This document shows positions 1 through 55,258 of a stretch of 55,258 nt of DNA, piece by piece (the stretch's first letter is position 1; each line of letters begins with the position of its first letter). Origin of the DNA: Candidatus Omnitrophota bacterium (lineage in GTDB: Bacteria > Omnitrophota > Gorgyraeia > Zapsychrales > Zapsychraceae); NCBI GenBank assembly GCA_016214285.1, contig JACROV010000041.1, positions 1 through 55,258 on the forward strand, written 5' to 3'. The translations under genes and the position numbers were made by a program. Below the pieces are notes generated by a model. The model saw only the letters and a list, made by a program, of their open reading frames with translations, was not told where the DNA came from and searched no databases.

Positions 1-71
1 AATTGAATGTCTTTAATGTACCAAGGATCTTGAATATTAAGAGCAAGTTCAAATAACGGTTGGGTAAACAT
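1..71 (-). CDS. ISL3-family transposase, N-terminal 23 codons (partial)
   Basis: The frame starts at ATG (71-69), preceded by a strong GGAGG Shine-Dalgarno, and runs off the window edge. The visible peptide begins MFTQPLFELALNIQDPWYI. The pattern 'LxLxIxxPWYI/V' a few residues after the start is typical of ISL3 transposases, which continue into a zinc finger and a DDE-type catalytic domain not visible here. Only 23 residues can be read, so the family call rests on this short N-terminal pattern and on the IS-like position inside another gene. Confidence 0.6.
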   Translation of the reverse strand, partial: MFTQPLFELALNIQDPWYIKDIQ

Positions 72-118
72 TGGCTTCCTCCTGGTTAAGGTTTTTCCAG
101 GATTATAGCAGATTACCC
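1..118 (-). mobile_element. End of an ISL3-type insertion sequence
   Basis: The first ~118 bases look like the transposase-proximal end of an IS element whose body lies outside the window. On the minus strand a short leader beginning near GGGTAATCTG carries a perfect TATAAT (102-107) and a GGAGG, then the transposase ATG at 71-69. The element starts exactly where the DUF2779 reading frame is cut short, and the GGGTAA provides that gene's stop. ISL3 elements usually have GG-beginning inverted ends and 8-bp target duplications, but the other end is not visible, so the boundary is an inference good to within a few bases. Confidence 0.6.
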
Positions 119-1144
119 ATTCAAACTTTCAAAGAGGCTATTTTTAACTATGTATAATGAATATTGAAAAGGGATAGCTTCAAACGGCCTTGAATTATCG
201 TAGGCCGGTATCGCGGGGTTTATCGTCTCGAAATCAAGGAAATAAAAAGGATATTCCAATGTATCGAGAAAATCCTTTATTCCTTTTTTGTCGATGTGCG
301 GTGTACCGTTTTTATGGCATATAACCTGAATGTTTTGTTTATCGCTTAGATTGACGTCTGCCTTTATATCGGTAAGACGTAACACACCGCGCTCCAATAA
401 TTCGTAGGCTTTCTTTGTCCCGGAATATAAACAAAAAATATCGTCTTTAGGCGGCAAAAAATCCCAGCATATATACTCAAGCGGACAAGGGTGCGGATTG
501 TAGCAATGCGGGCCGATTTTTACGCGCGGCACATCCTCTTTCCGTATCGTTTCGAACATGTCAGCCACATTTGTCTCAATTTCAGGCATGAGGTCATCGC
601 ATTGTTTCGTAACATCTTCCGTCGCGAACAATTTTTTAGGTTCTATTTCGCCCTTGCGCACGTATTGATTATTGATATACATGAGATAGCATTTGCGGAT
701 CTTTAAGCCCGCGCCTTCGTATACATATTTTTGAAAGGCGACATCGCTGTAATGCTCTTCTTTTACCCCGCTTGAACTCTTTACTTCGATAAGATCCCAA
801 GCGTCCTTCGCAACAGGATTAAGGATATCTGCTAACGCATAGGCCTGCTTATAAACAAAACCCGCTTCGAATAACGGCTTGCGAAACTTGGCGGCCTCTA
901 AAGACTTTTCTGCCTGCTTATCCGGCGCGGGATCTCTTTGAAGTGTTATGCCTCCCGGGAAAAGCGTCTGTGCCAGTTCTCCGACAACTTGACCCTGATC
1001 CATTATGGCCTGTGCCGCGGCATCGACTTCCGAGAAATCCTCCTTGCGGTTATATTCGTACCATAGAAGCTTCAGGCACTGCAAGCCGCTCATGTATTTG
1101 CTTTTAGACAGCAATGGAAGAGTTCTATTTTTCATCTTTGCCAT
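113..1144 (-). pseudogene. DUF2779 protein (Cas4/RecB-like nuclease plus DEDD exonuclease), 3' end cut off by an IS
   Basis: The protein is 343 aa, while DUF2779 proteins usually run to roughly 500-600 aa. The first half looks like a PD-(D/E)xK nuclease: Asp near residue 106, the WDLIEVK strand at 116-122, and a following helix with QKY. Cysteines at 23, 214, 220 and 226 (CYNPHPC, then ICW) resemble the Fe-S cysteines of Cas4/AddB-like enzymes. The DEDD exonuclease fold then begins with FLDFET (302-307), but the frame ends at residue 343, so the later acidic motifs are gone. The loss coincides with the ISL3 element. It is the last gene of a four-gene operon and overlaps the GIY-YIG gene by 13 bases. 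An ATG at 1135 would give a classic ATGA overlap and may be the true start. Confidence 0.75.
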
Positions 1145-1761
1145 ACAATGTTCCGGAATGCCAAATCTTCGGCCCTAACTTCTTTGCCATTCAGTCCTTG
1201 GATAAGCCAAAGTCCACTTTCCCGAATCCGCATCTTCGGTGAATGATTCCCCAGCCAACGATCTGATGGGCTACAATCGTGACAATGATTAACCGTCGCA
1301 ATTATGCGCTTTTCAAGGTCAAGGCGATGTCGCTTGCTATTCAGCGGTAATACGCAAAATGTAAACATTTTGCGAATGATACGAGACACTTCCCGTTCAG
1401 TCAATGAAAGCCGGTTGAAATCAATTCTGCCAGCGATCTGTTGTCGTTTTTGTTTGGTTGTCAAATCCATCTCCCACTGATCGAGAAAAGGATCGTTTCT
1501 ACTTTTCAATAATGCCCGGCCAATATTTTTCCGAAAAATGCTTCGATCCTTGTTCTCCGTAAGAAAGTGTTCCTCCAGCCTTTGCCTCAAATTGCCTTGG
1601 CCAGTATGCGTCCCCACACGGACAATTCGATCACCATTATGCGCACGCTCACCTTTTTCAAAAAGGATATAAATTCCATTCAAAGGAATGCTGATCTCTT
1701 TAAATGGAAAGCCATATCGCCCCAAGCCATTAAAAAGATGATGTAATATTTCACACGTCAT
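1132..1761 (-). CDS. GIY-YIG-like nuclease domain protein
   Basis: A roughly 209-aa protein. NGIYILFEKGE at about residues 28-38 is the GIY strand, and RIVRVGTH at about 45-52 takes the place of the YIG strand, followed by an Arg-rich helix (LRQRLEEHF) and RSIFRKNIGRALL. The C-terminal WLGNHS and IRESGLW patterns are also seen in a widespread family of hypothetical GIY-YIG proteins. Such folds cut DNA, but cleavage here is inferred. I chose the ATG at 1761 rather than the upstream GTG (1770): it overlaps the stop of the DUF6884-like gene as ATGA and has AAAGG eight bases upstream. Confidence 0.6.
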   Translation of the reverse strand: MTCEILHHLFNGLGRYGFPFKEISIPLNGIYILFEKGERAHNGDRIVRVGTHTGQGNLRQRLEEHFLTENKDRSIFRKNIGRALLKSRNDPFLDQWEMDLTTKQKRQQIAGRIDFNRLSLTEREVSRIIRKMFTFCVLPLNSKRHRLDLEKRIIATVNHCHDCSPSDRWLGNHSPKMRIRESGLWLIQGLNGKEVRAEDLAFRNIVWQR

Positions 1762-2171
1762 TTGGGACACCTTTGTTTAAGCCATGCCAATTGTTCCCCG
1801 ATTCTCAACCCGTCCATTGGTATCTTATAATGGCAAATGGCACCGACTAAATGCCTTCGGTATTTCTCCCCGGCTATGATGACAAATTTATCCTTATTCA
1901 AATGTGTCTTCTGGTCTAGCACTTTTAAGATCCCGGCAGCCCATTCTTGAATTTCTTTATCGCCTTTGGTATTTAGGGTTTCCTGATAGGGACCAATCTG
2001 AATCTCAGGATCAACCAATCCATGTTTGGCTGATAAAATAAAAATTTTGTCAGGATTAAGAGATTGTGCATAACGCCATCCATAATGGAACCAAGTGCTG
2101 TCATATAAATCTTTGGCCTTGCACTTGAACGACTTCTTTTTTCCAACGCAGGACATCAAAACAATTACCAT
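1758..2171 (-). CDS. DUF6884-like small protein
   Basis: A 137-aa protein opening with MSCVGKKK, then AKDLYDSTWF (about 19-28), FILSAKHGL (about 44-52), and IGPYQETL (about 58-65). This order (SC-KK, DLY-S-F, hydrophobic strand-SAKHGL, PY-x-x-x-L) matches the DUF6884 family found in phages and mobile regions. Its biochemical function is not established; the fold is reminiscent of nucleotide or base-binding proteins, but that is inference. The start is well defined: AAGGAGGT lies six bases upstream and overlaps the end of the preceding gene (stop at 2176). It sits second in the four-gene cassette. Confidence 0.6.
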   Translation of the reverse strand: MVIVLMSCVGKKKSFKCKAKDLYDSTWFHYGWRYAQSLNPDKIFILSAKHGLVDPEIQIGPYQETLNTKGDKEIQEWAAGILKVLDQKTHLNKDKFVIIAGEKYRRHLVGAICHYKIPMDGLRIGEQLAWLKQRCPK

Positions 2172-2175
2172 AAGT

Positions 2176-2910
2176 TTACCTCCTTTTTAGCGCCTGCCAT
2201 TGAGCTTTAACTTCGTCGATGCTGGGCAGGCCGCTGTAGTTTTGCCACGGTTTCGGAAGAAAATCTTTATATGCCTTGTTCTCTTTTTGCAAGAACGGAT
2301 ACAAATCCGGAATAGGATAGATACCGCCTTTTAGTTTCTTCCCATCACTGGCGGCAAAAACAAAAGGGGTCATCTGCCTAACGGCAGATAAGAGATGCCG
2401 CGGATGCGATGGTACCCGAAACAGGATCCATTTATTTAATAGTCCACATTTATCAACGGCAGCGGCTAAGGAAAGAAAATATCCTCTAGGATTGACCAAG
2501 GCAAATACTTGCGTAAAACCAATCTTCTCAACCCTGCGGATTCCTTTTACCAGTGACTCTGTCAACGTTTCTAAATATTCGCAGCTTCCGGCTGCCGTGG
2601 GCCTAAACCACCGCCAATTGGGTGCGCCCCAGTCTTTACCCGTGGGATTCTTGACACGATCCATTTCTGTTTCAAAAACAATAGCGCCTTTAGATCCTGT
2701 TGGCTCAGTTTCTAATGTGGAGCTGTCCACTGCCGCAAACGCCACCATTTCTTTGATCCTTAAGTCGCGAAGGCAAGTATCGGCCTCTTTCCATGTATTC
2801 CAACCCTTTTGAGTGTAGACCTCTGCGCGGAAATAATTACCTATACAGGCGGCGGCGTTACAGGGAAGAATTACCAATAATTGTGTGTTTTCTAAACTTT
2901 TCAGTTGCAT
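2176..2910 (-). CDS. Unknown 244-aa protein, first gene of the nuclease cassette
   Basis: I do not recognise this family. The protein is soluble-looking, with no signal peptide or membrane segment. The N-terminus has a hydrophobic strand ending in a small-residue loop (LLVILPCNAAACIGNYF, about 11-27). The middle carries FETEMDRVKNPTG and WGAPNWRWFRP (about 79-107), then a strand VFALVNPRGYF (about 139-149). The C-terminal half has VPSHPRHLL and GGIYPIPDLYPF. The alternation of strands and helices suggests an alpha/beta enzyme fold. Its stop is four bases before the next start and the final codons serve as that gene's Shine-Dalgarno, so the genes are co-translated. It begins 49 bases after queA and may be transcribed from it. 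Confidence 0.6.
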   Translation of the reverse strand: MQLKSLENTQLLVILPCNAAACIGNYFRAEVYTQKGWNTWKEADTCLRDLRIKEMVAFAAVDSSTLETEPTGSKGAIVFETEMDRVKNPTGKDWGAPNWRWFRPTAAGSCEYLETLTESLVKGIRRVEKIGFTQVFALVNPRGYFLSLAAAVDKCGLLNKWILFRVPSHPRHLLSAVRQMTPFVFAASDGKKLKGGIYPIPDLYPFLQKENKAYKDFLPKPWQNYSGLPSIDEVKAQWQALKRR

Positions 2911-2959
2911 TTATATCCATTTACCTCGTCATTCATATAGAGCACGAAATACGATTCAA

Positions 2960-3979
2960 TTAAATAATAATCATCGCATCGCCGTAACTGTAGAACCGGT
3001 ACTTTTCCTTGATCGCCTGCGTGTAGGCCTCTTTCATTAATTTTGTCCCGCCGAAGGCGTAGACCAGCATTAAAAGTGTGCTACGCGGTAAATGAAAATT
3101 CGTGATCAGGGCATCCACCGCGCGAAAGGTGTGGCCGGGATAAATAAAAATATCCGTTTCACCGGACAGCCGGGACGGGTCCTTGGCCAATGTTTCCAGA
3201 ACACGGCAGGACGTTGTGCCCACGGCGGCGATCTTGCTTCCCCTCGTTTTTGCCTGCCGGATCGCATTAAAACTTTTTTGCGTCAATGAGTATTCTTCCG
3301 TGTGCATTTGGTGCCGCGTGATATCTTCCGTTTCCACCATGCGAAATGTGGCCAGATTGACGTGCAGCGTGACGGTTTCGATCCCGTGCCCCTTCTTGCG
3401 TAAGGCATTTAATAACGCCGGGGTAAAATGCAAACCTGCCGTGGGCGAGGCCACGGAACCGGGCTTGCGGGCGTACACGGTCTGGTAATATTTATGGTCC
3501 AGCGGTTCATCGGGGCGTTTGATGTACGGCGGCAACGGCATGTGGCCGTGTTTTTTTAACTGCGCGGCCACATCTTTGCGGTTAAAGCGCACGATGCGTT
3601 TATGGATGTCGGTCAACTCCGCGGTCAGGCTGCCGCCGTTGAATTGTATCTTTTCATTCAATTTCAGCCGGTTGAGCGGCCGGATGAGCGTTTCATAAAA
3701 ACGTCCATCCCCATGGGCAAGTTTTTTAAGCAAAAAAACCTCGACCTTGCCCGGCGTCTTTTCGCGGCGCCCCAAAAGCCGCGCGGGAATGACCTTGCTG
3801 TCGTTAAGGACAACGCAGGAACCGGGCGGCAGGTATTTTTCCATATTGGCGAATATGTCGTGGGAGACCGCCTGTTTTTGACGGTCGATGACCATCAGCC
3901 GCGCCTGGTCACGTTTTTCCAAAGGATACCGGGCGATTAATTCCTGAGGCAGATCAAAATCGAATTTCGAGACTTTCAT
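2960..3979 (-). CDS. queA: S-adenosylmethionine:tRNA ribosyltransferase-isomerase QueA
   Basis: QueA transfers and rearranges the ribosyl part of SAM onto preQ1 in tRNA to give epoxyqueuosine. The 339-aa length is normal for the family. Diagnostic stretches are the N-terminal FDLPQELIARYPL, the central SPTAGLHFT (around 177-186), HVNLATFR, and the C-terminal FHLPRSTLLMLVYAFGG. The start overlaps the stop of the spoIID-like gene by four bases (ATGA), so translation is coupled. The other queuosine genes (tgt, queG) are not in this window. The downstream nuclease cassette starts 49 bases away in the same direction. Confidence 0.95.
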   Translation of the reverse strand: MKVSKFDFDLPQELIARYPLEKRDQARLMVIDRQKQAVSHDIFANMEKYLPPGSCVVLNDSKVIPARLLGRREKTPGKVEVFLLKKLAHGDGRFYETLIRPLNRLKLNEKIQFNGGSLTAELTDIHKRIVRFNRKDVAAQLKKHGHMPLPPYIKRPDEPLDHKYYQTVYARKPGSVASPTAGLHFTPALLNALRKKGHGIETVTLHVNLATFRMVETEDITRHQMHTEEYSLTQKSFNAIRQAKTRGSKIAAVGTTSCRVLETLAKDPSRLSGETDIFIYPGHTFRAVDALITNFHLPRSTLLMLVYAFGGTKLMKEAYTQAIKEKYRFYSYGDAMIII

Positions 3980-5157
3980 GGCAGGTCAACGGGCGGTTGT
4001 TCGCGATAATCGACGATATCAGCGCCCGGATAATAGAAGGAAAGGATCTCATCGTATTTGTGCCGTTCTTCGGCCATCTGGTGCGCCCCCCACTGGCACA
4101 TCCCCACCCCGTGCCCCCAGCCTTTACCGATAAGGTCAAAATAATATCCTTTCATGACCACTTCGTATTTATTGCTTTTGACCGTATTGGGGCCGATGAT
4201 CCCGCGGAATTTAATGCCGGGGATCGTCGTTGTCTTGCCGTCGCGCGAGGTAAAGAGCAGATTATTGATCCGGCCGCTCTCGTTGCGGCTGACCACACGG
4301 ATATCCGCGATGGGCCCCATCGGGTACCCATTGGCGCCAAGTTTTTCCTGGATGTCTTTGGAGCGATAATTCTTTTTCCAGTTCGCGTGCGGAGCGAGCG
4401 CGCAAAATGAACACGGCACGCCGGCTAACGGCGGCAGATTCTCCCCCCAGATGTTTTTGGCGTTCTCCGTGTGACCGCCGCAGGAAGCGTGAAAATAGGC
4501 CGGCAAGATCTTGTGGTTATAAACAAGGATCTTTCCCAAGGTGCGCTTGACCGCGATGTTGGTGCGGAAGCGTTCAGAATTCTCGCCGCCGTAGACCTGG
4601 GAATAGATGTCTCCGGTCACGTCGTAGTCATCGTTCTTGTTCTTCTTCATTTGGTACAATGCGTACGTGCGGGCGGCCACGGCCTGGGCCTTCATCGCTT
4701 CCATCGGCCAGCGGTGCGACACTTCATGATAAAGGACTCCGCGGATGTATTGTTCGATCTCAACGGTATTAACGGCCAGAATTTTTTTGTCCGATTTCAG
4801 AATGATATCCAGCGCTCCACGGTAACGATTTACCTTATCATCCAGGTAAAGCGCGATATCCTTGCTGGACGCCAGACGGATCCGGCGTAACGGATATTTC
4901 TTGTCGTTGATCGTGATGCCATCCGGATGAGATGAGATCCGGGATTCCCGCAAGTTCCTTCCCTCTTGCAGGAGTGCGCCAGAGGCCAGGTCAATAATTT
5001 TGTATTTGCCCCGTATGGAAAAATCCAGTCCGCCGGCTTTATGGAGGATGGCCACCCTGACGTACTTCTCGCTCGACTGGTCAGCCGCGCGCGCCTGCGC
5101 GAAGCCTCCCAGCAGCAGGCCAGCAATAATGAGGGAACGGATCAACGGTGACGCCAT
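3976..5157 (-). CDS. SpoIID/LytB-domain protein, secreted
   Basis: SpoIID proteins are lytic transglycosylases acting on denuded peptidoglycan; in non-sporulating diderms they probably act in division or wall remodelling. Visible family motifs are YIRGVLYHE, QAVAARTYA, SQVYGG, FHASCGGHTE and the C-terminal GKGWGHGVGMCQWGA. With the start at 5157 the protein begins MASPLIRSLIIAG and has a clear signal peptide ending near ARA, so it is exported. An upstream ATG at 5199 would add 14 residues and overlap the next gene by 58 bases; 5157 gives a 16-base overlap. Neither start has a good Shine-Dalgarno. No sporulation gene set accompanies it. Confidence 0.85.
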   Translation of the reverse strand: MASPLIRSLIIAGLLLGGFAQARAADQSSEKYVRVAILHKAGGLDFSIRGKYKIIDLASGALLQEGRNLRESRISSHPDGITINDKKYPLRRIRLASSKDIALYLDDKVNRYRGALDIILKSDKKILAVNTVEIEQYIRGVLYHEVSHRWPMEAMKAQAVAARTYALYQMKKNKNDDYDVTGDIYSQVYGGENSERFRTNIAVKRTLGKILVYNHKILPAYFHASCGGHTENAKNIWGENLPPLAGVPCSFCALAPHANWKKNYRSKDIQEKLGANGYPMGPIADIRVVSRNESGRINNLLFTSRDGKTTTIPGIKFRGIIGPNTVKSNKYEVVMKGYYFDLIGKGWGHGVGMCQWGAHQMAEERHKYDEILSFYYPGADIVDYREQPPVDLP

Positions 5158-5354
5158 AGGAAAAGGACCAGGCTTAGAAGGGCGCTTAATAACAGGCATG
5201 TGGTGAGCGGAAAATAAAAAGAGAAATTCTCTCTTTTTATGGCGATGTCCCCGGGCAAGCGTCCCAACCAGGGAATTTTACCGGCAATATGCACGATCCC
5301 GCCGAGGGCGATCAAAACAATACCCAGGATAACAAAAGTTTTGGCTAATCCCAT
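5142..5354 (-). CDS. DUF2905 small membrane protein
   Basis: A 70-aa protein with two predicted membrane helices: VILGIVLIALGGIVHIAG near the N-terminus and a second hydrophobic stretch (about 51-66) near the C-terminus. Between them PWLGRLPGDIAIKRENFSFYFP is the conserved loop of the DUF2905 family (GxLPGDIxxxxxxFxFYFP). The function is unknown in all organisms. It lies five bases after ruvB in the same direction; DUF2905 genes are often found next to Holliday-junction or queuosine genes, as here. Confidence 0.9.
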   Translation of the reverse strand: MGLAKTFVILGIVLIALGGIVHIAGKIPWLGRLPGDIAIKRENFSFYFPLTTCLLLSALLSLVLFLWRHR

Positions 5355-5359
5355 AACGA

Positions 5360-6391
5360 TTAATAGAGATTCGGCTGGGTTTCTTTTTCGGCCAGTGGGG
5401 CCTTGATATGCTTGCTGGCTGCCTGCGTAAGCTCGCGGCCGCGGGGCGTGCGCTTTAAGAATCCGATCTTCAACAGATATGGCTCGATGACATCGACAAT
5501 AGTGTCCATTTCCTCATTGAGGGTGGCGGCCAGCGTTTCAATGCCCACCGGACCTCCCTTGTAGTGCTGGGCGATGACATTCAGGAGTTTACGGTCCTTG
5601 TCATCAAGTCCGATCTCATCGATGGCCAGGGTACGCAAGGCCTCATCGGCGACTGCGGCGGTAATATTCCCTGTTCTTGTTTTGACCTGCGCGTAATCGC
5701 GCACGCGGCGCAACAGCCGGTTGGCAATGCGCGGCGTTCCCCGCGCGCGGCGCGCGATCTCAAAGGCGGCCTGCGCGTCAAGCTCGACATTGAGCTTCCT
5801 GGCCGAATTGGCCACGATCTGGCTTAATTCCTGCGCGTTATAGAAATCCAGATGGTGGAATATCCCGAAACGTTCGCGTAACGGCGCGGCCAAAAGGCCG
5901 CTGCGGGTCGTCGCGCCGATCAGCGTAAATGGCTTAAGATTGAAATTGATCGTCTTGGCGTAGGGCCCTTTATCCACGACAAAATCGATCTTGAAACTTT
6001 CCATGGCGGGGTATAAAAATTCTTCGACGACTTTCGAAAGGCGGTGGATCTCATCGATAAAGAAGATGTCCCCTTCCCCCAAATTGGTCAGGATGCCGAT
6101 GAGGTCTCCGGCGCGCTCAATGGCAGGGCCGGAGGTAATGGTGATGCGCGCGCCCATTTCGTGGGCGACAATGTTGGCCAAGGTGGTTTTTCCCAAACCC
6201 GGCGGGCCGGAAAATAATATGTGCTCGAGGCATTCGTGCCGCCCTTTGGCGGCCTGCAGCGACACCTGCAGATTGGCCATCAGCTCGCTTTGCCCCACGA
6301 ATTCGTTTAACTGCGCGGGCCGCAACGATAGGCTGTAGACCCGGTCTTCTTCAGTTTCCTGATTGAACAGGATCGCTTTCCGCTCTTCCAT
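5360..6391 (-). CDS. ruvB: Holliday junction branch-migration helicase RuvB
   Basis: RuvB is the hexameric AAA+ motor that drives branch migration with RuvA during recombination repair. The Walker A is GPPGLGKTTLA, Walker B is FFIDEIHRL, sensor 1 is IGATTRSG followed by PLRERFG, and GTPRIANRLLRRVRDYA carries sensor 2 and the arginine-finger region. A winged helix (GPVGIETLAATL) ends the protein. I start it at ATG 6391 (MEERKAILFN), which has a GAGG nine bases upstream and gives a normal length of about 343 aa. The open frame extends 28 codons further back into scpA, but that part has no family similarity. It overlaps the 3' end of scpA by 41 bases. ruvA and ruvC are not in the window. Confidence 0.95.
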   Translation of the reverse strand: MEERKAILFNQETEEDRVYSLSLRPAQLNEFVGQSELMANLQVSLQAAKGRHECLEHILFSGPPGLGKTTLANIVAHEMGARITITSGPAIERAGDLIGILTNLGEGDIFFIDEIHRLSKVVEEFLYPAMESFKIDFVVDKGPYAKTINFNLKPFTLIGATTRSGLLAAPLRERFGIFHHLDFYNAQELSQIVANSARKLNVELDAQAAFEIARRARGTPRIANRLLRRVRDYAQVKTRTGNITAAVADEALRTLAIDEIGLDDKDRKLLNVIAQHYKGGPVGIETLAATLNEEMDTIVDVIEPYLLKIGFLKRTPRGRELTQAASKHIKAPLAEKETQPNLY

Positions 6392-7142
6392 CGTCCGCGC
6401 CCTCATCAATAGGGATAATTTTTTTCTGGTTGCGCATGATCTCGATCTCGCCAAAGACACCTTTTTGGACGGCAATGAGTTCTTTAATACGGATCAACTC
6501 CAGAACGGCCAGGAACGTCACGATGATCTCGATCTTCGTGCGGGAGCGCTCAAAAAGGTCCTGCAACCGGATCGTGGACTCCTTGAGCAAAAGATGCAAT
6601 ATGTCATGCAATTTTTTTTCGACCGTAAATTCTTCCGTGATGATCTCGTGGATCACTTCTTCCGGGGCTTTCTTGAGCGCTTCGGAAAGGGCGCTGATCA
6701 GGTCAAAAAGGCTGGCCTCGTAATAGATCTCTTTGGATTCTTCCCGCAATTGCTGGAGCGCTTCGGGGTCGATGTTGCGGCCGAAGAAATCCTGCCGCAG
6801 GGTTTCTTTTTCTTTAAGCGCCTCGGCGATCTCCTTGAATTTCTTGTATTCCAGCAGCCGGCGGGCCAGTTCATCGCGCGGGTCGAGCTCTTCTTCGGGC
6901 TGTTCATTGGGATCCGGAGGCAGAAGCATTCTGGATTTTATTTGCATCAATGTCGCGGCCATAACGAGAAAATCGCCGACAACATCCAGGTCGAGCATTT
7001 TCATCATGCTGATGTATTGCATGTACTGCTCGGTGATCTGGCTGATGGGAATGTCGTTGATGTCGATGTCATTTTCTTTGATCAGATACAGCAAAAGATC
7101 CAGCGGCCCTTCGAATATTTCCAGTTTCAGTTTGTATCCCAT
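6351..7142 (-). CDS. scpA: Segregation and condensation protein A
   Basis: ScpA is the kleisin that bridges SMC heads in the chromosome condensin. The N-terminus LEIFEGPLDLLLYLI is the family hallmark, followed by DINDIPISQITEQY and a helix with AATLMQIKSRMLLP. The acidic linker (EEELDPRDELARRLLEYKKF) and the C-terminal winged helix complete a 263-aa protein, the usual length. The usual partner scpB is not adjacent; the next gene is ruvB, whose start lies inside this gene's 3' end. Confidence 0.93.
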   Translation of the reverse strand: MGYKLKLEIFEGPLDLLLYLIKENDIDINDIPISQITEQYMQYISMMKMLDLDVVGDFLVMAATLMQIKSRMLLPPDPNEQPEEELDPRDELARRLLEYKKFKEIAEALKEKETLRQDFFGRNIDPEALQQLREESKEIYYEASLFDLISALSEALKKAPEEVIHEIITEEFTVEKKLHDILHLLLKESTIRLQDLFERSRTKIEIIVTFLAVLELIRIKELIAVQKGVFGEIEIMRNQKKIIPIDEGADDGRAESDPVQSGN

Positions 7143-7144
7143 TA

Positions 7145-7383
7145 GTTCTTAAAATTCGAAACTCGAAATTCGAAATTCGAAACAATATCTAAATCCCCAT
7201 ACCCAAACTGAAAAACCGGGCGTTTGGAACTTGAAATTTATAATAGGGTTATGCCTTTGATGAACAGTGCAACAGGATTTCGTGCCCATCGTATGCTGGA
7301 AGTGGTAGTCAAGGGCATAACCCTAATTTATAATTTAGAATTTGTTTCGGATTTCGTGCTTCGGATTTCGAATTTATCCTCCC
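7145..7383. repeat. Inverted-repeat intergenic element between trpS and scpA
   Basis: This gap of about 240 bases holds no gene. A 15-base arm at 7244-7258 (TAGGGTTATGCCTTT) is matched at 14 of 15 positions by its complement at 7311-7325, enclosing 52 bases. Outside it, AAATTTATAAT-like sequence is also mirrored, and further out there are runs of TTCGAAATTCGAAA-type units on the left and GGATTTCG units on the right. The nested symmetry looks like a small non-autonomous (MITE-like) insertion. TTCATC and TATAAA 16 bases apart on the minus strand could act as a weak promoter for scpA. Confidence 0.55.
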
Positions 7384-7386
7384 GTT

Positions 7387-8373
7387 TCAACTCTTCCCAA
7401 AAACAATTTCCCTCACCTGGCCCATGGTTTCCCTGGCGATTTTCTGGGCGCGGCGCTGACCATGGTCCAGGATCTCACGGACATGCTCTTTACGTTTGGC
7501 CAGGCCGTTGCGCTTCTCCTGAAAATTTGCTAACCGGTTAACGATCGCTTCTCCAAGGATCATTTTACATTCCGTGCACCCTTTTTGCGCGCGGGTGCAC
7601 CAGTGATGGGCTTCATCGGCGCGATCAGCGGTGAAAACTTTGTAATAGCTATATACATTACACTGGGCCGGGTGCCCGGGATCGGATAATTTGATCCGTT
7701 TGGGATCCGTGAACATTGTTTTCACTTTCTTGACGATCTCCGTCGGCGGATCCGAAAGATTGACCGTATTTTTATAACTTTTGCTCATCTTGCGTCCGTC
7801 CGACCCCAAAAGGCGCGGTGTTTGTGCTAGAATGGCCTCGCAATCCTGGAAAAAATTTGTTTTGTAGAGATGGTTGAAACGCCTGGCCATTTCCCGCGTC
7901 AATTCGATGTGCGGCAGCTGGTCCTCACCGATGGGAACGGCGCTGGCCTTGTATAAAAGAATGTCCGCGGCCTGTAAAACCGGATACCCCAAGAAAGCAT
8001 ATGTCTGCAGATCGCGCGTTTTGATCTCGCGCAGTTGTTCTTTGTACGTCGGATTTCGTTCCAGCCAGCCCAGCGGGGTGACGCAGGCCAGGATCATTTG
8101 CAATTCCAGATGTTCCGGCACCTGCGACTGGACAAATATGATGGATTTTTCCGGATCAATGCCGTAGGCCATCCAGTCCAGGGCCATATCCATGATATTC
8201 TCCGCGATCTCTGTGCTTTGCTCATATTCGCCCATAAGCGCGTGCCAGTCGACAATGGAAAAAATGCAGGAATGTTTTTCCTGCATTTCCAGCCAGTTGT
8301 CAAGAGCGCCCACGAGGTGTCCCAGATGAAGCTTGCCCGTTGGACGCATGGCGCTAAAAACAATCTTTTTCAT
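7387..8373 (-). CDS. trpS: Tryptophanyl-tRNA synthetase
   Basis: A class I aminoacyl-tRNA synthetase that charges tRNA-Trp. HLGHLVGALDNW is the HIGH motif, GEDQLPHIELTREMARRFN is the family strand-helix, and LGSDGRKMSKSYKNT contains the KMSKS loop. The protein of 328 aa has the normal bacterial length. The start is taken at ATG 8373 (MKKIVFSAMRPTG); four more codons from a GTG at 8385 are possible. Bacterial TrpRS N-termini begin just at this point. The gene follows infB after a short palindromic repeat. Confidence 0.95.
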   Translation of the reverse strand: MKKIVFSAMRPTGKLHLGHLVGALDNWLEMQEKHSCIFSIVDWHALMGEYEQSTEIAENIMDMALDWMAYGIDPEKSIIFVQSQVPEHLELQMILACVTPLGWLERNPTYKEQLREIKTRDLQTYAFLGYPVLQAADILLYKASAVPIGEDQLPHIELTREMARRFNHLYKTNFFQDCEAILAQTPRLLGSDGRKMSKSYKNTVNLSDPPTEIVKKVKTMFTDPKRIKLSDPGHPAQCNVYSYYKVFTADRADEAHHWCTRAQKGCTECKMILGEAIVNRLANFQEKRNGLAKRKEHVREILDHGQRRAQKIARETMGQVREIVFGKS

Positions 8374-8376
8374 CCT

Positions 8377-8438
8377 TCGACACACTCCTCATCTTATCCG
8401 CCGTTTGCTCAGGATGACCCTGAGCGTAGTCGAATGGG
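8377..8438. repeat. Palindromic REP-like element between infB and trpS
   Basis: The gap contains the perfect hairpin GCTCAGG-ATGAC-CCTGAGC, flanked by GTAGTCGAATGGG and CCTTCGACACAC. The same vocabulary (CTGAGC, GTCGAA, TTCGA, GCTCAGG) recurs at 12490-12582, 19075-19182 and 40775-40894. On the minus strand it begins right after the infB stop. There is no T-tract, so it does not look like an intrinsic terminator. Confidence 0.65.
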
Positions 8439-10781
8439 TCATATTTTCTGCGCGATTCTTTCGATCTCGTAGGCCTCGATGATGTCGCCGGCCTCAAATC
8501 CGGTAAATCCCGCGAAACTGATACCACATTCGGTGCCTTCGGTGACTTCCTTCACATCATCTTTGAAACGTTTAAGGCCAGAAATCGTTCCGGTGTATAC
8601 CGGCTCTCCGTTACGTACGACATCGATATGGTCCTTGCGGGTAACGCGGCCTTTGGTGACATAGCACCCGGCCACGGTCCCCTGCTTTGATAATTTAAAG
8701 ACTTCACGGATCTCCACGCGCCCCAGGAATTTCTTGCGGATCTTCGCGTCCAAAAGGCCTTCCAGGGCTTTTCGGATGTCATTGACGGCGTCATAGATGA
8801 TCCGGTATTGCCGCACATCGACGGGGTCTTCTTCCAGTTCTTTCTTGGCGCGGACATCGATGTCAACGTGGAACGCGATGATGATCGCCTTGGAGGCGAC
8901 CGCCAAAATGACATCAGAGGAATTCACGTCACCGACACCGGCATGGATAAGTTTGATCTTTACTTTATCGCCGGGAATTTTTGCCAGTGAATCTTTCAAC
9001 GCCTCCAAAGATCCCTGCACGTCGGCTTTTATAATGACATTAAGTTCTTTGATGTAACCTTCCTGCACCTGGGCGTAAAGATCTTCCAGGGTGACGCGGG
9101 AAGTCATTTGCAGACGCCTGTTTTTTAGTTGTTCCTGGCGCTTTGCCGCGATATCTCTGGCCTGACGCTCATCCTCAAGGACGTAAAACAATTCTCCAGC
9201 TTCGGGGACATCGGAGGGGCCCAAGACCTCAACGGGCATGGATGGTCCGGCTTCTTTGATCGAGCGCCCGCGATCATCGATTATCGCGCGCACCCGGCCA
9301 TAAAATGGACCGACAACAATATTATCGCCTTCGCGCAAGGTCCCGCTTTGAACGATGAGTGTCGTCACCGAACCCTTGCCCGGGCTCATATGCGCGTCCA
9401 CGACGATCCCCGAGGCCTTTTTGTCCGCGTTGGCCTTTAACTCCAGCAGTTCGGCTTCCAGAAGGATCAACTCCAGCAAATTATCCACGCCTTCGCCGGT
9501 CATGGCGGAAACACCGACGACAACGGTTTTTCCCCCCCAATCTTCCGGAGCGAGGTTGTGTTCGGATAACTGTTTTTTAACACGATCGGGATCGGCGTTC
9601 TTGCGGTCGATCTTATTGAGCGCGACGACGATCGGAACGTTCGCCGCGCGCGCGTGGTTGATGGCCTCTTCCGTCTGAGGCATGATCCCCTCATCCGCGG
9701 CAACGACCAAGACAACGATATCCGTAATATGGGCGCCGCGCGCGCGCATGGCCGTGAACGCCTCATGACCGGGCGTGTCTAAGAAAGTAATGCGTCCTTT
9801 GGGAAGCACTACCGAGTAAGCCCCGATATGCTGGGTGATCCCGCCATGTTCGGTATCGGTGACCTTTGACTTGCGGATACGGTCCAGGAGCGAAGTTTTT
9901 CCATGATCGACGTGTCCCATGAACGTGATGACCGGCGCGCGGGGTTTCAAAAGTTCCGGGTTCTCATCTTCCTTCTGGTGTACCTCGATGAGCTGCTCTT
10001 CCTGCGTCTTGATCTTGATGACATTGTATCCGAGTCCGCGGGCAAGTTTAGTGACGATCGCGGCATCCAGGCTCTGGTTGATATGCGTCAAAATCCCTGC
10101 TTGCATCAGGGATTTGAGGATAACGCTCGGTTTTTGCTGGACTTTTGTGCTGAAATCTTTGACGCTGATGGGAAGATCGATTTCCAGGTCAATAAGGTGT
10201 TTTGTCTGTGCGGGCGGGACTTCGGTACCCTCAGCGGCTATTTGTTGCGCGCCTCCCATGAGGGCTTCGCGAACAACGCCGGAGATTGCCGGCTCATGAG
10301 GTGCCGGGAAGCCCCGGTGTTCCGCGCCGCCCATTTTACGCTTTTTCCGGACCAAAGGTTTAAGCGCAATCATCGGTTCTTTACTAAATGGGGCCTTGGG
10401 TTTGGCGGCTGGAACCGGTCGTTTCTCGACGGCGGTATCAACCGGCGGCGCTTTCACCATCTGCACTTCCGGCTTCTTCTCCGGCTTCGTGCCCTTTGGA
10501 GCAACGGCTTCTTCCTTTTTAACTTTTTTTTTCGCCGTTGGGTTGGCCCGCGATACTTTCCTGGCCGGTTTACTGGTTTTCGCAGATTCCTTTGCGGCGG
10601 ATTTTTCTTCCATCCCGGGGGATGCCTGCTTTGTCTTTGCCAACTCGCTGCGGACAACCGAGGCAACCGCGACGCTCAATTCCTGGTCGCCATCCCTGGC
10701 TTTTAATTTGAAAGACTTTAAAGTCGCCAGGACTTTGTCGGTCGTTGTGCTAAGTTCTTTGGCTAATTCCGATACCTTCAT
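8439..10781 (-). CDS. infB: Translation initiation factor IF-2
   Basis: IF-2 is the GTPase that places initiator tRNA on the 30S subunit. The 780-aa protein begins with an IF2_N helix bundle ([19 protein letters not shown]), then a Lys/Ala/Pro-rich linker (about 50-160), then a second IF2_N module. The G domain has GHVDHGKT (G1), DTPGHEAF (G3), NKID (G4) and SAMTGEG (G5). Domains II-IV follow, including the C-terminal initiator-tRNA binding barrel ending in EIERIAQ. It lies six bases after nusA, the standard order. rbfA and truB, usually next, are missing here; trpS follows instead. Confidence 0.97.
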
Positions 10782-10787
10782 AAACGT

Positions 10788-12023
10788 CTATTCCTTTTCT
10801 TCCTTCTTTGAGGAATTAAGAAGTGATTTGGCGTCCTTGATAATCTTTTTGGCTTTGACGTCACCCAAGCCTTTGATCCTGGTCAACGTTTCGACGTCCG
10901 CCGCGACAATTTTTTCCAGCGCGTCAAATCCCGCGGCTTTTAATTGCACCATGATCTTCTCGCCGACCCCGGTCAAGGCGGTCAGGTCACGATCAGATGA
11001 CTGTTGTTCCGTTGTTTTTTTCTTTTCTTCTTCAGCCGCCTGCGCGGTTTCTTCAACACCTGCCTGCTCCTGCAATTGCTTCCACTGATCGAAGGAGAAC
11101 AGATCCAGTTCCCAGCTGACCAGTTGGCTTGCCAGACGGACGTTCTGTCCGTGCTTGCCGATGGCCAGCGACAACTGATCGTCCGCCACGATGATGTTCG
11201 CCTTCTTTTCATCGTAATTCAACTGGATCTGTGATATCTCCGCCGGAGAAAGGGCCGCCTGGATATATTCCTTGATGTCGGAAGAATAACGGACGATGTC
11301 GATCTTCTCCCCCTGCAATTCCGAAACAATGTTCTTGACGCGTGAACCGCGCATCCCCACGCAGGCACCGACGCAATCGACCTTCTCGTCCTTGGAGTAA
11401 ACGGCGATCTTGGTGCGCTCTCCCACATCGCGGGCGATCGCTTTGATCTCAACGATCCCCTCATAGATCTCGGGGACTTCCAGCTGGAAAAGTTTCCGGA
11501 CAAAGTTCGGATTGGCCCGGGATAAAAGGATCTGGGGACCTTTGCTGTCGCGTTTGACGTCCAGCACGTAGGCCCGGATACGATCTCCCTGGCGGAACTC
11601 CTCTTTGGGAGATTGTTCTTTTTTGGGGATATACGCTTCGGCTTTTCCTAGATCAACGATGATGTTCCCGCGCTCGAAGCGGTAGACGCCACCGGCGATG
11701 ATCTCACCGATACGTATCTGGTATTCGTTAAAAACGACATCTTTTTCGGCCTCGCGGATCTTTTGAATGACGACTTGTTTCGCTGTTTGCGCGGCGATGC
11801 GTCCGAATTCGCTGGAACGGATCTCCTGGGTTCCCGCGTACGCCGTGATCCTGCCGGTTTTGATGTCCAAAACAGCACGGACCTCTTCGTTCTTGTCGAC
11901 CGTCCACAGCTTTTTAGCGGCGGTGGCGACGGCGGATTCGACGGCCTCAATCAGGATCTTTTTGTCGATGCCTTTATCGCGCTCCAATTGTTCGAGTATG
12001 GTCAATAATTCAGTGCTTTCCAT
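10788..12023 (-). CDS. nusA: Transcription elongation/termination factor NusA
   Basis: NusA binds RNA polymerase and modulates pausing, termination and antitermination. The 411-aa protein has the N-terminal polymerase-binding domain (from MESTELLTILEQLERDKG), an S1 domain (GDRIRAYVLDVKRDSKGPQILLSR region), and two KH domains (CVGMRGSRVKNI and AIGKHGQNVRLA). It ends in a helix-hairpin-helix pair (LTGVGEKIMVQL, IKGLGDVKAKKI) joined through an acidic/Lys linker. It lies between rimP and infB as in most bacteria and is probably co-transcribed with them. Confidence 0.97.
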   Translation of the reverse strand: MESTELLTILEQLERDKGIDKKILIEAVESAVATAAKKLWTVDKNEEVRAVLDIKTGRITAYAGTQEIRSSEFGRIAAQTAKQVVIQKIREAEKDVVFNEYQIRIGEIIAGGVYRFERGNIIVDLGKAEAYIPKKEQSPKEEFRQGDRIRAYVLDVKRDSKGPQILLSRANPNFVRKLFQLEVPEIYEGIVEIKAIARDVGERTKIAVYSKDEKVDCVGACVGMRGSRVKNIVSELQGEKIDIVRYSSDIKEYIQAALSPAEISQIQLNYDEKKANIIVADDQLSLAIGKHGQNVRLASQLVSWELDLFSFDQWKQLQEQAGVEETAQAAEEEKKKTTEQQSSDRDLTALTGVGEKIMVQLKAAGFDALEKIVAADVETLTRIKGLGDVKAKKIIKDAKSLLNSSKKEEKE

Positions 12024-12038
12024 TCCTGATTCCCTTCT

Positions 12039-12593
12039 TCATATTTCCTGAACTGCTTTTTGTATGTTATCAATGGCTAATTCCATCACGCCTTGCGGCG
12101 TGTCCACGACCACCTGGTCATCCTTCACCTCTTTAATGGTGCCGGAATATTCCAGCCGTTCATTGACCGGCGCGCGTAAATGGACCCTGATCAACCGCCC
12201 CCTCTTTCGGGAAAAATCTCTCGTGGTCAGTAACGGACGATCCAGACCCGGAGAAGAAACTTCCACCTGAAAATCGTCACCGAAAATCTGCGCCTGATCG
12301 CATTGTTTGAATATTTCGCGATTGATGGCCGAACATTCTCCGACCGTGATCCCACCGGAATCTTTATCAACAAGGATTTCAACGATCCGGGTTCGTCCTC
12401 GACGTTTAAGGGTCAGTTCAACCAGGTCAGCCCCGGCGCGGACAATGCTAGGCATTATAAGCTCGCGGAGTTGCCGTGTCAACCCATCGACGCGCTCCCG
12501 GCTTTGGCCGGGAGCTTGCTCAGGGTTGTTATACTGAGCGGCGCCGTGATTTCTGTTTTTTCGGCGCCGTCGAAGTATCAATTCTTCAGACAC
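12039..12593 (-). CDS. rimP: Ribosome maturation factor RimP with a repeat-derived N-terminus
   Basis: RimP is needed for 30S subunit maturation. Recognisable parts are DLVELTLKRRGR, VEILVDKDSGGIT, CSAINREI, FQVEVSSPGLDRPL and the C-terminal small barrel (VNERLEYSGTIKEV). RimP proteins normally start near VDGLTRQLREL, here residue 36. The first ~35 codons are encoded by palindromic repeat DNA. The start is nevertheless well supported: GTG at 12593 has a perfect GGAGG six bases upstream, inside the end of proS, so the ribosome probably makes the extended protein. The extension is basic (LILRRRRKNRN) and probably unstructured. Confidence 0.88.
   Translation of the reverse strand: MSEELILRRRRKNRNHGAAQYNNPEQAPGQSRERVDGLTRQLRELIMPSIVRAGADLVELTLKRRGRTRIVEILVDKDSGGITVGECSAINREIFKQCDQAQIFGDDFQVEVSSPGLDRPLLTTRDFSRKRGRLIRVHLRAPVNERLEYSGTIKEVKDDQVVVDTPQGVMELAIDNIQKAVQEI
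12490..12582. repeat. REP-like palindromic element inside proS 3' end and rimP 5' end
   Basis: Three symmetries are packed here. GCTCCCGGC and GCCGGGAGC (12494-12502, 12507-12515) form a 9-bp stem with a 4-base loop. CGGCGCCG occurs twice (12539-12546, 12562-12569) and is self-complementary. CGCCGTCGAAGTATCAA (12565-12581) is identical to 40878-40894, and GCTCAGGGTTG...TACTGAGCGGC also matches the element there. The repeat supplies the proS stop codon and the first codons of rimP. Confidence 0.8.
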
Positions 12594-13861
12594 GGGGTTC
12601 CTCCACGGATTTCAGCCACCTTTTGGGACATCGCGTTTTTATCCACAACCACAGCTTCGCCACTCCTGCGGTCCTTGATCTCAACCTTCCCCTCAGCCAG
12701 ATTGCGCTTGCCGATAATAACGCGTAAGGGGATACCGATAAGGTCCGCGTCGTTAAATTTCACGCCCGCGGTTTCCGAACGGTCGTCCAAGAGGACATCA
12801 TAACCGGAAGCGGTCAGTTCCCTGTAGTAACGTTGCGCCAGATCCACAATCTCCCCGGCCTCATTGCCCGCCGCCAGCGGTACAATTTCCACGTCAAAAG
12901 GCGTCACTTCGCCCGGCCAGCGAATCCCGCGTTCATCATGATGCTTTTCGATAATGGCCGCGATCACGCGGCTGACGCCGATACCGTAACAGCCCATGAT
13001 CATCGGCTTTTGTTTGCCGTCTTCATCTAGGAATTGCGCGTGTTGCGCCTGGCTGTATTTCGTTCCCAGCCGGAATATATGTCCCAGCTCGATCGCCACT
13101 TCCCCTTTTAAAACGCCTTTATGGCACTGGGGACACTTCGCGCCATTGGCGCGTTCCCCAAAGACGGAACAATAGCTGTGGCAGGACGGACAACGCAAGA
13201 TCGTATCTTCTCCTATCGGCGCGGTCACCAGAAATTCATGGGACATGTCCCCGCCCATGGCCCCGGAATCCGCTTCAATGATGACCGCGTCCAGCCCGCA
13301 GCGGCGAAAAATATTTTGATAGGCTTCATACATCAATTGATAGTTTTTTTTAAGACCTTCGAGGTCGCGATCAAAGCTGTACGCGTCTTTCATAATAAAT
13401 TCGCAGGCCCGCACGATACCAAAACGCGTGCGCAGCTCATCGCGAAATTTCGTTTGAATCTGATAAAAGGTAACCGGCAGTTGCCGGTACGATTGAACGT
13501 AATTCTTGACCAGATCGGTAATGACCTCTTCATGCGTGGGACCCAAACACATAGCGCGTCCGCGGTTATCGGTAAACTTGATCATGACGTCTTTGAGGAC
13601 CTCATCGCGGCCGGTTTGTTTCCAGAGTTCGACGGGTTGCAGGCACGGCAAAAACAATTCCACGGCGCCGGCGTTGTTCATTTCTTCGCGGATAATATGT
13701 TCGATCCGGCGCAGGACCTTTAACCCCAAAGGCAGATAGGAATAGACCCCCGAGGTGAGCATATGCACGAACCCGCCGCGTAAAAGGAACTGATGGCTCA
13801 TCGCCTCCACCCCGATCGGCGTTTCCTTGAATGTTGGAATGAAATATTTAGACCACAGCAT
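12578..13861 (-). CDS. proS: Prolyl-tRNA synthetase lacking the INS editing domain, with a zinc-ribbon-like insert
   Basis: A class II synthetase that charges tRNA-Pro. Motif 1 lies near the N-terminus (LRGGFVHMLTSGVYSYLPLG), motif 2 is KFRDELRTRFGIVRACEF, motif 3 is GCYGIGVSRVIAA, and the anticodon-binding domain ends the protein. At about 427 aa it is far shorter than the ~570-aa bacterial type because the INS domain that edits Ala-tRNA-Pro is absent. In its place is a short CPSC...CPQC segment that looks like a zinc ribbon. I use ATG 13861 (MLWSKYFIPTF), with AAGGA eight bases upstream, one base after the cpaF stop. The 11 further upstream codons lack similarity. Confidence 0.93.
   Translation of the reverse strand: MLWSKYFIPTFKETPIGVEAMSHQFLLRGGFVHMLTSGVYSYLPLGLKVLRRIEHIIREEMNNAGAVELFLPCLQPVELWKQTGRDEVLKDVMIKFTDNRGRAMCLGPTHEEVITDLVKNYVQSYRQLPVTFYQIQTKFRDELRTRFGIVRACEFIMKDAYSFDRDLEGLKKNYQLMYEAYQNIFRRCGLDAVIIEADSGAMGGDMSHEFLVTAPIGEDTILRCPSCHSYCSVFGERANGAKCPQCHKGVLKGEVAIELGHIFRLGTKYSQAQHAQFLDEDGKQKPMIMGCYGIGVSRVIAAIIEKHHDERGIRWPGEVTPFDVEIVPLAAGNEAGEIVDLAQRYYRELTASGYDVLLDDRSETAGVKFNDADLIGIPLRVIIGKRNLAEGKVEIKDRRSGEAVVVDKNAMSQKVAEIRGGTPCLKN
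12600..12604 (-). promoter_or_regulatory. Shine-Dalgarno that fixes the rimP GTG start
   Basis: GGAGG on the minus strand lies six bases before GTG 12593 and inside the last codons of proS. It supports a rimP start that includes the repeat-encoded N-terminal extension and implies translational coupling to proS. Confidence 0.7.
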
Positions 13862-13862
13862 A

Positions 13863-15155
13863 TCAAGAATCCTTAACGGCCGGCAAAGATTCATCGAAGA
13901 ACCCCGGCGGCAATGTTACCAGCCTTTTCTTGAATTTTTTATAAAACGACGGACGGCGGCGGTCCATGACCCAATCGCCGATGACCTCACCTTTTTCAGT
14001 CATGCCTTTTTGATCAAAATGAAGGACATCGTGCAATATCGGCCGCTGGTTCTTTTCATCATAAATCAGGTCGGCCACCGCTGTCACACGGCGACGCCCA
14101 TCCAGAAAAAGTTCAACGTGGACGACGATGTCGATGGCGCGCGCCACTTGTTTCTGGATCTGTTCGGTGCTTAAGCGGACCCCGGCCATAAGCATCATCA
14201 TGACCATGCGGTTAAAGCAATCTTCCGGCGTTTCGGCGTGCACGATCGCGAGCGACCCGCTGTGACCGCTGCTGATCGACTGGATCAGATCGAGCATTTC
14301 TTCCCCGCGCACCTCACCAATGATGATGCGGTCCGGCCGCATGCGCAGTGAATTAACGAACAATTCGCGCAGCGTGATCTCTCCGCGGCCTTCGATGTTG
14401 GACGGTTTTGAAACGAGCGCAACCACATGGTCCTGAAGCAGGCGCAACTCCGGGGTATCTTCGATGGTGATGATCCGTTCCTCCGAGGGGATGTGCCGGG
14501 AAAATACGTTAAGCATGGTCGTCTTCCCCGAACCGGTCGACCCGCAAAAAATGACGTTGAGCCTGGCCTTCATGGCCGCGATCAGCAACGTCGCGATATT
14601 CTTGTCGATCATCTTGAGGTTCAGAAGGTCATCCACCGTTCCGATGGCATCGTTGAACTTGCGCACCGTCATAACTGGTCCGATGAGCGAACAGGGCGGC
14701 AGAATAACATTAACGCGCGACCCGTCCTTGAGCATAAAATCGACATACGGAGAAGATTCATCCACCCGCTTGTTCGAACCCGAGGCGGCGAGGATTTTCT
14801 GGATGGTGTGCACCAGTTGCGCGTTGTTGTCGAATTTTATATCGGATAATGAAATGCGGCCGTTGCGCTGAAGATAGGTCTGCTTGGGCCCGTTGACCAT
14901 GATCTCCGATATCGTTTTATCTTCCATCAAAGGCCGCAACGGCCCCATGCTGACCAGGGCGCTGACCAGATCGCGGATGACGGCCGCGCGCACATCCTTT
15001 TCGATGACCACGTTTTGCTCCTGGCACATCCGGACAATGGCGTCATCGACGAATTTGCGCAGCTGATCCTCCGTCAGCGAATCCTTGACCTTAAGGAAAT
15101 CCGTTTCCTTAATCAGGTAATGATTGACCACATCGCGTAAGTCATTGTTTCCCAT
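13863..15155 (-). CDS. cpaF: CpaF/TadA-type secretion ATPase
   Basis: CpaF powers assembly of Tad/Flp pili at the inner membrane. The 430-aa protein has an N-terminal helical domain, then ISEIMVNGP (about 103-111), Walker A GSTGSGKTT, an Asp box (IITIEDTPEL), Walker B MRPDRIIIGEVRG and a His box (GSLAIVHAETPEDC). These define the archaeal-type CpaF/VirB11 branch rather than PilB. The tail beyond residue 370 includes a basic stretch (YKKFKKR). No other tad genes are beside it; a prepilin peptidase is at 47883-48686. It sits between rseP and proS, which are normally adjacent. Confidence 0.9.
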   Translation of the reverse strand: MGNNDLRDVVNHYLIKETDFLKVKDSLTEDQLRKFVDDAIVRMCQEQNVVIEKDVRAAVIRDLVSALVSMGPLRPLMEDKTISEIMVNGPKQTYLQRNGRISLSDIKFDNNAQLVHTIQKILAASGSNKRVDESSPYVDFMLKDGSRVNVILPPCSLIGPVMTVRKFNDAIGTVDDLLNLKMIDKNIATLLIAAMKARLNVIFCGSTGSGKTTMLNVFSRHIPSEERIITIEDTPELRLLQDHVVALVSKPSNIEGRGEITLRELFVNSLRMRPDRIIIGEVRGEEMLDLIQSISSGHSGSLAIVHAETPEDCFNRMVMMMLMAGVRLSTEQIQKQVARAIDIVVHVELFLDGRRRVTAVADLIYDEKNQRPILHDVLHFDQKGMTEKGEVIGDWVMDRRRPSFYKKFKKRLVTLPPGFFDESLPAVKDS

Positions 15156-15170
15156 CGTTCATCTCCCTTC

Positions 15171-16271
15171 CTAAGGAAGCAATTGCTTGATCTTGTCGAT
15201 AAATCCAAAACGTGAAAAATCACTGTAGAGCACGAACAGCGCCAGGAGCACGATCAGGCTAAACCCGACCTTGGCAACATATTCGTCGGTGCGTGCCGAT
15301 AGCGCGCGCCCCCGGAGCTTTTCGATACCCAGCAATAACAAGTGTCCGCCATCAAGCGGTATGACCGGCAGTAAATTGAAGATCGCCAGACTGGCGCTGA
15401 TGACCCCCATAATGAACAAAACGTGCGACATGCCCATTTCGGCGGCTTTTTTCAAAATGTAAAAAATACCGATGGGGCCCGTCACGTTTTCTTTGACCGA
15501 CATTGAACCCGTGAGCATGGCAAATATCGCCTTGTATGTCATGTTCGTGATCTTGATCAATTCCTGCCCGGATTTCAGGAGCGCAACGGCCGGATTGTAT
15601 TTGAGGGTAATGATATCTTCCTCCGGGCGGATGCCGACCAGGCGTACTTTCCGGTATTTCCCAAAGATTGATTTGTTCATTTCCACGCGCGGCGCGATCG
15701 TTGTGTCGATTTCACGCCCGTCGCGCCGGATCCTTAGCTGGATCGTGTCCGCGGTGGAGGAGATGATCGCTTCCTGCAAACCGCTCCAGCTTTCCGTTAT
15801 TCGATCATTGACGCGAAGGATCTGGTCGCCGACCTGAACTCCCGCGGCCTGCGCGGGGTAGCCCTCAAGGATGGTGCCGACTTTATTGCTCAGGTCGGGA
15901 TACCCCACCATAAAAACGACAAATAAACAAACGTAGGCAAAAATAAAATTGACTACCGGGCCGTTGAAGATGACAAGTGCCCGGTGTCCGGCGGGTTTCG
16001 AATAAAATTCATCAGGGTTGCCGCTGCATTGGGAGCGTTCATCTCCGGCCATCTTGACATACCCGCCCAGGGGAATGATGTTGATCATGTAACGCGTCCC
16101 GTTATGCATCCATGAATATATCGTTGGTCCGAACCCCAGCGCGAAGCGTTCCACCGCGATCCCCAGGCGTTTCGCGGTTACAAAGTGTCCCCATTCGTGA
16201 ACGACGATCAAAATGCTTAATGTGACGACAAACAAAATTATACTGTTTAAATTTGCCCAAAGCGTTTCCAT
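15171..16271 (-). CDS. rseP: Site-2 intramembrane metalloprotease RseP
   Basis: RseP-type proteases cut membrane-spanning regulators, such as anti-sigma factors, within the bilayer. VVHEWGHF near residue 24 is the zinc-binding HExxH, and NLLPVIPLDGGHLL in the C-terminal part holds the conserved LDG. A single PDZ-like region (GYPAQAAGVQVGDQILRVNDR) lies between. Four hydrophobic segments fit the family. I use the ATG at 16271 (METLWANLN), six bases after the dxr stop; the longer frame to 16319 would overlap dxr and has no family support. Confidence 0.93.
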   Translation of the reverse strand: METLWANLNSIILFVVTLSILIVVHEWGHFVTAKRLGIAVERFALGFGPTIYSWMHNGTRYMINIIPLGGYVKMAGDERSQCSGNPDEFYSKPAGHRALVIFNGPVVNFIFAYVCLFVVFMVGYPDLSNKVGTILEGYPAQAAGVQVGDQILRVNDRITESWSGLQEAIISSTADTIQLRIRRDGREIDTTIAPRVEMNKSIFGKYRKVRLVGIRPEEDIITLKYNPAVALLKSGQELIKITNMTYKAIFAMLTGSMSVKENVTGPIGIFYILKKAAEMGMSHVLFIMGVISASLAIFNLLPVIPLDGGHLLLLGIEKLRGRALSARTDEYVAKVGFSLIVLLALFVLYSDFSRFGFIDKIKQLLP

Positions 16272-16276
16272 AATTT

Positions 16277-17434
16277 TTACCGTTCCTTGATCAGCCGACC
16301 GGCTTCTTCCCGCGCCCATTGGTCCGCGTCCAGAATCTGCGTAAAGGAAGGGCGGTCGATGACTTTATGTTTTTGGACGACTTTTTCCACTGTTCTGTAG
16401 ATCCCCGTAAAAGGCAGACAACGATTTAAAAAGGCGTCGACCGCCATTTCGTCAGCCGCGTTCAACGCTGCCGGAAGCGTTCCTCCCCGCCGGCCAACGT
16501 CAATGGCCAAGGCCAATGAGGGAAATTTTTTATAATTCGGCTTTTGGAACGTCAGCCTGCCCAGCCGCGTGAAGTCCACGCTTTTTAATCCCGTTTTCCA
16601 GCGCTGTGGGTACGTCAGCGCGTACTGGATCGGCAATCGCATATCCGTCACGCCAAGCTGCGCGACGATCGATCCATCCGTAAATTCGACCATCGAATGG
16701 ATGACGGCCTCCGGATGCACAACGACCTCGATATCATCAACATCAAGCCCGAACAAATGTTTAGCCTCGATCACTTCAAATCCTTTGTTCATCAAGCTTG
16801 CCGAATCGACCGTGATGCGTTTTCCCATCTTCCAGCGCGGGTGCTTAAGGATCTGAGTGACGGACAACGCATCGAAACGCGCCGGTGAAATGTTCAAAAG
16901 TGCTCCGCCCGAGGCCGTCAAATAGATCTTCTTGAGATGTTCCCGGTCCTCTCCCGCCAGGCACTGAAAAATGGCGCTTTGTTCACTGTCAATGGGCACG
17001 ATGGTCGCCTTATGCCGCCGGGCCTCGCGCATCAGGATATTCCCCGCCGATACGAGGGCTTCTTTGTTGGCCGGCGCGACCGTTTTCCCGGTACGCACCG
17101 CCGTCAAGAACGGCCGCAGTGCGGCGCTTCCATGCATCGCGACCACGATCACATCGACGGATCGCAAGCGGATGATCTCGTCAATATCCGCCTTGACGTT
17201 CAAGACTTTGGTGATCCTCGTATTTATATGCCGGCGAAGGTAATCAACCCCTGAGCCGTTAACGGCCGCGTGCGACGGGCGGAATTTACGTACTTGTTGT
17301 TCTAAAAGCCGGTAATTGTTGTATGCCGTCAATCCAACGACCTTAAAGCGATCCGCGAAGCGCTCAATGACCTTCAGGGCATTGATGCCGATGGACCCGG
17401 TTGAACCAAGAATAACGATATTCCTGCGCGTCAT
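16277..17434 (-). CDS. dxr: 1-deoxy-D-xylulose-5-phosphate reductoisomerase
   Basis: Dxr makes 2-C-methyl-D-erythritol 4-phosphate, the committed step of the MEP isoprenoid pathway that supplies undecaprenyl phosphate through UppS. The NADPH site is VILGSTGSIGINALKVI at the N-terminus. Substrate/metal residues are in VPIDSEQSAIFQCL and LTASGGALLN, followed by NKGFEVIEAKHLF. The 385-aa length is normal. It lies between cdsA and rseP, matching the order found in many bacteria. Confidence 0.96.
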   Translation of the reverse strand: MTRRNIVILGSTGSIGINALKVIERFADRFKVVGLTAYNNYRLLEQQVRKFRPSHAAVNGSGVDYLRRHINTRITKVLNVKADIDEIIRLRSVDVIVVAMHGSAALRPFLTAVRTGKTVAPANKEALVSAGNILMREARRHKATIVPIDSEQSAIFQCLAGEDREHLKKIYLTASGGALLNISPARFDALSVTQILKHPRWKMGKRITVDSASLMNKGFEVIEAKHLFGLDVDDIEVVVHPEAVIHSMVEFTDGSIVAQLGVTDMRLPIQYALTYPQRWKTGLKSVDFTRLGRLTFQKPNYKKFPSLALAIDVGRRGGTLPAALNAADEMAVDAFLNRCLPFTGIYRTVEKVVQKHKVIDRPSFTQILDADQWAREEAGRLIKER

Positions 17435-17438
17435 GTTG

Positions 17439-18260
17439 CTACGGGCGTATAACCACCGAACTTATATAGAAATAAAATACCGGCGCCGAGAATAAGATGC
17501 TGTCGATCGTATCAAGAACACCGCCCAGCCCGGGGAAAAGCTTCCCGGAATCCTTCACATTGCAATCCCGCTTGATAAGCGATTCGGACAGATCGCCCAG
17601 TTGTCCCATACCGCCAAAAAATATCCCCATTACGGCAATATGACCAGGTGAAAAACCGAATTGCGGCGGGATCAAACCACTGCCGAGAATGGCCGCCAAA
17701 GCACTGAACGCAAAACTGCCCAGGCTTCCCTCGATCGTTTTGTTGGGGCTGATGCGCGGCCACAGCGGATGTTTCCCGAATTTACTGCCGATCAATAACG
17801 CCCCCATGTCCCCGCATTTTGTCACCAACAGAATGAAGGCCAGCAACTTGACGCCATCGGTCCCGGGCAAGAAATACCTTATCCGGATCAGAAAGCTGAA
17901 CAGCCACGAAACGTACAGGATCCCGAACAGCGTCGTTGATATCCCGATGATCGCGTTGGTGTTGTCATTACGGATGAATTGCATGAGAAAGATCAGCAGT
18001 AAAAGAAGGACGATGAACAACAACTCCCATTTTCCGGTCGGTTCAAAACGCGTAAAGATAGAAAGCGGGATCAGCATGCCAATGATGATGCCGGTATAAC
18101 TGTAGATGGGAATCCCCTTCTTCTTGACCAGATAGAAGAATTCATACAGTCCCGCGAGTGTCAATCCCAGCAAAACGGTGATAAAAATCCACGCATTGAG
18201 GACCGCAGCAATTGTGACCAGGATCATGGTCGTTGAACTTATAAAGCGCGCTTTGTTCAT
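17439..18260 (-). CDS. cdsA: Phosphatidate cytidylyltransferase (CDP-diacylglycerol synthase)
   Basis: CdsA makes CDP-diacylglycerol from phosphatidate and CTP for all phospholipid synthesis. The 273-aa protein has about eight membrane segments. The C-terminal signature reads LSESLIKRDCNVKDSGKLFPG and then LGGVLDTIDS. In the classical signature the last part is PGHGGxLDRxDS; here His is Leu and Arg is Thr, a variation I associate with other PVC-type CdsA proteins. The start overlaps the uppS stop by one base (TGATG). Confidence 0.93.
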   Translation of the reverse strand: MNKARFISSTTMILVTIAAVLNAWIFITVLLGLTLAGLYEFFYLVKKKGIPIYSYTGIIIGMLIPLSIFTRFEPTGKWELLFIVLLLLLIFLMQFIRNDNTNAIIGISTTLFGILYVSWLFSFLIRIRYFLPGTDGVKLLAFILLVTKCGDMGALLIGSKFGKHPLWPRISPNKTIEGSLGSFAFSALAAILGSGLIPPQFGFSPGHIAVMGIFFGGMGQLGDLSESLIKRDCNVKDSGKLFPGLGGVLDTIDSILFSAPVFYFYISSVVIRP

Positions 18261-18994
18261 CAGGATCCTTCCCGTACCGTTCCGGCCAGATCGCCGTAAC
18301 GGCGTTCACGCTTCTGGTAATCCGCGATGGCCTTTTCGAATTCTTCTCTTGTAAAATCCGGCCAGAATTTGTCCGTAAAATACAGCTCCGAATAAGAAAG
18401 CTGCCACAAAAGGAAATTGCTGATCCTTTTTTCGCCGGATGTCCGGATAAGAAGGTCAGGATCAGGGAGGTCTTTGGTGTACAAGAATTGAGTGATGGTC
18501 TTTTCGTCGATATCAGCGATGACTAAAGACTTCTTTTCCACCGCCGCCGCGATTTTTTTGACCGCGTCGACGATCTCCTGGCGGGAACCGTAATTGAACG
18601 CCAAATTCACGATCAGCCCCGTATTATCCTTTGTCTCATGAATAGCCATTTGAAATGCTTTCAGGACCGATCCGGGAACACTTTCCTCCCGGCCGATCAC
18701 CTGGAATCGTACGTTATTCTCCTTCAACATTTTTATTTTCTTTTGCAGAACATTGGTCAACAGGCTCATCAATATCGAGATCTCGGATTCCGGACGCCGC
18801 CAATTTTCGGTCGAAAACGTAAATAGAGTCAGCACTTTGACCCCGATCTTTTGGGCCGCGGCAACGATCTCTTCCACGCGCCTGATCCCTTCCGTGTGGC
18901 CCTGCGTTCGAGTAAGATGCTGACGTTTCGCCCAGCGGCCGTTACCATCCATAATGATGGCAACATGCCGCGGGATATTAGATGTTTGTATCAT
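18260..18994 (-). CDS. uppS: Isoprenyl (undecaprenyl) diphosphate synthase
   Basis: UppS condenses isopentenyl diphosphate units into the C55 lipid carrier for peptidoglycan and LPS. HVAIIMDGNGRWAK near the N-terminus is the catalytic Asp region, FSTENWRRP the second conserved block, and DLLIRTSGEKRISNFLLWQ the C-terminal block. The start at ATG 18994 (MIQTSNIPRH) gives 244 aa, the usual length. The frame is open 40 codons further back, through a terminator-like GC hairpin and repeat DNA, which is unlikely to be coding. The ATG has no Shine-Dalgarno and lies two bases from an 8-T tract. Confidence 0.93.
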   Translation of the reverse strand: MIQTSNIPRHVAIIMDGNGRWAKRQHLTRTQGHTEGIRRVEEIVAAAQKIGVKVLTLFTFSTENWRRPESEISILMSLLTNVLQKKIKMLKENNVRFQVIGREESVPGSVLKAFQMAIHETKDNTGLIVNLAFNYGSRQEIVDAVKKIAAAVEKKSLVIADIDEKTITQFLYTKDLPDPDLLIRTSGEKRISNFLLWQLSYSELYFTDKFWPDFTREEFEKAIADYQKRERRYGDLAGTVREGS

Positions 18995-18996
18995 AT

Positions 18997-19024
18997 AAAA
19001 AAAAGGGGGGGCTTCTTGTCCCCC
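18997..19024 (-). terminator. Rho-independent terminator upstream of uppS
   Basis: On the minus strand GGGGG-(8-base loop)-CCCCC is followed by two more C and an uninterrupted run of eight T. This is the best intrinsic terminator in the window. It should end the transcript that includes the coiled-coil gene (stop at 19183). Oddly it lies directly before the uppS start codon, so uppS needs readthrough, a promoter overlapping the hairpin, or a different start. Confidence 0.7.
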
Positions 19025-19074
19025 GTCACAGTACGCTACAGTATTCGGCAAAGGCTTCGTTATTAAAGCATGTC

Positions 19075-19182
19075 GCTGGCTTGCTTCGACTTTGCTCAGC
19101 ATCCTTCGAAGCATCCTGAGCTTGTCGGAAGGACACCACTCGCCCTGAGCAAGGCCCGCCTTAGGCGGGCCGCGTCGAAGGG
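19075..19182. repeat. REP-like palindromic cluster between the coiled-coil gene and uppS
   Basis: The segment is built from the same words as the other elements (CTTCGACTTTGCTCAG, CATCCTGAGC, CGCCCTGAGC, GTCGAAGGGC). It includes a strong palindrome GGCCCGCC-TTA-GGCGGGCC around 19154-19172. No gene is supported; the open frame that crosses it toward uppS shows no family similarity. Confidence 0.7.
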
Positions 19183-19575
19183 CTAGGTGGCGCCGGCGGC
19201 AGTTGTTACATCGGACCTGGAATTACTCTGGCCCATCGGGATTGGAACCTGTTCCAGCTGTTGAATGCGCTGCTGCAGTGATTTCTGAAGGGTCGCGCCC
19301 TCTGCGACCCGCTCCTGCAATTGCGCATTCAAGGACTGTGTTTGTTCCAGCAATTTTTCCGCACTCCTGACTTTCGCCTGCGCGCGTTCCAGCTCATTTT
19401 CCAAATTACGGATCTGCGAGATGGTTTTTTCGAGACTTTCCTCGGCCGTTAAACGCGTGTACCGTTCGCTTTCCAGGACTTTTCTGGCCTGAAGGACATT
19501 CTGGTTAAAATGAATGGCCAAACCAAAACAAAACACCACCAATGCGACCGCCAAGACAATAGCAACGACTTTCAT
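19183..19575 (-). CDS. Membrane-anchored coiled-coil protein, unknown role
   Basis: A 130-aa protein. Residues about 3-22 (VVAIVLAVALVVFCFGLAIHF) form one membrane helix or uncleaved signal anchor. From about residue 28 to 105 there is a long Glu/Lys/Gln-rich heptad pattern (LEKTISQIRNLENELERAQ and similar), so an extended coiled coil should lie in the periplasm. The tail is Ser/Thr/Ala rich. I do not recognise a family. It follows the OmpA-like gene by 16 bases, so the two may act together at the envelope. Confidence 0.75.
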   Translation of the reverse strand: MKVVAIVLAVALVVFCFGLAIHFNQNVLQARKVLESERYTRLTAEESLEKTISQIRNLENELERAQAKVRSAEKLLEQTQSLNAQLQERVAEGATLQKSLQQRIQQLEQVPIPMGQSNSRSDVTTAAGAT

Positions 19576-19591
19576 AACTTAGGCCTCCCGA

Positions 19592-20203
19592 TCAACGTCC
19601 TTCCGTCGTTCTATTAGGAAGAATAACGATCTCCACACGGCGGTTCTTTTGCCGCCCTTCACTCGTCGAGTTATCGGCAACCGGCCGGAATTCTCCGTAT
19701 CCCGTGGCGGACAAACGCCCGGGCAAAAGATTATGCGTTTGAGCCAAATAATGTAAAACACTCAGCGCCCGCGCGCTGGATAATTCCCAATTCGTTTTCC
19801 ATCCGGAACGCTGGATCGGGACATCATCCGTATGCCCCTCAATGCCAACGGATAGATCTTTGACGGTCGTATTCAGAACATCCGCGATCTTATCCAGTTT
19901 TTCAAAAGAACTTTGCCGTAATTCAGCTTTTCCTGAACCGAACAAAACCTCGGCCACAAAGGTGATGACCAGCCCGCGGTCCATCATTTTCACGCTGACT
20001 TCCCGATCGCTGATCTCTTTGCTAAGCCGCGCTTCAAGTTCCGCCTTGGCTTGTTCAAGGCTGTTCAAACGGCCTTTAAGCTTAGCGATCTCTTCAACAT
20101 CCGAGCGTCTACCTTTTTGGAATACGATCGTGCAGCCGTTAACAGCGAAGACTAAGGCAAGGGTCGCGAATAGCGTGAAAAAATTTGAAGAAATCCGATA
20201 CAT
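19592..20203 (-). CDS. OmpA/MotB-domain lipoprotein
   Basis: A 203-aa protein with a lipoprotein signal ending LVFAVNGC (lipobox Cys near residue 24). A short coiled coil (about 35-66, LKGRLNSLEQAKAELEARL) leads into an OmpA-like peptidoglycan-binding domain: VLFGSGKAEL, GIEGHTDDVPI, WELSSARALSVLHYL, and the final ATGYGEFRPVA with NRRVEI. The NxxLSxxRA and NRRVE patterns are typical. It probably tethers the outer membrane to peptidoglycan. The start has GGAGG five bases upstream and a possible promoter in the preceding gap. Confidence 0.88.
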   Translation of the reverse strand: MYRISSNFFTLFATLALVFAVNGCTIVFQKGRRSDVEEIAKLKGRLNSLEQAKAELEARLSKEISDREVSVKMMDRGLVITFVAEVLFGSGKAELRQSSFEKLDKIADVLNTTVKDLSVGIEGHTDDVPIQRSGWKTNWELSSARALSVLHYLAQTHNLLPGRLSATGYGEFRPVADNSTSEGRQKNRRVEIVILPNRTTEGR

Positions 20204-20244
20204 CCAATCCTCCCGGATATTGTTAGCCCCACCGTAACATAGGC

Positions 20245-20273
20245 ATAATTCAAAATCAAGCTCTTTATGACAA
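20245..20273 (-). promoter_or_regulatory. Possible sigma-70 promoter for the OmpA-like gene
   Basis: On the minus strand TTGTCA (20268-20273) and AATTAT (20245-20250) are 17 bases apart, in the 96-base gap after purA. The -35 has one mismatch and the -10 has two. A transcript would start about 35 bases before the ATG. Confidence 0.35.
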
Positions 20274-20299
20274 CTTAAGCTCCTGCAACAAGATACGGC

Positions 20300-21571
20300 C
20301 TAACGGACAATAATTTCCGAGCGCTTTGTTCCAATGGAAATATATCTAACACCGACTTTCAGGAGCTTCTCAAGGCGCTCAATGTATTTGCGCGCGTTGG
20401 CAGGCAGTTGGCCGTAGGTACGCGCCCCGCTGATGTCCGTTTTCCAGCCGTCCAATTCCTCGTAGACAGGCTGAACATTGCTCAAAACCTCAAAATCCAT
20501 GGGAAAATTCTTGCAGATCTTCCCTTTATATTTGTATCCGGTGCATATTCGGATCTTATCAAGATCACCCAGGACATCCAGTTTCATGATGGCAAGTTCA
20601 TGGACATTGTTGATTATGACCGAATAGCGCACCAGCACACTGTCAAACCAGCCACAGCGTCTGGGCCGTCCGGTCGTGGAGCCAAACTCGTTACCTTTGG
20701 CGCGTATTTCATTTTTCAAACTGGAGGCGAATTCTGTCGGGAACGGCCCCTCCCCCACACGCGTCGTGTAGGCCTTGACGCAGGCGATGGTTTTATCGAT
20801 TCGCGTGGGAGCGACGCCGCTTCCCGTGCACAAGCCGCCGACTATGGAATTGGAGGACGTGACAAATGGATACGTGCCAAAATCAATATCCAGGAACGTC
20901 CCCTGCGCGCCTTCGAAAAGAACGGATTTTTTGTGATCCAGCGCATCATTTAAGTAAAGCGCGGCATCGCAGACGTAAGGGCTAAGTTTTTTCCCGTACT
21001 CCAGATACTCCTCGTAGATACCCCGGAATGAAAATCCCCTGGTGTTAAAAACTTTTTGGAAAATTTCGTTCTTTTCCCGGAGATTATCCTCCAGCTTGGA
21101 CTTAAGAACTCGCTGGTTCAAGAGATCAATGATACGGATCCCGCAGCGGCTGACCTTATCCGCGTAGCACGGGCCGATGCCGCGCCCCGTGGTCCCGATC
21201 TTGTTTTTTCGTTTCGATTCGCGCAGGCCGTCCAATATCCGGTGATACGGCATCACGACGTGGGCGTGCCCGGAGATCTTTAAGCGCTGGGCCCCCACTT
21301 TGATCCCGCGGCGCGCGAGATCATCGATCTCTTTTAAAAGAGCTTTCGGATCGACCACCACCCCGTTTCCGATCACACATACCTTTCCCTTGTGCAAAAT
21401 GGCGGAGGGCAGCAAGTGAAAAACATATTCCTGCTCACCGACGACAACCGTGTGCCCGGCGTTATTCCCGCCCTGGTAACGTACGGTGATATCACTGTGT
21501 TCGGAAAGGATGTCGATCAACTTTCCCTTTCCCTCATCCCCCCATTGCGAACCCACGACGACAATGTTCAT
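20300..21571 (-). CDS. purA: Adenylosuccinate synthetase
   Basis: PurA joins IMP and aspartate using GTP, the first step to AMP. The N-terminal GSQWGDEGKGK is the phosphate-binding loop with the catalytic Asp, followed by VRYQGGNNAGHTV with the catalytic His. GTTGRGIGPCYADK, FEGAQGTFLDIDFGTYP and the C-terminal GTKRSEII complete the family pattern over 423 aa. It is nine bases after a DsbD-like membrane gene. Other purine genes are not in the window. Confidence 0.97.
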   Translation of the reverse strand: MNIVVVGSQWGDEGKGKLIDILSEHSDITVRYQGGNNAGHTVVVGEQEYVFHLLPSAILHKGKVCVIGNGVVVDPKALLKEIDDLARRGIKVGAQRLKISGHAHVVMPYHRILDGLRESKRKNKIGTTGRGIGPCYADKVSRCGIRIIDLLNQRVLKSKLEDNLREKNEIFQKVFNTRGFSFRGIYEEYLEYGKKLSPYVCDAALYLNDALDHKKSVLFEGAQGTFLDIDFGTYPFVTSSNSIVGGLCTGSGVAPTRIDKTIACVKAYTTRVGEGPFPTEFASSLKNEIRAKGNEFGSTTGRPRRCGWFDSVLVRYSVIINNVHELAIMKLDVLGDLDKIRICTGYKYKGKICKNFPMDFEVLSNVQPVYEELDGWKTDISGARTYGQLPANARKYIERLEKLLKVGVRYISIGTKRSEIIVR

Positions 21572-21580
21572 AAGGCACCT

Positions 21581-22300
21581 TTACGTTGCGATGAATAGAT
21601 AAATCAGCCCCATGCCAACAGCGATAAAAATGGCGGAACTGCTGATCCGCACCCATGAAATAACGTTGAGCAAATCATTGCGCAACTTCGCGCAGTGCCT
21701 GAGATAAAATATCATCCCCCATACTGCCGCTAACAAAAGCGTAAAAGCCAAACTGTACAAGACAAAAAATAAAGTGGCCAACAAAACATTGCGACGGGTA
21801 GACAGCAAATAATAAAATATGTAAATATTCTGATTTCTGGGCCACAATGAAACAATCAATACGGTCGCCACACCCAATATAACAGAGAAAAAAATAATGC
21901 CAACCTTTTTCTCCGCCGTTTCCTCCCGAAGGGAGCCTGCCGGCCGGCCTTCCCGCAAAAATAACGGCAGCCATTGCTTCGCTGATTGCGTTTTGTCCAG
22001 CCGCCAATGTTGAAACAGCAAATATCCGATAGTCAGCAGGAATACGGCCACACCCAGCGAAAGAAAATGGATGATACGGTTGACCGCAGGATGTTCCAGC
22101 CAGAGTCCCCACGTCAGAAAAAATGTCAACAAAAAAACGGTGCCTGCCGTGAACTTGCCGGCGAGAGCGATGTGCCGCGGTGTATCCCCGACAAGTGCCA
22201 GAAAAGTCAAAAAACAAAGAACCATCGACAGCGTGTAAGGATTACCACTGTCCTGGATCCCCAAGGTGATCGCCGAGACCATATAATCCATGAAGGTCAT
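21581..22300 (-). CDS. Polytopic membrane protein, weakly DsbD/CcdA-like
   Basis: A 239-aa protein with about six hydrophobic segments (near 8-38, 48-67, 76-96, 130-155, 170-196, 215-237). The opening GIQDSGNPYTLSMVLCFLTFLALVG resembles the first helix of CcdA/DsbD-type proteins, which have Gly/Pro and small residues there, but the paired redox cysteines of that family are not present. So electron transfer is not supported. The loop around residues 112-124 (REGRPAGSLREE) is encoded by a palindromic repeat shared with 33557-33575. The gene lies between serA and purA. Confidence 0.6.
   Translation of the reverse strand: MTFMDYMVSAITLGIQDSGNPYTLSMVLCFLTFLALVGDTPRHIALAGKFTAGTVFLLTFFLTWGLWLEHPAVNRIIHFLSLGVAVFLLTIGYLLFQHWRLDKTQSAKQWLPLFLREGRPAGSLREETAEKKVGIIFFSVILGVATVLIVSLWPRNQNIYIFYYLLSTRRNVLLATLFFVLYSLAFTLLLAAVWGMIFYLRHCAKLRNDLLNVISWVRISSSAIFIAVGMGLIYLFIAT
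21922..21958. repeat. Palindromic repeat inside a membrane-protein gene
   Basis: On the minus strand the 19-mer GCAGGCTCCCTTCGGGAGG (21922-21940) is identical to 33557-33575. It contains the hairpin CTCCC-TTC-GGGAG and is joined to a GGCCGGCC palindrome. It is translated in frame as a cytoplasmic or periplasmic loop of the membrane protein. Confidence 0.75.
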
Positions 22301-22308
22301 ATCAGCCT

Positions 22309-23895
22309 TTAGACTTTCAGCAGTTTCACGTACAAGACATCTTTGGTGCTGCCCAGCCGTTCGATCGTTTTTTCCGGAACGTTGCTGTCCACGTTAACGG
22401 CGCTGATCGCCAGTCCACCGGGAGCTTCGCGCCCCAGCGTGATCCCTGCGATGTTGATCTTGGCCTCGGCCAGCAATGTCCCGATCGCGCCGACCAATCC
22501 GGGTTTATCATTGTTCTGAATGAACAAGATATATCCATCAGGGACTGCCTCCATATAAACATTGTTGATCTTGACGATACGCGGTTTTTGGTTGGCCGAC
22601 AATGTCCCCTGGATCGCGAAAGGTTCTTTATCCGTCTTGACTTCCACGCGGATGGCGTTAACAAACTCTTCTTCCATGGTCGAAACAACTTCATGGACCC
22701 TGATCGCCCGCTCCTTGGCGATCTCCAGGGCATTGATGAAATTGACGGTTTCCCCCAGGATCGGCGTTAAAAGGCCGTTGACCAAAGATAATGTGACCGG
22801 GGCCACCTTATATTTGCTCACCACCCCGCTGTAGGTGATCTTCACGGCGCTGATGCGCCCGGTGATCAGTTGTCCGGAAAATTTTCCCATCCGGTACGCG
22901 AGGTTGATATACGGCTCCAAAGTCTTGTACGCTTCCGCGTCGACCGTCGGGAAATTGGCCGCGTTCATGATGCCCTTGCCCAGGAGAGCGTTGCGGATCG
23001 TTTCGGCGATCTCAATGGCGACGTTGATCTGCGCTTCGGATGTCGAAGCTCCCAAATGAGGCGTCATGATGCAATTATCGAATTTTAACAATGGGGAATC
23101 CGCGGGAAGCGGCTCTTCATCAAAAACATCCAGCGCGGCACCGGCGATCCTTTTTTCCGCCAGCGCCTTGGCGAGCGCGGCTTCATCCACGATCCCGCCG
23201 CGGGCGCAGTTGATCAAACGAGCCGTTTTTTTCATTGATTGAAATTCCGCCTCTCCGATCAAATTTTTTGTTTCCGCGCTTTTGGGAATATGAATGGTGA
23301 TATAATCGGATCCCCTGATCAACGCTTTAAGGTCGACCATGTGCACGCCAAGCGTGGCACCGACTTCCAGCGAGATGTAGGGGTCGAAAACAATGACCGG
23401 CATGCTGAAAGCTTTGGCGTAACGCGCCACTGTCGAGCCGATCCGGCCGAAACCGATGATCCCCAGCGTTTTTCCGTGAAGCTCAACGCCGCTGAATTTG
23501 GAGCGTTCCCACTTCCCCGCCTTGACCGAGGCGCAGGCTTGCGGGATGTTACGGGACAAGGCGAGGATCATGCTCATCGTGTGTTCCGCCGTCGAAGTGG
23601 TATTTCCAGCCGGGGTGTTTATGGCCACAATTCCTTTTTGGGTCGCGGCCTTTAAATCCACATTATCCAACCCCACCCCCGCGCGGCCGATGAACTTCAA
23701 GCGCGCGGCCGCCCGGATGATATCCTCCGTGACTTTCGTGCTGCTGCGCACGATCAAGGCGTCGTAATCCTTGATGATCGCCTTTAATTGTTCCGGCTTC
23801 AGGTCGATCTTATAGTCGACCTGAAATTCCTTGACGGCCTGTAATATTTTCAAACCTTCGTCGGCAAGTTGGTCGCTGACAAGTATTCTGCTCAT
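22309..23895 (-). CDS. serA: D-3-phosphoglycerate dehydrogenase
   Basis: SerA oxidises 3-phosphoglycerate, the first step of serine synthesis. At 528 aa it is the long type: substrate and NAD domains (GRAGVGLDNVDL near 76, GFGRIGSTVARYAKAF near 148, catalytic region ARGGIVDEAAL and the His in MTPHLGASTSEAQ), then an ASB-type domain and a C-terminal ACT domain (VGAIGTLLAEAKINIAGITLGRE) that may give serine feedback. AGGAG lies five bases before the ATG. The upstream neighbour is a class V aminotransferase that probably does the next step. Confidence 0.96.
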   Translation of the reverse strand: MSRILVSDQLADEGLKILQAVKEFQVDYKIDLKPEQLKAIIKDYDALIVRSSTKVTEDIIRAAARLKFIGRAGVGLDNVDLKAATQKGIVAINTPAGNTTSTAEHTMSMILALSRNIPQACASVKAGKWERSKFSGVELHGKTLGIIGFGRIGSTVARYAKAFSMPVIVFDPYISLEVGATLGVHMVDLKALIRGSDYITIHIPKSAETKNLIGEAEFQSMKKTARLINCARGGIVDEAALAKALAEKRIAGAALDVFDEEPLPADSPLLKFDNCIMTPHLGASTSEAQINVAIEIAETIRNALLGKGIMNAANFPTVDAEAYKTLEPYINLAYRMGKFSGQLITGRISAVKITYSGVVSKYKVAPVTLSLVNGLLTPILGETVNFINALEIAKERAIRVHEVVSTMEEEFVNAIRVEVKTDKEPFAIQGTLSANQKPRIVKINNVYMEAVPDGYILFIQNNDKPGLVGAIGTLLAEAKINIAGITLGREAPGGLAISAVNVDSNVPEKTIERLGSTKDVLYVKLLKV

Positions 23896-23919
23896 TACGA
23901 CTCCTCTCGATCTTACGTC

Positions 23920-25059
23920 CTATGTATTAAATACCTTTTGCGCGGCTGCAACACCGGATCCCAACGTAAATTTATATCCCAGTTTCAATAAAACTTTTTC
24001 CAAACAGGATATGCCCGTCAGGATATCATATTCGTCAACGCAGCCCATATGGGCGATGCGGATGATCTTCCCCTTGAGCGAATCCTGCCCGCCGGCGACC
24101 GAGATCCCGTGGGTGTCGCGCATGATCTTGACCACTTTATTGCCGTCCACCTCCGGCGGAAGCTTGATGGCCGTCAGGACATTGGACTGGCATGATTCAT
24201 CCGTGAAGATCGACAATCCCAGCGCCTTGGCCGCTTCCCGCGTGCCTTTGGCCAGCCGCGCGTAAGAGGCGAACAAATTGGGCAGGCCTTCCTGCTTCAT
24301 GCGCCGCAGGCTTTCATTAAGCGCGATGACGATACCGATGGCCGGCGTAAAAGGCGTATCGATATCCGCCATGGCTTCTTTGGACTTGCGCAGATCAAAA
24401 TAATAGCGCGGGCTTTCGCAGGTTTCGACCAGCTTAAACGCCTTTGGACTTAACGAAATGAACGCCAGCCCCGGTGGAAGCATGAACCCTTTATGCCCGG
24501 CGGAAACAACCACGTCGACGCCCCAGTTGTCCATCTGCAGATCGATGATTCCGAGTCCGCTAATCGCGTCAACGACCAGGACCGCGCCGGTATCGCGGAC
24601 AACGCGGGCAGCCGCCTCAACATCGGTCGTGACCCCGGTGGATGTTTCGCTCTGCGTGATAAAAACCGCTTTGATATCCTTGTGCGCGTCGAGTATTTTC
24701 TTGATCTGCGCCGGGTCAACCGCCTTGCCCCACGGGACCTGGATCACATGCGGTTCAACCCCGTAACTGCGGCAAAGCTCGCTCCAGCGCTCGCCGAATT
24801 TTCCGCCTTCGACCGTAATGGCCTTATCTCCTGGGGAAAGCAGATTGCACACGGACGCTTCCATCGCTCCCGTCCCGGAGCAGGTGAGCAGATAAACATC
24901 ATTTTTTGTCTGGAAAACCTGTTTTAACCCTTCGACGGCTTCTTTAAGGTTCTCCTGGAACTGCGGCGTGCGGTGATGGATGATCGGCCGCCCCAACGCC
25001 GCGCAAATTTCCGGCGGGATCTGGGTCGGTCCGGGGGTAAGCAGCAAATTGCGTTTCAT
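23920..25059 (-). CDS. Class V aminotransferase (serine/alanine-glyoxylate type), candidate phosphoserine aminotransferase
   Basis: A PLP enzyme of about 379 aa. LLLTPGPTQIPP and the IHHRTPQF block mark the serine-pyruvate/alanine-glyoxylate branch, CSGTGAMEASVCNLL binds the cofactor phosphate, VVDAISGLG has the ring-stacking Asp, and VSAGHKGFMLPPG holds the Schiff-base Lys. It lies 24 bases before serA, and such serA-linked enzymes have been shown or proposed to act as SerC in several lineages. No canonical serC is present in the window. The start is ATG 25059; a TTG at 25065 is possible. Confidence 0.85.
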   Translation of the reverse strand: MKRNLLLTPGPTQIPPEICAALGRPIIHHRTPQFQENLKEAVEGLKQVFQTKNDVYLLTCSGTGAMEASVCNLLSPGDKAITVEGGKFGERWSELCRSYGVEPHVIQVPWGKAVDPAQIKKILDAHKDIKAVFITQSETSTGVTTDVEAAARVVRDTGAVLVVDAISGLGIIDLQMDNWGVDVVVSAGHKGFMLPPGLAFISLSPKAFKLVETCESPRYYFDLRKSKEAMADIDTPFTPAIGIVIALNESLRRMKQEGLPNLFASYARLAKGTREAAKALGLSIFTDESCQSNVLTAIKLPPEVDGNKVVKIMRDTHGISVAGGQDSLKGKIIRIAHMGCVDEYDILTGISCLEKVLLKLGYKFTLGSGVAAAQKVFNT

Positions 25060-25096
25060 GGTCAAATACCTTTCTGTCTAAAACTCAAATTAATGC

Positions 25097-25711
25097 CTAG
25101 CTTTTCTTTGTTGTGCGTATGCTTGTAATGACTTCATCAACCAGTCCGTACTCTCTGGCTTCTTCCGCGCTCATATAAAAATCCCGGTCGGAGTCCCTGT
25201 GGATCCGCTCGAGCGGTTGTCCGGTATGATTTGCCAATATTTGGCTCAAGGTTTCCTTCATCCGCAGGATTTCTTTGGCCTGGATCGAAATGTCACTGGC
25301 CGTTCCCTGCGTGCCGCCCCAGGGCTGATGGATCATGATCCGCGAGTACGGCAAAGCGAATCGTTTGCCTTTGGCGCCGGCCGCCAATAGCAGCGACCCC
25401 ATGCTCGCGGCCTGGCCCAAACAAAAAGTGGAAACATCAGGTTTTACGAACTGCATCGTATCGTAAATGGCCAGTCCCGCCGTGACCGAACCACCCGGCG
25501 AATTGATGTACACGCTGATATCTTTGTTCGCGTCTTCGCTTTGTAAAAAAAGCAATTGCGCGATGATGAGATTGGCAACGCTATCATCGATAGCGGTGCC
25601 GATAAAAACGATCCTTTCTTTGAGCAGCCGCGAATAAATGTCGTAGGCGCGTTCACCCTGTGACGTTTTCTCGACGACCATCGGGACAAGCACTTGCGAT
25701 TTCGGATCCAT
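25097..25711 (-). CDS. clpP: ATP-dependent Clp protease proteolytic subunit
   Basis: ClpP forms the tetradecameric chamber that degrades proteins unfolded by ClpX or ClpA. The Ser is in [14 protein letters not shown] (Ser near 99), the His in [13 protein letters not shown] (near 124), and the Asp in the later [11 protein letters not shown] block. It is 204 aa, the normal size. It follows trigger factor by one base, the usual tig-clpP order, but clpX is not next; the aminotransferase follows instead. Confidence 0.97.
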
Positions 25712-25712
25712 C

Positions 25713-26606
25713 TTATTTTGCCTCCTCCCATTCTGCTTCTTTAAGTAAAAATTCCATGACCTTCACGGCCAGATTTTCGTTTTCCTTGACCGGTATGCTT
25801 TCTTGTTCGGCAATTTTGTCGAGGATCAAATATATGCGAATGTCTTTTTCAACGGATCCTTCGAGCTGCGGAAGGATCTCCTCTTCTTTCTTCCTGTTCT
25901 CCTCAGGGGATAGTCCCTGCGACGCGAGCCGCCTGCGGATATCTTCGAGCCGGTGCGCCAGCTGCTTTTTGACCATTGAAGCCGGCGTTGTCAATTGGGC
26001 CTTTTTCAGGAGATGCTCCGCGACCTGATTCTCGACATCCATCCGGTTGTGACGGTCTTTATCGATCTCCAGTTGACGGGTGAGCGACCTGGTGAATTCT
26101 TCAAGGCTGGGGAAACCCAACCCATGGGCGAAAGCGTCATCGATGGTGACCTCTTTGCCTTCCCCCTGGCCTTTCTTGAAAAATTCCAGAGTCTTATTGA
26201 GTTCTTCCGTTGTAACGGTTGAGCTTTTGCGCGTGACCTTGATCTTTTTGTAATCACTGATCTTGACTTCGGGTTTGACGTCCAGCTTGGCGGTAAAGGT
26301 CACCTTGCCCTCGTTGATATTTACGTCCAGAATTTCCGGCAGGTCGATCGGCCTGATCTTTTCTTTCTCCAGCCCCTCCTGATAAACCTCAGGGATCAGC
26401 TCTTTCATGACCTCTTCCCGGGCGAGCCTGTTGTGTTGGGATTCAAGGATATGCCGCGGGACCTTGCCTTGCCGGAATCCTTTCACTTTCACCACTTTTC
26501 CGAGCTCTTCATAGACCTTGTCGAATTTTTCTGAGACGCGCTCCCGCGGGACTTCGAATTTCAATTCCCACCGGTTTGCGTCGAGCTTCTTAACGGCTAA
26601 TTTCAT
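25713..26606 (-). CDS. tig: Trigger factor lacking the PPIase domain
   Basis: Trigger factor binds the ribosome at the exit tunnel and holds nascent chains. The ribosome-binding tail loop is [13 protein letters not shown] near residue 44, and the N-terminal domain runs to about residue 145. A normal protein (~430 aa) next has an FKBP-type PPIase domain; this one (297 aa) goes from [13 protein letters not shown] directly to [16 protein letters not shown] of the C-terminal chaperone arms. A few other bacteria lack this domain, which is dispensable for holding chains. It is the first gene before clpP. Confidence 0.93.
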
Positions 26607-26638
26607 GAATTGACTGCCTCCTCCAGGATTGATTGACG

Positions 26639-27367
26639 TTACATTCTAAACTTTTCACCAAGATAAATCTTTTTCGCCTCCGGATCGTTGATCAGATCCT
26701 GCGCCGTGCCCGAGATAAGGATCTTTCCATCGGCGATCAGATACGCCCGGTCCGTAATGGAAAGTGTTTCCCTTACATTATGATCTGTCAAAAGGATCCC
26801 CAGCCCGCGCTGTTTTAAATTTCTAATGATCTCCTGCGCTTCCGCTACTACGATCGGATCAATGCCGGAAAAAGGTTCGTCCAGCAAAAGAAACGACGGG
26901 TTCGTCACCAATGCCCGGGTAATTTCAAGACGACGACGTTCCCCCCCCGACAACGTGTAGGCCTTATTCTTGGCCAGGTGCGCGATGTTCAATTCTTCCA
27001 GTAAAGACTGCAGCCGTTTCTTGCGTTCCCGCGGGCTAAGCGGCAAAGTTTCCAGGATCGCCAGGATGTTCTCGGCAACGGTCAGTTTCCGGAAGATCGA
27101 CGGCTCCTGCGCCAGATATCCCATTCCCAGCTTGCACCGCTCATGGATGGACTTATAAGTGATATTTTCATTATCAAAGAATATTTCGCCCGCGTTCGGT
27201 TTAATAATACCGACGGCCATATAAAAGGTGGTCGTCTTGCCGGCACCGTTGGGACCCAGCAGTCCGACAATTTCCGAACGGCCGACGGAAATGCTCAATC
27301 CGTCCACGACCTGGCGTTGACCGTACTTCTTGACCAGATTTCTAGTTTCCAAGAGCTGTAATGGCAT
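26639..27367 (-). CDS. lptB: LPS export ABC transporter ATP-binding protein
   Basis: LptB powers extraction of LPS from the inner membrane with LptFG. Walker A is GLLGPNGAGKTTTFY, the Q-loop region has LAQEPSIFRKLTV, the signature is LSGGERRRLEIARA-like (here LSGGERRRLEITRAL), Walker B is FLLLDEPFSGIDP, and the switch His is in LLTDHNVRETL. All are standard for LptB. It overlaps the upstream lptC-lptA gene by 26 bases. lptF and lptG are not in the window. Confidence 0.95.
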   Translation of the reverse strand: MPLQLLETRNLVKKYGQRQVVDGLSISVGRSEIVGLLGPNGAGKTTTFYMAVGIIKPNAGEIFFDNENITYKSIHERCKLGMGYLAQEPSIFRKLTVAENILAILETLPLSPRERKKRLQSLLEELNIAHLAKNKAYTLSGGERRRLEITRALVTNPSFLLLDEPFSGIDPIVVAEAQEIIRNLKQRGLGILLTDHNVRETLSITDRAYLIADGKILISGTAQDLINDPEAKKIYLGEKFRM

Positions 27368-28169
27368 TGTCCCCTTCAGTGACCAGGATGAGTTTCGGCC
27401 GGCCGGAAAGCGTCAGGCGTTTTTCCTCGCCGTTATAAACGGCCTTGTCGGCAAATGACTGGTTGGCTCCACGGATGATCACGACATGGCCGGTGCAGAT
27501 CATGTTTTTAATTCCCTTTTTAGTTTCATCGAAATAAATTTCCATCCGGTCGGCCTTCAAGGTCTGGTCCGTCTGCACGGCAACGACATTATCCTCAAAG
27601 ACCGCGTACGATTTGCTCTGGTCGATCTCCATCGGCCCATCGGAGGTGATGGTTATAGTCGATGTGATCTCCGAATCGGGTTTTGTGTCCATCGTGACGG
27701 TCACATCCTGGTCGATCTGCGCCGTTTTCATGGCCGGATGCGCTTCCATCCCCGTGCCGGTCATCGTCATGTCCTTATCCGTGATCCTGACATCATCTTT
27801 TGTTTTGACCAGATCTTCGTTACGGTTCCAGTCCAACGAATCGGTCGTCATCCGGGTTCCCCGCTCGCTGGTAATGACGACATCTTTTTCCAGGTGGATC
27901 GTGCTGCTCTTCTGATCGATCGTTCCGGTCTTGGCCGTCAGATAGACTTTTTCTTCGCCGTAGGACTCGGCGTCCACGTTTGAGATCTTGATTTTGTCGC
28001 CCAAAATATCGGCGTTGTCTCCGTTAACGGTCCAGGCTTTTTTCCCGTCTTCGGTATATCCCTGAAGATTGAAGCCCTCAAATTGCTGGCCGGGCTCACC
28101 GGCCCAGACAACTTCGGTTGCCCCCATCATAACAATCAGTAATAACGAAAATATGCGATTTTCTTGCAT
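27342..28169 (-). CDS. Fused LptC-LptA periplasmic LPS transport protein
   Basis: A 275-aa protein with a signal peptide (about 1-23, ending in VVWAG). Residues about 28-140 match an LptC-type beta-jellyroll (GFNLQGYTEDGKKAWTVNG, VYLTAKTGTIDQ, RMTTDSLDW). Residues about 165-270 match an LptA/OstA domain (SDGPMEIDQSKSYAVFEDN, LKADRMEIYF, ICTGHVVII, KAVYNGEEKRLTLSG). LptC and LptA are separate proteins in E. coli, and their jellyrolls stack into one periplasmic bridge; here they appear to be one chain. It sits between kdsC and lptB, exactly where separate lptC and lptA genes usually lie. Confidence 0.8.
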   Translation of the reverse strand: MQENRIFSLLLIVMMGATEVVWAGEPGQQFEGFNLQGYTEDGKKAWTVNGDNADILGDKIKISNVDAESYGEEKVYLTAKTGTIDQKSSTIHLEKDVVITSERGTRMTTDSLDWNRNEDLVKTKDDVRITDKDMTMTGTGMEAHPAMKTAQIDQDVTVTMDTKPDSEITSTITITSDGPMEIDQSKSYAVFEDNVVAVQTDQTLKADRMEIYFDETKKGIKNMICTGHVVIIRGANQSFADKAVYNGEEKRLTLSGRPKLILVTEGDNAITALGN

Positions 28170-28173
28170 GTGA

Positions 28174-28701
28174 TCATTTTTCCATCTGCGCGACGATATT
28201 CTTCCATTTCCCCTGCGCCTTGAGAATTAATTCAATCACTTCACGTACCGCCCCGGCACCCCCTCTGCGTGTCGTCACGTAATGGGCGATTTTTTTAAGC
28301 TCATCCATGGCATTGGGCACGGCAACGGCAAGACCAACCCGTTTTAATACCGGCAGGTCCGGGAGGTCATCACCCATAAAACAGACTTGTTCGTCCGTAC
28401 AGCCTGACTCACGGATCAAACGTTCGTAGGCGCTTGTTTTAGGATACGCATCCTGACAGATTTTGTCAATTTTTAAGTCTTCGGCACGGGCCGTCACTGC
28501 TGGCGATGAGCGTGCCGAAAGAATGGCCGTCTTTATTCCCGCCTGGCGCAATAACACAAGCCCGAAACCATCTTGCACGTCGAAAAATTTGAGTTCTTTT
28601 CCCTGCGCGTCCACGACGATCTTACCATCCGTCAGGACACCATCCACGTCCATGGCCAGAAGTTTTATTTTATTTAGCTTTGTTTTCAGCGTCTTGTTCA
28701 T
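28174..28701 (-). CDS. kdsC: Kdo 8-phosphate phosphatase
   Basis: KdsC removes phosphate from Kdo-8-phosphate. It is a HAD-family enzyme: the nucleophile motif is MDVDGVLTDGKI (Asp near 18 and 20), motif II is ILSARSS, and motif IV is CFMGDDLPDLPVL. The 175-aa size lacks any cap domain, as in KdsC/YrbI. The start overlaps the kdsD stop (ATGA) and the gene is followed by the lptC-lptA fusion, as in many Gram-negative bacteria. Confidence 0.94.
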   Translation of the reverse strand: MNKTLKTKLNKIKLLAMDVDGVLTDGKIVVDAQGKELKFFDVQDGFGLVLLRQAGIKTAILSARSSPAVTARAEDLKIDKICQDAYPKTSAYERLIRESGCTDEQVCFMGDDLPDLPVLKRVGLAVAVPNAMDELKKIAHYVTTRRGGAGAVREVIELILKAQGKWKNIVAQMEK

Positions 28702-29657
28702 ACCAGTCCTGCGCGTAAAAGGTCCTGGACGTCCAGCAGCCCGACCAGCCGGCGGCGATTGTCCAATACGGGGACCTCATCGATCTTTTTCTCTTTCAAG
28801 ATATTGAGAGCCTCAGCCGCCAGTTTATCCTTCAAGATCGTTATGGGCTTGCGCGTCATCACCTCCGACACGCGGCGTTCCAGGACATTGGTGCTGGATT
28901 CCAGGTGCCGGCGCAGATCGCCGTCGGTAAATATCCCCACGAATTTTCCGCGCCTGTCTAAAACGCAGGCGGAACCGCAGCGTGCCCGGGTAATGGCGAA
29001 CAGGACTTGTTTGACCTTCATGTTCTCACGGACCCTGGGATGGTGCGCGCCTTTGCGCATAATGTCTTCAACCCTCAACAAAAGCCTGCGCCCGAGCATC
29101 CCTCCGGGATGATAAAAAGCGAAATCTTCTTTCTGAAATCCCTTGCGCACAATCAGGCAAGCCGCCAACGCGTCACCCATCACCAGCGTCGCCGTTGTGG
29201 AAGCCATCGGGGCCAGCCCCAGAGGACACCCCTCTTCTTTTACCGAGACATCCAGCAGGACATCCGCGTGTTTAGCCAGTGTCGAATGCCTGTTCCCGGT
29301 CATGGCGATCGTTCGGGAACCGATTTTTTTGATAAGCGGTAAAAGCCGCTTTGTCTCTTCCGTTTCGCCGCTGCTCGAAATAATAATGACAACATCATTG
29401 CGGGTCACTTGCCCCAAATCGCCGTGGATGGCTTCCGCGCTGTGCATCCACAAACTGGGTGTGCCCGTCGAGGAAAACGTGGAGGCGATCTTGCGTCCGA
29501 TGATCCCCGTCTTGCCCATGCCGGCGACGATCACGCGGCCTTTGCATTTGGCGATCAGGTCAACGGCTTTCACAAAATCACGGTTGATCCGCCCGATTAA
29601 ATCCGCGACGGCTTTGGCTTCGGTCGCGATGACTTCTTTGGCTTTTTGGATCGTCAT
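28698..29657 (-). CDS. kdsD: Arabinose-5-phosphate isomerase KdsD/KpsF
   Basis: The enzyme converts ribulose 5-phosphate to arabinose 5-phosphate, the Kdo precursor. An N-terminal SIS sugar-isomerase domain has GKTGIIGRKIASTFSSTG, HGDLGQV and SSSGETEETKRL. Two CBS domains follow (VEDIMRKGAHHPRV and VSEVMTRKPIT). The 319-aa length is normal. It sits with kdsA, kdsB and kdsC in one run, so the entire route from ribulose 5-phosphate to CMP-Kdo is present. Confidence 0.95.
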   Translation of the reverse strand: MTIQKAKEVIATEAKAVADLIGRINRDFVKAVDLIAKCKGRVIVAGMGKTGIIGRKIASTFSSTGTPSLWMHSAEAIHGDLGQVTRNDVVIIISSSGETEETKRLLPLIKKIGSRTIAMTGNRHSTLAKHADVLLDVSVKEEGCPLGLAPMASTTATLVMGDALAACLIVRKGFQKEDFAFYHPGGMLGRRLLLRVEDIMRKGAHHPRVRENMKVKQVLFAITRARCGSACVLDRRGKFVGIFTDGDLRRHLESSTNVLERRVSEVMTRKPITILKDKLAAEALNILKEKKIDEVPVLDNRRRLVGLLDVQDLLRAGLV

Positions 29658-29658
29658 T

Positions 29659-30498
29659 TTATCCTTTATGCGTTCGCTTGATGATCCTGTCGATCGCCTG
29701 CAAATCCATGAGTAATTTTTTAAGCGCGTTGAGCGCTAACATATTCGGCCCGTCCGAAAGCGCTTTGGCGGGATTGGGATGAACTTCCATGAAAACGGCA
29801 TCACATCCGGAGGCAACGGCGGCGCGCGACAAAAGCGGAATATACTCGCTCTGGCCTCCGGAAGCGGTCGCCAATCCTCCCGGCTGCTGCACGCTGTGCG
29901 TGGCGTCAAAGACGACAGGGTAACCGGTTTCCCGCATAATGCTCAATGACCGAAAGTCACTGACCAGCGTGTTGTACCCAAAACTTGTCCCGCGCTCGGT
30001 CAACAAGATATTATGATTACCTGTGCTCTCCACTTTTTTGACGACCTCCGTCATGTCCCATGGCGCCAAAAATTGTCCCTTTTTGATATTCACGGATTTG
30101 CCGGTCTTTCCGGCCTCCAAAAGAAGGTCCGTCTGCCGGCATAAAAAAGCGGGGATCTGCAACACGTCGAGGACTCCGGCGGCTTGTTCGATCTCCTGCG
30201 GAGTGTGCACGTCGCTTAAAACCGGAAGTTTGAATTCTCTTCTGACTTCGGCTAAAACGTCAAGCCCTTCGGCCCAGCCGGGCCCGCGAAATGAACGGAT
30301 GGACGTACGGTTGGCCTTATCGTAACTTGCCTTGAAAATGAGCGGGACCTTGACCTGTGCCGTGATCCCTTTTAACGCCCGCGCGATATTCAAAGTCATT
30401 TTCCGGCTTTCGATGACGCACGGCCCGGCGATCAAAACGAAAGGTTTTCCCCCGCCGATCTTGACTGAACCGACCTGAACTATTCTGTTTTTCGTCAT
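29659..30498 (-). CDS. kdsA: Kdo-8-phosphate synthase
   Basis: KdsA condenses arabinose 5-phosphate with phosphoenolpyruvate. The barrel pattern includes FVLIAGPCVIES, FKASYDKANRTS, SDVHTPQEIEQA, DVLQIPAFLCRQTDLL and FDATHSVQQPGG. A Cys in IAGPCV, present here, is found in the metal-dependent KdsA class. It is 279 aa. It lies one base before kdsD. Confidence 0.96.
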   Translation of the reverse strand: MTKNRIVQVGSVKIGGGKPFVLIAGPCVIESRKMTLNIARALKGITAQVKVPLIFKASYDKANRTSIRSFRGPGWAEGLDVLAEVRREFKLPVLSDVHTPQEIEQAAGVLDVLQIPAFLCRQTDLLLEAGKTGKSVNIKKGQFLAPWDMTEVVKKVESTGNHNILLTERGTSFGYNTLVSDFRSLSIMRETGYPVVFDATHSVQQPGGLATASGGQSEYIPLLSRAAVASGCDAVFMEVHPNPAKALSDGPNMLALNALKKLLMDLQAIDRIIKRTHKG

Positions 30499-30552
30499 TA
30501 GAAAATCAACTCCGTCTGCGCCTTTTGGAATGCGCCGCTCTATCCCGACGCG

Positions 30553-31281
30553 CTACCGCAAAAGTTTTTCCACCCGCGCCAGATCCTGTGGCGTGTCCAC
30601 GCCGACCGTTTCAATGTCGGTGAGGATCGTTTTGATCTTGACGCCCGCCTCCAGCGCCCTTAATTGTTCCAGATGTTCCGTTTGTTCCAGCCGTGATTCC
30701 GGCATATCTTTGAATTTCAACAAAAAACTCTTGCGGTACGCGTAGATCCCCAGATGCTTGTAATATCGGATCTTCCGGATCCCTGTCCGGTCCCGGTCGC
30801 AAGGAATGACCGAACGTGAGAAGTACAATGCGTTATCACGCGCGTCGACGACGACTTTAACGACATTGGGGTTCTCCAACTCGTCCTTCGTCCGGATGAG
30901 CTTGATCGCCGTTGCCATCAAACAATCCGGATCTTTACTCAGCGCCGTCACCAGACCATCAATGACACTGTGATGGATGAGCGGTTCATCACCTTGAATA
31001 TTAACGATAATATCGGCCGAAACATCCGCCGCGGCTTGCGCGACACGATCTGTGCCGGAGGCGTGATCTTTGGACGTCAAAACTGCTTTTGCTCCGAACG
31101 TTTTAGCGGCTTTTAGGATCCGGTCATCGTCGCAAGCGATGATGACTTCTTTAAGCAAACGGCTCCGCCGGGACCGTTGCCAGACGTGCTCGATCATCGG
31201 CTTACCGTTGATGTTCGCTAAAATCTTGCCTTCAAAACGCGTTGAACCCCAGCGGGCAGGAATAACGCCGATCGCTCGCAT
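30553..31281 (-). CDS. kdsB: 3-deoxy-manno-octulosonate cytidylyltransferase
   Basis: KdsB activates Kdo as CMP-Kdo for WaaA. The N-terminus IGVIPARWGSTRFEGK is the nucleotide-binding loop; GTDRVAQAA, NIQGDEPLI, YFSRSVIPCDRD, YKHLGIYAYRK and the final TVGVDTPQDLARVE are all family motifs. It is 242 aa, normal. It starts three bases after the heptose-7-phosphate kinase. The 54-base gap to kdsA contains no clear feature. Confidence 0.96.
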   Translation of the reverse strand: MRAIGVIPARWGSTRFEGKILANINGKPMIEHVWQRSRRSRLLKEVIIACDDDRILKAAKTFGAKAVLTSKDHASGTDRVAQAAADVSADIIVNIQGDEPLIHHSVIDGLVTALSKDPDCLMATAIKLIRTKDELENPNVVKVVVDARDNALYFSRSVIPCDRDRTGIRKIRYYKHLGIYAYRKSFLLKFKDMPESRLEQTEHLEQLRALEAGVKIKTILTDIETVGVDTPQDLARVEKLLR

Positions 31282-31284
31282 TGT

Positions 31285-32310
31285 TCACTGGCTCCCGACC
31301 GATTCCAAAAGCTCTGCTTTGGTCACGGCAACGGCGCCCAGTTTGCCGACCACAATTCCCGCGGCCAGATTGGCCAAAACCGCGGCTTCTTTTTTCTTTG
31401 CCCCGGCGCTCAAGCCCAACGTAAACGTGGCGATGACCGTATCCCCCGCGCCGGAAACGTCATAAACTTCTTTCGCACGGGTCTTGATAATAACGGGATC
31501 CTTTTGCTTTTCAAACAGCCGCATGCCGTGCTCACCCAAGGTAATCAAAAGGGAATCCAGGTTCAGGTACTTCAAAAGTTCTTTTCCCGCGAGATCAATG
31601 TCCCCGTCGGTTCGCAAACGGTCGAAATGGATCCCCAGTTTTTCCGGTAAAATTGCGGTAATTTTGATATTGCGAATGGCATTTTCGGTTTCCCTCAAAT
31701 TTGGAGTGATCGCCGTGACATTACGATAATAACTAAAATGCTCGACCTTCGGGTCGATGGTAATAATTTTTCTCTTAGCCAGCGCCATGTCCCGCACGAA
31801 ACTGACTAACTGGGGAGTGATCAGTCCTTTGCCGTAATCGGAAAGGATGACCGCGTCGCAGGACGGCAATGCCTGACGGACAAAATTCATGATTTTTTCA
31901 GAGACGAGCGTGTTGGGGGTATCCTCCGCCTTCTCGCGGTCGATGCGCACTACCTGCTGGTGTTGCGCGATAACCCGGGTTTTGCAGATGGTCGGCAAGG
32001 TCTTATCGATAAAAATACCCCGCGTATCGATCCCTTTTTGGCGAAGTTCCCTTGAGAGAATTTTTCCTTCCGGGTCATTCCCGATCTTCCCGACCAATAC
32101 GGCCCGCGCGCCCAAGCCGCATAAATTATGCGCCACATTCGCGGCCCCACCGGGCGTATAAAAAGCTTTCTCCTGCAAGACAACAGGGACAGGTGCTTCG
32201 GGCGACAAGCGGAAAACGCTGCCCTGGATGTACTGATCAAGGATAATATCCCCGATCACCATAATTTTTTTATTGTGAAATTTCGAAATGATGGAGTGAA
32301 GTTGTGCCAT
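31285..32310 (-). CDS. rfaE1: D-glycero-beta-D-manno-heptose-7-phosphate kinase (HldE N-terminal type)
   Basis: A PfkB/ribokinase-family sugar kinase for ADP-heptose synthesis. DIILDQYIQGSVFRLSPEAPVP near the start and TPGGAANVAHNL are signature blocks; YDVSGAGDTVIATFTLGLS holds the catalytic Asp and anion hole. The protein ends at the kinase, without the adenylyltransferase domain of full HldE, so rfaE2 must be elsewhere. I start at ATG 32310 (MAQLHSIISKF), with AAGG about ten bases upstream; the frame continues 17 codons further back, across the end of the GT9 gene. Confidence 0.9.
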   Translation of the reverse strand: MAQLHSIISKFHNKKIMVIGDIILDQYIQGSVFRLSPEAPVPVVLQEKAFYTPGGAANVAHNLCGLGARAVLVGKIGNDPEGKILSRELRQKGIDTRGIFIDKTLPTICKTRVIAQHQQVVRIDREKAEDTPNTLVSEKIMNFVRQALPSCDAVILSDYGKGLITPQLVSFVRDMALAKRKIITIDPKVEHFSYYRNVTAITPNLRETENAIRNIKITAILPEKLGIHFDRLRTDGDIDLAGKELLKYLNLDSLLITLGEHGMRLFEKQKDPVIIKTRAKEVYDVSGAGDTVIATFTLGLSAGAKKKEAAVLANLAAGIVVGKLGAVAVTKAELLESVGSQ

Positions 32311-32354
32311 ATCGGGCTGCCCTTTAGTCTTTGAACCAAAAGAAACGAAGGATT

Positions 32355-33410
32355 CTAACACAGTTTAAATAGGGCGTCAACAGCTTCCAAAACAGCCTGC
32401 GTTGGAATAGTTTCCGAACATTCGGGGCCGTCTTGAGGGCGCGATTTAGAGGGTGGAACGCTCGCAACCCTGGAAAATTTCCCAAGCGGTTGCCAGCGTT
32501 GGGGATTGATCCCCGGTTGATTGCGGGTAAAGATAGAAACACACGGCGTTTTAACGCCCGCGGCGATATGGACCGGACCTGAATCATTGGAGACCAGCAA
32601 GTTACATCGCTTCAACAGTCCTGCCAACTGCCCTATGTCCGTCTGTCCGGTCAGGTCTAAAACTGGAACGTGGGTATCGGACATGATCTGCCGGGCAACG
32701 CCAGCCATATGCGGCGCGCCGATGAGAACAATTCTGGCCTGGTAACGATTGGCCAATTGATCAATAAGTTCGGCAAACTGCCCTTCCGGCCAGCGTTTCG
32801 CCGGGTCACTGGCGCCCGGATGAATGGCGATCAAACGCTCCTGCCTGCTAATGTGATATTCTCTGCAAAACTGTTCGATCCACACCCGGGCATCGGCAGA
32901 AACCGGCACATACAAATCTTCGGCCAAATCTTGCGGTGATTTATCAAGGATATTATTCGCGGGAATGCCCAGATGCCGCAAAACGTCCAGGCAGTATTGT
33001 GCCTCGTGTTGTCGTCCCAAATGCCGCTGGTCATGGATCGGGTCGTTCAATAAAAAGCCGAATTTCTTATTTCTGTATCCCGTCCGGCGAGGAATTCCCG
33101 CGGCCCGGCAAAGACAATTGGCGCGCTTTTTGGTGTGATAAACGATCGCCAAGTCAAATTTTTTCTGTCGCAAGACAGAAGCAAGATGCCAAAACCCGAA
33201 TATCCCGCGATGGACGCCCCGGCGGTCATCCACGATAATTTCGTCCAGATAAGGATTCCCCGTGACAAGGTCTTTCGTTAACGGTGCGACAAGGATCGAA
33301 ATACGTGCTGATGGATATGCCTGGCGCAAGGCCTTAATGGCGGGCGTTGTCAAGACCACGTCCCCTATTCTGTCAGTTCGCACGATAAGAATATTGCGGA
33401 AGTTCTTCAT
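32355..33410 (-). CDS. Glycosyltransferase family 9 (heptosyltransferase-like)
   Basis: GT9 enzymes transfer heptose or related sugars to LPS core. The N-terminal ILIVRTDRIGDVVLTTPAI is the family's first strand-loop, and IHPGASDPAKRWP and SNDSGPVHIAAGVKTPCVSIF in the C-terminal half bind the nucleotide sugar. Unlike the other three GT9 domains here, the tail lacks the paired Cys motif and reads PPSKSRPQDGPECSE. It is 351 aa and has no membrane segment. The acceptor cannot be told from sequence. Confidence 0.88.
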   Translation of the reverse strand: MKNFRNILIVRTDRIGDVVLTTPAIKALRQAYPSARISILVAPLTKDLVTGNPYLDEIIVDDRRGVHRGIFGFWHLASVLRQKKFDLAIVYHTKKRANCLCRAAGIPRRTGYRNKKFGFLLNDPIHDQRHLGRQHEAQYCLDVLRHLGIPANNILDKSPQDLAEDLYVPVSADARVWIEQFCREYHISRQERLIAIHPGASDPAKRWPEGQFAELIDQLANRYQARIVLIGAPHMAGVARQIMSDTHVPVLDLTGQTDIGQLAGLLKRCNLLVSNDSGPVHIAAGVKTPCVSIFTRNQPGINPQRWQPLGKFSRVASVPPSKSRPQDGPECSETIPTQAVLEAVDALFKLC

Positions 33411-33469
33411 TGTTTATAGATGCTCCTGCAGAATCTTTGGAAATTATTGTTGCCCCCTGCTGATTCACT

Positions 33470-33577
33470 TCGCCCCTCGAAATCGCCTTGCGATTTCAAG
33501 GGATTAAGTCCCGGGAATGCTTCGCATTCCACGGGATGAATCAAAGCGCTGGCCGAGCAGGCTCCCTTCGGGAGGGG
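33470..33577. repeat. Cluster of palindromes between two GT9 genes
   Basis: This gap of about 167 bases (33411-33577) has no gene. Three hairpins stand out: GAAATCGCCTTGCGATTTC, GGAATGCTTCGCATTCC and CTCCCTTCGGGAG. The 19-mer at 33557-33575 is identical (opposite strand) to 21922-21940. A TATAAA box lies near 33415 on the minus strand but without a convincing -35. Confidence 0.7.
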
Positions 33578-34594
33578 TTATCCGCCGCGGTTAAAATCGG
33601 GCGGATAAAAAATAACTTGTCCCTGGACGATCCGAAACGCGTTCAAAACATCCTGGCTGGTGATGGCCGCCATGCAATTATGTTTGCCGGGACTCCTTGG
33701 ATTGTGGCAGGCTGGACAGCCCTGATTTTTCTGCAGATAATGGCCGTGAAGACCCCACGGGCCGTATTTATGGACGTCGCTGGGACCGAATAGGGCCAGG
33801 ACCGGCACATCCAGATAACTGGCTAAATGCATCGGCGCGCTGTCATTGACCAGGGCCAGTGCCGCCCCTTGAGTTACCTGGGCCAATTGAAGCAAGGTCG
33901 TACGTCCGCACAAATTCAGAGTGTCTGCCCCTAGCACTTCCACCATTCGTTCGGCGATGCCGCGGTCCGTTTCGTCGCCGACAAAGACGACTTTTAACTG
34001 ATAACGTTTGATCAACTGATAGCACACTTCGATGAATCCCTGGGGCGTCCAGCGCTTTGCCTCACTCGCCGCTCCGGGCGCCACGATGATGTAGCTTTGC
34101 TTTTCTCCCCGGGCCGTTTGTAACAAATTGCGGGTATGGGCCTCGTCGCTGGGGGGGATCGTGAGCGCGTGGTGTTTCGGCGACTCGGCGTCATACGGAT
34201 AAACGGTGTGTAGCCGTTGGAGATGTTTATATTTCATATGCGTGCCGGCGTGCTGGGCCACCATCAAAGGCGTGCGATATCGCGGAAAAATTAAAACCGG
34301 TATAGCCGTGTTACGCAGATCGACCACCAGATCAAAACGTTCAGCGCACAAACCGGCTACCCAGGGAATCGTTTTCCAGACGGATTGACTCTTATCAAAG
34401 ACATGGACATCATTGATGAGCGGATTTCCTTTAAATAACGTCTGGGCTTTGGGCCCCACCACCACCGCAAATTTCGCCCGCGGGAAATCGCCGAGCAGAA
34501 TGTCCATCACCGGCAGCGTCAGGATAACATCCCCGATGTTGCTTAGGGAAATGACCAATATTTTATTGATCCTGGAACTGTCGAACCGCATCAA
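33578..34594 (-). CDS. Glycosyltransferase family 9 (heptosyltransferase-like)
   Basis: A 338-aa GT9 enzyme. ILVISLSNIGDVILTLPV starts the N-terminal Rossmann half; IVAPGAASEAKRW and LVNDSAPMHLASYLDVPVLALFGPS are the C-terminal nucleotide-sugar binding blocks. Near the end GCPACHNPRSPGKHNC gives the Cys-rich tail common in heptosyltransferase II-like proteins. The N-terminus overlaps the stop of the next GT9 gene by 32 bases; starting at the second Met (34591) is equally likely. Probably an LPS core glycosyltransferase. Confidence 0.88.
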   Translation of the reverse strand: MMRFDSSRINKILVISLSNIGDVILTLPVMDILLGDFPRAKFAVVVGPKAQTLFKGNPLINDVHVFDKSQSVWKTIPWVAGLCAERFDLVVDLRNTAIPVLIFPRYRTPLMVAQHAGTHMKYKHLQRLHTVYPYDAESPKHHALTIPPSDEAHTRNLLQTARGEKQSYIIVAPGAASEAKRWTPQGFIEVCYQLIKRYQLKVVFVGDETDRGIAERMVEVLGADTLNLCGRTTLLQLAQVTQGAALALVNDSAPMHLASYLDVPVLALFGPSDVHKYGPWGLHGHYLQKNQGCPACHNPRSPGKHNCMAAITSQDVLNAFRIVQGQVIFYPPDFNRGG

Positions 34595-35582
34595 GGACTT
34601 CCTTCACACTGACCGCCTGCATGCAAATATTATCAGGACATTCCAGATTGTAGCATGGCCGGCGATTGCACCCTACGTCGCGTTGCAAAATGACCGCGCG
34701 GCCGCTGCCGCGCGGTCCCGTGATTTCCGGACGCGTCGGACCAAAGATACCAACGACACTGGTCCCCACGCTGCTGGCGATGTGGAGCGGCCCCGAATCC
34801 GCGGACACGACGCAATCCGCGCGTTTCATAAGGGCCATCAGTTGTTTTAAATCAACTTTTCCAGCCAAAACAACGGGTTTACGGCGCAGGCCGGAAATAA
34901 TTGCCTCCGTCAAAACAACGTCTTGATCAGATCCGGAAATGACGACTTTGACCTCTCCGTCTTTCATCAACTCGTCGATGAGCCGGGCGAAGTGGTGGAC
35001 CGGCCAACGCTTCAGGTCCCAGTTCCCGCCAGGATGAACGACGACCAGAAAATCCTTATCTCCGACATCATGGCGTTTAAGCAGATCACGAATTTCTGTT
35101 TCGGATGCAATACTTGCCGTTAATGAACTGGCACGGTCCGCAACGGTAACTCCAAAAGATTCCACGACGTTAAGATAATAATCCAGACGATGCGTTGTTT
35201 GTTCATCCGGTGTTTTTATAGCGCGGGTCAAGAACATCCCGCGGCCTTTGGCATCATATCCGATCCGCTGCGGGATCCCCGCGAAAAAGGTGAATAACGC
35301 GCGGGTCAATGAACGGTGCAATAAGAAGGCGGCATCAAAATGTTTTTGAGAAAGTGCGCGGATCAACCGCAGCTTGGCCATCGGGCTACGATGAACGCCG
35401 TCTTCATCGTAAAGGATGATCTCGTCGATCGCGGGAATTGATTCTAATATTTCCCGCACGCGCGGCACGGCCAGACAACTGATCTGCGATTGAGGATACG
35501 CCGCTTTGAGCGCCTTGAAGATCGGCGAAGAAAAGATCACGTCCCCCACCCAGTTGACATTGACGACAAGGATCTTTCTCAT
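34563..35582 (-). CDS. Glycosyltransferase family 9 (heptosyltransferase II-like)
   Basis: A 339-aa GT9 enzyme with ILVVNVNWVGDVIFSSPIF at the N-terminus, which is the heptosyltransferase II-like opening. VVVHPGGNWDLKRWP and SADSGPLHIASSVGTSVVGIFG are the donor-binding blocks, and the tail holds CNRRPCYNLECPDNIC. The start overlaps the GT4 stop (ATGA). It probably adds a core heptose or hexose after Kdo transfer by WaaA. Confidence 0.9.
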   Translation of the reverse strand: MRKILVVNVNWVGDVIFSSPIFKALKAAYPQSQISCLAVPRVREILESIPAIDEIILYDEDGVHRSPMAKLRLIRALSQKHFDAAFLLHRSLTRALFTFFAGIPQRIGYDAKGRGMFLTRAIKTPDEQTTHRLDYYLNVVESFGVTVADRASSLTASIASETEIRDLLKRHDVGDKDFLVVVHPGGNWDLKRWPVHHFARLIDELMKDGEVKVVISGSDQDVVLTEAIISGLRRKPVVLAGKVDLKQLMALMKRADCVVSADSGPLHIASSVGTSVVGIFGPTRPEITGPRGSGRAVILQRDVGCNRRPCYNLECPDNICMQAVSVKEVLDAVRQFQDQ

Positions 35583-36685
35583 GGTCGGGCTTCTGGAATT
35601 GTGGTTTTATATAACGTCAGTGTCTTCTCCACCATCAAGTCAGCGGAATGATCAGTCCGTATGAATTCCCTGCCGGCGTTGGCAACCCGCGCCAGACGGT
35701 CAGGGTCACGCAGGACCATCCGGATCGTTTGCCCCAAAGAGACCGGATCTTCCGGTTCGACCAAGAAACCTGTTTTCCCTTCTTCGATCAGGCTCGGGAT
35801 ACCCCCCACACGAGAAGCGATGACCGGCACGCCGGCGGCCTGCGCTTCCATGATCGAGATCCCCAGCCCTTCCTGGCGCGACGGCATAACGAAAATATCC
35901 AGCAGGGGTAAGATCTCTACGGCTTTATTGGTGAACGGATAGAACAAGACGTTTCGTTCCAGTTGGAATTCTTTGACCATTTTCCGAAGGATCGGTTCCG
36001 TTTTTCCCTCACCGGCAATGATCAATTTCGCGTCCGGGATCTGTTCGACAACGGTCTTCATCGCCCTGATCAGGATGTCCTGCCCCTTCACCTCCGACAA
36101 ACGGGCGATGATCCCCGCAACGGGCTCTGCCCCCAGATCATATTTGAGGCGCATCTGGCGCTTGATCGCGTAATCGGCCGGTGTATACATCCGCATATCA
36201 ATGCCACTGGGGATCAGACTGATGCGCTCGTCCGCGACCTGAAAGTCATCATGCAAATGTTTTTGAACGGCCTCGCTGATGACGACGACCGCGTCCCCCC
36301 AGCAGGGAAACATCAGCCGGGATACACGTGGATTAAAAAAGCCGTGACATGTGCTGACAAAGGGGCAGCCGGTCATCGTCGCCAACCAGAAGCCCATCAC
36401 CTGCGTTACCCGCGTTTGCGCGTGGATCATATCGATCGCGTGCCGGCGGATATATTGGCTTAAGGACAGCAACGCGCAATAGATCCTCGGGTCGAGCTCT
36501 GATTTTGTCCGGATGTTCAGCTCCAGAAGCCGCGCGCCCAACGCCGAAAACTCAGCGGCCATATCGCCGCCGCTTGAAGCGATGTGCACGCGCACGCCGC
36601 GCTCGATCATCCCTTTGCTGAGTGTCAAAAGATAACTGGTGATCCCGCCGGTATTGAGATGTGTGGTCAAAAAAAGAACGTTCAC
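35579..36685 (-). CDS. Glycosyltransferase family 4
   Basis: A GT-B fold enzyme of 368 aa. The N-terminus LFLTTHLNTGGITSYLLTLS is the GT4 acceptor-side opening; TCHGFF and the short LIPSGIDMRMY follow. The C-terminal Rossmann domain has ARLSEVKGQDILIRA, IAGEGKTE, and the EX7E-type MPSRQEGLGISIMEAQAAGVPVIAS. It lies between GT9 genes and the GT4-GT9 fusion with ATGA overlaps both sides, so it belongs to the same LPS or glycan assembly operon. Donor and acceptor are unknown. Confidence 0.92.
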   Translation of the reverse strand: MNVLFLTTHLNTGGITSYLLTLSKGMIERGVRVHIASSGGDMAAEFSALGARLLELNIRTKSELDPRIYCALLSLSQYIRRHAIDMIHAQTRVTQVMGFWLATMTGCPFVSTCHGFFNPRVSRLMFPCWGDAVVVISEAVQKHLHDDFQVADERISLIPSGIDMRMYTPADYAIKRQMRLKYDLGAEPVAGIIARLSEVKGQDILIRAMKTVVEQIPDAKLIIAGEGKTEPILRKMVKEFQLERNVLFYPFTNKAVEILPLLDIFVMPSRQEGLGISIMEAQAAGVPVIASRVGGIPSLIEEGKTGFLVEPEDPVSLGQTIRMVLRDPDRLARVANAGREFIRTDHSADLMVEKTLTLYKTTIPEARP

Positions 36686-38784
36686 GGCCTGGCGCCCATC
36701 AAACTTTCGATTTTGCCGGCGACTTCATCCGGCGTAATGTCCCGCATGCACGCGTGCGTCATGATCAGACAGCGCGGGCTGTAACAGGGCGCGCAGGCGG
36801 GTTTCTTTTCCAGAATGATCATATTCCTGGCCGGCGGCCGGTGTCTTTGCGAATCCGTCGGGCCGAAAAAAGCGACCAGCGGCGTGCGCATGGCCGCGGC
36901 AACATGCAAAGGTGCCGAGTCCGGCGTGATAAAAACTTTGCAGCGTTCAATGAGCGCGGCCAATTGCAAGATATCGGTGCGTCCCACAAAAATTGCTGGT
37001 TTGGACTTCGTCCGCGCCAGAAGTTGCTCGACCAAAGATCTATCTTTCTCCATTCCGGTGATGAGCACGCGGATACTTTTGCCGGAAAGCAGGTCGCATA
37101 AACGCGCGGCATGTTCCACGGGCCAATTTTTCGTCTGCCATTTTTGCGAAGCGGCGATGTTGATGCCAACGATCCGGGTCACGTTGCCCAGCCATTCCGC
37201 GTCGAGGAGTTCCTGAACGTATTTACGGTCCTTCTTTGAAGGCCAAAGCTCCAAAGCCAATTCTTTCGGGGGTGTTATCCCCATCGTTTGCAATAATTGG
37301 AATTGATGGTCGACCGCCGGAATGTCATTGCGATATTGTTTTAACGGATTCGTCAGCAGTCCACTCCATTTTCCGTTGTCGTATCCGTAGCTTTCCCGGG
37401 GGAAGCTCAAGAACGCCAGCAGGTGACTTTTACGGCTATTTTGAAAGTCGATGATCTTGTCAAAACGGTATTTGCGCAGCCGGTGCGACAAGCGTATCGC
37501 CTTGATCCACCCTTTGTTCTTCTGGCGCGTGTCATCGATAATAAGCCCATCCAGATAGGGGCAGTTCTGCAATACCTTGCGCGATTCTTTTCCAACAAGG
37601 CAGTAGATCTTCGCCCGCGGATATTTTTCCCGCAACGCCTTCAATGACGCCGTTACCAAAACCACATCGCCCGTCGCGCTGATCTTGATCACCAGGATGT
37701 TCAGGGAATTGAGCAATTCCTCGTAAACTTTTAACGTTTGGGACGCCATATGTCCCAGCGTGAAGTTTTCCTGCAATTTTTGCCGCGCCGCGCCGGCCAG
37801 CTGGGCGGCAAATTTTTTATCGCCCAGAACGCGCGTCACAGCTTTGGCCATGCCGTCCGGATCTTTAGGCATTACCAATAAACCCGTTTGGCCGTCATCG
37901 ATGATGTCAACGACACCCCCGACGCTGGTGGCAACCACCGGAACGCCTGCGGCCTGGGCTTCCAGGATCACCCTCCCAAAAGCTTCCTGGGTCACCGTGG
38001 AAAGGACAAGCACATCCGTCTGGGCCAACAGTTGCGGGACATCTTTGCGGTTTCCCAAGAATTCAACATGTTCCTGGATCCCCAGACGATGGGTGAGGAC
38101 TTGCAGTTCAGCTTTGTAGGATTGTTTGGCCGCCGGCGCGTCCCCGATGATCCAAATACGGATATTAGGCATCGCGCGCGCCACCTTTGCCATCGCGCGT
38201 AAAAAAAACGTATGACCCTTCAAGGGCGTCAGCCGCCCGACGATCGTAACGGTAAAAAATGATTTTCCCTCAATGACCGGACGCTGCGCCCGGAACTTTT
38301 CAACGTCAACACTGCGGGGAATGTAACGGATGCTATTGGACAAGGCGCCGAAATGTTCCATCATGTGCCGCCCGATGACACGGCTGGGCACGATGATCAG
38401 TTTGGGCCATCCCATCACCTGGCTGAACATGCGATTGCCATAATATCCGTGACAAGTTGTGATAAACGCGGCCTGTGTCCCCCGGCAGGCAAAATAAGCG
38501 ATCCAGGCCGGCACACGGGAACGGGCGTGGACGATATCCGCTTTTTCATTTCGAATGATCGCGCGTAACGCCTTGACACATTTTATCATCAACCAAAACG
38601 ACTTTTTGTGGACGGGCAACGTGTAATGCCGCGTCCCGGCGGCTTCCAGATCACTGACCAGTTCGCCGCCGTTGGACACAACGACGGATTGATGCCCGTG
38701 ATCGACCAGATATTTCGCCAAGTCGACCGTGCCGGTTTCCACGCCGCCGACATTGAGTTCAGGTAAAACTTGTAAAATTCTCAT
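36682..38784 (-). CDS. Fused GT4-GT9 bifunctional glycosyltransferase
   Basis: A 700-aa protein carrying two whole enzymes. Residues 1-360 are a GT4: VLPELNVGGVETGTVDLAKY, TCHGYYG, VGRLTPLKGHTFFLRAMAK and the EX7E motif in TQEAFGRVILEAQAAGVPVV. Residues about 365-700 are a GT9: ILVIKISATGDVVLVTASL, INIAASQKWQTKNWP, TPDSAPLHVAAAMRTPLVAFFG and a Cys tail (CAPCYSPRCLI). The junction (EELLNSLNILVIKI) is only a few residues. I see no frameshift between them, so one polypeptide is expected that might add two consecutive sugars. Confidence 0.9.
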   Translation of the reverse strand: MRILQVLPELNVGGVETGTVDLAKYLVDHGHQSVVVSNGGELVSDLEAAGTRHYTLPVHKKSFWLMIKCVKALRAIIRNEKADIVHARSRVPAWIAYFACRGTQAAFITTCHGYYGNRMFSQVMGWPKLIIVPSRVIGRHMMEHFGALSNSIRYIPRSVDVEKFRAQRPVIEGKSFFTVTIVGRLTPLKGHTFFLRAMAKVARAMPNIRIWIIGDAPAAKQSYKAELQVLTHRLGIQEHVEFLGNRKDVPQLLAQTDVLVLSTVTQEAFGRVILEAQAAGVPVVATSVGGVVDIIDDGQTGLLVMPKDPDGMAKAVTRVLGDKKFAAQLAGAARQKLQENFTLGHMASQTLKVYEELLNSLNILVIKISATGDVVLVTASLKALREKYPRAKIYCLVGKESRKVLQNCPYLDGLIIDDTRQKNKGWIKAIRLSHRLRKYRFDKIIDFQNSRKSHLLAFLSFPRESYGYDNGKWSGLLTNPLKQYRNDIPAVDHQFQLLQTMGITPPKELALELWPSKKDRKYVQELLDAEWLGNVTRIVGINIAASQKWQTKNWPVEHAARLCDLLSGKSIRVLITGMEKDRSLVEQLLARTKSKPAIFVGRTDILQLAALIERCKVFITPDSAPLHVAAAMRTPLVAFFGPTDSQRHRPPARNMIILEKKPACAPCYSPRCLIMTHACMRDITPDEVAGKIESLMGARP

Positions 38785-38797
38785 TGTCGTTAAAAAA

Positions 38798-40861
38798 TCA
38801 AATGATTTTCCGGATGGCCTCGAGCATCACAGGGTTGTCATCCAGGGGCTTGGTCTGGATCTTGCCCTTGGCGATATCATAGACGGCGCGGCCGATATCC
38901 TTGATGCCGCTGGCCAGGATGTACCCTTGCGCGCCCAACTGTTCGATAAAATCCAGGTGCTTATTTTGCGCGCCCGCGCCTTTGGCGCGTAATTCGGGAA
39001 GAAAAACGATGGCGCTCTTCCCCGAACTGGCCGCCTCGGAGACCATGGATATGCTGTCTCCGGAAACAACCTGGATATCGGACAACCCCAAAATGCCTCC
39101 CACCGCTTCCGGGACGTTGTCCTGCCCGGCCAAGATCAACAAAGGACACCGCGGATGTTTGCGTAAACGTTTATGCAAAAGTTGTTCGACCGACGCCGGT
39201 GTCCGGCGTGAAGTGGTGGCCAGAATATCAGCATTGATCTCCTGCGCCACTTCGGTCAATTGATGAACAAGTACTTTCATCTGATGTTCATCCAGGAAGA
39301 TATTCTTTGAATCACCACCAATGAAAAGGCCGATCTTTAATCTAAGATTATTTTTAAGATGCGAATAGCGATTTAACAACGCCTGGGATTGCCGCGTTTG
39401 ATATTCTTGCGTGATCAGATTCGGCGCGGCTTTCGTATAGACCAGCGATGTCCGCGGATCATGCCCGCCCCGCATCTCGTGTTGCGGCAAGATCACCAAA
39501 TGGAACCGCCGGTATCCCAGCAGGCCGGGCTTGAGGATAACGACACTTTTCGCCCCATAATCGCGGGATAGAAAATTATTGACCCCCGCCATGCCGGAGC
39601 CGCAGGAAACGATGAAATCCGCCTTGATCCGCTGGATCTGCTGGAATGATTCCGGGGTCAGGAACCCTTTTAACCATCCCAATTGCGCCCGGTAAAAAAC
39701 TGGCGGGATCAGGAGATTCAGGATCGTGAACAACTTGCGGTGCCATTGACTTTTAAAAACGATTTCGGTCGTTCGGACACTCGAAGATATGCCGCGTTCA
39801 CCAAGCACTTTCTGCAACAATCCGGCAACCGCCTGGGATTGGCGCAGGTGGCCGGTTTTTCCATCGTTTAAAATGGCGATGGCGGTTTCGTTGGAATACT
39901 TCCAGATCTTGTAAAACCACATGTATTCGGACGGGTAACGCCGGATGTAGTCTTCCATGATCCTGGTTATCCGGTTCAAATTCGCGGGAATATCTTTCTC
40001 AGGATCTCCGGTGTTGATCAATTCCAGGGGTTTGTGCACGATCATCTTGTGCCGCCCGTTCTGTTCCCGATGGATGATGCTAAAGCAGATCGGCACGCCC
40101 CACTTGAGTCCCATCCGGATCGCCCCCACGGACATTGAGGCGTTGCGGCCAAAAAACGGCACCAGGGTTCCGTCTCTGCCCCCCTGGTCGACCACCATCC
40201 CGATGACTTCGTTGTTCTGGAGACTGCGAACAAAATCGCGCGTGCCCATCCCGCGGGAAAGAACGACATAACCGCCGCAGGAACGGTACCAGTTCAAAAG
40301 TTCATCCAGGCGGGAATAACGGGTTTGCGGCTTGACCATCACTTTATAAGGCAAGTTGAGCATGGCGCACGAAAGGCTCGCCAGTTCCCAGCTGCCGAAG
40401 TGCATCGCCAGCATGATGGCGCCCTTACCCTGCCCACGGCCTTCAGAAAGGTTCTCGATGCCTTCGACCGTAATAAGTTTTTGAAAATTTTTCGGCGTGA
40501 TGAGCGGCATGCGGAACAGATCGATGAAATTCTGCCCGTAATTGCGGAATAATTGTTTTGTGATGCGCTTTAATTCGGCAGGCGACCTGGAATCGGCGAA
40601 AACCATCTTCAGGTTGGCATAGGCGAGGATTTTGTGCCTCGTGTCGAAATAATACGCGAGCATCCCGATCATCCTGCCAATGAACAAAGCGATTCCCAAC
40701 GGCAACAAGCGCACAAAGGCGCCAAAAATACTGACGCTATGAAAGATCAACCCTTCAACTAAGCCGGGTTTGAAAACTGGGGCACGCTCAGTCCTTCGAT
40801 TACACTCAGGACTGAGCCCTGAGCGAAGTCGAATGGGCTCAGGGTTGATACTGAGCGGCAC
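38798..40861 (-). CDS. Fused LpxL-type lipid A acyltransferase and ELM1-like glycosyltransferase-fold protein
   Basis: The first half (to about residue 325) is an LpxL/HtrB-family acyltransferase: a hydrophobic anchor, MHFGSWELASL with the catalytic HX4E, and RDGTLVPFFGRNASMSVGAIRMG. The second half (from AIAILNDGKTGHLRQS) matches the ELM1/DUF1022 family, a GT-B-like fold, with SCGSGMAG, GLFIGGDSKNIF and the SGDSISMVSEAASSGK block. The start is GTG 40861, one base after the lpxK stop and with GGAGG eight bases upstream. The longer frame to 40933 lies inside lpxK. The first ~25 residues are encoded by a palindromic repeat. Confidence 0.85.
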   Translation of the reverse strand: MPLSINPEPIRLRSGLSPECNRRTERAPVFKPGLVEGLIFHSVSIFGAFVRLLPLGIALFIGRMIGMLAYYFDTRHKILAYANLKMVFADSRSPAELKRITKQLFRNYGQNFIDLFRMPLITPKNFQKLITVEGIENLSEGRGQGKGAIMLAMHFGSWELASLSCAMLNLPYKVMVKPQTRYSRLDELLNWYRSCGGYVVLSRGMGTRDFVRSLQNNEVIGMVVDQGGRDGTLVPFFGRNASMSVGAIRMGLKWGVPICFSIIHREQNGRHKMIVHKPLELINTGDPEKDIPANLNRITRIMEDYIRRYPSEYMWFYKIWKYSNETAIAILNDGKTGHLRQSQAVAGLLQKVLGERGISSSVRTTEIVFKSQWHRKLFTILNLLIPPVFYRAQLGWLKGFLTPESFQQIQRIKADFIVSCGSGMAGVNNFLSRDYGAKSVVILKPGLLGYRRFHLVILPQHEMRGGHDPRTSLVYTKAAPNLITQEYQTRQSQALLNRYSHLKNNLRLKIGLFIGGDSKNIFLDEHQMKVLVHQLTEVAQEINADILATTSRRTPASVEQLLHKRLRKHPRCPLLILAGQDNVPEAVGGILGLSDIQVVSGDSISMVSEAASSGKSAIVFLPELRAKGAGAQNKHLDFIEQLGAQGYILASGIKDIGRAVYDIAKGKIQTKPLDDNPVMLEAIRKII

Positions 40862-40894
40862 TTTAAGCCCCTCCTTTCGCCGTCGAAGTATCAA
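40775..40894. repeat. REP-like palindromic element at the lpxK/lpxL junction
   Basis: CTCAGTCCT and AGGACTGAG form a 9-bp stem, and GAGCCC with GGGCTC another. CGCCGTCGAAGTATCAA (40878-40894) is identical to 12565-12581 in rimP, and GCTCAGGGTTG-TACTGAGCGGC matches there too with a two-base indel. The element supplies the last codons of lpxK, the Shine-Dalgarno and start of lpxL, and the first ~25 LpxL residues. Confidence 0.8.
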
Positions 40895-41963
40895 GGATTC
40901 GTTTAAAGAATGCATTTTCTCCTGTGCCATCACGGACCGTCAATTCGATATGTAATGATTGAAATTCTACGTCTTCCACCTGGCGGATATCATCCCGTAG
41001 ATCCGCCAGCTTAACCGCATCTTTTTGTGTCGTTATGACAATTCCGATATGATCGCGGCGGCAATGTTCCAGGATGCGGCGGATATCTGCTGTATTATAG
41101 ACATAATGGTCGGCAAAGTTAAATGCTTTTTGGATTTTTGCCCCTAATCCCGTCAGCGTTGCGGCGAACGCCGCTGGCGCGCCCAGGCTGCACACCGCGC
41201 ACACTCTTTGACCGGCGATAGTTTCCATTTCACGGGACCTTCCTGTTTTTAAATCCACTAACCGCACCGGCCGATGGACAGTTTCAATGAGTTGCTGCGT
41301 ACATCCGATCGCGGCCAAACGCTTACGGATCAAGTCCATCTGTTCCCGCCCCAAGTCCACTTTCGTCAAGATCAGTAAATTCGCGCGGCGCAAAGCCGCG
41401 AGCGGTTCGCGCAATATCCCCCGCGGCAAAAGACAACCGTTCCCAAAAGGGTTTGTGGTATCAATGGCAACAATATCCAGGTCCCGCGCCAAACGCCACT
41501 GCTGGAAGCCGTCGTCCAGGATAAAAACATCCGCTTGATTGTTTTTGAGGAAATCCCGGGCATTTTTGATCCGGTCCGCGCCGGAAATAACCGGAACGTC
41601 CCCCAGGATCTCCCGCATCATGACCGCCTCATCACTTTGCGCGCTTTGCGCGGGATCGCAGGCGATCCCGCGTCCCATATAGCCGCGCGTCAAAATAACT
41701 GGTTTAATTTTGTTCTCCTTGTATATTTGCGCTATTTTGACGACCAGCGGGGTCTTGCCGGTACCACCGACGGTAATATTCCCCACACTAACGACCGGCC
41801 GCCCCAAATGATGCTGCTTTAAAATTCCGCTTCGATAAAGCCAGGCCGCGGCCGTAACGAGGGCTAAATATATAAACGAAAGTATCCGCAGGAAAAATTT
41901 CAAGATACCGGCAAGCGGCCCGTGGACATCATCGGTTACGATACGATAAAGAAAGTCCTTCAC
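40863..41963 (-). CDS. lpxK: Tetraacyldisaccharide 4'-kinase
   Basis: LpxK phosphorylates the 4' position of the lipid A disaccharide. A membrane segment near the N-terminus (FLRILSFIYLALVTAAAWLY) precedes VGNITVGGTGKTPLV, the atypical P-loop (Walker A) of the family; VFILDDGFQQWRLARDLDIV and PRGILREPL follow. The 366-aa length is slightly above E. coli's. The C-terminal residues (about DTSTAKGGA) come from repeat DNA. The start overlaps waaA (ATGA). Confidence 0.93.
   Translation of the reverse strand: MKDFLYRIVTDDVHGPLAGILKFFLRILSFIYLALVTAAAWLYRSGILKQHHLGRPVVSVGNITVGGTGKTPLVVKIAQIYKENKIKPVILTRGYMGRGIACDPAQSAQSDEAVMMREILGDVPVISGADRIKNARDFLKNNQADVFILDDGFQQWRLARDLDIVAIDTTNPFGNGCLLPRGILREPLAALRRANLLILTKVDLGREQMDLIRKRLAAIGCTQQLIETVHRPVRLVDLKTGRSREMETIAGQRVCAVCSLGAPAAFAATLTGLGAKIQKAFNFADHYVYNTADIRRILEHCRRDHIGIVITTQKDAVKLADLRDDIRQVEDVEFQSLHIELTVRDGTGENAFFKRILDTSTAKGGA
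40870..40874 (-). promoter_or_regulatory. Shine-Dalgarno that fixes the lpxL GTG start
   Basis: GGAGG, eight bases before GTG 40861, lies inside the last lpxK codons and inside the repeat. It argues against the longer frame starting at 40933 and implies translational coupling of lpxL to lpxK. Confidence 0.7.
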
Positions 41964-43216
41964 GGTCCCAATATCTCCTCAATGGCCCTGACGGTCACTT
42001 CCGTCGCCCCTTGATGCCGCGCGGCCTCCTGTTGCGCGGCGAGGCCGACCCTCGCGCATCGCTGAGGGTCATATAACAAACTACGCAATTGCGCGATCAT
42101 TTCTTGAGGCGTATTGACCTCCAGCAAAGCACCGGTGGGCGTAAAAATATCGACAATATCCCGGAAATTTTCCGTGCGCGGACCGACCAGCGTTGGCTTA
42201 CCCAAAACAAGAGGTTCAAGCATGTTTTGTCCCCCCGCCCCCCGCAAACTTTTTCCAATAAAAACAACATCAGCCAAACCATACAGATCGCGCAAATATC
42301 CAATGCGATCAATGATCAAAACCGTTGAAGCATCCGCCATGAAAGTTACAGGATTGTCTGAAAATTTTTGCGGCAACAATCCCACGTACCCACATAACCG
42401 CGCGACCTCATTCGCGCGTTCAACACGCCGGGGCGCAATGATCAGGCGTAAAAAGGGGAATTGTATCTTCAGACTGTTGTAAACGTCCAATACGATCTTC
42501 TCTTCACCCGGGTATGTGCTGCCGGCGATGAGCAGTCTATCCTGCTCACGGAAACCGAGGTCCTCCTTTTTCACCGACGTTTCCCGGTGAAGATTATCAA
42601 ATTTAAGGTTGCCGACCACGCGCACCATTTTCTCATCCGCGCCCAGTGCAATGATCCGCCGCGCGTCCTCCTGGCTCTGCATGCACAACAGCCGCACGCC
42701 GCGCAATACTCGCCGCGTCAGGAAATACACTTTGCGGTATCCGGCAAACGCCTTGTCCGATATCCGTCCGTTGACTTCGACGATCGGGACATTTCGTTTG
42801 TGCAGACAGGTGAATAAATTCGGCCATATCTCGGTCTCCGCGGATATATACAGGACCGGGTCCAGGATAGCCGCATATTTACGCACGACCCAGCTAAAAT
42901 CAAACGGCGCGTAAATGACAGGGCACGTGCCCTGCAGTTTTTGGTGGGCGAGCGCGTGACCCGTTGACGTCACGGTCGAAAGCACGATTCCATACCCCGG
43001 GAGCCTCTCCTGAATTTTTTGGATCAAGTTCAAAACGACTAACACTTCTCCAACGCTCACCGCATGGACCCAGATGATCTTCCTGGCCCCCATTCTCGGA
43101 GGCAACGAGAAGCCCAAACGCATCCAGAGCCCCTCATGCCATTTCCTTTTTAAGACGAGATACGGCAAATAGGCGATGGCGAAGAGCAAAAAGATAATGT
43201 CATAAATGATGAACAC
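41960..43216 (-). CDS. waaA: Kdo transferase WaaA
   Basis: WaaA (KdtA) adds Kdo residues to lipid IVA at the inner membrane. The protein has an N-terminal membrane anchor (YDIIFLLFAIAYLPYLVL), then VHAVSVGEVLVVLNLI, and TVTSTGHALAHQKL in the first Rossmann domain; SAETEIWPNLFTCL and NGRISDKAFAGY are family blocks. In the second domain FIGKSLRGAGGQNMLEPLVLGKP binds CMP-Kdo. The 418-aa length is normal. Whether it transfers one or more Kdo units cannot be told. Confidence 0.96.
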   Translation of the reverse strand: MFIIYDIIFLLFAIAYLPYLVLKRKWHEGLWMRLGFSLPPRMGARKIIWVHAVSVGEVLVVLNLIQKIQERLPGYGIVLSTVTSTGHALAHQKLQGTCPVIYAPFDFSWVVRKYAAILDPVLYISAETEIWPNLFTCLHKRNVPIVEVNGRISDKAFAGYRKVYFLTRRVLRGVRLLCMQSQEDARRIIALGADEKMVRVVGNLKFDNLHRETSVKKEDLGFREQDRLLIAGSTYPGEEKIVLDVYNSLKIQFPFLRLIIAPRRVERANEVARLCGYVGLLPQKFSDNPVTFMADASTVLIIDRIGYLRDLYGLADVVFIGKSLRGAGGQNMLEPLVLGKPTLVGPRTENFRDIVDIFTPTGALLEVNTPQEMIAQLRSLLYDPQRCARVGLAAQQEAARHQGATEVTVRAIEEILGP

Positions 43217-43226
43217 GGATTTTCCT

Positions 43227-44087
43227 TCAGGCCCTGGGATGGGCCTGGTCGTAAACTTTTTTCAAGCGGTCGGTCGTCACATGCGTGTAGATCTGGGTCG
43301 TTGAAAGATTAACATGCCCCAAAAGTTCCTGGACGGAGCGCAAGTCCGCCCCGCGGTTGAGAAGATGCGTGGCAAAGGTGTGCCGCAGAACATGCGGGGA
43401 AATATCGTGCGACGTGCTCATCAGTTTGATGTATTTGTGGACGATGGTGCACACGCTGCGCGTTGACAAGCGCGTCCCGTTCTTATTTAAAAAAACCGCG
43501 CTGGCCTGCCTGGAGCGGCTGTCCAGATAATCACGAACAGCATCAACCGCCTTGATGCCGATCGGAACCAGACGTTCTTTCCTGCCCTTACCCGCTACTT
43601 TGACGATATTGCTGATCAGATCCACCTGCTCGGTATTGAGCCCCACCAGTTCGCTGACGCGGATTCCCGTGCTGTAGAGCATTTCCAGGATCGCGCGGTC
43701 CCGCTTACCCATTATTTTATCGCTTACCGGTGTTTCAACAAACTGCGCGACTTCTTCTTCCGTCAGGAATTTAGGCAATAATTTTTCGCGTTTGGGAGAC
43801 ATCAAAAGAGTGGCCGGATTATTTTTGATATGGCCTTCGCGGTGAAGGAATTTGAAGAAACTTCTTAGAGTGGAAAGTTTCCGGGTCAGCGTGCGGGGCA
43901 AATACTCTTTTGTCCGCAAGTGGGCGAGAAAACGACGCAAGAATAAATAATCGATTCTTTCCAGGGCCGTTGAGCCGGTGAATGCGGCAAAATCCCGCAG
44001 ATCAATCGCGTAATTTAAAGTGGTATGGCGGGAATAATTTTTCTCAACCTCGAGATAGGTAATGAATTTTGCGATATAACGATCCAC
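43227..44087 (-). CDS. Tyrosine recombinase XerC/XerD
   Basis: A 286-aa tyrosine recombinase that probably resolves chromosome dimers at dif. The N-terminal SAM-like domain is complete; the catalytic residues are Arg in STGIRVSELVGL, Lys in VAGKGRKERLVPIG, His/Arg in HVLRHTFATHLLNRG, His in LGHVNLSTTQ and the nucleophile Tyr in IYTHV. The size and lack of extra domains fit XerC/D rather than a phage integrase, and there is no attachment-site signature around it. The start is GTG at 44087, without a clear Shine-Dalgarno. The sequence does not separate XerC from XerD. Confidence 0.9.
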   Translation of the reverse strand: MDRYIAKFITYLEVEKNYSRHTTLNYAIDLRDFAAFTGSTALERIDYLFLRRFLAHLRTKEYLPRTLTRKLSTLRSFFKFLHREGHIKNNPATLLMSPKREKLLPKFLTEEEVAQFVETPVSDKIMGKRDRAILEMLYSTGIRVSELVGLNTEQVDLISNIVKVAGKGRKERLVPIGIKAVDAVRDYLDSRSRQASAVFLNKNGTRLSTRSVCTIVHKYIKLMSTSHDISPHVLRHTFATHLLNRGADLRSVQELLGHVNLSTTQIYTHVTTDRLKKVYDQAHPRA

Positions 44088-44094
44088 GGAATAA

Positions 44095-44235
44095 TCAAAT
44101 CACAAGCACCAAATTACAAACAATATACAATTTCCAAATTCAAATGGCCGAAGCGGTTTAAATAACGATTTGTTTTGGTCATCGGTATTTGTTTATTGTT
44201 TGTGATTTGGAATTTGGTTATTGGAATTTTGGTCT
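44095..44235. repeat. MITE-like inverted repeat between topA and xerC
   Basis: The left arm (about 44095-44150) has AAATCACAAGCACCAAATTACAAACAA and TTTCCAAATTCAAATGGCC; the right arm (about 44190-44235) has the rough complement TTGTTTGTGATTTGGAATTTGG and TTATTGGAATTTT. The symmetry is imperfect. The right arm encodes the last ~13 residues of topoisomerase I (DQNSNNQIPNHKQ). A similar word set (TTTGTGATTTGGAATTTGG) is common in non-coding DNA of uncultured bacteria. Confidence 0.65.
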
Positions 44236-46181
44236 TCCGGCAATTCTTTGCTCACATAGGTGCATTTGGGGTAATTGCTGCACCCGTAAAACGCCCCCCG
44301 GCGCGACTGGCGCTTGACGAGTTCCCCGCCGCAATCTTTCTCCGGGCATTTGATCCCGGTGGTGAACGGTTGCGCGAATTTACATTCCGGGAACCCCGAA
44401 CAACTCAAGAATTTCCCGCGACGGCCCCACTTGACTTGCATTTGCTTGCCGCATTGCGGGCAATATTTATCGACAAACTCGCGTTGTTTGACAATATTGC
44501 TTTCGGCAAAAACGAGCTCTTCCTGGAACGGCTTGTAGAATTCCGCGAGCAGTTTGGGATATTCGAGCTCTCCCTCCTCGATCAAATCAAGACTTTCCTC
44601 CATCCGGGCGGTAAATCCAATATCCATGATCTTCGAAAAATATTCCACCAAAATATCGCAGATCGTCATTCCCAGTTCCGTGGGGGTCAAATAGCCGCGC
44701 TCACGGGTAACATAATGGCGATAGACAAGCGTTTCAACGGTGGAAGCGTAGGTGCTGGGCCGGCCGATGCCGTCTTCTTCAAGGGACTTGACGAGGCTCG
44801 CGTCCGAAAACCGCGGCGGCGGTTTTGTAAAATGCTGGGTGGGATGGACCTCGGCCAATTTCAAAATGTCACCTTCGAAGTAATGCGCAAAATCGATCTT
44901 TGTTTCCTCTTCTTGTTCATCACGGCTTAAGGCCAAGAATCCGTCAAAAAGAAGCGTCGCCCCGGAGGCGTTCCATTGATATTTACCGGATTGGATCTCG
45001 ACGCGTTTCTGCTGGTGAACCGCCGGGGTCATTTGTGAACTGACAAATCGCCGCCAGATCAATTCGTAAAGTTTGCGCTGGTCAGGGTCAAGGAACTGCT
45101 GGATATCTTCGGGTTTACGCAAAACGTCCGTCGGCCGGATGGCTTCATGGGCTTCCTGGGCGGATTTTCTTGATTTATATTTATTCGGTTCATCGGGCAG
45201 ATATTTATTGCCGTAAGTGGTTTTTATAAAATCCCGCAGCCGGGCCATGGCCTCCGCGGAAATATTCACCGAATCCGTGCGCATATAGGTGATAAGACCG
45301 AGCACTTCGCCATTACTCAACTCAATGCCTTCATATAACTGCTGGGCAATGAGCATGGTGCGGTTGGCGTTAAAACGCAACTTATTGAACGCCTCCTGCT
45401 GCAGGGTGCTCGTAATAAGCGGCGGTCCTGGCCGGCGCTGGACTTCCCGTTGTGAAATGGCGGAGATCAAAAATTTTTCATTCTTGATCTCTTCAACGAT
45501 CTTGTCCGCTTGCGCTTTACCCCCCAATGCGATTTTTTCACCATTCATTTTCTCCAATGAGGCATTGAGCAAGTCAGCATAGCCCTGCTTTTGCAGGTCA
45601 ACGGTGATCTGCCAGTATTCCTGGGGAATAAAACTTTTGATCTCCCGCTCCCGCTCAACAATGATCCGCAAAGCCACCGACTGGACGCGTCCGGCGCTCA
45701 TGCGGGATCCCACCTTTTTCCACAGCAAAGGGCTGATCTTGTAACCGACGATACGGTCGAGAATGCGGCGGGCGACCTGCGCGTCGATCTTCTTGCGGTC
45801 GAATTCACGGGGATGTTTGAAGGCCTCCAGAACCGCTTCCTTGGTGATCTCCTGGAACGTGACGCGGCAAACTTTCTTTCCATCACCGATATGTTCCACG
45901 AGATTCCAGCCGATCGCCTCTCCCTCGCGGTCAGGGTCAGTGGCGAAATAGATCTCCTTGGCGCCTTTGACGTCTTTTTTCAGTTTCGTCAGCAGCTTGG
46001 ACTTGTCCCGCACCACGATAAATTTCGGCTGAAAATTTTTCTCGAGATCCACGCCAAGCGTGGATTTCGGCAAGTCGATCAGGTGCCCCATAGAAGAAAG
46101 CACCTTGAACTTATCCCCAAGGAACTTATTGATGGTTTTGACTTTTGCCGGTGACTCAACGATGACAACCGTTTTGGCCAT
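44193..46181 (-). CDS. topA: DNA topoisomerase I
   Basis: TopA relaxes negative supercoils. The Toprim domain has VIVESPAKVKTINKFLG and ATDPDREGEAIGWNLVEHI; the active-site Tyr lies in GLITYMRTDSVNIS. Two C-terminal zinc ribbons (CPQCGKQ...CSGFPEC and CPEKDCGG...CSNYPKC) follow. The 662 aa are near the short end of the family, which can carry more ribbons. The last ~13 residues are encoded by a repeat. The start is MAKTVVIVESPAK at 46181. Confidence 0.96.
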   Translation of the reverse strand: MAKTVVIVESPAKVKTINKFLGDKFKVLSSMGHLIDLPKSTLGVDLEKNFQPKFIVVRDKSKLLTKLKKDVKGAKEIYFATDPDREGEAIGWNLVEHIGDGKKVCRVTFQEITKEAVLEAFKHPREFDRKKIDAQVARRILDRIVGYKISPLLWKKVGSRMSAGRVQSVALRIIVEREREIKSFIPQEYWQITVDLQKQGYADLLNASLEKMNGEKIALGGKAQADKIVEEIKNEKFLISAISQREVQRRPGPPLITSTLQQEAFNKLRFNANRTMLIAQQLYEGIELSNGEVLGLITYMRTDSVNISAEAMARLRDFIKTTYGNKYLPDEPNKYKSRKSAQEAHEAIRPTDVLRKPEDIQQFLDPDQRKLYELIWRRFVSSQMTPAVHQQKRVEIQSGKYQWNASGATLLFDGFLALSRDEQEEETKIDFAHYFEGDILKLAEVHPTQHFTKPPPRFSDASLVKSLEEDGIGRPSTYASTVETLVYRHYVTRERGYLTPTELGMTICDILVEYFSKIMDIGFTARMEESLDLIEEGELEYPKLLAEFYKPFQEELVFAESNIVKQREFVDKYCPQCGKQMQVKWGRRGKFLSCSGFPECKFAQPFTTGIKCPEKDCGGELVKRQSRRGAFYGCSNYPKCTYVSKELPEDQNSNNQIPNHKQ

Positions 46182-46185
46182 AGAT

Positions 46186-46241
46186 CCCTCGTCACTTCGT
46201 TCCTCGGGATGAATGGTCGGGGAAAAATTCCCCGACCATTC
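46186..46241. repeat. Perfect palindrome between dprA and topA
   Basis: GAATGGTCGGGG (46211-46222) and CCCCGACCATTC (46230-46241) form a perfect 12-bp stem with a 7-base A/T loop, overlapping the dprA stop codon. A second imperfect hairpin, CCTCGTCACTTCGTTCCTCGGG, lies beside topA. There is no T-tract after the stem, so I do not call it a terminator. Confidence 0.7.
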
Positions 46242-47355
46242 ACCTTACGAATAATTTTCCGGGTAATTGTTTAATAAAATGTTTAAGTTCCAGACAGGAA
46301 AGCACCACCGTCACGCGTAACGCGTCCGTCCCGCAGCGATCGATGAGCTCATCGATATGAATGGGTCGATCCCCGATAAACCCATAGATCTGCTGTTCCG
46401 ATTCGCTTAATGATCCCGACGCAACAGGCTCTTTTATCCCCGGGGTCCCTGGCGGGACAACATTCCCGTGAGCTTCCTGCAACAATTGCGGATGAATATC
46501 CTCTAAAATATCTTCAACACAGCTGACTAATTTTGCGCCCTGTTTGATCAATCCATGCACGCCTTTTGATGTGGGGCTGTCAACCTTGCCGGGTACGGCG
46601 TAGACTTCCCGACCTTGCTCCAGCGCGAAATCGGCCGTGATCAACGCGCCGCTTTTCGCGGCCGCTTCCACCACGACGACGCCCATGGAAAGCCCGCTGA
46701 TGATCCGGTTGCGCCGCGGAAAATTATATGGCATGGGCAGGGTTTCCATCGCGAATTCAGAAATGAGCGCCCCATGGGCGGGGATAGAATCATATAATTT
46801 TTTATTTTCAGGCGGATAAATATGGGTAAGGCCGCAACCTAAAACGGCAACGGTCTGGCCGTGGGCTTTGAGCGCTCCCGTGTGCGCGGCTGTGTCTATC
46901 CCCCGGGCCATGCCGGAGACGATCGTAAAACCAACCTCGGCCAAGCGCGCCGACCATTGTTCGGCGATCGAATTGCCGTATAAACTGGCGCCGCGCGACC
47001 CAACGACCGCCATGGATAAAGATAAATTCTCCGGCAACCGTCCTTTAACATAGAGAACAATCGGGCTATCGGCAATAGCGCGCAGGCTGGCGGGATATTC
47101 CTCGTCATTAAACGTCAAAACACGGACACCATGTTCGGCAATCAGCGCGAGCTCTTTGGCGAGAAACTGTTCTTTGGAAAACCGGGCAATGGCCGCGGCG
47201 AGCTTGGCAGAAACGACCTGATCGGCGGCCAGATCATTTTCCGTCAGCGACAAGACCTTTTGGGCGCTGCCGTAATATTCCAGGAGTTTGCGAATGTTCG
47301 CGTTACCGACTCCGGGAACGGCATTCAGCGTTATTAATGCATCTATCTCCATCAT
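46240..47355 (-). CDS. dprA: DNA processing protein DprA (Smf)
   Basis: DprA loads RecA onto incoming single-stranded DNA during transformation. An N-terminal helix-hairpin-helix region (AVPGVGNANIRKLLEYYG) precedes the Rossmann core: VGSRGASLYGNSIAEQW, VSGMARGIDTAAH, TVAVLGCGLTHIYPPEN, FPRRNRIISGLSMGVVVVEAA, KSGALITADFALEQGREVYAVPG and SKGVHGLIKQGAKLV. A C-terminal winged helix (IDELIDRCGTDALRVTVVLS) completes it. The start is ATG 47355, overlapping the aroK stop; a longer frame to 47379 has no support. Confidence 0.95.
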   Translation of the reverse strand: MMEIDALITLNAVPGVGNANIRKLLEYYGSAQKVLSLTENDLAADQVVSAKLAAAIARFSKEQFLAKELALIAEHGVRVLTFNDEEYPASLRAIADSPIVLYVKGRLPENLSLSMAVVGSRGASLYGNSIAEQWSARLAEVGFTIVSGMARGIDTAAHTGALKAHGQTVAVLGCGLTHIYPPENKKLYDSIPAHGALISEFAMETLPMPYNFPRRNRIISGLSMGVVVVEAAAKSGALITADFALEQGREVYAVPGKVDSPTSKGVHGLIKQGAKLVSCVEDILEDIHPQLLQEAHGNVVPPGTPGIKEPVASGSLSESEQQIYGFIGDRPIHIDELIDRCGTDALRVTVVLSCLELKHFIKQLPGKLFVR

Positions 47356-47855
47356 AATTTGGCCATGATTTCTTCGCATACTTGCTGTACGGTTTTCTTA
47401 TCAACTTTAATCTTATAATCAGCATGGGCGTACAACGGCTGGCGAAACCGCATTAATTCTTTAATTCTCTCTAAAGGGCCTTTAACATTCAATACTGGTC
47501 GATTTTTTTTCCCTTTTATTCTGGCATAGATTAAAGTCGGTGACGCCGATAAAAGAAATATAACCCCATTTTGACTTAAATTATCGATGTTCTCTTTATC
47601 TAAAACAACTCCTCCCCCACAATCAATAATTATATTTTCTTTTTGCGAGACCTCGCGAATAACCTCCTTTTCTGCTTTTCTGAAATATGCTTCACCAAAT
47701 TCATCAAAAATCTCTAATATTTCTTTTCCTTCTTTTTTTTCAATAATTGAATCTATTGAAACAACTTCTCTTTTTAGAAGTTCTCCTAACCTATTGGATA
47801 CCACAGTCTTACCAGAAGCCATAAACCCTGTAAGAATAATATTTCTACTTTTCAT
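47352..47855 (-). CDS. aroK: Shikimate kinase, AT-rich
   Basis: AroK phosphorylates shikimate in chorismate synthesis. Walker A is GFMASGKTVVSNRLG; then the shikimate-binding DSIIEKKEGK, FGEAYFRKAEKEVI with the essential Arg, the IIDCGGGVVL glycine loop, and RPVLNVKGPLERIKELMRFR lid. It is 167 aa, normal. Its base composition is clearly poorer in G+C than the flanking genes and it uses many A/T-ending codons, which suggests recent transfer or replacement. It sits between pilD and dprA, with aroE two genes upstream. Confidence 0.93.
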   Translation of the reverse strand: MKSRNIILTGFMASGKTVVSNRLGELLKREVVSIDSIIEKKEGKEILEIFDEFGEAYFRKAEKEVIREVSQKENIIIDCGGGVVLDKENIDNLSQNGVIFLLSASPTLIYARIKGKKNRPVLNVKGPLERIKELMRFRQPLYAHADYKIKVDKKTVQQVCEEIMAKL

Positions 47856-47882
47856 GGGTTGGATTGTAACATACCGGTCCGG

Positions 47883-48686
47883 TTAATACAACCCATATCC
47901 GCTTAAAATCCAGAGGATGATCGCGTCTCCCCAAAAAAGGCTGATAATAGCGCCGGCCACCAGAAATGGCCCGTAGGCGATGGCGGTGTCCTTAGTCCGA
48001 ATCTTTTCCATAATCCCGTAAACCGCGCCAGAAAACGGAGCCAGGAAGAATGTGAGAATGGCCAATTTCCAACCCAGGAAAGCTCCCACCATCGCCATCA
48101 GCTTCACATCCCCGCCACCCATCGATTCCTTCCTGAAAAGAAAATCTCCCAGGATTCCCATCGCGTAAATGGAGCCGCCTCCGACCAAAGCGCCGACTAA
48201 TGACCATCCCAAAGATTTTAAATGGGCCAAGATCAATGATCCGGTGCCAGCAGCTGCCCCATGCAATTCGGGAATAAACGCGCTAAATAGCAGCCCGGCC
48301 ACCATGCCACCTATGCTGATTTCATCCGGTATGATCCGGTGCTCAAAATCGACAAAGGTCGCCACAATAAATCCGCAAACCATGGTCAGATACGCCGGCA
48401 AAAGCGCGGTCAGGCCAAAATATTGATAAAAGATAACGAAGGTAATCGCGGTGATCAATTCGACCAAAAAATAACGCGGAGAGATCTTTTCTTTACAGAA
48501 CCGGCAACGTCCGCCAAGTAAAATATAACTAATAAAAGGAATGTTGTCGTACCACAATAGCTGTTTTTTGCAATGAACGCAATGCGACCGCGGCTTGACA
48601 ACGGATTTCTCATGCGGCATGCGCACGATGCACACATTCAGGAAACTTCCTACAATCGCACCTAAAACAAACATAAAAAGACCCAT
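47883..48686 (-). CDS. pilD: Prepilin peptidase (type IV leader peptidase/methyltransferase)
   Basis: The enzyme cleaves and N-methylates type IV pilin or type II secretion pseudopilins. The N-terminus GAIVGSFLNVCIVRMP starts the methyltransferase part, which has the four zinc-ligand Cys as CVHC and CRFC. The catalytic Asp are in FVDFEHRIIPDEI and the GGGDVKLMAMVGAFLGW block. About eight membrane segments span 267 aa. It may process the pilins assembled by CpaF at 13863-15155 or those of another pilus. Confidence 0.95.
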   Translation of the reverse strand: MGLFMFVLGAIVGSFLNVCIVRMPHEKSVVKPRSHCVHCKKQLLWYDNIPFISYILLGGRCRFCKEKISPRYFLVELITAITFVIFYQYFGLTALLPAYLTMVCGFIVATFVDFEHRIIPDEISIGGMVAGLLFSAFIPELHGAAAGTGSLILAHLKSLGWSLVGALVGGGSIYAMGILGDFLFRKESMGGGDVKLMAMVGAFLGWKLAILTFFLAPFSGAVYGIMEKIRTKDTAIAYGPFLVAGAIISLFWGDAIILWILSGYGLY

Positions 48687-48687
48687 A

Positions 48688-49566
48688 TCAACTCCTCATG
48701 GATTGGCTAACGCCTTTTTCCAGTGCCTGGCGCATTTTGAATTTGATGTCATCGTCCAGCAGAACATTTGCCCAGTGCTGGAAAGCAAGTACTCCTTGAT
48801 AATACAGCATGCCCAGCCCGTTGGCGACGCGCGCTCCCCTTGCTTTGGCCATTTTCAAAAGCGGGGTCAGGGGCGGGTTATAAACAAGGTCGTAGACCAA
48901 TAATTCTCGATGAAGCAATTCTTCATCGACCAGGCCGGGGTCCTCCGGCTTTAATCCCACCGATGTCGTGTTGATCAACAAATCCGCCCCGGGGATATCC
49001 AGATCATCAACGCTCGCGACCGGCTCGGCGATACTGGTATCGATACGCGCGCTCAAATCCTCAAGCAGATTATCCAGGCGCTCCGGCGTGCGATTGTATA
49101 TTTTGATGGAATCCGGACGTTCGGGGATCATGCACAATACCGCCAGGATGGCCCGCGCCGAGCCGCCGGAGCCCATAATCGCGATCTTTTTATCCCGCGT
49201 ATTAAACTGTAATTCGACCAAATGCGCCAAAAAACCCGGGGCATCCGTATTGTACCCGAGCAATTTACGCTCTTTATTAATGACGATCGTGTTAACCGCC
49301 ATGATTTTCTGCGCTAAGGGGGCAATGTTGTCTAAATATTCAAGGACCGCTTCTTTGTAGGGTACAGTGACATTTAACCCGAAAATAGGGCTAGAAGGTT
49401 TACGCAGCTCGGCAAAGAATATATCTAATTCATTTTCTTTAAGCGGGAAAAGTTTATAGACCGCGTCGACCCCAAGCTCTTTAAACGCGGTATTGTGCAT
49501 TAAGGGAGACAAACTGTGGGCTACGGGATACCCGATGATTCCGTAGACAGCACTTTGAGCATCCAT
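48688..49566 (-). CDS. aroE: Shikimate dehydrogenase
   Basis: AroE reduces 3-dehydroshikimate with NADPH. The substrate domain is GYPVAHSLSPLMHNTAF and NVTVPYKEAVLEYL, with the catalytic Lys in the latter. The cofactor motif is IMGSGGSARAILAVLC and the basic NADPH phosphate-binding region is NRTPERL. The end, GLGMLYYQGVLAFQHW, is the usual conserved helix. At 292 aa it is normal. It follows leuA by five bases. Confidence 0.96.
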   Translation of the reverse strand: MDAQSAVYGIIGYPVAHSLSPLMHNTAFKELGVDAVYKLFPLKENELDIFFAELRKPSSPIFGLNVTVPYKEAVLEYLDNIAPLAQKIMAVNTIVINKERKLLGYNTDAPGFLAHLVELQFNTRDKKIAIMGSGGSARAILAVLCMIPERPDSIKIYNRTPERLDNLLEDLSARIDTSIAEPVASVDDLDIPGADLLINTTSVGLKPEDPGLVDEELLHRELLVYDLVYNPPLTPLLKMAKARGARVANGLGMLYYQGVLAFQHWANVLLDDDIKFKMRQALEKGVSQSMRS

Positions 49567-49571
49567 GCGAA

Positions 49572-51104
49572 TTACTTTCCGGGGGATTCTATTGGCGCAA
49601 CGACTTTATTGAGGGCGTTGATATAGGCCTTGGCGGAGGCTTCCAGAATATCGGTGCTGGCCCCGTGCGCGATGACACTTTTATTTCTAAAATTGACTTT
49701 AATCGTTACTTCGCCCAACGCGTCTTTACCCTGCGTAACAGAATGGATCGTATAATCCAGCAACTTCCCTTTGACCTTGGTGATGGCATCGATCGCCTTG
49801 TAGCAAGCGTCCACAGGACCATCACCAGTGGAACTCTTCTTGTAGGTTTTCGTTTTTGATCTTAAAACGATGCCCACTTCGGTCTTGATATTGGTGCCGC
49901 TTTTTGTGGCCAGACTGACCAGGCTCCAGGTCTTTTCAACCGCCTTAATTTCATCTTCAACAATGGCGATCAGGTCTTCATCGAAAATCTGCTTTTTCTT
50001 GTCAGCGACACGTTTGAAACGTTCAAACGCTTGCTCTGATTGCGTGTCATTAAGATCGATGCCCAGATGTTTCAGGCGCACGCGAAAGGCGTGCCGGCCG
50101 GAATGTTTGCCCAAGACCAGCCCTGTCCCCACAAACCCGACGTCCTCCGGACGCATGATCTCATACGTGGAACGCTCCTTCAAGATGCCGTCCTGATGAA
50201 TGCCGGCTTCATGACGAAACGCGTTGTTGCCAACGATCGCTTTATTTGGCGCAACAGCAAATCCCGTGTACTTGCTAACCAGCCGTGAAACCCGGCAAAT
50301 CTCCGGTGTCTGGATATTCGTCACGCATTTATAAATATCGGAACGCGTTCTTAAAGCCATTACGATCTCTTCCATAGAAGCATTGCCGGCGCGTTCCCCA
50401 ATACCATTAATAGTACATTCAACCTGACGGGCACCGTTACGGACCGCCGCCAGCGAATTGGCAACAGCAACCCCCAGATCATCATGGCAATGGACAGAAA
50501 TAACCGCCTTATTAATGTTGGGGACATTATTCTTAATATCCGCGATCAACTGCCCGTATTCAATAGGCATGGCATAACCGACCGTATCCGGAATATTCAC
50601 CGTGGTCGCCCCAGCATCGATAACGGCTTCAAGGATCCGGTATAAAAATAATTTTTCCGACCGGGAAGCATCTTCCGGAGAAAATTCCACATCAGCGGTC
50701 TTGTGGCGGGCATATTTAACGGCATCGACCGCCATCTGCAGGATCTCTTCCTGGGTTTTCTTTAATTTATGCTGCATATGGATCTTGGAGGTCGCCAGAA
50801 AGACATGGATGCGCGACCGGGCCGCGGGCTTCAAGGCATCAGCGGCCGCATCGATATCGGCTTTCAAGGAACGTGCCAAACCGCAGACGATCGATCCTTT
50901 GATATGCCTGGCAACGCTCTTGACGGAATCGAAGTCGCCTTTGGAAATGACCGGAAATCCCGCCTCGATGATATCAACGCCCAGGCGCTCCAAGGCGTGC
51001 GCGATCTCCAGCTTCTCGCGCTCGTTCATGCTGGCGCCGGGCGCCTGCTCGCCGTCGCGCAGCGTCGTGTCAAAAATAAAAACTCTGTCCTGGTCTTGAC
51101 TCAT
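49572..51104 (-). CDS. leuA: 2-isopropylmalate synthase
   Basis: LeuA condenses acetyl-CoA with 2-oxoisovalerate, committing carbon to leucine. The HMGL-like barrel has FDTTLRDGEQAPGASM near residue 10 and the metal-binding HCHDDLGVAVANSLAA. GNASMEEIVMAL follows, and the C-terminal LeuA dimer/allosteric domain (from about residue 370) is present, giving the full 510 aa of the leucine-sensitive type. A citramalate synthase role cannot be excluded by eye. Two genes away is ilvC, whose product leads to the LeuA substrate. Confidence 0.93.
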   Translation of the reverse strand: MSQDQDRVFIFDTTLRDGEQAPGASMNEREKLEIAHALERLGVDIIEAGFPVISKGDFDSVKSVARHIKGSIVCGLARSLKADIDAAADALKPAARSRIHVFLATSKIHMQHKLKKTQEEILQMAVDAVKYARHKTADVEFSPEDASRSEKLFLYRILEAVIDAGATTVNIPDTVGYAMPIEYGQLIADIKNNVPNINKAVISVHCHDDLGVAVANSLAAVRNGARQVECTINGIGERAGNASMEEIVMALRTRSDIYKCVTNIQTPEICRVSRLVSKYTGFAVAPNKAIVGNNAFRHEAGIHQDGILKERSTYEIMRPEDVGFVGTGLVLGKHSGRHAFRVRLKHLGIDLNDTQSEQAFERFKRVADKKKQIFDEDLIAIVEDEIKAVEKTWSLVSLATKSGTNIKTEVGIVLRSKTKTYKKSSTGDGPVDACYKAIDAITKVKGKLLDYTIHSVTQGKDALGEVTIKVNFRNKSVIAHGASTDILEASAKAYINALNKVVAPIESPGK

Positions 51105-51727
51105 CGTGGGGCACCTGACTTTTCTGTCGTTTCCTGAAACCTTTTTATCGCTTCACGGGCGAATTTTAACGTTACCCTCTCCTGCCCGTTCCCAAATTTA
51201 TTCGCATGTGAATAAATCGTAACATTGTCCAAATCATTGAGCGTGACGTGCCGGCGCTTGATGCCTTCCAGGCGGATATTCAATCCCGCTCTTCGGATGT
51301 TCGCTGTTTCAATCCCGAATACGCTGACGAATTCCTTTAACGTCTTTTGCGAATATCCCCACTTATGATTGCCGAAATGCCCGATATAGATCCTCGATTC
51401 CCAAAGATTTTCGCCGAAGATAAAATCGACAAAATTATTGTAACCGAACTTAAAATATCGCAAAAGGATCGTTTTAAAATCCGGCACTTGCAGCGTGATC
51501 TTTCCTCCGACCTTCAATACCCGCGTCCATTCATAAAAAACCAGATAACGGATATATTTGTCAAAGTGTTCCAAAAGGTCTTCCCCAAGAAGCTCTTCCG
51601 CGCTCTGGTCAGCGTACGGCAAAGGCTTGCTGATGTCATGCACTACATCCGGACGACATTCCGGCACCGAATCGATGTTGATCCAGCCTTCCAGCTTCTT
51701 AGTGCCACAGCCTAAATGAAGTTTCAT
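51101..51727 (-). CDS. SAM-dependent methyltransferase, class I
   Basis: A 208-aa protein. KLHLGCGTKKLEGWINID is the SAM-binding loop (GxGxxxxxGxxNxD), DVVHDISKPLPYADQSAEEL gives the second acidic residue, and VLKVGGKITLQVPDF is the post-I strand. This compact form (methyltransf_11-like with LHLGCG and WxNID) is common near polysaccharide loci, so a glycan substrate is possible; it cannot be read from sequence. The start overlaps leuA (ATGA). Confidence 0.85.
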   Translation of the reverse strand: MKLHLGCGTKKLEGWINIDSVPECRPDVVHDISKPLPYADQSAEELLGEDLLEHFDKYIRYLVFYEWTRVLKVGGKITLQVPDFKTILLRYFKFGYNNFVDFIFGENLWESRIYIGHFGNHKWGYSQKTLKEFVSVFGIETANIRRAGLNIRLEGIKRRHVTLNDLDNVTIYSHANKFGNGQERVTLKFAREAIKRFQETTEKSGAPR

Positions 51728-51731
51728 GACA

Positions 51732-51812
51732 GTTTTGTGTTATGTTTTATGTGTTATGCAATTGAAATCGTTTGGCTTTTATCCATGACACATAACACAT
51801 GACACATAAAAC
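51732..51812. repeat. Inverted repeat of TGTTATG/CATAACA units upstream of the methyltransferase gene
   Basis: Left arm 51732-51758 (GTTTTGTGTTATGTTTTATGTG...) and right arm 51784-51812 (CATGACACATAACACATGACAC...) are near complements around a ~25-base centre. The gap of 97 bases between ilvC and the methyltransferase has no gene. The symmetry resembles the other non-autonomous repeats here. Confidence 0.6.
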
Positions 51813-51824
51813 AAACCTTCCCTT

Positions 51825-52817
51825 TTACTTTTTCATCCAAGACATCATGGCCCGCAACTCTTTACCGACTTTCTCCACGGGATGATTCCCTGCATCTTCA
51901 CGGTACTTATTGAAATTCGGCCGGCCGTTTTTATTTTCCTTCATCCATTCCCGCGCGAATTTCCCGGACTGGATCTCTTTTAAGATCTTTTTCATTTCCT
52001 TGAGAGTGCGATCCGTGATGATGCGCGGCCCGCGCGTGTAATCACCGTATTCCGCCGTATCGGAGACCCGTTGGCGCATGCCGACGATCCCGCCTTCATA
52101 GATCAGATCCACGATCAATTTCAATTCATGCAGACATTCGAAATACGCCATCTCCGGAGCGTAGCCGGCTTCGATGAGCGTTTCATATCCGGCCTTGATC
52201 AACGCGCTCGTTCCACCGCACAAAACCGCTTGTTCCCCGAAAAGATCCGTTTCGGTCTCTTCCCGGAAACTCGTTTCGAAAATTCCCGCGCGGCCGCCGC
52301 CGATGCCCCTGGCGTAAGCCAACGCGTCCTTCAAAGCGTTTCCCGACGCGTTTTGATGAATGGCGACCAGACACGGCACGCCTTTGCCTTCTTCAAACTG
52401 CCGGCGCACCAACGCCCCCGGCCCTTTGGGCGCGATCATCCAGACATCCACATCCGCGGGAGGCCTGATCTGCCCGAAATGGATATTAAATCCGTGAGAA
52501 AATGCGATCGACTTGCCTTTTTTGAGATAACGTTTAATGGACTTGCGATAAAGTTCTCCTTGCACGTGATCCTGCGTTAAGATCATGAGGACATCGGCTT
52601 TTTTCGCCGCCACATCCGCATCAACCGGCTCAAACCCGTCTTTCTTGGCTTGATCATAATTGACCCCACCGGGTCTTTGGGCGACCAAAACGTTCAGGCC
52701 GCTATCGCGCAGACTTAACGCCTGTCCCCGGCCCTGGATACCATATCCCACGATGGCGATGGTCCGGCCTTCATACACATTCAAATCGGCATCTTTGTCA
52801 TAATAAATTTTAGCCAT
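51825..52817 (-). CDS. ilvC: Ketol-acid reductoisomerase
   Basis: IlvC reduces and rearranges acetolactate for valine, leucine and isoleucine. [18 protein letters not shown] is the NADPH loop; the Mg-binding residues lie in the C-terminal domain ([14 protein letters not shown] and [17 protein letters not shown]). At 330 aa it is the short (class I) type. ATG 52817 (MAKIYYDKD) has AAGGA six bases upstream and is preferred over an 11-codon longer frame. It has its own strong promoter. ilvB and ilvN are not in the window. Confidence 0.96.
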
Positions 52818-52841
52818 TGGGTTTCCTTTCAGAGTTTCTTG

Positions 52842-52890
52842 ACCCTTCACTTCGTTCAGGGTGAGACCATTGACTTTTTCAACGGTCTCA
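52842..52890 (-). other. Hairpins in the ilvC leader
   Basis: TGAGACCATTGA and TCAACGGTCTCA (52862-52873, 52879-52890) form an 11-of-12-bp stem with a 5-base loop, and ACCCT/AGGGT (52842-52846, 52858-52862) a second small stem that shares one base with it. They lie between the likely transcription start and the Shine-Dalgarno. There is no T-tract, so an attenuator is not demonstrated. Confidence 0.5.
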
Positions 52891-52901
52891 AATTGGCAAT
52901 T

Positions 52902-52931
52902 ATTTTAACACAGCCCGCGCCACGGCGTCAA
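52902..52931 (-). promoter_or_regulatory. Strong sigma-70-like promoter for ilvC
   Basis: On the minus strand TTGACG (52926-52931) and TAAAAT (52902-52907) are 18 bases apart, each one base from consensus. A transcript would start near 52895 and carry a leader of about 78 bases before the ilvC ATG. Confidence 0.7.
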
Positions 52932-52989
52932 ATTAATCACTTCCCAATGCCCGCCTTTATCCAGGCCGATTCTTTCCCCACAAAAACCT

Positions 52990-53022
52990 AATCGTGCCAT
53001 AATCGTGCCATAATCGTGCCAT
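52990..53022. repeat. Three tandem copies of an 11-base unit
   Basis: AATCGTGCCAT is repeated exactly three times, immediately followed by TCATCATGATGA, a palindrome. It lies just after the stop of the HATPase_c_4 fragment. No spacers are present, so it is not CRISPR. Confidence 0.85.
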
Positions 53023-53034
53023 CATCATGATGAC

Positions 53035-53715
53035 TTAATCGCTCCATCGATACCTTAAGCTCCGGCCGCTTCCCACGGCTGCGACAACCTTCTTGGCGAC
53101 AAGATCATTCAGATCTCGATTCGCCTGCCGGACAGAAATTCCAGCCAAATCGACGTATTGCTTCCGCGAAATACCTCCGTGTTGCTTAATGAACTCCATC
53201 GCCTTTTTCTGCCGATCGTTCAAATCAAGCTTGCGAAGTTTCACGTCCTCAATCGTCTTCTCAAAGCTCTTCCCCGGGCCAACCAAAACAATCTCAAAGC
53301 CGCCGGAATTATTCGCGAACGCGGGATCCGGCAACTTCTCCTTGCGCATTTCCTCAACGATCCGGTTCGTGCCGCGCCCCCATCGCTCGATATATTTGAT
53401 CAGATAGAGTTTATCGGCGAGAAACTGGTTCCTCGGGATTGACCGGTGCTTTTCTTTCAGCTGTTGGTGGGTCAGTTGTCTTGGTAACTCGCCCGGGTTC
53501 CAAATCTCAATGCGGTCATCGTAGATCGCCAGTTGTATATCACCGTTCGCCCAATAATCCCGATGAGCCAAGGCATTATTCAATGCCTCCTCCAAAGCCC
53601 TTAAGGGATACTCCCATTTATCATACCTCTGGTTCGCGTCAAAAAAGACTGCTTTGTCAAACCTATTCCTAAGACTCCTAATACCCAACCGATAGAATCC
53701 ATCAGCCCCCCTCAT
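53035..53715 (-). pseudogene. C-terminal fragment of an AlbA_2/HATPase_c_4 ATP-dependent helicase-like protein
   Basis: The 226 aa match the C-terminal half of proteins annotated as RecG-like or Schlafen AlbA_2 regulators. WEYPLRALEEALNNALAHRDY and IYDDRIEIWNPGELP are the HATPase_c_4 blocks, YIERWGRGTNRIVEEM the following helix, and a winged helix (HGGISRKQYVDLAGISVRQANRDL) ends it. The N-terminal AlbA_2 DNA-binding/ATPase part, normally ~200 residues, is missing. The frame starts two bases after the stop of the XRE-ImmA gene with no Shine-Dalgarno, so it looks like a deletion remnant, though it could be translated by coupling. Confidence 0.7.
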
Positions 53716-53717
53716 TA

Positions 53718-54806
53718 TTACTTTTGTTCTTTCTCAACAAATTTCAAACGGTTTCTTATCCGCGCCCATTGCTTCCAGTCGCTGTAGTCATGAGACAATC
53801 TTCCCGCCACAATACCCGGCGAAATATTGATTGCGTTGGCAAAATTTGTGACTGAACCATAAGAAAAATCGTTCTTTTGGCGGAAATTCGCGTACTCATT
53901 CCGGGGAATCAACGTGTTCGTCGCGAATTCATCAGCTTCCTTTTCTTTCTCGATCGAATCCAGATGTTTCCCATCTTCAAATTCAACAAATTGGTCTGTC
54001 TTCCCGTGCTTAAACACATGGGCCAATTCATGGAAAAAGGTAAACCAGAAGATATCACTGTAATTTCCCCTCAAGCTAAGCTGGACAATCGCTTTGTCGT
54101 TGACCCATCTGGTGGCGCCGTTAACAAACGTATTCTTGGAATAAGGGACGAAGACAACGGCGGCCCCGAAAGACGCGCAGAGGTCAACCATCTTACGTTC
54201 AAAGACATCGGGGTTCTGCCTGGTCAATCCTCTTAATTCCTCCAATGAGTCAATTAATTTGTTCTTGTCAAACTCTCCCGTTTGAATTTTCTGGGCCTCA
54301 AGTTCACCGCATCGCAACCAGGCGGCGAGAGATTCATGAGATAAATTCTTCTGGTTCGATTTACGGAAAGCGACCGCCTGGATCTTCGGGATTAAATCCA
54401 GAGAGCTGACGCCAAAGAAATTAAGCAAGTTCATTATCTTCTCTTGAGCGACATTGGTCTTTTTGACATAGCCCCATTTCGCCAATTCAACATAACAGGA
54501 GAATTTTCTTAAATTAACCAATTCATGAGACAACTTTTTCTCAACTTCCAATCGCGCCAATGTTTCCTGATAATTTCTCTGCAAATTGTTCCAAAAGGCG
54601 ACAGACATCCCGAACACAGCGGATAATCTGATCGCCGTCTCAGGCGTCACAGAACTCTTACCCTGAACGATCTCATTGATTGTTTTAGGCGTCAAGCCCG
54701 TTCTTTCAGCCAGTTCCGCCTGGCTCATGCCAGCCGCCTCTAAAGTTTCCTGCAACGTTTTGCCGGGGTGTATCGCGACATTTGGATTAAAGGTAGTCTC
54801 TCCCAT
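53718..54806 (-). CDS. XRE-HTH plus ImmA/IrrE metalloprotease protein (HigA-like)
   Basis: A 362-aa protein. The N-terminal HTH (MSQAELAERTGLTPKTINEIVQG, about residues 27-49) is of the HigA/VapI type. The C-terminal part is an ImmA/IrrE-like peptidase with FFHELAHVFKHG as HExxH (about residue 260) and a downstream EKEADEFATNTLI zinc ligand. Such proteins act as antitoxins or phage-repressor-cleaving regulators. It has GGAGG four bases from the ATG, ten bases after a HigB-like frame, in the reversed toxin-antitoxin order typical of higBA. Confidence 0.9.
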   Translation of the reverse strand: MGETTFNPNVAIHPGKTLQETLEAAGMSQAELAERTGLTPKTINEIVQGKSSVTPETAIRLSAVFGMSVAFWNNLQRNYQETLARLEVEKKLSHELVNLRKFSCYVELAKWGYVKKTNVAQEKIMNLLNFFGVSSLDLIPKIQAVAFRKSNQKNLSHESLAAWLRCGELEAQKIQTGEFDKNKLIDSLEELRGLTRQNPDVFERKMVDLCASFGAAVVFVPYSKNTFVNGATRWVNDKAIVQLSLRGNYSDIFWFTFFHELAHVFKHGKTDQFVEFEDGKHLDSIEKEKEADEFATNTLIPRNEYANFRQKNDFSYGSVTNFANAINISPGIVAGRLSHDYSDWKQWARIRNRLKFVEKEQK

Positions 54807-54815
54807 AGTCCCTCC

Positions 54816-55133
54816 TCAATGGTAATCAATGCACACATCGGTAATTTCGATCTTGGTTATGGTCTTGAGATCGTTTGCCTCTCCATTTAATGGGGCAAGA
54901 ACAATACGCTTCGGATGTTTTAAATCAACGGCGAAAGCCCCCTGGCGGCTGCCGGACAAAGGGTGCAGCCTGGCTTGCGGTAATTTTGAGATATCAAACA
55001 GATTCTCGGCGGAAAGAAATTCATTGATTCGTTTTATGATTTGGTCGGCTTGCTGCGGACCGTATAAACGGGAAAGCCGCTTATGGTCCTCGCAAATTTT
55101 CTTTATTTTCGAAGCCTTAAACTCATCTTCTAC
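54816..55133 (-). CDS. HigB/RelE-type toxin frame, start codon not found
   Basis: On the minus strand this frame reads VEDEFKASKIKKICEDH at the start, then KLPQARLHPLSGSR, GAFAVDLKHPKRIVLAP and ITDVCIDYH at the stop. This is the HigB/RelE mRNA-cutting toxin pattern (LPxxRxHxLxGxRxGxFAVDLxHPxRIxxxP). The coordinates begin at the GTA (Val) codon that aligns with the usual start. The frame stays open to a TGA at 55209-55211, but I see no ATG, GTG or TTG in between, so it may be silenced or use an odd start. It precedes the HigA-like gene by ten bases. Confidence 0.7.
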   Translation of the reverse strand, partial: VEDEFKASKIKKICEDHKRLSRLYGPQQADQIIKRINEFLSAENLFDISKLPQARLHPLSGSRQGAFAVDLKHPKRIVLAPLNGEANDLKTITKIEITDVCIDYH

Positions 55134-55258
55134 AGTTTGACTTAATTTCTTTAATTTTCTCGACGAGACCTCTGGCGTCGTAGTTTTCTTGGCACCGCAT
55201 CCTGGCTGTCATCAACCGACGTCAGGAAGACTTGATCGTGGCCGGCAACGCGACACCC
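55134..55258. other. Window edge, no gene recognised
   Basis: A 29-codon minus-strand frame (ATG 55212, TGA 55123-55125) would start MTARMRCQENYDARGLVEK and end by overlapping the HigB-like frame out of phase. It has no recognised family. The rest runs off the window, and I can support nothing further. Confidence 0.3.

Follow-up and report, generated by a model that had tools for sequence, protein, structure and literature searches.

What kind of unit is formed by four closely packed genes, several of them of nuclease families, that stand beside the housekeeping gene queA in a Candidatus Omnitrophota bacterium, and do the four belong together as one system? They lie at the beginning of the window, by which we mean the whole 55,258-nucleotide stretch that was analysed, contig C32 of a genome assembly of 1.82 Mb and 88% completeness. 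The original prediction had described a compact minus-strand cassette, and an ORF check bears out all four genes in position, order, strand and tight packing (Table 1). The ATGA overlaps and shared Shine–Dalgarno sites that were also claimed are present in part. There are two ATGA overlaps, one between the GIY-YIG start codon at 1761 and the DUF6884 stop, the other between the start region of the DUF2779 gene and the GIY-YIG stop, but a strong Shine–Dalgarno sequence, AAAAGGAGG, serves the DUF6884 gene only; it is located within the 3' end of the 244-aa gene, whose end is separated from the DUF6884 ATG by 4 nt. The 244-aa, GIY-YIG and DUF2779 genes look translationally coupled. The first three ORFs (244-aa, DUF6884 and GIY-YIG) are intact.

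Table 1. Features of the cassette and its borders in the window (positions in nucleotides of C32)
Feature	Position	Strand	Basis and remarks
End of ISL3-like insertion sequence, start of transposase ORF MFTQPLFELALNIQDPW...	1..138	-	Same direction as the operon
8-bp target-site duplication TAAAAATA	139..146	-	Read from both junctions; second copy at G000:C90:138-145
5' part of DUF2779 gene	139..1144	- (ORF as called 113-1144)	PF11074, weak Cas4 matches
GIY-YIG-like nuclease, PDC-M57B	1132..1761	-	PADLOC; weak Pfam
DUF6884 protein, PDC-M57A, 137 aa	1758..2171	-	PF21818 and PADLOC
244-aa orphan protein, constant first cassette gene	2176..2910	-	ORF; 0 family matches; homologues in G050, G062, L014, L016
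Left junction of inserted cassette with queA–tgt spacer	2943..2944		Right junction near G000:C90:665
queA, host gene flanking the insertion, outside the cassette	2960..3979	-	85% identical to G110 queA

The fourth gene had been taken for a PD-(D/E)xK nuclease joined to a DEDD exonuclease, and both regions are recognisable, but the gene is not whole. An insertion sequence lies inside it, from window position 138 outward; the '343-aa' ORF takes its terminal nine or so residues from the transposon, and the PF11074 match of the window gene (E=3.5e-12) spans 35 of the 126 profile positions only. A search of the genome located the remaining positions, 27-126, on contig C90, where a transposase tail is followed by TAAAAATA and then by the remainder of the DUF2779 gene (G000:C90:138-636). 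Because this remainder lies beyond the insertion sequence, the DEDD domain is split and the DUF2779 domain is not intact. The 8-bp duplication, an imperfect terminal inverted repeat common to the IS end of the window and C90:112-137, and the transposase ends fit an element of the ISL3 type, a family name that we assign presumptively from these ends. The same IS end has eight copies across the genome, most of them where contigs end, and this accounts for the break of the assembly at C32; the join C32–IS–C90 is one that we infer. The insertion looks recent, since the other ORFs are intact and both DUF2779 halves are otherwise open, having diverged from their homologue on contig L014 (79% and 82% amino acid identity for the two parts) under strong purifying selection (dN 0.11-0.15 for both outer genes; dN/dS about 0.07 for the 244-aa gene; dS saturated throughout). 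What is left in the window encodes a Cas4-like PD-(D/E)XK region (ALADIL, EVKSS, QKYVY, N- and C-terminal Cys) and the start of the DEDD domain; a PADLOC Cas4 model matches residues 21-227 at 2e-9, and the D, ExK and QxxxY motifs can be read. DUF2779 has been placed, with a DUF83 domain, in a presumed 3'-5' exonuclease clade (PMC3985635). It occurs in 18 of the 237 genomes of the phylum. Neither cas1/cas2 nor CRISPR lies beside the cassette, the neighbours being queA, tgt, trmD and rplS.

The genes that follow the DUF2779 remainder on C90 are tgt, trmD and rplS, which places the cassette between queA and tgt. In G110, the closest sister genome and of the same genus, this site is empty (TTGAATCGTATTTCGT then AGATACGAGATACGGACACAATATG): only a short spacer, which corresponds to the two outer flanks of the cassette, separates queA from tgt there, and the insert measures about 3.3 kb without the insertion sequence. 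Most other family members examined likewise carry tgt directly after queA. At G159 a gene for a PAS-domain protein stands between the two (L051:115-1464), so the spot accepts other cargo. The GC content of the cassette is 43.6%, against 51.8 ± 1.8% for the rest (2.8-kb windows; minimum 46.9%). Judging from composition and from the empty site, the cassette is accessory and was acquired by horizontal transfer. An accessory unit with several nuclease families is what had been predicted, and its insertion can now be seen; the picture of a pocket next to an IS and beside queA agrees with the foreign GC, the empty site and queA on one side, but the IS lies inside the DUF2779 gene and tgt closes the other side. 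A functional tie to queA and tgt (7-deazaguanine; DpdC has a DUF6884 domain) was considered and rejected, as no gene separates queA from tgt in G110 and the remaining 244-aa loci are in other places.

The view that no described system has this gene set had to be given up for the two central genes. The DUF6884 protein (PF21818, E=2.1e-42) is matched by PDC-M57A (PDLC04712) at E=1.5e-50 over residues 3-135 of 137, and the protein of the adjacent gene, which overlaps by ATGA, by PDC-M57B (PDLC04713) at E=4.8e-87. By these matches the DUF6884 plus GIY-YIG core is already catalogued in PADLOC as the candidate defence pair PDC-M57; a literature search found no paper naming it. The GIY-YIG family assignment takes its firm identity from PADLOC instead of Pfam, where matches are weak (0.02-0.14) and below the cut-off; conserved G, R, H and E columns are seen in the alignment. 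In the Pfam description, DUF6884 has a YaaA-like fold and the motifs CxxxK and LSAxxG, and its proposed mode of action is base flipping (PMC11701544). Both motifs are present in the aligned window protein, and the family profile matches the YaaA structure 5caj at E=0.008. Elsewhere, a DUF6884 gene lies beside a GIY-YIG homologue on a Deinococcus plasmid. G200 carries a PDC-M57B-like GIY-YIG gene without a DUF6884 neighbour in an apparent defence cluster with a restriction-type helicase (L012:914-11879), and a match to the GIY-YIG protein in G003 was set aside as a false positive, sitting in a PilB-type ATPase gene run.

The outer genes behave differently from the central pair. In all four testable loci, that is, those in which the contig continues (the window, L006 of G050, L007 of G062, and L014), the 244-aa gene lies 0.2-2 kb upstream of a DUF2779 gene, while for any one place a DUF2779 gene would be expected within 3 kb with a probability of about 2.5e-4, an estimate (about 21 genes in 237 genomes) that ignores shared ancestry. 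The middle of the window locus is DUF6884 plus GIY-YIG, and that of L007 a divergent DUF6884-like gene with a PDC-M57B gene 37% identical to the window's; G062, which belongs to another family of the phylum, thereby holds all four families in the same order, and the proposed check of co-occurrence has a positive answer. Another of the middles in the four loci encodes a 216-aa protein whose CDAVL...IEVEG pattern looks PD-(D/E)XK-like on visual inspection; a relative of this protein adjoins AbiE and DUF2779 in L034. L014 carries a 245-aa protein of no recognised family (gene GC 31%), and its DNA is 75-77% identical to that of the window over both outer genes and unrelated between them. The DUF2779 tree groups the window with L014 in a supported clade, apart from a second clade that contains L006, L007 and L034, so that the same middle is found in both clades and different middles within each, a pattern that we read as exchange of the middle between loci; repeated independent assembly of the middles is the alternative. 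On these comparisons the outer pair is constant and the middle exchangeable, and the four genes do not make up a single fixed set; it is this chassis of 244-aa orphan and DUF2779 with its exchangeable middle, seen in four loci, that is new here. A bolder version, for which the odds appear somewhat short of even, is that a modular defence family so far undescribed is built on the 244-aa and DUF2779 proteins as its fixed chassis, with an effector slot (the PDC-M57 pair, the PD-(D/E)XK-like protein or the 245-aa protein) that is swapped as a unit between loci, PDC-M57 being one interchangeable cartridge.

The L014 contig is filed under the Gammaproteobacteria MAG RIFCSPHIGHO2_02_FULL_42_13. A cross-phylum transfer on the strength of this record was rejected, as the flanking ROK-type gene (L014:6971-7228) shares 86% identity with G013, a genome of the window's phylum, and 100% over 33 aa with a contig end of G124; the contig is probably mis-binned.

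The 244-aa protein was rightly called unrecognised, with no match at E<=1 in Pfam, PADLOC, PHROG or NCBIfam, and by these searches it is a new orphan family. Five loci are available, from three of the 237 phylum genomes and two further contigs; the latter come from a scan of contigs of 84,980 species with two peptide patterns, which may miss distant relatives. An AF2 model (pLDDT 65, pTM 0.72) has an alpha/beta core with residues 63-118 at low confidence. Of the comparison with known folds that had been suggested, the DUF6884 family profile gave the YaaA match, and the 244-aa model gave no fold match at E<=0.001; hhalign, run from a very shallow profile to see whether the 244-aa protein is a divergent member of DUF6884/YaaA, returned a probability of 0.1. 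A nucleic-acid link of this protein is not borne out, no relation to nucleic-acid enzymes being detected in these comparisons. In G050 the gene is split by an IS21-type element with two genes resembling istA and istB (L006:8484-11790), a second transposon insertion in this rare family, and in G062 it is disrupted; its loss thus recurs.

Relatives of the cassette lie in defence islands, which answers a check that had been proposed, but the window cassette itself does not, its immediate surroundings being housekeeping genes. In L016 the order is PDC-S64, PD-Lambda-3_B (7e-147), a GajB-like helicase, a TPR protein and then the 244-aa gene, and L034 contains AbiEi/AbiEii. Other DUF2779 genes of the phylum are found near WYL regulators, GIY-YIG, GmrSD_N and HSDR_N, those on plasmids near PD-(D/E)XK and PLD nucleases, ATPases, helicases, WYL and DUF6602. 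WYL-domain regulators recur in L018, L020, L022, L023, L028 and L029, and near DUF2779 on Aliarcobacter and Rhodoferax plasmids too. G131 has a different, Pfam-recognised GIY-YIG gene directly downstream of DUF2779 (L019:5374-5805).

Taken from gene families and neighbourhoods, the best explanation is a modular nuclease cassette directed against phages or mobile DNA, to which we give a probability of roughly 55%. Within it, base flipping by DUF6884, of the YaaA/DpdC-like base-binding family, would single out an abnormal or modified base in the DNA of an invader, and the GIY-YIG protein would make its cut at that base. The ends would be degraded by DUF2779, predicted to combine a Cas4-like PD-(D/E)XK nuclease with a DEDD 3'-5' exonuclease, and the 244-aa protein, the constant partner of DUF2779, would act as adaptor or controller. 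This division of labour, which we infer, is perhaps half as likely as the assignment to defence; DUF6884 need not be the sensor, given its presence in 97 phage records and in modification contexts such as dpd. With its exonuclease half broken, the copy in the source genome could now carry out sensing and cutting at most.

Much of the same evidence can be turned towards other roles. The domain set would also suit excision repair, with abasic or ribo-base lesions read by DUF6884, incision by GIY-YIG and end processing by DUF2779, protecting host DNA instead of attacking invaders. In Bacillus subtilis, the DUF6884 protein YfjM is reported as one of the proteins that interact with abasic and RNA-base lesions, and its relation to YaaA suggests a link to oxidative stress (PMC11701544). 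A repair or replication-stress module is nonetheless unlikely, since sporadic occurrence (3/237), horizontal insertion, exchangeable nucleases and defence-island neighbours are better accommodated by defence. Slightly less credible still is that the genes serve plasmid or phage maintenance, a part which DUF6884 and GIY-YIG may play on plasmids of haloarchaea and Deinococcus, or counter-defence, and ride on the chromosome as passengers; DUF6884 is present in 100 plasmid as well as 97 phage records, and GIY-YIG homologues occur on seven large plasmids. The cassette, however, has no integrase or replication gene, GIY-YIG homologues are absent from phage records and 244-aa homologues from phage and plasmid records alike, and scans of viral contigs with the 244-aa, DUF6884 and GIY-YIG proteins found no relative.

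The split DUF2779 gene, together with the damaged 244-aa genes of G050 and G062, raises the further prospect that the insertion sequence has silenced the cassette in this organism, leaving a decaying remnant with no present function, whatever its earlier role. Three intact ORFs, DUF2779 halves that are otherwise open and the signs of purifying selection against L014 speak for a recent insertion and make such a remnant improbable, though a little less so than repair.

If the defence reading is true, the candidate pair PDC-M57 gains two fixed partners, a new protein family is defined by the 244-aa protein, and the locus acquires a testable logic, in which nuclease cartridges are swapped within a frame made of a new orphan protein and a Cas4-like/DEDD nuclease. 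The setting would also let DUF6884, a proposed base-flipping domain, be tried as a sensor of modified DNA.

Among known systems, Dpd comes to mind because DUF6884 is the domain named for DpdC (PMC11888242). The window protein belongs to the same domain family, and the tgt and queA neighbours are there by chance; PADLOC DpdC models reach only E=0.0035-0.017 on the cassette, which contains none of dpdA, dpdB or dpdD-K, whereas a Dpd system would have DpdA/DpdB in one locus with DpdC. This tgt is the housekeeping one (91% to that of G110), and neither tgt nor queA is close to the other 244-aa loci. YaaA (PF03883) is related to DUF6884 through the profile match to 5caj, with fold and cleft in common, but DUF6884 has half the length. 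The likeness to UU173/DUF2779 (PF11074) consists in the PF11074 and Cas4-like regions, both of which are matched by the full-length relative in L006, whereas the gene split by the insertion sequence here scores 29.7 against the NCBIfam UU173 cut-off of 225. As for PDC-M57, both of its components are matched nearly full length and side by side; the difference is that the pair here is enclosed by two genes without a match to any M57 model, those of the 244-aa orphan and DUF2779, and that the same enclosure carries other genes at other loci.
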